Source: a virus. Taken from it: DNA of 20,909 bases. Below the pieces are notes generated by a model, which saw nothing but the letters and a program-made list of their open reading frames with translations, searched no databases and was not told where the DNA came from. Where the stretch lies: IMG/VR virus record IMGVR_UViG_3300038701_000133, positions 1 through 20,909 of that record; one strand, 5' to 3'. This document shows positions 1 through 20,909 of this stretch, one piece after another; position 1 is the stretch's first letter; every line of letters starts with the position of its first letter. The position numbers were made by a program, and so were the translations under genes.

Positions 1-69
1 GAAAGAGAGACGACTGTGCTACTCTTGCCCTGCTTTCCGTGGACTAAAAAGGCTAAAATATCAACATGA
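1..69 (+). CDS. Possible 3' end of an upstream gene (partial)
   Basis: Frame 1 is open from the first base to a TGA at 67-69, giving 22 codons ending in K-A-K-I-S-T. The TGA overlaps the ATG of the next gene as ATGA, the same junction used between many genes in this window, which is why I favour this frame. Frame 3 is also open, but only to a TAA at 45-47, so it cannot be excluded. Too little remains to name a product. Phages of this layout often carry an HNH endonuclease or a regulator just before the small terminase, but nothing visible here supports either. Confidence 0.3.
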   Translation, partial: ERETTVLLLPCFPWTKKAKIST

Positions 70-494
70 AAACTGGAAAAAAGTCTGCCGCTGAGATTGC
101 AACCGTCGTTCCTCAAGAAATTCGCAAAGAGGAACGCTTAATGCCGCCTGCGCACTTGTCCGACCCCGAACGCTACGTCTGGTTGGAGGTGGTCAACGAT
201 CAACCTGCTAACGCTTTCACCCAAGTTCACGCCCCCTTGCTTGAAAATTACTGTCGTCATGTGGTTTTAGGCAGGGTTCTGTCTGATGAGATTGCCAACT
301 TTGACCGGGGGTGGCTTGCGGATGATGATGGGCTAAAGCGTTACGACAAATTGCTGACCATGCACGAACGTGAGGGTCGGGCGGCATCATCTTTAGCGAC
401 TCGATTACGAATTACTCGCCAAGCCGTTCACGAGCTGACCGTGGGTCGCCAAAATGCAAACGCCAAAACTAGCAAGAAACCTTGGGAAATGTGA
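66..494 (+). CDS. terS: Terminase small subunit (probable, P27-like)
   Basis: A 142-residue protein directly upstream of the large terminase, with only 8 bases between them. It is charged and mostly helical. Residues 27-60 contain the L-S-D-P-E-R-Y-V-W segment and a helix. Residues 60-115 form a helical stretch of the kind that oligomerises in small terminases. Residues 110-125 (A-T-R-L-R-I-T-R-Q-A-V-H) precede a basic tail. Length and position match P27-family small terminases, which recognise phage DNA and feed it to the large subunit for packaging. No Shine-Dalgarno is close to the ATG; an AAGG lies about 13 bases upstream, and coupling to the upstream frame may assist. The assignment rests mostly on position and general character; the sequence is weakly diagnostic. 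Confidence 0.72.
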   Translation: MKTGKKSAAEIATVVPQEIRKEERLMPPAHLSDPERYVWLEVVNDQPANAFTQVHAPLLENYCRHVVLGRVLSDEIANFDRGWLADDDGLKRYDKLLTMHEREGRAASSLATRLRITRQAVHELTVGRQNANAKTSKKPWEM

Positions 495-502
495 GGTAGA
501 AA

Positions 503-2023
503 ATGGCTAGGCTTTCTAAGCGAGCCAAGCGCAACATAGATTGGATTCAAGAACACTTGAGAGTACCGGAGGGCAAGCTAGTTGGGTTGCCGGTCAAACT
601 GTCTCCGGCGCAGCGCGATTGGATGGAGATGATCTACGGGTCGCCGACTCGTACTTTCCTTTGCTCTCTGCCTCGTAAAAACGGAAAAACGTCGTTTTCT
701 GCGATGATCTTGCTGCTTCACTTGGTTGGACCGGAAGCGGTGCAAAGCGGGCAACTTTACTCTGCGGCTCAGTCGCGTGACCAGGCTTCAATCTTGCATT
801 CACTGGCGGCTAAGATGGTCAGAATGTCGCCTAGCCTGTCGGAATGGGTCGTGGTCAAAGACAGCGCAAAGCAAATTGTCTGTCCTCAGCTTGGCACGGT
901 GTACAAGGCATTGTCCGCAGATGCCTCTACTGCCATGGGTTTGTCACCCGTTCTAGTGATTCACGACGAGTTAGGTCAGGTGCGTGGTCCACGTTTTGAC
1001 TTGTACGAGGCACTCGAAACCGCTTCTGCGGCGCAGGCAAACCCATTGTCTATCGTCATCTCCACTCAGGCGGCTAAACCTGACGACCTTCTGTCCATTT
1101 TGCTAGATGATGCGCTAAAGTCACACGACCCAAGGGTTAAGGCGGTGCTGTATGCCGTGCCAGAGGACAAAGACCCGTTTGACAGAAAGGAATTGCAAAA
1201 GGCGCAACCGAATTGGCATTTGATGAACCATGACGAGGTGTTTCGTCAGATGGAGGAAGCCAAGCGGATGCCAAGCCGTGAGGCAAGTTTCCGCAACCTG
1301 ATTGCCAATCAGATGGTGGAGGTGTTCTCTCCATTTATCAGCGGGTCAACGTGGAAATCGTGTGGCGATGAGATTGATAAGCTAGAGCAGCAGGAGATAT
1401 ACGCCGGTCTTGACTTGTCTGCACGGGCTGACTTGACCGCATTTATGATGATTTACAAGAGCAATGGCAAATGGAACGTCGAGCCGCACTTCTGGACACC
1501 CAAAAACGGGCTAAGAGACAGGGCAAAAAGGGACAGAACGCCCTATGATGTATGGGTAAACGACGGATATTTGCACGTTACACCGGGGTCAACGGTTGAT
1601 TATGAGCATGTTGCCGAGCATATTTTGCAGATAATTGACGGAAAAAAGGTATCAAAAATTGCCTACGACAGGTGGCGAATTGATATTTTGCGTAAAGAAT
1701 TTGCCAAGTTTGGGGTAGAATTACCCTTAATTGAGTGCGGTCAGGGCTATAAAGACATGTCTCCTGCCATTGATATGCTCGAATCTGAGTTACTTAACGG
1801 TCGGATTAAGCATTCGATGCACCCGGTTTTGACCATGTGTGCGGCAAATGCGATCGTTATCAAAGATCAGGCAGGCAACCGCAAGTTAGACAAGGCGAAA
1901 GCCACAGGCAGAATTGATGGCATGGTGGCTTTGGCAATGGCATTTCACGGAGCAAACCTTGTCGAAGAAGATGAAGGCGACTGGGATGGCTTTTTGAGCA
2001 ACCCGATTGCTTTGAAACATTAA
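503..2023 (+). CDS. terL: Terminase large subunit
   Basis: A 506-residue packaging motor of the HK97/P27-linked type. The N-terminal ATPase has a Walker A-like P-R-K-N-G-K-T at residues 57-63 and a Walker B L-V-I-H-D-E at 151-156, with catalytic E156. A coupling-type motif S-T-Q-A lies near 187-190. The C-terminal RNase H-like nuclease shows the acidic positions expected for metal binding: D304 in G-L-D-L-S, D389 in A-Y-D-R-W and D472 in R-I-D-G-M-V-A-L. The enzyme translocates DNA into the prohead through the portal encoded next and cuts the concatemer. It starts at ATG 503 after a GAGG at 492-495. Full length, with no missing motif. Whether packaging is cos or pac cannot be read from the sequence alone. 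Confidence 0.95.
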   Translation: MARLSKRAKRNIDWIQEHLRVPEGKLVGLPVKLSPAQRDWMEMIYGSPTRTFLCSLPRKNGKTSFSAMILLLHLVGPEAVQSGQLYSAAQSRDQASILHSLAAKMVRMSPSLSEWVVVKDSAKQIVCPQLGTVYKALSADASTAMGLSPVLVIHDELGQVRGPRFDLYEALETASAAQANPLSIVISTQAAKPDDLLSILLDDALKSHDPRVKAVLYAVPEDKDPFDRKELQKAQPNWHLMNHDEVFRQMEEAKRMPSREASFRNLIANQMVEVFSPFISGSTWKSCGDEIDKLEQQEIYAGLDLSARADLTAFMMIYKSNGKWNVEPHFWTPKNGLRDRAKRDRTPYDVWVNDGYLHVTPGSTVDYEHVAEHILQIIDGKKVSKIAYDRWRIDILRKEFAKFGVELPLIECGQGYKDMSPAIDMLESELLNGRIKHSMHPVLTMCAANAIVIKDQAGNRKLDKAKATGRIDGMVALAMAFHGANLVEEDEGDWDGFLSNPIALKH

Positions 2024-2032
2024 GGACACATC

Positions 2033-3328
2033 GTGGCGACATTTTTTCAGACACTGCGACGATTTTTCGGCAATGTTGGCTCAACAGGTCAACAAGACGG
2101 TATCCAATACACGGAACCGTTAACCAAAGTCTACGAGACAACCCCGGACTACGGCATTGATGGTGCGATGCAGGTGTCGGCGGTGTGGGCGGCAACGGAG
2201 TTGCTGTCAGACAACATCGCTTCACTGCCGCTGTTCGTGTACGAGCGCGAACCTGGACCTGACGGACACAAGCAGTTAGCCAGAAATACGACCTTGTGGA
2301 CATTGCTGCACGAATCGCCAAACAACCGGCAGACTCCGATGGAGTTTATTCAGTACATGGTGATGAATCACCTGTTGCGCGGCAATGCGTATGCGAGAAT
2401 CATTCGCAACAACAGGGGTGAGGCGATTGGTTTGGTTCCGTTCTCAGCCGATCAGGTTGAGGTAGAGGTGCTTGACGATCAGAGCATGGTCTACAAGTAT
2501 TACTACGAAGGCAAAGTGACCGTTTATGCGCCTGAGTCCATCTTGCATTGGCGAGACAAGGGCAACGGCGTGGTCGGCATGTCTCGGCTTGATTACATGC
2601 GTTCCACTGTCAACGTGGCAGTCAACGCGCAAAACCATACGTCCAATGTGTTTCGCAAATCAGCCAAGCGTCCTGGTGTATTCATGATTGACCGCCTCTT
2701 AACTGACGAGCAAAGGGATGCCATTCGCCGGAACTATAAGGGATTGGTCGAAGGCAACGAGGATGACTTGCTTGTGCTTGAGGCAGGCGCGAAGTTTGAG
2801 CCGCTTTCCATGACTCCGGCAGATGTTCAGTTGCTAGAGACACGGCGATTTAGTGTTGAGGACATTGCCCGATGGTTCGGTATTCCGTCGGCAATGATTA
2901 ACGACACAAGCAAAACGACGACTTGGGGAACGGGGATTAACGAGTTAATCCAAGGGTTCTACAAGTTTCGCTTGCGTCCGATGCTCGAATCGTTTGAGCA
3001 GGCGATTGATAAGCGGGTTTTGACTGCTGCACAGCGTCGCAAATACACGGTTGAGTTCAGTTTGGACGCTATTTTGCGTGGCTCGCTCAAAGACCGTCTA
3101 GAAATTGGCGCAAATGCGGTGCAAAATGGCTTGATGACACGCAACGAATGGCGACAGCTAGAGAATATGCCGCCGATTGACGGGGCTGACGTTCTGACAG
3201 CGCAGGTTAACTTGGCTCCCATTGGGCAGCTTGGGCAGGACGCAGATATATCGCAGACAATCGAAAGAATGGCTTTGGATTTAGCTGAAATTAAGCAAAA
3301 AGCCAGTAAAATCGAACCAAACGAGTAA
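2033..3328 (+). CDS. Portal protein (HK97 family)
   Basis: A 431-residue portal protein, the usual length for the HK97 family. It starts at GTG 2033, preceded by AAGGA at 2022-2026. Recognisable elements are the early V-S-A-V-W-A-A-T-E-L-L-S-D-N-I-A-S-L-P segment (about residues 49-67), followed by L-P-L-F-V-Y. The L-L-R-G-N-A-Y-A-R-I segment lies around 113-122. Around 280-300 is the D-I-A-R-W-F-G-I-P-S-A-M-I-N-D region typical of these portals. Portals form the dodecameric ring at the unique capsid vertex through which DNA passes. The gene lies between terL and the protease, as in HK97-type late operons. The C-terminal 30 residues are charged and helical. Confidence 0.94.
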   Translation: MATFFQTLRRFFGNVGSTGQQDGIQYTEPLTKVYETTPDYGIDGAMQVSAVWAATELLSDNIASLPLFVYEREPGPDGHKQLARNTTLWTLLHESPNNRQTPMEFIQYMVMNHLLRGNAYARIIRNNRGEAIGLVPFSADQVEVEVLDDQSMVYKYYYEGKVTVYAPESILHWRDKGNGVVGMSRLDYMRSTVNVAVNAQNHTSNVFRKSAKRPGVFMIDRLLTDEQRDAIRRNYKGLVEGNEDDLLVLEAGAKFEPLSMTPADVQLLETRRFSVEDIARWFGIPSAMINDTSKTTTWGTGINELIQGFYKFRLRPMLESFEQAIDKRVLTAAQRRKYTVEFSLDAILRGSLKDRLEIGANAVQNGLMTRNEWRQLENMPPIDGADVLTAQVNLAPIGQLGQDADISQTIERMALDLAEIKQKASKIEPNE

Positions 3329-3344
3329 AAGGACGGGTGGCAAT

Positions 3345-4040
3345 ATGATTCAACGAAAAAATATTAGCCTTGGCGACATTGAGTTGAAAATTGCCGCCAA
3401 TGGTGGGTTCGAGGGGTATGCAAGCGTCTTTGGTGGCGTGGATTCGTATAGCGACACCATTATTAAAGGCGCATACGAGGAAGTGATTGAGCGAGTTAAG
3501 GCAGGCGAGTCCCAAATGCCTAAGATGTTCGTCAATCATAAGTCTTGGGATATTCCCGTTGGCAAGTGGACAAAGATGTACGAGGATGAGAAAGGCTTGT
3601 ACATGGAAGGTGAGTTCACCAAAGGCAATCCAGAGGCTGACATGATTAAAGCCGCGCTTCAGCACGGCACAATCGACGGTCTTTCGATTGGCTTTATGGT
3701 TGGCGACTATGAGATGGTAGAGCAGGAAGATGATTATCTACGCATTATCAAGTCGGTCAAGGAACTTCCTGAGGTTTCCATTGTCACCTATCCTGCTGAC
3801 GAAAATGCCAGAGTAGATTTGACAAGTGTTAAGTCTGCGTTGGATAATATGAACACGGTGAAGGATTTAGAGAATTTCTTGCGCGAGGCAGGTGGGTTTT
3901 CTAAGTCGCTTGCAATGGCAACGGTAAGCCGGAGCAAGCGTTTATTTACTCCGGGTGAGCCGGAAGTAGAGCCTGTTGAATTACCGAACGACATAAAGCA
4001 AATGATTGCTTTGAATCTACTTAAATCCAAATCGGAGTAA
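3345..4040 (+). CDS. Prohead maturation protease (HK97 family, peptidase U35)
   Basis: A 231-residue serine protease that cleaves the scaffold-like delta domain from the major capsid protein inside the prohead. The N-terminal half contains E-G-Y-A-S-V-F-G (about residues 23-30) and N-H at 64-65, with H65 the likely catalytic histidine. D-G-L-S-I-G-F at 111-117 carries the likely nucleophile S114. The L-P-E-V-S-I-V-T-Y-P-A segment (141-151) is also characteristic of the family. Residues after about 160 form a linker and helical tail. The start at ATG 3345 is preceded by AAAGGA at 3328-3333. It lies 5 bases before the capsid gene, its substrate. Confidence 0.93.
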   Translation: MIQRKNISLGDIELKIAANGGFEGYASVFGGVDSYSDTIIKGAYEEVIERVKAGESQMPKMFVNHKSWDIPVGKWTKMYEDEKGLYMEGEFTKGNPEADMIKAALQHGTIDGLSIGFMVGDYEMVEQEDDYLRIIKSVKELPEVSIVTYPADENARVDLTSVKSALDNMNTVKDLENFLREAGGFSKSLAMATVSRSKRLFTPGEPEVEPVELPNDIKQMIALNLLKSKSE

Positions 4041-4045
4041 ATACC

Positions 4046-5236
4046 ATGGCTGACCAAATTAGCGAAATCAAAGCCCTTGCCGAAGTGCAAGGCACTCTGC
4101 TTGAAAAGCACAAAGAGTTGAAGGGTTGGATGGAGAAGGCTAACGGCGAAATCGAAGTCGCCCGTAGCGCATCTGCCGAAACCAAAGCCGCACTTGAGAA
4201 GTTGTCCGACCAATCTGCTGAGTTGGCTGATAAGTGCTTGGAAATTGAGCGTCGTGTTGCCGAGGGTAATGAATCGGCTCAGAAAGCCGCTGAAGAAACC
4301 GCCGGTGAGTTGCTTGTTAAGAGCGACAGCTTCAAGTCAATGACCGAGGGTCGTAGCAAGTTTGCTCGCGTTGAGATCAAGGCTGCTATCGTTAACGCTA
4401 CTGGTCAGAACCAGCCTTTGGTTCCTTCAGACCGTCTGCCTGGCATTATCAACAACCCGAACCGTGTTCTTACGATTCGTGATGTATTGCCTGTCGGTCG
4501 CACGACTTCCAACTTGATCGAATTCACGAAAGAAAACGTGTTCACGAACAACGCCGGTCCTCAGTACGACTCACCCGCCACGGAAAACGTGATTAAGCCT
4601 GAGTCAGGCATCACCTTCACTTTGGCTTCAGCACCTGTTGTGACTTTAGCTCACTTCATTCCCGTTTCCCGCCAGGTGATTGACGACGCGCCTCAGCTTG
4701 AGTCCTACGTCAACAGCCGTTTGACCTACGGTTTGAAGTTGGAAGAAGAAGATCAGTTGCTTAACGGCAACGGTACTTCAGGCAACATCTCTGGCATCTT
4801 GAACAGCGGCAACTTCACGGCTTATAACCGTGCCGTTACCGGCGACACCAAGTTAGAGACTCTGCGTCGTGCAATCACCCAAGGTCAGTTGAGCGAGTTC
4901 ATGGTGGACACCATCGTGATGAACCCTGCTGATTGGGAAGAAATTGAGTTGCTCAAGGGTACAGACGGTCAGTTTGTGTTCAGCAACCCAGTGGTGATGG
5001 CAGGTCCTCAGATTTGGGGCAAGCGCGTTGTGCCTACCAACAGCATCGCTTCTGGTACATTCTTGGTTGGTGCAATGGCGATGGGCGCACAGATTTGGGA
5101 CCGTCAGGACGCAGCCGTGCAGATTTCTTATGAAGATGGCGATAACTTCAAAAAGAATATGGCTACACTGCTTGCCGAGGAGCGTTTGGCACTGACGGTG
5201 TACCGTCCTGCTGCTTTCATCTCAGGCTCGTTCTAA
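4046..5236 (+). CDS. Major capsid protein (HK97 fold)
   Basis: A 396-residue HK97-type capsid protein. Residues 1 to about 95 are strongly helical and charged and form the delta domain, which acts as an internal scaffold and is removed by the upstream protease. Cleavage probably falls near residues 100-112. The remainder contains family landmarks: D-R-L-P-G-I-I at about 128-134, an I-R-D-V-L-P-V-G-R-T segment, V-S-R-Q-V-I-D-D-A-P near 208-217, L-N-G-N-G-T-S-G-N-I-S-G-I around 239-251, and M-N-P-A-D-W-E-E-I. Codon use leans towards a smaller set, as expected for a highly expressed protein. It is followed by a strong terminator, consistent with extra transcripts ending after this gene. Confidence 0.96.
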   Translation: MADQISEIKALAEVQGTLLEKHKELKGWMEKANGEIEVARSASAETKAALEKLSDQSAELADKCLEIERRVAEGNESAQKAAEETAGELLVKSDSFKSMTEGRSKFARVEIKAAIVNATGQNQPLVPSDRLPGIINNPNRVLTIRDVLPVGRTTSNLIEFTKENVFTNNAGPQYDSPATENVIKPESGITFTLASAPVVTLAHFIPVSRQVIDDAPQLESYVNSRLTYGLKLEEEDQLLNGNGTSGNISGILNSGNFTAYNRAVTGDTKLETLRRAITQGQLSEFMVDTIVMNPADWEEIELLKGTDGQFVFSNPVVMAGPQIWGKRVVPTNSIASGTFLVGAMAMGAQIWDRQDAAVQISYEDGDNFKKNMATLLAEERLALTVYRPAAFISGSF

Positions 5237-5254
5237 ATCTTGATGCTGTAAACT

Positions 5255-5290
5255 AGGGCTTGGTGGCTTAATCGCTATCAAGCCCTTTTT
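5255..5290 (+). terminator. Rho-independent terminator after the capsid gene
   Basis: AGGGCTTG at 5255-5262 pairs with CAAGCCCT at 5279-5286. The stem extends inward through GTGGC and GCTAT, with two wobble pairs, to a TTAATC loop, giving about 13 pairs. A run of T follows at 5286-5290. This is a textbook intrinsic terminator 19 bases after the capsid stop codon. It probably lets capsid transcripts exceed those of the downstream cargo and tail genes, with partial readthrough. Confidence 0.85.
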
Positions 5291-5306
5291 ACTTTTGGGA
5301 AATGTT

Positions 5307-5606
5307 ATGGAACTGATTGACGTAATTGCCAAGGCTCACTTTGAGAACCCTAATCTCGGTGCGGTCGCACGAAAGCAACGTCTACGAATTGGCAAGCCTT
5401 TGGCAGAATACTTGGTTGGTCTTGAACTGGTTGACTACGCAAACCCTCCGAAGGCGGTAGTCACAGAGTCCCCCAAGACAGAAGCGGCAGACCTTGGTGG
5501 GGACGAACCGTCTACGTCGTCGCAACCGGACCAAGCCTCACAAGAGGAGACTGTGAGTACATCACGTCGCGGGCGGCGCAGGAAAACCGGCGAATACTCG
5601 CAATAA
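5307..5606 (+). CDS. Small phage protein of unknown function after the capsid gene
   Basis: A 99-residue protein. I chose ATG 5307 over an in-frame TTG at 5295 because GGGA at 5297-5300 sits at a good distance from it. Residues 1-45 look folded (M-E-L-I-D-V-I-A-K onwards, ending in L-E-L-V-D-Y). The rest is low-complexity, rich in S, T, E, D and Q, and ends in a basic S-R-R-G-R-R-R-K patch. Short proteins with a folded start and disordered tail are common just downstream of capsid genes in siphophages; the role is unknown. Its 3' part overlaps coding sequence for the next gene in the -1 frame (see 5435-5641). It begins the cargo block behind the terminator. Confidence 0.7.
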   Translation: MELIDVIAKAHFENPNLGAVARKQRLRIGKPLAEYLVGLELVDYANPPKAVVTESPKTEAADLGGDEPSTSSQPDQASQEETVSTSRRGRRRKTGEYSQ

Positions 5607-5641
5607 AAGATGCGTGGCGACTGCTAGGTAATGCAAACGCA
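5435..5641 (+). other. Upstream in-frame coding extension of the MptE-like gene, with no canonical start codon
   Basis: The frame of the 5642-6094 gene is open back to a TGA at 5432-5434 but has no ATG, GTG or TTG in between. It nevertheless encodes protein that looks like the missing N-terminus of the family: T-V-Y-V-V-A-T-G-P-S-L from about 5507, then R-R-I-L-A-I-K-D-A-W-R-L-L-G-N-A-N-A leading straight into the L-Y-A-C-D-L-H-W-W segment. The G-P-S-L and nucleotide-binding start are conserved in this family, as I know it. The same DNA to 5606 encodes the tail of the preceding gene in the +1-shifted frame. Candidate explanations are -1 frameshifting from that gene (five Cs at 5470-5474), a non-standard start after GGTGGGG (5496-5502), or a lost or gained base. 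Confidence 0.6.
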
Positions 5642-6094
5642 TTGTATGCCTGTGACCTTCATTGGTGGGATAGATATGCTCACGAAATCAAGTCCGGCTT
5701 TGGTGGCGAGTTGTGGACGCAGTGCCGCATTAGCGCACGGAAGTACGGACTCAAGCTATGGCAAGGGCAATCCATGCCGGGGCTAGGTCGAGATAAGTTG
5801 CACTTTGGCAACAATAGTGGCTATCAGGCTATCAATCTTGCATACTTGCTCGGTGCAGAGTCGATTATCTTGTTAGGATTTGACATGAAGCGCAAGGCGG
5901 GCAAGACGCATTTCTTTGGCGATCATCCCTATCACCGGAACCACGAAGGTCCTACCGACCCAATTATGCAACGCTGGTGCGGCAACTTTAAGCAGTTAGC
6001 ACAGGATTTGTCCCACGAAGGCGTTAAGGTCTACAACGCCACCAGAGAAACGGCTTTGACAGCGTTTGAAAAACGAGAGTTAGAGTTATGCTGA
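5642..6094 (+). CDS. MptE/DUF115-like protein (sugar-pathway associated)
   Basis: The first standard start is a TTG at 5642, giving 150 residues, but the true product is probably about 45 residues longer at the N-terminus (see 5435-5641). From the TTG, residues 2-9 read Y-A-C-D-L-H-W-W. Residues 56-72 contain G-N-N-S-G-Y-Q-A-I-N-L-A-Y-L-L-G-A, then S-I-I-L-L-G-F-D-M. Residues 92-96 read F-G-D-H-P, and V-Y-N-A-T precedes the C-terminus. This pattern matches a family common in phages and prophages whose fold resembles 6-hydroxymethylpterin pyrophosphokinase MptE and DUF115 proteins, the latter linked to protein glycosylation. Its reaction is not established. It overlaps the next gene by 7 bases, so it is translated with the glycosyltransferases. 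Confidence 0.75.
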   Translation: MYACDLHWWDRYAHEIKSGFGGELWTQCRISARKYGLKLWQGQSMPGLGRDKLHFGNNSGYQAINLAYLLGAESIILLGFDMKRKAGKTHFFGDHPYHRNHEGPTDPIMQRWCGNFKQLAQDLSHEGVKVYNATRETALTAFEKRELELC

Positions 6095-6759
6095 CCATAT
6101 TTTGCGGGTTTGATAACCGAGAGGCGATTGGATACCACGTCTTTTGTGCGAGCGTCCTGCACCGGGCAAGCATACCAGTTTCGTTTTCTCCTTTGCGAAT
6201 CAGAACCTCAGACCAAGGCACAAACCAGTTTACGGTGTCTCGATTCCTTGTTCCGTACTTGATGGGATACAAAGGCACTGCGGTATTTGCTGATGCTGCT
6301 GACATGATTTGCTTGGCTGACGTGGCTGAACTTGAGCAACAGCTAAAGGACGTTAAAAACCCCGTTGGTTTAGTCAAGCACGACTACAAAACCCGTCACA
6401 AGGTGAAGTACGTCGGCACAGACATGCAAAGCCCGAATGTGGACTACGAGCGCAAGAACTGGGCAAGCCTGATGTTAATGGATTGCGAGAATCCGGCATG
6501 GAAGTCGGTTACGCCAAAGTCGCTAAACACATGGAGCATGATTGACCTGCTGAAATTCAAGTTCCTTGATGACAGCGAGATCACCGAAATCCCTGACTGC
6601 TGGAATCGTCTTGTTGACGAGGGGCAAAGCGTTGAGGGAGCGAAGATACTGCATTGGACAGCGGGCATCCCCGGATTCAAGCATTACGCCGACGCACCAG
6701 GTGCTGACTTGTGGCGCAAAGAACTGGAACGGACGTGCTACCCATTACATACGCCATAA
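6088..6759 (+). CDS. Glycosyltransferase, GT8-like (GT-A fold)
   Basis: A 223-residue putative sugar transferase. It opens with I-F-C-G-F-D-N-R-E-A-I-G-Y-H-V (residues 4-18), typical of GT8-related enzymes. A-V-F-A-D-A-A-D-M at 65-73 supplies the acidic D69-x-x-D72 motif that would bind the metal and nucleotide-sugar. Residues 95-120 carry the V-K-H-D-Y segment, N-W-A-S-L-M-L follows at about 124-130, and H189-W190 lies in a late H-W-T-A-G segment that in GT8 enzymes also contacts the metal. Donor and acceptor cannot be inferred. It starts at ATG 6088 inside the end of the previous gene and overlaps the next. Confidence 0.85.
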   Translation: MLTIFCGFDNREAIGYHVFCASVLHRASIPVSFSPLRIRTSDQGTNQFTVSRFLVPYLMGYKGTAVFADAADMICLADVAELEQQLKDVKNPVGLVKHDYKTRHKVKYVGTDMQSPNVDYERKNWASLMLMDCENPAWKSVTPKSLNTWSMIDLLKFKFLDDSEITEIPDCWNRLVDEGQSVEGAKILHWTAGIPGFKHYADAPGADLWRKELERTCYPLHTP

Positions 6760-7481
6760 AGTCGGCTCTCACGTCGCCTAAGTTTGGCAAAGCGTTTGCC
6801 AAAGGGTGCAAGGGTCAGTTGGTCTACCACGACAAGCTACCTGCCGAGGGAGGCATCGCCATGTTCGGGCATCCTGATCTCATGTCAATGCTTCATGAGG
6901 CGCAAGACCAAGGCAGGGACTGGTACTACGGCGACAAAGCGTATTTTGGACGTGAGGCGTACTATCGAGCCACCAAGAACGCCTACATGCACAATGCGGT
7001 AGGCGAACCTGACTACAAAAGGTTATCTAAGATAGGCATCAAAGCACAGCCGTGGCGCAATGGCTCATACATCTTGCTTTGCCCGCAAAGTCCGCTTTTC
7101 TTTGCCATGCAGGGAAAAAATCGAAATGAGTGGATTTACTCTGTGACCAAAGAGTTGAAAAAGCACACCAACAGAAAGGTCAGGGTCAGGGAAACCAAGA
7201 AAAGCCCCGGCACAGAGAGCGCGTTTAGGAAGTCGCTTGACGACGTATGGGCAGTCGTTGTGCATTCGTCGATGGCAGGAACACAAGCGGCTATGCACGG
7301 CGTTCCTTGCTTTGCTACTGACCCTGATTGCACGTCTGCCGCATTTGGGTCAACAGACCTATCCTTAATTGAATCGCCGGTCAAACCGGATAATCGTGAC
7401 GACATGGCTGCTGTGTTGGCGGCTAATCAATGGACGCTTGATGAAATCGCATCGGGCATGGCATGGGAGCATATCAAATGA
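6735..7481 (+). CDS. GT-B-like putative glycosyltransferase or sugar-binding protein
   Basis: A 248-residue protein when started at GTG 6735, which has GGAACGG just upstream; a GTG at 6711 would add eight residues. A Y-Y-G-D-K-A-Y-F segment lies at about 64-71, P-W-R-N-G-S-Y-I-L-L-C-P-Q-S at 106-119, and V-V-H-S-S-M-A-G-T-Q-A-A-M-H-G-V-P at 175-191. The last resembles the donor-binding region of GT-B enzymes, where a histidine-serine turn is followed by a helix and G-x-P. The C-terminal Q-W-T-L-D-E-I-A-S-G-M-A-W is a recurrent ending in this phage-associated family. The function is inferred from the GT-B-like motif and from sitting between two other sugar genes; no substrate is visible. Confidence 0.68.
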   Translation: MLPITYAIKSALTSPKFGKAFAKGCKGQLVYHDKLPAEGGIAMFGHPDLMSMLHEAQDQGRDWYYGDKAYFGREAYYRATKNAYMHNAVGEPDYKRLSKIGIKAQPWRNGSYILLCPQSPLFFAMQGKNRNEWIYSVTKELKKHTNRKVRVRETKKSPGTESAFRKSLDDVWAVVVHSSMAGTQAAMHGVPCFATDPDCTSAAFGSTDLSLIESPVKPDNRDDMAAVLAANQWTLDEIASGMAWEHIK

Positions 7482-8134
7482 AAGTATGGGAAGGCATTTA
7501 TTTGCCAGAAAGCGAAACGCATTTAGTGGATTGGATGAAGGCGGTCAAGCACTACGTTGATGGCAAGCCTACTTACCAATACAGTAAGTATGCCGAATGC
7601 CTAAAGATCATTAAAAACCGCAGGCTTGCCATTGATGTTGGCGGCAACCTTGGTCTTTGGTCTAGGGTTATGTGCCTAGACTTTGATCGTGTTGAGGCGT
7701 TTGAGCCAGTGCCTGAATATGCTGAGTACTTCCGCAAAAACGCACCGAACGCCAATCTTAACGAGGTTGCTCTATCGGACTCCGAGGAAATCATCACAAT
7801 GGCTTGCGCTACCAATGGCTCTTGTGGCGATACGGCTCCAATGGTCAGTAAGCGCAAGGAAAAGCCGTTGTGCGAGGTTTTGACGTGGAAGCTAGATGCG
7901 TTTGAGTTTAAGGACGTTGGCTTTATCAAGGTGGATTGCGAGGGCTACGAATTGCATGTGCTAAAAGGCGCAGAGCAAACCATCTTGGATAGCAAGCCTG
8001 TCATTATTGTCGAGCAAAAGCCCGGCAAGGGCAAAAAGTACGGATACAAGGACACTGCGGCTGTCTCATATCTTGAGACACTAGGCATGAAAGTCCATAA
8101 GGTGATTTCCGGCGACTACATCATGAGGTGGTAA
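7478..8134 (+). CDS. FkbM-family SAM-dependent methyltransferase
   Basis: A 218-residue methyltransferase. Start ATG 7478 overlaps the previous stop as ATGA, with GGGAG at 7465-7469 as ribosome binding site. SAM motif I is A-I-D-V-G-G-N-L-G-L-W-S at residues 51-62. The acidic end of the next strand is E-A-F-E-P-V at 73-78. V-A-L-S at 97-100 and F-I-K-V-D-C-E-G-Y-E-L-H-V-L-K-G-A at 149-165 are hallmark FkbM segments, and I-V-E-Q at 177-180 completes the core. FkbM enzymes usually O-methylate sugars or polyketides. Among glycosyltransferases this one most likely methylates a sugar hydroxyl, which in other systems caps or finishes a glycan. That role here is inference. Confidence 0.9.
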   Translation: MKVWEGIYLPESETHLVDWMKAVKHYVDGKPTYQYSKYAECLKIIKNRRLAIDVGGNLGLWSRVMCLDFDRVEAFEPVPEYAEYFRKNAPNANLNEVALSDSEEIITMACATNGSCGDTAPMVSKRKEKPLCEVLTWKLDAFEFKDVGFIKVDCEGYELHVLKGAEQTILDSKPVIIVEQKPGKGKKYGYKDTAAVSYLETLGMKVHKVISGDYIMRW

Positions 8135-8875
8135 ATGGGTTGGGGCGACGAACTAATGGCGGCAGGCGAGGCGATGGCAATGGGTGGTGTAGTTGCCATT
8201 AAAGACCGAAATGGCAATCACAGATACCATCCGGCATGGGAAAACAATCCGTTCATTGCCAAACCGGGTGATAAGTACACAAGGTTCATTGTCAATGCGC
8301 CAGGTTATCGCCCCTACTTCACGGCGGTCAATCAGTCAGCTTGGACGTGGCGTTCATACAGACCAAAGCCTGCCAAGATGTTCTTTTCTGACGATGAGTT
8401 GGCTTTTGCGGGCATGATTGAAAACAACTTTGTAGTGGTTGAGCCAAATCTCAAACACAAGGTTGAATCGGTTAACCGAGACTGGGGCTGGGATAATTTT
8501 GCCCGTGTCACAAAGGAAGTGGACGCAGATTGGGTTCAATTCGGTGCTACCAAGCCTAAACTCTTACCCAATGCACGTTGGATTCAAACGCCTAGCCCAA
8601 GACACATGGCGGCGGCTTTAGCTAAGTCCAAGGCTTTCCTTGCGCCAGAGGGCGGGCTACATCACACGGCAGCGGCATTAAACCTCAAGGGCGTGGTGCT
8701 GTTCGGCGGGTTTATCGCACCGCAAGTCACGGGCTACAAGATGCACAAGAATATATTTATCGGAGATGGCTTAGGATGCGGTAAGCGGGTAAAATGTGAG
8801 CATTGTGAGCAGGCTTGGTCTAAGATCGACCCTGAGCGCATCATTAAAATCATGAGAGGCATGGCAAATGGCTGA
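8135..8875 (+). CDS. Glycosyltransferase, GT9/heptosyltransferase-like
   Basis: A 246-residue GT-B-type protein starting at ATG 8135, directly after the preceding TAA, with GAGGTGG as ribosome binding site. It begins W-G-D-E-L-M-A-A-G-E-A (3-13), comparable to the G-D-x-L-x-x start of GT9 heptosyltransferases. The donor-site segment A-P-E-G-G-L-H-H-T-A-A-A-L (170-182) is followed by V-V-L-F-G-G. A cysteine cluster, C215, C221 and C224, near the C-terminus could bind a metal or form a structural site; it is not part of classical heptosyltransferases. GT9 enzymes add heptose to lipopolysaccharide core, but phage relatives are uncharacterised. It overlaps the next gene by 8 bases. Confidence 0.82.
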   Translation: MGWGDELMAAGEAMAMGGVVAIKDRNGNHRYHPAWENNPFIAKPGDKYTRFIVNAPGYRPYFTAVNQSAWTWRSYRPKPAKMFFSDDELAFAGMIENNFVVVEPNLKHKVESVNRDWGWDNFARVTKEVDADWVQFGATKPKLLPNARWIQTPSPRHMAAALAKSKAFLAPEGGLHHTAAALNLKGVVLFGGFIAPQVTGYKMHKNIFIGDGLGCGKRVKCEHCEQAWSKIDPERIIKIMRGMANG

Positions 8876-9488
8876 CCAACTCTACAAAGGACCATTCAAT
8901 GAGGATATGCGTCTCATCGACATGGGCGATGGCACATTTGCCGAGCGGGTGGATGCTTACCCGCCGAAAAAGCTAATGACCGATGATGATGGCGATTATG
9001 CTCGACTGCGGGTAGATGTTGAGCAAACAGGGTTTTTAGCGGGTCGTGAGTTCAGGGTAAACCATGAGTTTTCGATTGCCAGTGGTGCTACGCAAGTCAT
9101 TAAGGTGGTCGCAGGTGTAGATACCATCCTCTACGATTTTATGGTTGAATTGACATTGGCTGAATTGGCGGTCAGACTTAAATCTGGTGGCACGGAAGGC
9201 GGCACGTTTGGCAATTCGATTAGCGTGATGAAAACCAATCAAATGTCCACTGCTTCTAGCTACACAAGCCAAGTAACAATGGCTTATGGCGGCACTCACA
9301 CAGGCGGCACGACGATTGATACCAATTATCTAATATCGGGTGCTAATGCCAATAAATCCACCGCTGAGGCGGCAGGGCAAGACAACCCGTTGGGATTTGC
9401 CGCCGGAACGTATTACATCATCTTAGAGAATACGGACGGAAACACCGCCACAGGCGTGTTTAAGGCTCGTTGGGAGGAGCGTCCATGA
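8868..9488 (+). CDS. Probable virion protein, beta-rich, function unknown
   Basis: A 206-residue protein of a type seen in several phage late regions. Residues 45-67 read Y-A-R-L-R-V-D-V-E-Q-T-G-F-L-A-G-R-E-F-R. The middle is alternating hydrophobic and polar, as in beta sandwiches. Residues 107-166 are rich in G, T, S and N, and the end is T-Y-Y-I-I-L-E-N-T followed by A-T-G-V-F-K-A-R-W-E-E-R-P. No catalytic motif, signal peptide or membrane segment is visible. It is coupled to the GT9-like gene upstream and to the head-tail connector downstream. A capsid decoration or neck/whisker component is plausible, and its T/S-rich surface would make it a candidate acceptor for the sugar enzymes. Both ideas are inference. 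Confidence 0.7.
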   Translation: MADQLYKGPFNEDMRLIDMGDGTFAERVDAYPPKKLMTDDDGDYARLRVDVEQTGFLAGREFRVNHEFSIASGATQVIKVVAGVDTILYDFMVELTLAELAVRLKSGGTEGGTFGNSISVMKTNQMSTASSYTSQVTMAYGGTHTGGTTIDTNYLISGANANKSTAEAAGQDNPLGFAAGTYYIILENTDGNTATGVFKARWEERP

Positions 9489-10069
9489 ACTATTTAATCA
9501 AGACCGTACAGCCTACTAGCGAGCCTGTCACGCTTGCTGAAGCGCAGTTGCACCTACGCTTGGACACTGACGGTTCGCCTCCGTCGCACCCTGATGACAC
9601 ATTGGTGCAAACCCTAATTAGTGCGGCAAGGGAAAACGCTGAGCAGTACACAGGCGTGACAATCGCTCAAGCGACGTATCAAGTTAAAAACGAGGTAAAG
9701 AATGACCAGATGAGTTTACAGACGCATCCGGTAACGTCCGTAGCCTCTGTGACCTACGAGGATGCCGATGGAGAGACTCAAACGGTTGATGCGGCAGATT
9801 ACTATGTCGATAACTTTCAGCGTCCTGCACGGCTTGTTTTCAGGTCTAATGCGCCGAGTTTCGACACGACAGTTACCTTCACGGCGGGCTATACGGACGG
9901 GCAAAGCCCGAATGATTATCCGACACCGGCGGGAGTCAAAGCGGCGATCTTGCTAATGGTTGGCAATCTCTACGAGAATCGGGAGACTGTGACCGAGACT
10001 GAATCATTTGAGCGTCCGCAGTCGGCAACTTATCTGCTTACACCGCATCGCATTAACATGGGGCTGTAA
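9485..10069 (+). CDS. Head-tail connector, gp6-like adaptor
   Basis: A 194-residue protein with start ATG 9485, preceded by the strong GGGAGGAG at 9472-9479, and an ATGA overlap with the previous gene. The opening Y-L-I-K-T-V-Q-P-T-S-E-P-V-T-L-A-E-A-Q-L-H-L-R-L segment is diagnostic for gp6-like/phage connector proteins. Further landmarks are D-D-T-L-V-Q-T-L-I-S-A-A-R-E-N-A-E-Q-Y-T-G, then V-T-F-T-A-G-Y, and a late A-I-L-L-M-V-G-N-L-Y-E-N-R-E segment. In HK97 and SPP1 the equivalent ring docks under the portal and begins the neck. The expected position directly before the head-closure gene supports the call. Confidence 0.9.
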   Translation: MNYLIKTVQPTSEPVTLAEAQLHLRLDTDGSPPSHPDDTLVQTLISAARENAEQYTGVTIAQATYQVKNEVKNDQMSLQTHPVTSVASVTYEDADGETQTVDAADYYVDNFQRPARLVFRSNAPSFDTTVTFTAGYTDGQSPNDYPTPAGVKAAILLMVGNLYENRETVTETESFERPQSATYLLTPHRINMGL

Positions 10070-10398
10070 TGGACATTGGCAGACTAAACAAGCGCGTGAC
10101 GATTCAGCAACAGTCGTCAACCTATGATGCCGCAGGGCAGTTGGTTGAAGATTGGTCTACGTTTGCGACTGTTTGGGCTGATATTAAGCACAAGTCTGGC
10201 AGTGAAACGATCAAGTCAGGTGCTATTGCCTCTGACGTTCAAGCAAGCATCCGCATTCGCTACAAGCAGGGCGTGACCGCAGGTATGCGGGTGACATTCA
10301 AAACATCGCAGTACGAAATCTTGGCTGTGCTGCCTCACGTTAATGAGAACCGTTATGTTGACTTGGCGGTAAGGCTAATCAATGGGGGTGTCCCATGA
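10069..10398 (+). CDS. Head closure / head-tail adaptor protein (SPP1 gp16-like)
   Basis: A 109-residue beta-barrel-type protein. D-I-G-R-L-N-K-R-V-T-I-Q-Q at residues 2-14 is the typical start. It continues with D-W-S-T-F-A-T-V-W-A-D-I near 26-37 and an R-I-R-Y-K-Q-G-V-T-A-G-M-R-V segment, then Y-E-I-L-A-V-L. This is the standard pattern of head-tail joining proteins that seal the DNA-filled head below the connector. The ATG shares one base with the previous TAA, so translation is coupled. Length is normal for the family. Confidence 0.9.
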   Translation: MDIGRLNKRVTIQQQSSTYDAAGQLVEDWSTFATVWADIKHKSGSETIKSGAIASDVQASIRIRYKQGVTAGMRVTFKTSQYEILAVLPHVNENRYVDLAVRLINGGVP

Positions 10399-11006
10399 TT
10401 AACATGAAAGTCAAATTAACCGATGATTTCACCAAGCAGTTGAAGAAGTTGGGCGATGGCATTAAGACTCACGTTGCCAGGTCAACAGCTAGGGCGGGGG
10501 CGTTGGCTTATTATCAAACGCTTTTGGACAATACGCCAATAGGTCCAACTGGAAACTTGCATCGTTCGGCTTACCATGCCTACGCCGATGATGCTTCCAC
10601 TGCCAATTACAAAGAATATCAGGTTGGATTCCGTGGTAACTATGGCAAGAAACAAACAAAACAAAATGAGGGCGCGGCTCGATCAAACCATTTGCACTTG
10701 GTGGAGTTTGGGCATATTGTTCGCTACGCTTACAAGAAAGATAAAAATACTGGCGAATGGATTACGCTAGTTAGACCTCAAAAAATGGGTACACCTAGAC
10801 CAAACCCTCAAACCGCATCTCAAGCTGAAATGGATGCGTATTATATACCTCTAAAAAGACCGTTTCAGATACCTGGCAAAGGCTTTGTTCGTCGCAGCTT
10901 TGACCAAGCCAAGGCTCTTGCGCCTATGGCTATGGAAAAGCGAGCCTCAGAGCGTCTTGCCGAGTTAATCAAAAACCCTTCATTGGCGAGCAAGTATGTT
11001 GATTGA
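10395..11006 (+). CDS. HK97 gp10-like neck / tail-completion protein
   Basis: A 203-residue protein starting at ATG 10395, overlapping the previous TGA as ATGA; an in-frame ATG at 10404 would drop three residues. The opening helix (residues 4-40) leads to A-L-A-Y-Y-Q-T-L-L-D-N-T-P-I-G-P-T-G-N-L-H, typical of the HK97 gp10 family, in which a small loop with P-x-G-x-G-N-L is conserved. H-L-H-L-V-E-F-G-H at about 98-106 is the other family hallmark. The protein is longer than many relatives because of an insertion around residues 112-160. It is expected to join the head-closure ring to the tail terminator. Confidence 0.87.
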   Translation: MINMKVKLTDDFTKQLKKLGDGIKTHVARSTARAGALAYYQTLLDNTPIGPTGNLHRSAYHAYADDASTANYKEYQVGFRGNYGKKQTKQNEGAARSNHLHLVEFGHIVRYAYKKDKNTGEWITLVRPQKMGTPRPNPQTASQAEMDAYYIPLKRPFQIPGKGFVRRSFDQAKALAPMAMEKRASERLAELIKNPSLASKYVD

Positions 11007-11367
11007 AACTGATATTAGAGCCGCAATCCTTTCCGCTGCGCCTAACAGGGTATTCCCTGACGTGGCTCCGTCGCCTATATTGGCAGACTCAAATCCTGAC
11101 CCTTTTGTGGTGTATCAGGTAATTGGCGGTATTGGTCGCAGGCGTATAGAGTCGGCTGATTCGCTTAAAATGTACAGGGTGCAGTTTTCTTGCTATGCAA
11201 AGACAAGAATTTTGTGCAGTAACTTGGCAATTTTGGTAGAATCAGGGTTAAACAGTGCTACTTCATTCAAAGCGGTTGCACTGAATGAGCCAATTTCAAC
11301 CTATGAGGACGAAGTTGGTCTTTATGGGTGTATGCAGGACTTTTCAATACACTATCAAGTAGCATAA
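10996..11367 (+). CDS. Tail terminator / tail completion protein (DUF3168/gp17-like)
   Basis: A 123-residue protein overlapping the previous gene by 11 bases. It opens I-E-T-D-I-R-A-A-I-L-S-A-A, then V-F-P-D-V-A-P. P-F-V-V-Y-Q-V-I-G-G follows at about residues 36-45, then M-Y-R-V-Q-F-S-C-Y-A near 59-68. The order of an N-terminal helix, a P-x-V-x-Y strand and a v-Q-f-d-c-y-a strand is that of DUF3168/SPP1 gp17-type tail completion proteins, which cap the tail tube and dock it to the head. The size and position immediately before the tail tube gene agree. Confidence 0.86.
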   Translation: MLIETDIRAAILSAAPNRVFPDVAPSPILADSNPDPFVVYQVIGGIGRRRIESADSLKMYRVQFSCYAKTRILCSNLAILVESGLNSATSFKAVALNEPISTYEDEVGLYGCMQDFSIHYQVA

Positions 11368-11389
11368 CTCTCTGCCGCATGGCGTTTTT

Positions 11390-11395
11390 GGAGGA
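11390..11395 (+). promoter_or_regulatory. Strong Shine-Dalgarno of the tail tube gene
   Basis: GGAGGA lies 6 bases before ATG 11402. It is one of the best ribosome binding sites in the window and the tail tube gene is one of the few here that does not overlap its neighbour. This fits the need for many copies of the tube protein. Confidence 0.75.
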
Positions 11396-11401
11396 ATTAT
11401 T

Positions 11402-11875
11402 ATGAGCGTTCAAACAGTAGCAGGTGCAGTCATTAGCATTTCTGCAACCACGCCAGCGACTTTCGACCAGTCTGGCTATGAAACCGTATTTACTGGTTCG
11501 CCAGTTTCTGTCATTGGTGAAATCACCGATGCCGGTCAACATGGTCGTGTCTACAACGTAGTCACGCACAACCCCATTGGCAACCGTGGTACGCAAAAGT
11601 ACAAGGGTTCGTTCAATGAAGGTCAGAAAGTTTTGACCGTTGGCGTTGATGACGACGATGCAGGTCAAAGCCTGGCAATCACCGCGCTTGATAGCGACGA
11701 CGACTACAGCTTCAAAGTTGCTTATCAGGATGGTGCTGTCGATTACTTCCAAGCCAAAGTTGTTGGCTTCCAGAAGTCAATGACAGGCGTTGACACCATG
11801 TTGTCTGCAACCCTGACATTGGAGATCACCACGTCCGCAGGTGGCGTTGGTATCATCCACGTTGATGCCGCCTAA
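11402..11875 (+). CDS. Major tail (tube) protein
   Basis: A 157-residue protein with the all-beta profile of siphovirus tail tube subunits. It lies between the tail terminator and the frameshifted chaperone genes, the conserved place for this gene. Residues 1-20 (S-V-Q-T-V-A-G-A-V-I-S-I-S-A-T) resemble the start of a recognisable tube protein family. Y-K-G-S-F-N-E-G lies at about 66-73, then L-T-V-G-V-D-D-D-D-A-G-Q near 77-88 and S-F-K-V-A-Y-Q-D-G. The end strand reads S-A-T-L-T-L-E-I-T. Hexameric rings of such proteins stack around the tape measure to form the tube. Codon use resembles the capsid gene, suggesting high expression. Confidence 0.87.
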   Translation: MSVQTVAGAVISISATTPATFDQSGYETVFTGSPVSVIGEITDAGQHGRVYNVVTHNPIGNRGTQKYKGSFNEGQKVLTVGVDDDDAGQSLAITALDSDDDYSFKVAYQDGAVDYFQAKVVGFQKSMTGVDTMLSATLTLEITTSAGGVGIIHVDAA

Positions 11876-11896
11876 ACAGCGGTTTGATAGTGCCGA

Positions 11897-11945
11897 CCAA
11901 GGGCGGCTTGTCTCTCTCTTAGCGGGGAGAGCAGGCTTCCCTTGG
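11897..11945 (+). terminator. Long hairpin after the tail tube gene (attenuator or terminator-like)
   Basis: CCAAGGG at 11897-11903 pairs with CCCTTGG at 11939-11945. The stem continues with GGCTTG against CAGGCT, using wobbles, and with CTCTCTC at 11912-11918 against GGGGAGAG at 11924-11931 past a bulge. No clear T run follows (ACTTAGTTTATA), so it is not a classical intrinsic terminator. It may reduce transcription into the chaperone genes, protect the tube mRNA 3' end or act as a processing site. The gap 11876-11978 holds nothing else I can recognise. Confidence 0.5.
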
Positions 11946-11978
11946 ACTTAGTTTATACCCCCGCTAACGAGGAAGATT

Positions 11979-12389
11979 ATGTCTCTCAAAAAGTATTCCC
12001 TGACAGAAACGGCAACCTTGCACATTCAGACTCCTGATGGCGAGTTAATGTACATCGACGATGAGATGACCAAGCCGGTTCAGTTGCATCTATACGGCAT
12101 TGGCTCAAAACAGTATCAAGCCGCCGAGCGCAAGCGTCAGGACACCCTTGCAAACAAGTTCAAGCGGTATAAGCAAAAGCCAATCCCAAGCGAAGAACTT
12201 GAGGAATTGCGCGTTGACTTTTTGGTGCGCTGTGTCGCCGGTTGCGAGAACTTTGAATTGGATGGTAAGCAAGGCGAGGAACTGTATCGTGCCGTGTTTG
12301 GTGATCGTTCCTTGGTGTTCATCACTGACCAAGTTGACCGATTCATTGGCGATCAGGCAAATTTTACCGGGAAGCCTTTGACGAACTAA
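11979..12389 (+). CDS. Tail assembly chaperone, short form (lambda gpG-like)
   Basis: A 136-residue protein, ATG 11979 after GAGGAAG at 11969-11975. It is preceded by the tail tube gene and followed by a -1 overlapping frame and the tape measure, exactly as for lambda G and T. The sequence is rich in charged helices, with K-Y-S-L-T-E-T-A-T-L near the start, Y-G-I-G-S-K-Q-Y-Q-A-A-E-R-K-R around residues 39-53 and a helical C-terminal half that ends Q-A-N-F-T-G-K-P-L-T-N. G-type proteins coat the tape measure and recruit tube subunits during tail assembly. The slippery site lies near the 3' end, leaving only 7 codons after it. Confidence 0.88.
   Translation: MSLKKYSLTETATLHIQTPDGELMYIDDEMTKPVQLHLYGIGSKQYQAAERKRQDTLANKFKRYKQKPIPSEELEELRVDFLVRCVAGCENFELDGKQGEELYRAVFGDRSLVFITDQVDRFIGDQANFTGKPLTN
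12359..12365 (+). promoter_or_regulatory. Programmed -1 ribosomal frameshift site (A AAT TTT)
   Basis: The heptamer A AAT TTT fits X XXY YYZ in the G reading frame, where the codons are GCA AAT TTT ACC. A shift of -1 lets ribosomes read TAC CGG GAA GCC TTT GAC and so on, straight into the open frame running to 12799. The G stop is only 22 bases further on. Tail chaperone G/GT frameshifting is conserved in siphophages; the site here is directly visible. Confidence 0.88.
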
Positions 12390-12799
12390 CGCTGTATGCT
12401 CGGTATGTGGGATGGCTCCATGCCGTGCCAAAGTTAAAGGCTAACGACGCTTCAACCGAAACTAGGCAAACCAAGTTTGCTAACGAAGGCAGGCAGATAG
12501 ATTTTCCACCTTGTGAGATGATGTACATGGTGGATTATCTATTTTCTGCCGGACCCGTCACCCCGACAGGCATGGGGTCAATCCCATTAACTCACCAAGA
12601 AATACTTTCATGGCGTAGTAACATGCAGGTTGACTTATGCCCGTGGGAAATCAATGCTCTGCGGGAAATGTCGAGACAATACCTGTCTGAGTTGGTACAA
12701 TCAGACAAGCATGATTCCCCGCCACCTTGGGTCGCCGAGATCGACGAAGAAAAAGGCAAAATGGTCGCGGAGAGGGTAAAAGATATTTTGAGGGGTTGA
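12365..12799 (+). CDS. T extension of the tail assembly chaperone (GT fusion by -1 frameshift)
   Basis: This is the -1 frame continuation of the G gene. Reading 11979-12365 and then resuming at 12365 gives a 273-residue GT protein. The T part begins Y-R-E-A-F-D-E-L-T-L-Y-A-R-Y-V-G-W-L-H-A-V-P-K-L. That segment, up to the GTG at 12407, is upstream of any standard start and only makes sense as a fusion. Later it reads L-C-P-W-E-I-N-A-L-R-E-M-S and P-P-P-W-V-A-E-I, and it ends at a TGA one base before the tape measure ATG. In lambda the T domain binds the tail tube protein while G binds the tape measure. A standalone product from GTG 12407 is less likely. Confidence 0.85.
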   Translation, partial: YREAFDELTLYARYVGWLHAVPKLKANDASTETRQTKFANEGRQIDFPPCEMMYMVDYLFSAGPVTPTGMGSIPLTHQEILSWRSNMQVDLCPWEINALREMSRQYLSELVQSDKHDSPPPWVAEIDEEKGKMVAERVKDILRG

Positions 12800-12800
12800 C

Positions 12801-15800
12801 ATGGCGACTGGAAAAATTGGCGACTTGAAAGTAGGGATTGGCGTTGAAGTCGATTCAAGCGTCGATCAGGCTACCAAAAGAGTCACCAAATCCGTTCAAG
12901 ATATTGCTGAGCAAACCAAGAAAACCGGCGATCAGGTTAGCAAGGAAATGGGCAAAACCAGCAAGTCGATTGCTGGTGTTGAAGTTTCCTACGACAAGCT
13001 AAACAAAACCCAAAACCGTGTTGTTCGGCAAATTGAGCGTTCTGTTGTCAGGCAAACGTCTCAGACAAAATCTGCCTATCTTGATTGGGTAGCAAGCACG
13101 TCAGGCGTAGAAAACGCCACTGAAAGCCTACGCAATCAGTTACGCTTGTTTGAGCAACAGCAAGAGCAGGCGGCATCTGCCGGTAACAAGTTTGTGCAAA
13201 GTTTGCGTGAGCAAACAGAAACGCTTGGCATGACACGGCGAGAATTGCTTGAGTATCAGGCAACTCAGCTAGGGGTGCGCGATCAGGCTCAGCCAATGAT
13301 TGATAGACTATTCGACACAAGCGGTGCATACCGTTCAGTCGAAATGTCTGCCAAACAGACCCGCCAGGCAATGCGTCTGTTGCCCGCACAGATCACTGAC
13401 GTTGTGACCTCACTTGCATCTGGTATGCCGATCTACTTGGTCGCCATTCAGCAGGGCGGTCAGTTGCGTGATTCGTTTGGTGGATTGGGCAATGTGTTGC
13501 GCGGTGTGCGAGCGTTGATTAGCCCGACGATGTTGGCTATTGGGGGGTTGGCTGCCGCAGGTGCTGCCGCCTACCTTGCCTACGAGCGATTAAATGCTGG
13601 TATGCAACAAGTCAACAGGACTTTGATTGAAACTGGAAACTCATCTGGCGTTACTTCATCGCAAATCCTTGCCATGTCGAAAACCGTTGCTGAGTTTGCG
13701 GGAACACAAAGACAGGCTCAAGAGGCACTTAATTTTATTGTTGCGTCAAATGATATTCTTTCGGACTCTTACACCAAGGTTGCGCTTGCCGCTGTCCAAT
13801 GGAGTGAAGCAACAGGGAAGTCGGTTGAGGACGTGGTATCAGAGTTTCAGTCTTTGGCAGAAAAACCCGCTGAGTCGCTTGAAAAATTAGACAAGCAATA
13901 TAACTTCCTGACCGTTAGTTCGTATGAGCAGGTTCAGGCTTTGCTTGCTCAGGGAAACCAAGCCGATGCTTCACGCATACTAATAGACGAACTTGCGGAT
14001 ACGATTGAGCAACGAACGCCAAAAATGATTGAGCAAACCAACTTGTTTGCTCAGGCTTGGGGTTACGTTTCTTTGGGCGCAAAAACAGCGTTAGATGACT
14101 TTTTGTCGTTTTTTGACGAAGCCGGAGCGCAGGAACTTTATGACGAAACTGTTAACGAGTTTTTCCGTCTTGATGAGTTGCGTAGACAGTTAATTAGAGA
14201 TCAAGCCGTTGACCCTCAAGCACTAGAAGCTCTTGAATACGAAATGAGCCAACTAGAATTGCTGATGGGCAAATATAGTGAAATTTTAATTGCTCAGAAA
14301 CAGTCTGCTGAATTAGATAGGGAGCAGGCGCAGATTAAGCGTGTCTTGGCTGATGCAAACAAAGTCATTAACGAAAACTTAACTACACAACAAGTTTTGC
14401 AGGCGGGTATTAACAGGCTTAACGAACTTTACCTTCCTATACTGAGAAAGCAAAACCTTGAAGAAGCTACCAGAATTAAACTGACGCAGGCTTACAACCT
14501 TGCGGCTCAAGGTTTGGTCAATACTTACTTAGAATCAATCGAAGTAAATGACGATGTAGCCACCTCAACCCGCGACGTAAACGCCGAAATCCTCCAGTCC
14601 ATCGAGAACTATCGCTTTGAGACGGACGCGCTTACGATGAACACCTACGAGCGTGAGCGAGCCGCCTTTGTGCGCGACCTTGAGGAAAAGGGAATCCGTG
14701 CTAACACGGCGGCTTGGCGTGAGTACATTGATGCCTTTGATGCCGCGCAGATGGAGCGTCGCACGTTGCGTTCGCAACTTGACTTCCTTGAGCGTGAAAA
14801 GAAAATGCTTGAGGAGCGAACCAAAGAGCGATTGAAAGAGGAGGAGCGTTTCGCCAGTGAAGCAGAGAAGATTAACGATCAGATTGGTCAAAGCCTGACT
14901 GATGCGTTGATTAACGGTAGCCTGAGTGCAAAAGATTACATGGTCAACTTGTTTAAGACCATGGTGCTGCGTCCGGTACTGCAACCGATCATTAGCGGCA
15001 CGTTGGGCGCGTTCGGTGTTGGTGCTGCTGGTGCTGCGATTGCGGGTGTGCCTGGTGGCGAGATGGCAGGTGGTGGCGACTTATTTGGAATGCTGAGCGC
15101 CGGCAAATCCGCTTATGACGTTTTGAGCGGCGGATTTACCGCTGTCGGTAATGCGGCTAGCACATTAACAGCAACCTTGCTAGGCGAAGCGGCGGCCGTA
15201 GAAGCTGTCTTAGCATCAACTAGCGCAGAGATGATGGCGGCTAATGTGGCGGCTCTCGAAAGTATTGGCGCGACTTCGGCGGCAGTCGGCGCAGCCGCTA
15301 CTGTCCTCGCAGGTGTCGCGGCAGGTCTTACCGCAGGATCGTTTATTAGTGGTAAGTATTCTTTGTTTGGCAACGATCCAATGGTTGCCACTGCGCTTGG
15401 TACGGCGGCAGGAGCGGCAATTGGTTTAGCATTCGGCCCTGTCGGAGCCGCTATTGGGGCTTTTATCGGTGGCGCAGGCGGCGGTCTTATTAACCGCGCT
15501 TTTGGTCGTGGACCCAAAGAAACCCAAGCCGCAGGTATTACAGGCACATTGTCTGCTGGCGATTCCGATTTGATGGCGTTCCAAGAGTGGAGTAGAAAGG
15601 GCGGTTGGTTTAGTTCAGGCTCACGGGGACAGGACTTTAGCGCGTTAGATCAACAGATCGTAGGTTTTCTGAATCAGGAAACAGCCGCCATTGGTTTGAG
15701 CGTAGCAATCCTTGCTCAGCAACTTGGGCAAAGTTCTGACCGCATTACGGAGTACTCTGAGCAGATTCGCATTGATTTGCTCAATCTGTCGGATGAGGAA

Positions 15801-17864
15801 GCCCAAGAAAAGATAACAGAGGCATTGGGACGGTTCTCAGACAACCTAGTGAACTTTATCGTTCCGTCTATACAGTTTATGACCAAGGAAGGCGAAACCT
15901 CGTCAGAGGCTTTGTCACGGCTTTCTACAAGCATTGCTACGGTCAATAGCGCATTTGCCATGATGGGCATTCAGACGCAAGAGTTGTCATTAAACTCAGC
16001 CCAAGCCGCAAGCAACCTGATTGACTTGGTTGGTGGCATTGATGCGTTTACGCAAAAGACCGACTTTTTGTATCAGAACTTCTATACCCAACAAGAGCGC
16101 GTGGCTCAACTAACCGACCAAGTGTCTGGTGTTTTTGAGCAGCTAGGCTTTGTAATGCCCACCACTAGAGAAGGATTTAAGCAACTCTACGAGGTGGTTG
16201 CAGGTTCGGGTAGCGCATCATTGACTGCGGCGTTGCTTAACCTTGCTCCTGCAATGAACGAAGTCTTAGGTTATACCGAACAGTTGACCGAGGCACAGCG
16301 TCAACAGTCTGCGGCTATCGCTAATGAAAGGCTAGGGCTTGAGCGTCAGTTGATGCAGGCTTTGGACAACACGGTGGCTTTGCGCGAGATGGAATTGGAT
16401 GCCCTTGACGCATCTAACCGTGCCTTGCAAGAACAGTTGTTTGCGCTTGAGGACTCTCAGACAGCATTAGATGAAGCGTCTGTGGCTACTGACTTGGCTT
16501 TTTCTAAACTAGAGCAAGCATTGCAAAACCAGTTGGTCAACACGCTAAACGACCTAGAGACAGCGTTTAATGCGTTGACCGACTCGCTAAACGATCAGAT
16601 TAGCGCAGCTAGGGTAGCCTCTCAGGTTGCAGGCGAGAACTTGCGTGACATGCAAAGCGTGTTTTCGACCCTTGACCGTGAAATCAACTCGCTGTTGCGT
16701 GGAACAACCCAAAGCACGGCTCAGGGCTTTGCATTCATTGCTCAGGCGTTGCAAGCGGCTAGAACGACAGGTTATTTGCCTGACGAAGCATCATTATCAC
16801 AAGCCATTTCTGCGGCTCGCGGTGGTCTTGGTGCTGAGCAGTTCTCCACGGGATTTGAACAGCGTCGCGCCACAGCAGTGCTTGCAAATCAGTTGATCGA
16901 GTTGCGTGACATTACAGGCGATCAGGTTACTGTAGCCGAGCGTCAAATCTCCATTGCTGAGGCACAGTTGGTCGTGCTTACTCAGCGTCTTGACCAGGCT
17001 CAGCGTCAGTACGAAGCAGATCAAGAGGCAGCGCAATCCGAATTTGATCGTCAATTAGAAGAAGCGCAAAACCAGATCAATGTGTTGCGTGATATTGATG
17101 ACTCGGTGTTCGGCGTAGAAAACGCCATTAGCTTGCTCAAGAGCAGCATCGACGCTGAGCGTGGATTGCAGATCAATTTGCAAAAGCAGATGATTGCATT
17201 GCAGGAAGATGCTAATGCACGGGCGCAGGCAGAAAAAGACCGACTGAAAGCAGAAAGGGAAGCGGAAGCAAAAAGACAGGCAGCGGAAGCCAAGGCTATT
17301 GCTGATGCTGAAAAGAAAGCCGAGGAACGCAGAAAGGCAGAAGCGGCGGCAGCCGAAGAAGCAAGGGTAGCAAGAGAAAAGGCGGTGGCAGAAGCAGCAG
17401 ATAGGGCAGCGGCAGAGGAAGCGGCGAGAAAAGCGGCTGAGGAAAAACGTCGCCAATCGTTAATTGATATAGTGACTGGCGGTAACACGCTGCTTGGCGG
17501 CTCTGGAAGCAGCCCTTACACTAGCACTGGCAGGGAAGATGATACGCCTCGTCAGTTTGTGAACATAACAGGTAACGCAGACGGCGGCTATTGGAATGGC
17601 GGCTTATCGCTCGTCGGCGAAGAAGGTCCAGAGCTAGTCAACTTTGCCCGTCCTTCCATGATCTACACGGCGGGCGAGACTGCCGAGATTCTTAACGGCG
17701 GTGCTAAGACAGCAGAGACGACCTCTGAGATTCGCCAATTACGGGCAGACAATCAGGCTCAGTCCCGCGCTTTGGTGTCGTTGCAGGCTAGAATGACAAG
17801 GCTATTAGAGCGTTGGGATGGAGACGGGTTGCCTACTGAGCGTTATGAGGAAACAACAGCATGA
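12801..17864 (+). CDS. Tail tape measure protein
   Basis: A 1687-residue protein, the longest in the window, directly after GT. The N-terminal 180 residues are helical and glutamine-rich. Residues about 181-230 carry the TMP_2/lambda-type segment R-L-L-P-A-Q-I-T-D-V-V-T-S-L-A-S-G and Q-Q-G-G-Q-L-R-D-S-F-G-G. A hydrophobic stretch follows at about 240-258. A lambda-like C-domain segment lies around 690-740 (D-Y-M-V-N-L-F-K-T-M-V-L-R-P-V). Glycine/alanine-rich hydrophobic segments at about 835-900 could cross a membrane. Long coiled coils follow, including an A/E/K-rich helix at about 1472-1553. Near 1595-1615 is the G-L-S-L-V-G-E-E-G-P-E-L-V-N-F motif found in many tape measures. Length suggests a long tail, roughly 1.5 angstrom per residue by the usual rule. 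Confidence 0.95.
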   Translation: MATGKIGDLKVGIGVEVDSSVDQATKRVTKSVQDIAEQTKKTGDQVSKEMGKTSKSIAGVEVSYDKLNKTQNRVVRQIERSVVRQTSQTKSAYLDWVASTSGVENATESLRNQLRLFEQQQEQAASAGNKFVQSLREQTETLGMTRRELLEYQATQLGVRDQAQPMIDRLFDTSGAYRSVEMSAKQTRQAMRLLPAQITDVVTSLASGMPIYLVAIQQGGQLRDSFGGLGNVLRGVRALISPTMLAIGGLAAAGAAAYLAYERLNAGMQQVNRTLIETGNSSGVTSSQILAMSKTVAEFAGTQRQAQEALNFIVASNDILSDSYTKVALAAVQWSEATGKSVEDVVSEFQSLAEKPAESLEKLDKQYNFLTVSSYEQVQALLAQGNQADASRILIDELADTIEQRTPKMIEQTNLFAQAWGYVSLGAKTALDDFLSFFDEAGAQELYDETVNEFFRLDELRRQLIRDQAVDPQALEALEYEMSQLELLMGKYSEILIAQKQSAELDREQAQIKRVLADANKVINENLTTQQVLQAGINRLNELYLPILRKQNLEEATRIKLTQAYNLAAQGLVNTYLESIEVNDDVATSTRDVNAEILQSIENYRFETDALTMNTYERERAAFVRDLEEKGIRANTAAWREYIDAFDAAQMERRTLRSQLDFLEREKKMLEERTKERLKEEERFASEAEKINDQIGQSLTDALINGSLSAKDYMVNLFKTMVLRPVLQPIISGTLGAFGVGAAGAAIAGVPGGEMAGGGDLFGMLSAGKSAYDVLSGGFTAVGNAASTLTATLLGEAAAVEAVLASTSAEMMAANVAALESIGATSAAVGAAATVLAGVAAGLTAGSFISGKYSLFGNDPMVATALGTAAGAAIGLAFGPVGAAIGAFIGGAGGGLINRAFGRGPKETQAAGITGTLSAGDSDLMAFQEWSRKGGWFSSGSRGQDFSALDQQIVGFLNQETAAIGLSVAILAQQLGQSSDRITEYSEQIRIDLLNLSDEEAQEKITEALGRFSDNLVNFIVPSIQFMTKEGETSSEALSRLSTSIATVNSAFAMMGIQTQELSLNSAQAASNLIDLVGGIDAFTQKTDFLYQNFYTQQERVAQLTDQVSGVFEQLGFVMPTTREGFKQLYEVVAGSGSASLTAALLNLAPAMNEVLGYTEQLTEAQRQQSAAIANERLGLERQLMQALDNTVALREMELDALDASNRALQEQLFALEDSQTALDEASVATDLAFSKLEQALQNQLVNTLNDLETAFNALTDSLNDQISAARVASQVAGENLRDMQSVFSTLDREINSLLRGTTQSTAQGFAFIAQALQAARTTGYLPDEASLSQAISAARGGLGAEQFSTGFEQRRATAVLANQLIELRDITGDQVTVAERQISIAEAQLVVLTQRLDQAQRQYEADQEAAQSEFDRQLEEAQNQINVLRDIDDSVFGVENAISLLKSSIDAERGLQINLQKQMIALQEDANARAQAEKDRLKAEREAEAKRQAAEAKAIADAEKKAEERRKAEAAAAEEARVAREKAVAEAADRAAAEEAARKAAEEKRRQSLIDIVTGGNTLLGGSGSSPYTSTGREDDTPRQFVNITGNADGGYWNGGLSLVGEEGPELVNFARPSMIYTAGETAEILNGGAKTAETTSEIRQLRADNQAQSRALVSLQARMTRLLERWDGDGLPTERYEETTA

Positions 17865-18811
17865 GTACAGACGCTAACGCCTTAACGATTATCCGTCCGT
17901 TGACGATTACGGACAGCATCATTGACGAGTCTGGCTCGCCACCGGCTACAAACGTGCCTGAGAACGACCATTCTGAATGGAACTCAGGCACAACGTATGA
18001 CCAAGGCGATAGGGTTATCCTGACCTCTACGCATCGTGTTTATGAGTCCTTGCTTGACCTGAACACGGGCAACGACCCTACCGTGACCTCTAGCCCAACA
18101 TATTGGATTGAGGTGGGTCCGACAAACCGTTATGCGGCGTTTGACACCTCTGTGTCCACGCAGACGGTTCAGGCTAACAATATCACCTACCAATTAGTGC
18201 CGGGCGAAGCGATTAACAGCATTGGCATTTTGAACATCCGGCAAGGCACGGAAATCAACATTACGATGGTTTCTCCCGGAACAGGCTCGCCAGGTATCGT
18301 GTATCAGCGCACCATTGACTTGTCGTCATTGCCGCTAACGCCCGATTGGTGGTCTTGGTTTTACGGTCAAAAGGTGACACCCACACAATCCATTGCCCTT
18401 GACCTGCCTTCATATTCTGACTGCGAAATCACCATTGAGATACTAGGCGGTTCTGATTTGGCAGTAGGCGTTATTCTGATCGGGCAGCAACAGAACTTTG
18501 GTCTTGGCATTCGCTATGGTGCTAGAGTAGGCATCCAAGATTACAGCCGTAAAGAGACAAACGCCTTTGGCGAGACGGTGCTAGTGCAACGGGCATTCGC
18601 CAAACGCGCCAATTTCGACTTGTTTCTAAACAACGAGGAAGTTGACTCATTTCAGAATGCATTAAGTACAATTAGGGCAGTGCCGGTGCTTTGGATTGGC
18701 TCTACGGCATTTGAATCTACAACCTTGTTCGGGTTCTACAAGAATTTTGACATTCTTATCTCGTATCCTGAGCATTCCGATTGTGAATTAGAGATAGAAG
18801 GATTGGTCTAA
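17861..18811 (+). CDS. Tail protein with carbohydrate-binding-like motif
   Basis: A 316-residue protein starting at ATG 17861, overlapping the tape measure stop as ATGA. Residues 39-52 read E-W-N-S-G-T-T-Y-D-Q-G-D-R-V, the W-x-x-G-x-x-Y-x-x-G-D-x-V pattern of small CBM5/12-like carbohydrate-binding modules, followed by Y-W-I-E-V-G-P about 30 residues later, as expected for such a module. The remainder is beta-rich, including S-W-F-Y-G-Q-K near 162 and a C-terminal domain with D-Y-S-R-K-E-T-N-A-F-G-E-T. It occupies the position of a distal or tip-associated tail protein. Binding to a cell-surface glycan is inferred from the motif only. Confidence 0.75.
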   Translation: MSTDANALTIIRPLTITDSIIDESGSPPATNVPENDHSEWNSGTTYDQGDRVILTSTHRVYESLLDLNTGNDPTVTSSPTYWIEVGPTNRYAAFDTSVSTQTVQANNITYQLVPGEAINSIGILNIRQGTEINITMVSPGTGSPGIVYQRTIDLSSLPLTPDWWSWFYGQKVTPTQSIALDLPSYSDCEITIEILGGSDLAVGVILIGQQQNFGLGIRYGARVGIQDYSRKETNAFGETVLVQRAFAKRANFDLFLNNEEVDSFQNALSTIRAVPVLWIGSTAFESTTLFGFYKNFDILISYPEHSDCELEIEGLV

Positions 18812-19245
18812 TGGCTATTACACCCCTACCAGACGCGCCTGAGCCAACAGACAGCACGGCGCAATTTAACACCAAGGCTTTCGCTTGGGTGGCGGCGTTG
18901 GATACGTTTACGACGCAGGCGAATGCGTTGGAAACCAATGTTGAGTCGCTCAAAGCAGATACCGATACCAATGTAAATTTGGCGCAGGCAGCAGCCAATG
19001 CGTCTGCGGTCAGTGCGGCGCAGTCGCAAAGTTATGTGACCGACGCGGAGGCATTTGCTGATGAGGCTGAAACATTCGCAGACAGTGCAGAGGCATCTGC
19101 AACAGCGGCGCAAGCGGCAGCAGGTTTGCCTTCATTGGCAGGCAAAAACGGCTACGTCCTCAAAGTAAACGATGACGCAAGCGGAGTAAGTTGGCAGCCA
19201 GCGCAGGCGTTTGGGGCTGCTGAAACATTCATTTTATCTATGTAA
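18811..19245 (+). CDS. Short coiled-coil tail fibre-like protein
   Basis: A 144-residue protein overlapping the previous stop by one base (TAATG). Residues 1-35 are a folded start (A-I-T-P-L-P-D-A-P onwards). Residues 36-105 are an alanine-rich coiled coil with repeats of A-x-x-A and A-E-x-F-A-D, probably trimeric. Residues 108-135 contain L-A-G-K-N-G-Y-V-L-K-V-N-D-D-A-S-G-V-S-W, a segment seen near the ends of phage fibre and stalk proteins. It probably forms a stalk or attaches the next protein, the diversified receptor-binding candidate, to the tail. That role is inferred from position and composition. Confidence 0.72.
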   Translation: MAITPLPDAPEPTDSTAQFNTKAFAWVAALDTFTTQANALETNVESLKADTDTNVNLAQAAANASAVSAAQSQSYVTDAEAFADEAETFADSAEASATAAQAAAGLPSLAGKNGYVLKVNDDASGVSWQPAQAFGAAETFILSM

Positions 19246-19254
19246 GGAAAAACC

Positions 19255-20805
19255 ATGGGCTTCCGTTCTATATCAGCAAGCATTGGCACGTCAGATACCG
19301 TTATCACGACCATGCCAGATTTCTTCAATGGTGCGGCTGTATTGGCTATTGCCAACACGGACTCCACGTCGCGCACGTTGACGCTCAAGCTACGCAAGCG
19401 CAATACACTGACCGCAGAGACGATTGGCGTGATTGCGGTGGCGGCAACATCTAGCGAAAAGTATGGCGCACCGATTGGCTTGGAACCGGGTGACACGCTG
19501 CTAGGCGTTTGCGCCACAGCCGATGTTATGAAGGTGTCCGGCTCATTGGTTGATGGCTCACAGTCGCAATCTAGTCTTGCCTTAGATGCTCTGTACAGTG
19601 CCAAGTTCGAGTGGGATGCGTCCACTAGCAGCCCTGCTGCATCGTCAGTCAATACCATTCCTACGTTGGTGATGGAAGGACTTTACAACCGGATTCGCGG
19701 TTGTGTGCTGAACACAAATGGCTCGGTGAATTACTATTTGAACCCGACCAACTGGACGCAGAAATTAGGTGGCGGGACAGCTAATCTGACTGGCACAGAT
19801 GGCAACGTCATGGTTGAATTACCATCCACTTACATCAAAACCACTAGGGTTGGTACGCTGTACACCTACGAGGTATCGCCAGTCCAGTTACCGGGCTTTT
19901 ACCTTGCTCCTGCTTTGATTAAGGATGGCGGTATCGTTGCCAATCGCTACTACGGTGCATATGACGCTTGTGTGTACGATGTATCCGCATCGGCATATAT
20001 TGCGGGATTGAACTACGATAACAACGATGGTGGCAACGGTGTCGGCGTGGATGTTACCGCATCAACAGGCGATAAGTTGGCATCCGTTAAGGACATTTAC
20101 CCCATGGTTGGTCTGACCCGCGCAGAGTTCCGCACATTGGCGGCTAACGTGGGTTCAGGATGGCGACAACTAGACTTCCATCTATGGTCGCTGATTCAAA
20201 TGCTGTATTTGGTTGAGAACCAATCGTTTTACTCGCAGAATATTCTTGGCGCAGGTAACACGAACGGTTCGTACATTGGCTCTAGCGGTAATCAGTCAGA
20301 CAGCCCGCACACTATCGCAGGCGCAGGTGATTCGATTGCCAATGGCTCTACCGATACCACTAGCGGCGCAGGTGTTAGTGCCAAGCCCGGTACATCGTTT
20401 ATGAAATACCGTGGTATCGAGAACCTATACGGCAACTGCTGGAATTGGGCAGATGGCATCAACATCAATGTAAGTGGCACAGGCAATGTCCACATGACCA
20501 ACAATGCCGCTAATTGGGCTGATAACACGGCTACGAACTATGACTTGATTACGGATTCGCTAAGCACGGGCAGTAACTATATTTCTGACTTGTTGCCTGC
20601 CGACCCGTATTTCTTAGCTTCAGAGGTTAGCGGCTCGTCATCTACCTACATTACTGATCGCCACTATGGTTCAGCATCATCAAATCGCGTCGCTCGTGTC
20701 GGCGGTAGTGCGGTTGATGGCGCGAGTGCGGGCGCGTTCGGCTTGAGTGCTAATTATGATTCCTCGAATGCGGTTCGTAGTCTCGGCGGGCGGCTCGCAT
20801 ATTGA
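19255..20805 (+). CDS. DGR target protein with C-type-lectin-fold C-terminus (probable receptor-binding protein)
   Basis: A 516-residue protein, ATG 19255 with AAGGA upstream. Residues 1-120 are beta-rich and probably dock to the tail. Residues about 264-516 look like the C-type-lectin/formylglycine-generating-enzyme-type fold used by DGR targets. They include A-N-V-G-S-G-W-R-Q-L-D-F-H-L-W-S-L-I-Q-M near 298-317, Y-R-G-I-E-N-L-Y-G-N-C-W-N-W at 385-398 and the terminal L-G-G-R-L-A-Y. Residues 478-516 lie in the variable repeat. Compared with the template read in frame, the aligned part differs at 12 residues (478, 481, 483-485, 487, 488, 490, 491, 494, 496, 498), with one silent change at 492. 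This matches a host-receptor ligand diversified as in the Bordetella phage Mtd protein. It is the last full gene of the window. Confidence 0.9.
   Translation: MGFRSISASIGTSDTVITTMPDFFNGAAVLAIANTDSTSRTLTLKLRKRNTLTAETIGVIAVAATSSEKYGAPIGLEPGDTLLGVCATADVMKVSGSLVDGSQSQSSLALDALYSAKFEWDASTSSPAASSVNTIPTLVMEGLYNRIRGCVLNTNGSVNYYLNPTNWTQKLGGGTANLTGTDGNVMVELPSTYIKTTRVGTLYTYEVSPVQLPGFYLAPALIKDGGIVANRYYGAYDACVYDVSASAYIAGLNYDNNDGGNGVGVDVTASTGDKLASVKDIYPMVGLTRAEFRTLAANVGSGWRQLDFHLWSLIQMLYLVENQSFYSQNILGAGNTNGSYIGSSGNQSDSPHTIAGAGDSIANGSTDTTSGAGVSAKPGTSFMKYRGIENLYGNCWNWADGININVSGTGNVHMTNNAANWADNTATNYDLITDSLSTGSNYISDLLPADPYFLASEVSGSSSTYITDRHYGSASSNRVARVGGSAVDGASAGAFGLSANYDSSNAVRSLGGRLAY
20685..20802 (+). repeat. 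DGR variable repeat (VR)
   Basis: The 3' end of the 19255 gene repeats with an offset of 157 bases at 20842 onward. In the 68 bases that can be compared (20685-20752), 53 are identical. Fourteen of the 15 differences are where the downstream copy has A, and 14 of its 19 adenines are changed, while only one of 49 other positions is. That asymmetry identifies this copy as VR and the other as template. The right boundary is set at the GC-rich end before the stop codon and is inferred. Confidence 0.92.
20781..20799 (+). promoter_or_regulatory. Probable initiation of mutagenic homology (IMH) at the VR end
   Basis: The last part of VR is a G/C-rich run (TCTCGGCGGGCGGCTCGC) with no A in it, directly before the TAT-TGA end of the gene. 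In studied DGRs the VR ends in such a run, which marks where cDNA integration starts and which the template carries in a slightly different form. The matching template part lies beyond the window, so this is assigned by position and composition. Confidence 0.45.
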
Positions 20806-20830
20806 TATAGTTTTAGGGGGTTAAATTCCG

Positions 20831-20909
20831 ATGAACATTAGTCACGTCGCTCATGTCAGCAGTAATGCGAATAATGGCACGAATGCAGGCACGTTCTACT
20901 TGAATGCTA
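20831..20909 (+). other. Open frame through the template repeat (ATG at 20831)
   Basis: An ATG at 20831 with TAGGGGG about 10 bases upstream opens a frame that runs through the template to the window end without a stop. It is the same frame as the target gene, and reads N-I-S-H-V-A-H-V-S-S-N and so on. Template repeats often keep an open frame because they derive from target genes, so translation is not implied. Product and end unknown. Confidence 0.25.
20842..20909 (+). repeat. DGR template repeat (TR), cut by the window end
   Basis: This copy starts 36 bases after the target gene stop. Read in the target frame it is rich in AAT codons (N-A-N-N-G-T-N-A-G-T-F-Y-L-N-A), the usual template design in which adenines in the first two codon positions can be changed to many residues. 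All but one of the differences from VR fall on its adenines. The template is transcribed, reverse-transcribed with errors at A, and the cDNA replaces VR. The close spacing leaves no room for an accessory gene between target and template, so avd and the reverse transcriptase should follow downstream. Confidence 0.92.

Follow-up and report, generated by a model that had tools for sequence, protein, structure and literature searches.

A predicted -1 frameshift joining a small post-capsid gene to a Maf-like glycosyltransferase gene in a phage late operon

The cassette between capsid and connector

The window analysed here is the whole 20,909-nucleotide stretch of the IMG/VR virus record IMGVR_UViG_3300038701_000133. 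On its plus strand, the genes lie in the order capsid, ORF A, MptE/DUF115-like, GT8-like, GT-B-like, FkbM methyltransferase, GT9-like, P6 and connector, with the following features.

4046..5236, plus strand: HK97-type major capsid protein (PF05065, 5.7e-53; phrog_10, 6.7e-69)
5307..5606, plus strand: ORF A, the zero frame, 99 aa; an open reading frame with a confident 45-aa domain and a disordered tail
5441..5447, plus strand: putative -1 slip heptamer A_AAC_CCT, read in the frame of ORF A and 87 nt ahead of the GPSL codons
5447..6094, plus strand: -1-frame part of the predicted fusion, 215 aa, MptE/DUF115, Maf-/GT42-like, without a start codon of its own (from codon constraint and structural model)
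5307..6094, plus strand: predicted frameshift product, 47 + 215 = 262 aa (sequence prediction)
6088..6759, plus strand: P2, GT8-like (GT-A) glycosyltransferase (phrog_28018, 3.1e-29; GT8 in 3 of 13 alignment members)
6735..7481, plus strand: P3, GT-B-like; start GTG 6735 or GTG 6711 (Capsule_synth in 1 of 13, DUF6716 in 2 of 13 alignment members)
7478..8134, plus strand: FkbM-family methyltransferase (PF05050, 54.9 bits, exceeding the cut-off of 22.7)
8135..8875, plus strand: GT9-like (heptosyltransferase-like) glycosyltransferase (PF01075, 17.3 bits, below the cut-off of 22)
8868..9488, plus strand: P6, next to the connector gene (phrog_13935, 4.7e-33)
9485..10069, plus strand: head-tail connector/adaptor, the right border of the cassette (PF05135, 1.9e-9; phrog_442, 7.6e-29)

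The original prediction had described six genes running as one translationally coupled cassette between the capsid and connector genes, and this was borne out: the six genes are in place on the plus strand, the flanking capsid and head-tail adaptor genes are as named, and 'translationally coupled' is a fair description because the junctions (ATGCTGA, ATGA and TAAATG) overlap or abut. Two of its assignments were not sustained. Position 5307, taken as the start of the DUF115 gene, is the start of ORF A, the DUF115 gene lying in the -1 frame without a usable start, and P6, called a probable virion protein, matches a family without assigned function. Independent viral contigs keep the order capsid-ORF A-DUF115-GT8-GTB-FkbM-GT9-(P6)-connector, which is therefore not due to chance. 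It is thus very improbable that an ordinary glycosylation cassette merely happened to land in the late operon and acts on the host surface; phages do carry surface-modifying transferases, but the position between capsid and connector is conserved and the DUF115 gene is linked to ORF A.

Several of the enzyme names are deliberately cautious. Of the 13 sequences in the P2 alignment, three match the GT8 family (PF01501), the best at 2.4e-7; the window protein does not at E up to 0.1, hence GT8-like only. The window protein is likewise not among the members of the 13-member GT-B-like alignment that match Capsule_synth or DUF6716, and profiles from the GT-B-like and GT8-like alignments brought no useful match in the PDB. 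The GT9-like profile found the ADP-heptose LPS heptosyltransferase II (1psw, E 0.0045); this enzyme is named GT9-like only because its PF01075 score falls under the cut-off. The earlier remark that no characterised pathway holds exactly this set proved weaker than its wording, as the greater part of it is found again, likewise clustered among late genes, in Caulobacter jumbo phages. In CcrColossus, DUF115-, GT-B-, GT8- and GT9-like genes are clustered between a tail gene and the lysis genes, and in Pelagibacter phage Mosig GT8, GT-B and FkbM genes are clustered. Unlike its counterpart in the window, however, the CcrColossus DUF115 gene has in-frame start codons and does not lie behind a capsid gene.

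The ORF A domain and the DUF115 enzyme

In the AlphaFold model of ORF A, residues 1-45 begin with strands and are predicted with a pLDDT of about 90, while the rest is disordered. The domain resembles the C-terminal domain of lambda gpFI (2LSM; Z 5.4, rmsd 1.5 over 45, Foldseek E 0.085), a weak match whose score is tied with those of unrelated small domains (GINS and ribosomal L9). Lambda gpFI has a helical N-terminal domain that the ORF A model lacks, and ORF A is not filed as gpFI. The gpFI gene also sits behind its capsid gene, as ORF A does. PMC4856287 describes gpFI as attached to the gpE lattice. Going by the model, the ORF A domain is probably a capsid-docking domain. The tail of ORF A is basic in 34 of 41 cases, yet the third, unused frame is basic in 37 of 41; since that frame is just as basic, the tail supports nothing, and its reading as a sign of DNA binding was rejected.

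The DUF115 gene of the window has no ATG, GTG or TTG ahead of its conserved core (GPSL) and lies in the -1 frame relative to ORF A. The MptE-like family PF01973 scores 27.7 bits with the N-terminus read in the -1 frame and 17.4 bits without it, both under the cut-off of 34.6, and is matched by 34 of 36 relatives at E up to 0.1. The model of this part (pLDDT 91.6) finds its best structural match in the flagellin glycosyltransferase Maf (5MU5; Z 15.9, rmsd 3.1 over 181 residues), followed by the GT42 sialyltransferase CstII (Z 11.8), with the next unrelated rows at 4.4; residues 11-20 of the -1 frame are confidently folded. CstII has the GPSL and SG...LG..xIyL.G.D motifs in common with the window enzyme, although the sequence profile reaches an E of merely 0.1. 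What the model supports for the DUF115 part is likeness of fold to Maf and PF01973 (MAF_flag10), the same Pfam family at a weak score, and it is not filed as a family member. Maf enzymes transfer nonulosonic acids onto Ser/Thr of flagellin, with CMP-Neu5Ac and KDO accepted, according to passages of PMC11339370. The window's DUF115 part differs from Maf in having neither the N-terminal nor the C-terminal Maf domain, in its place within a phage head operon and in the predicted frameshift that would join it to a capsid-side domain.

Reading frames, start codons and slippery sites

The frame relation was surveyed in two sets of DUF115 sites. The first holds 94 non-redundant sites of 109 (contig scan, best 80 of 570 relatives) and the second, a fresh scan, 36 of 66 new sites (best 80 of 486 relatives); both were thinned of sites exceeding 85% likeness in the compared stretch, 19 loci in which no GPSL motif could be recognised were left out before counting, and 11 loci on contigs already in the first set were left out of the fresh scan. 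Capsid adjacency was assigned with the window capsid as tblastn query in the first set, and in the second with a profile built from 77 capsid ORFs. Among the best 80 of 570, the DUF115 gene overlaps its upstream neighbour in the -1 frame at 41 of 42 capsid-adjacent sites and lacks a start at 36 of 42, against 16 of 52 and 8 of 52 elsewhere (Fisher, 2.9e-12 for the -1 overlap and 3.5e-12 for start absence). The fresh scan (best 80 of 486) gave 24/24 and 21/24 for capsid-adjacent sites, and 3/12 and 2/12 elsewhere. A +1 relation was rejected (12/53 vs 49/53 for -1; redundant set, best 80 of 570). Among bacterial genomes surveyed at class and genus level, the query's own genome was the sole hit (1/369 and 1/298).

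Codon constraint among 13 members of the window's clade follows one frame switch, to the -1 frame just below the slip site. The one-switch model gains 39.7 lnL over the ORF A frame throughout and 78.3 over the -1 frame throughout, with its maximum-likelihood switch at -64 (interval -76 to -58). The heptamer lies at -87 to -81, and a switch placed at -86 is 12.7 lnL worse than the best; we would explain this offset by an unconstrained linker.

A_AAC_CCT stands 87 nt ahead of the GPSL codons in the window and in most clade members, with its AACCC unchanged in 13 members. L003 has C_AAC_CCT, and L050 is without a site. Across the first set (best 80 of 570), X_XXY_YYZ heptamers occur in the ORF A frame at 27 of 36 sites and in the other frames at 6 and 6 of 36; in the fresh scan (best 80 of 486) the counts are 8 of 21 against 0 and 2. 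When C_CC[ACT] is also admitted they rise to 35/36 vs 17 and 15, and 20/21 vs 6 and 9, respectively; as C_CC[ACT] was picked after the first set had been inspected, only the fresh scan tests it. C_CCN is the commonest slip element across the relatives. Phage D3 carries C_CCA_AAG, and five relatives (L019, L020, L023, L060 and L064) carry A_AAA_AAG, both named as highly shift-prone in E. coli in passages of PMC5009743; the passages on frameshifting cited here do not list A_AAC_CCT as a shift-prone heptamer. A slip at C_CCC_AAG in the window clade was rejected, as it is absent in L011. For stimulatory RNA structure, ten sequences gave no fold better than their shuffles (z -1.07 to +1.00). The consensus stem is weak, and a conserved stem CCCCAAG/CTTGGTGGGG was rejected as a stimulator, since the more distant members do not keep it and z is near 0.

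These counts also bear on whether the DUF115 protein is translated alone, beginning at a non-canonical start or through re-initiation inside ORF A, with tight packing as the only reason for the overlap. Translational coupling is common in the operon, and D3 and PMG1 each carry a single GTG in frame, 22 codons ahead of GPSL; but no alignment column holds a near-start codon in at least 5 of the 13 clade members, on which ground an in-frame non-canonical start was rejected, the heptamers are enriched in a single register, and random packing would use both other frames rather than -1 almost throughout the capsid-adjacent sites of both scans. Separate translation is accordingly distinctly improbable.

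The laboratory phage D3 and the phages PMG1 and Psp6 have the same ORF A/DUF115 layout as the window, which speaks against an assembly error. Most of the contigs are metagenomic, but a misassembled or decayed gene is extremely improbable given the same break in independent contigs and in these isolates, and the coding constraint on the -1 frame. Single-frame fusions of an ORF A-like domain to DUF115 are found in L084 (27.7 bits) and L056 (8.6 bits), each with 0 of 500 shuffles; both sit behind tail or portal/fibre-like genes, with no capsid gene there. L054, behind a capsid gene, has a marginal in-frame score (11/500 shuffles), and L089 was rejected as a fusion (266/500). The missing start codon, the -1 overlap tied to the capsid gene, the slippery sites in register, the constraint switch and the conserved cassette can all be read from the sequence.

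A possible route to virion glycosylation

We consider it probable that a -1 slip makes a minority protein that docks a glycosyltransferase on the capsid, with the other enzymes extending and methylating the glycan. ORF A would be a small domain docking on the capsid lattice. Most ribosomes would terminate it at 5606, while some would slip back one base at A_AAC_CCT (5441-5447) to yield the 262-aa protein, the ORF A domain ahead of a Maf/sialyltransferase-type enzyme. Once bound to proheads or capsids, this minority fusion would add the first sugar to the capsid or another virion protein; lengthening of the glycan would fall to the GT8-like, GT-B-like and GT9-like enzymes and its methylation to the FkbM enzyme. 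The listing of the related P1 pmgO as nonessential (PMC10695390) counts against this reading. We infer that the slip occurs, that the ORF A domain binds the capsid and that the acceptor is a virion protein. Because start codons in the cassette overlap the stop codons ahead of them, the output of the cassette may also depend on the slip. As originally proposed, late expression and a methyl-capped glycan made by several enzymes stay the natural reading, the frameshift having been missed. Of the two targets then named, new virions and the surface of the lysing host, virions are the better supported, because the DUF115 enzyme is joined by a predicted frameshift to a gpFI-like domain directly behind the capsid gene and because its fold is closest to Maf enzymes, which glycosylate proteins. 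Nothing in the analysis points to glycosylation of DNA bases.

On the other hand, the frameshift could be real and the fusion serve capsid assembly or packaging, the enzyme modifying host lipopolysaccharide or being structural only. P1 pmgO was annotated with a putative morphogenetic function and the Eowyn relative as 'structural protein'. In addition, the GT9-like and KpsC-like partners are similar to enzymes of LPS and capsule, and D3 has capsid-ORF A-DUF115-connector alone at the equivalent place, without the other transferases. Yet the enzyme fold and conserved residues are kept across lineages, and a surface-lipid target gains nothing from a joint with a capsid-side gene; we regard this alternative as unlikely, if worth keeping in mind.

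Parts of the literature on phage -1 frameshifts (PMC5009743, PMC10885494, PMC3556154) describe the appending of domains, as in the A2 and T3 capsid extensions and the tail assembly chaperones. Those frameshifts add Ig-like or chaperone domains, whereas the one in the window would add an enzyme. FlmG of Caulobacter, as portrayed in sections of PMC7591256, directs a glycosyltransferase to a polymerising protein by an N-terminal substrate-binding domain; the likeness is in working only, its domains being unrelated and encoded in a single reading frame. In the openly licensed PMC literature we found no paper describing a post-capsid gene that is fused by frameshifting to a gene of the DUF115/sialyltransferase-like kind.

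A bolder extension, which we rate as a long shot, is that HK97-type phages have a glycosylate-in-place device: one overlapping gene whose short product binds the capsid and whose rarer -1 product brings a Maf-type transferase to the same lattice. The glycan of the window clade would then mimic the LPS inner core: the Maf/KpsC-like and GT9-like enzymes would build it with CMP-Kdo and ADP-heptose taken from the host, FkbM would cap it, and the virion surface would come to look host-like.

The favoured reading, docking of a minority frameshift product on the capsid, accounts for the annotated start of D3 orf7 lying downstream of the homology, and for the split of the D3 region into orf6.5 and orf7. 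It also offers a testable role for small post-capsid proteins (phrog_2616, phrog_7993 and DUF7302/DUF7210-like). If true, it would be a case of a frameshift fusion adding an enzyme to a phage capsid-side protein, and would give a concrete mechanism of virion glycosylation in which recoding ties a limited transferase to the very structure being modified.

A DUF115 frame without a start codon

In the window, no ATG, GTG or TTG occurs in frame between the core of the DUF115 gene (VYVVATGPSLT), which encodes an MptE/Maf-like enzyme, and the last upstream stop codon. The gene lies in the −1 frame relative to ORF A (5307-5606, + strand), the small gene behind the HK97-type capsid gene. Both features are common to those examined of the close relatives L002-L014 (63-76% identical), which also keep a −1-frame N-terminus resembling PQDRSGRPWWGR; its inclusion improves the PF01973 (Pfam) match of the window protein from E 0.0041 to 2.7e-6. 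At every alignment column, fewer than five of the 13 members of the window's clade have a near-start codon.

A first scan by alignment covered 80 viral loci (the best 80 of 570 relatives) and 16 genome loci. It gave 109 sites with the motif, 53 of them with no start at a distance of at least 8 codons upstream; with near-identical sites included, 49 of these 53 overlapped an upstream ORF in the register needing a −1 shift, and 12 in the +1 register. Removal of near-identical sites left 94. Those lying no more than 600 nt downstream of a capsid gene showed −1 overlap in 41/42 cases and no start in 36/42, as against 16/52 and 8/52 elsewhere (Fisher 2.9e-12 and 3.5e-12). A second scan, run with another query (best 80 of 486 relatives), added 36 new sites, with −1 overlap in 24/24 capsid-adjacent sites versus 3/12 others, and no start in 21/24 versus 2/12. 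Any one short open stretch may lack a start codon by chance; the evidence is the contrast between the two groups, together with the fixed register.

Slippery sites and codon constraint

X_XXY_YYZ heptamers were sought in the ORF A frame of startless capsid-adjacent sites, from the final DUF115-frame stop to the motif. They occurred in 27/36 sites of the first set, versus 6/36 in each of the remaining registers (Fisher 1.1e-6 against one of them). Many heptamer-less sites have a C before a proline codon (C_CCN), and heptamer or C_CC[ACT] was found in 35/36, versus 17 and 15. The second scan gave 8/21 (versus 0 and 2) and 20/21 (versus 6 and 9), respectively. Since site types differ among lineages (A_AAC_CCT, A_AAA_AAG, C_CCT_TTA, C_CCA_AAG, G_GGA_AAA), the comparison suggests that the slip site evolved repeatedly. 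The site of phage D3, C_CCA_AAG, is highly prone to shifting in Escherichia coli according to an excerpt of PMC5009743, which says the same of A_AAA_AAG and G_GGA_AAG. No stimulatory RNA structure was found at the slip sites.

As read from the alignment, substitutions in the window's clade directly indicate a frame switch. Counting from the conserved GPSL, changes above the slip site (−147 to −87) fall mostly at ORF A third positions (98/212), and those below it (−45 to 0) mostly at −1-frame third positions (35/68). A model with a single switch gains 39.7 lnL over one that keeps the ORF A frame along the whole stretch and 78.3 over one that keeps the −1 frame. The likelihood is highest with the switch placed 64 nt ahead of GPSL (interval 76-58); the heptamer lies further upstream, at 87-81, and placing the switch at −86 costs 12.7 lnL. 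We read this gap as an unconstrained linker, although the fit is not exact. A −1 frameshift very probably joins ORF A and DUF115.

A second −1 arrangement in the window involves the two ORFs ahead of the tape measure gene (11979-12799), the first of which contains, in its own frame, the heptamer A_AAT_TTT near 12359. This is probably the customary frameshift of tail assembly chaperones.

The cassette and its relatives

The 20,909-base viral contig carries a standard head-tail operon of terminase, portal, protease, HK97-type capsid, connectors and tail genes. The original prediction placed a sugar-transfer and methylation cassette between capsid and connector genes (5307-9488), and its genes are indeed there, with abutting or overlapping start and stop codons. 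DUF115, GT8-like, GT-B-like, FkbM methyltransferase and GT9-like genes follow in identical order in the related contigs L002, L004-L008, L011-L014 and L045; in L033, FkbM was not detectable. Most of the enzyme set is not unique: CcrColossus has DUF115-, GT-B-, GT8- and GT9-like genes, flanked there by a tail gene and the lysis genes, and Mosig groups GT8- and GT-B-like genes with FkbM. A minimal layout of capsid, ORF A, DUF115 and connector is found in D3, L048-L050, L052 and L053; because such versions exist, the frameshift pair may be the core and the remaining transferases variable cargo. In surveys of class (1/369) and genus (1/298) genomes only the query's own genome matched, and the family accordingly appears to be borne by phages.

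P6 (phrog_13935), possibly a virion protein, recurs near head genes (window 8868-9488; L046 1350-1886, between capsid and ORF A; L141 1998-2651). Tetraselmis viridis virus S20 carries a transferase/methyltransferase cassette between capsid and head-closure genes (5591-11860), including two DUF115-like matches, the first annotated from a start within the homology. Seven contigs (L069, L074, L077, L080, L081, L094, L099) have two DUF115-like sites, adjacent in L074, L077, L080, L081 and L094; of these five adjacent pairs, four have an ATG 12 codons ahead of the second site. In Citrobacter phage phiNP, a DUF115 match (3001-3588) occupies a stretch without an annotated gene, followed by an annotated 'sialyltransferase'.

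The layout is also present in the isolated phages D3 (orf6.5/orf7), PMG1 and Psp6. The annotated start of D3 orf7 falls downstream of the homologous stretch. One in-frame GTG is present in each of D3 and PMG1, so independent DUF115 initiation is possible there. PAJU2, of D3's genus, differs in that its DUF115 follows a head-closure gene and has a conventional ATG 16 codons upstream. The D3 connector gene orf9 begins within the end of the DUF115 frame (3536-3555), and frameshifting might therefore also affect connector dosage.

An ORF A-like domain and DUF115 share one frame in the related contigs L084 (27.7 bits) and L056 (8.6 bits), each with 0/500 shuffles; L054 is marginal (11/500), and L089 was rejected (266/500). 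Because the L084 and L056 fusions lie behind tail or portal/fibre-like genes, the ORF A-like domain may lack specificity for capsids.

The predicted fusion protein

The predicted frameshift product comprises 47 residues from ORF A and 215 more. In the ORF A model, residues 1-45 form a confident domain. Among solved structures it matches the C-terminal domain of lambda gpFI at Z 5.4 (rmsd 1.5 over 45 residues), a score level with those of GINS and ribosomal L9 domains. Among viral predicted structures it matches small uncharacterised and DUF7210 proteins, and its PHROG matches (phrog_2616, phrog_7993, phrog_829) are all without function. We favoured gpFI for its biology, not its score, namely capsid-lattice binding and the position of its gene behind the capsid gene. 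Part of PMC4856287 describes gpFI bound to the prohead capsid lattice.

The enzyme model (pLDDT 91.6) best matches Maf (5MU5, Z 15.9), followed by CstII (11.8), MptE and SteA (both 10.8) and ST8SiaIII (8.6), the next rows being at 4.4; the DUF115 part is probably a glycosyltransferase. PMC11339370 describes Maf enzymes as glycosylating flagellin from CMP-activated sugars. In FlmG, according to an extract of PMC7591256, a binding domain steers the glycosyltransferase, a precedent in principle for an ORF A domain directing the DUF115 enzyme.

Given these resemblances of the ORF A domain to gpFI and of the enzyme part to Maf, a flagellin glycosyltransferase, the frameshift product would be a protein glycosyltransferase docked on the capsid, and its partner enzymes would extend the glycan and methylate it. 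Putative capsid docking by the ORF A domain is slightly favoured, and glycosylation of the virion, likewise putative, appears a little better than an even chance.

Follow-up and report, generated by a model that had tools for sequence, protein, structure and literature searches.

In the diversity-generating retroelement (DGR) of Bordetella phage BPP-1, ordered mtd-avd-TR-brt, Avd has been described as essential to retrohoming (PMC10053308, PMC12875486), and the enzyme shows a preference for cytosine opposite template adenines (59.3% of errors; PMC12875486). The structure of the variable protein of a Thermus aquaticus DGR has also been reported (PMC6328139). The window analysed here is an entire viral contig of 20,909 bases (IMGVR_UViG_3300038701_000133), the end of which falls inside a template repeat (TR). 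Together with a second contig overlapping that end (L030), it almost certainly contains the DGR of an HK97-type siphovirus, compactly arranged as tail gene (carrying the variable repeat, VR), TR and reverse transcriptase (RT). The element is of a known kind and of modest novelty, and represents a further example, which is well supported because L030 supplies the RT. The interpretation as a DGR, made in a sequence-only reading of the window, was supported by this RT and by the VR changes found at template adenines in relatives.

A base-by-base recount of VR 20685-20752 against TR 20842-20909 gave 15 mismatches over 68 positions, 14 of them at TR adenines. Sorted by TR base, the changed VR positions were 14/19 for A, 0/16 for C, 0/16 for G and 1/17 for T, and the recomputed bias toward TR adenines (14/19 A versus 1/49 non-A; Fisher p = 1.3e-9) confirmed the adenine-specific asymmetry noticed earlier (14 of 15 differences). 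The substitutions comprised 13 A to G, one A to T and one T to G, the latter (20740) being the sole non-A change in the VR. When every position on both strands was scanned for agreement with the 49 TR bases other than A, the VR scored 48, compared to 31 for the runner-up unrelated site, which overlaps the TR on the opposite strand. Once the TR was completed from L030, nine extra changes appeared in VR 20753-20798, every one of them at a TR adenine. The pair itself was real, and both repeats proved longer than first proposed, the VR reaching about 20798 and the TR continuing about 46 bases past the window. The share of A to G changes went from 13/14 in 20685-20752 down to 15/19 over the VR core (bases 1 to 97 of the full-length alignment), with no difference from the relatives (146/243; p = 0.14). 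A mechanism limited to A to G changes was ruled out by the 15/19 over the full core and the 60% in relatives.

The IMH-like end of the VR and its TR counterpart (TCGGCAGGCAGCACGC) showed fixed differences at 20788, 20792 and 20795, and relatives showed a similar kind of difference between IMH and IMH*. No stable hairpin was found behind the VR of the window. Behind the VR of L011, L015 and L017, hairpins with 6-bp stems and the loop GTA were present, and stems were also seen in L004 and L006. In the GTA-loop hairpins, both arms of the stem differ between the contigs (GGTGC/GCACC, GCTGC/GCAGC, GTTGC/GCAAC), which recalls the cruciform element of BPP-1.

Coordinates of the DGR features in the window, on the overlapping contig L030 and in related contigs. 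Positions without a contig name refer to the window.
Feature	Position	Strand	Details
Tail-module protein	17861..18811	+	phrog_6278; similar protein at same position in L002 and L005
Tail-associated neighbour	18811..19245	+	weak fibre-like matches; part of tail module
DGR target gene, 516-aa tail protein	19255..20805	+	phrog_5302 'tail protein', 2.3e-79
Variable repeat (VR)	20685..20798	+	23 changes at TR adenines, one non-A
3'-most mutable VR-core position	20782	+	TR partner 20939 = A
IMH-like invariant 3' end of VR	20783..20798	+	TCGGCGGGCGGCTCGC; relatives compared
Overlap with L030	20783..20909	+	127 bases, end-to-end, 100% identity to reversed L030
Template repeat (TR), 5' part	20842..20909	+	about 46 more bases on L030; total about 114
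Reverse transcriptase	L030 6768-7811	minus	PF00078; phrog_1423, 2.7e-92
105-aa gene	L030 6454-6771	minus	overlaps RT stop codon; equivalents e.g. L005:7371-7697
Hairpins behind VR	L011:1785-1860, L015:3355-3430, L017:2978-3053		conserved loop GTA
L005 cassette	L005 7231-7374		mid-TR joined to last RT codons
L013 cassette	L013 7233-7628		RT residues 1 to about 244 missing
S-EIV1 cassette	L032 3960-4295		VR and TR kept, about 28 N-terminal RT residues left

With the last TR bases as query, one other viral contig was matched, L030 (IMGVR_UViG_3300038701_000889; 8,056 bases), which carries the remaining TR, a structured spacer, the RT and a 105-aa gene. The exact overlap of the two contig ends has the look of neighbouring pieces in one assembly graph, and L030 probably comes from the same phage population as the window, the join resting on this overlap rather than on reads. 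An RT with a Y-x-D-D-type motif had been sought downstream of the TR and was found on L030, outside the window and about 0.15 kb past the TR, with the motif YCDD; the avd gene expected alongside it was not recognised in the contigs searched. The best PDB relative of the L030 RT was 8ub7_A (E 1.6e-31), a 328-aa reverse transcriptase equal in length to the BPP-1 enzyme, which we take this entry to be. Direct comparison with BPP-1 Brt gave 31% identity over 320 aa. The RT also possesses the motif LPIGNYTSQ, of the [LIV]GxxxSQ type shared by the other DGR enzymes compared, where a group II-like RT in that comparison has GGPLSP. The RT tree, with long branches and open forks, was used for motif comparison only, and the placement of its BPP-1 row, a wrong or over-long frame stretch (561 residues), was not relied on.

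The fold of the spacer between TR and RT, evaluated over 10 sequences, had 96% of cells paired and 20 double-change cells versus 8.6 in shuffles, exceeding all 500 shuffles as well as all slid controls, which were far lower. No Rfam family matched the spacer at gathering score. A protein-coding gene spanning the TR and spacer was considered and rejected, the frame reaching the RT start in some relatives and not in others. RNA is the better reading of this region, because the frame is inconsistent among relatives and the base pairs covary.

Relatives of the tail protein were found on 17 viral contigs, 11 of which also encoded an RT, and VR/TR pairs were recovered in 11 distinct relatives. As the pair search tolerated at most two non-A changes per pair, the low non-A counts of these pairs are partly built in, and close relatives were compared as the unbiased adenine test. 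L010 and L011, 99.6% identical elsewhere, differed at 33 of 7,578 positions outside the VR; their TRs were identical, and their VRs showed 15 differences over 115 positions, 14 of these at template adenines. Between L004 and L006, 19 of 118 VR positions differed, 17 at template adenines, compared to 56 of 2,240 outside. VR changes falling almost exclusively at template adenines, proposed as a check on the initial reading, were seen in related genomes. The cassette arrangement was likewise shared by more distant relatives, among them Levilactobacillus genomes and a deltaproteobacterial MAG. Another distant relative, from the roe deer rumen bacterium isolate RGIG4922 (L045:6895-7303), has the order VR-TR-RT, with its VR and TR 282 bases apart. 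In L003 (5076-5263), the VR is devoid of its 3' end and nearly abuts the TR (spacing 95 bases), and the tail protein is truncated, reflecting either a deletion or an assembly collapse.

The window's two copies have the same orientation and lie 157 bases apart, as would suit a plain duplication of the end of the gene that later acquired neutral or selected substitutions, with no retroelement involved. Such an origin is nevertheless extremely improbable: 20685-20798 contains a single change that is not at a TR adenine, L010 and L011 share an identical TR but have VRs that diverge almost exclusively at template adenines, and an RT follows in most relatives. Hardly any probability attaches either to an assembly artefact fusing two strains' versions of one repeat: the contig end does lie inside the repeat, but the same VR-TR layout, with similar spacing, recurs on independent contigs from several metagenomes and in Levilactobacillus genomes.

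The relatives also provide a precedent for a DGR recently stripped of its RT, in which the VR and TR would be a frozen relic that no longer diversifies. Three related cassettes (L005, L013 and Synechococcus phage S-EIV1) keep the VR and all or part of the TR without a working RT, most of the gene having gone through different deletions. S-EIV1 is an isolated cyanophage with a complete record, the whole 79 kb of which yielded no further RT. In these relatives, the enzyme was plausibly lost after a useful variant had been fixed; an RT may also be supplied in trans, and assembly error may account for the loss in the two metagenome contigs (L005 and L013). For the present locus, a relic is very unlikely, given the intact RT on L030 directly behind the TR and a contig break exactly at the last mutable adenine, a pattern that coexisting VR variants would produce. 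On the window, L030 begins at 20783, one base past the partner of the last TR-core adenine (20782), and it is just there that the assembly graph is expected to branch with several coexisting variants. Five further contigs (L007, L014, L016, L015 and L023) also end or have unknown bases at the VR, and the breaks suggest current VR diversity. A second VR variant of the same phage was not found in the search of viral contigs. The element is probably active.

The presence of Avd was inspected at several levels. Between the tail gene and the RT there was no Avd, only the TR and the spacer, and BPP-1 Avd used as query matched none of 774 ORFs. A PF05635 search for Avd likewise returned no match, and as this model also misses BPP-1 Avd, its negative result is uninformative on the absence of Avd. 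The 105-aa product, whose gene is conserved in relatives, has a predicted fold of strands plus three helices, with no significant PDB match and no profile match to Avd. It was rejected as an Avd substitute, having no resemblance to Avd and being kept in the RT-less L005 and L013; because of this retention, it is more likely the product of a tail-module gene. That the lineage works without Avd, its RT using the folded spacer RNA alone or another partner such as the 105-aa product, is a tentative and rather doubtful idea; if true, the spacer RNA or the 105-aa product would help the RT prime and copy the TR.

Under the preferred reading of a functional DGR, an RNA covering the TR and the folded spacer would be copied by the RT, which would misread template adenines while copying. 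The A-mutated cDNA would then overwrite the tail gene's 3' VR, leaving the TR unchanged, with the replacement anchored by the invariant G+C-rich IMH-like end. The tip of the resulting tail protein would be variable and C-type-lectin-like. For this phage, both the copying and the retrohoming are inferred. Several points weigh against this reading: no Avd was recognised, although retrohoming reportedly depends on it, the VR of the window has no stable hairpin behind it, L030 is joined by overlap, one change is at a non-A base, and the modelled variable domain was of low quality.

The VR forms the C-terminus of the 516-aa tail protein. A family profile including distant members matched 5vf4 through the C-terminal domain (E 3e-13), the match covering the C-type-lectin core and reaching weakly into the variable end; this entry code presumably designates the DGR variable protein of Thermus aquaticus, a C-type-lectin protein. 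The AlphaFold model of the tail protein had a mean pLDDT of 48.8 and was too poor over the variable domain to bear out the fold. The variable C-type-lectin-like tip is most likely a receptor-binding surface, and the tail protein may thereby affect host range. The phage is HK97-like, with an HK97-type portal and capsid, and its large terminase shares 55% identity with that of Pseudomonas phage PAJU2. Between the capsid and the head-tail genes, the window also harbors a sugar-related gene block (5642-8875), encoding an FkbM methyltransferase (PF05050; 1.5e-14) and including a weak glycosyltransferase family 9 match and an MptE-like match.

Overall, this locus brings a metagenomic phage lineage into the group of DGRs acting on tail proteins. 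Its layout is compact and no Avd was recognisable, and the lineage is well suited to studying what an RT requires in addition to template RNA. It also indicates that contigs of a metagenome can break at a diverse VR, leaving the diagnostic RT and the target gene on separate contigs. The RT-less relatives suggest that phages may at times fix a favoured variant through loss of the enzyme.

Among the known systems, Synechococcus phage S-EIV1 shares a homologous tail protein and a VR/TR pair in which 27 of 34 TR adenines are changed, whereas its RT is cut down to an N-terminal remnant. The Levilactobacillus and related DGRs (L040-L044), probably located in prophages, have a homologous target and a TR 160-175 bases behind the VR, with the RT next in L040 and L041 (those checked), but their target is only about 30% identical and their hosts are different. 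The variable protein of Thermus aquaticus (TaqVP; 5vf4, PMC6328139) resembles the present target by profile over the C-type-lectin core, and the target differs in being annotated as a virion tail protein of a phage. Compared to the BPP-1 DGR, no avd was recognised here, the TR follows the VR after 157 bases while in BPP-1 it lies behind avd, the RT carries YCDD instead of YMDD, and a clear hairpin behind the VR, lacking in the window, is present in some relatives. Both systems carry adenine-specific changes in a VR that closes a tail or receptor-binding gene at its 3' end, a TR that immediately precedes the RT and is separated from it by a spacer, a homologous RT (31%) and an IMH/IMH* pair, and the A to G bias observed here and in relatives agrees with the BPP-1 enzyme's preference for cytosine (PMC12875486).
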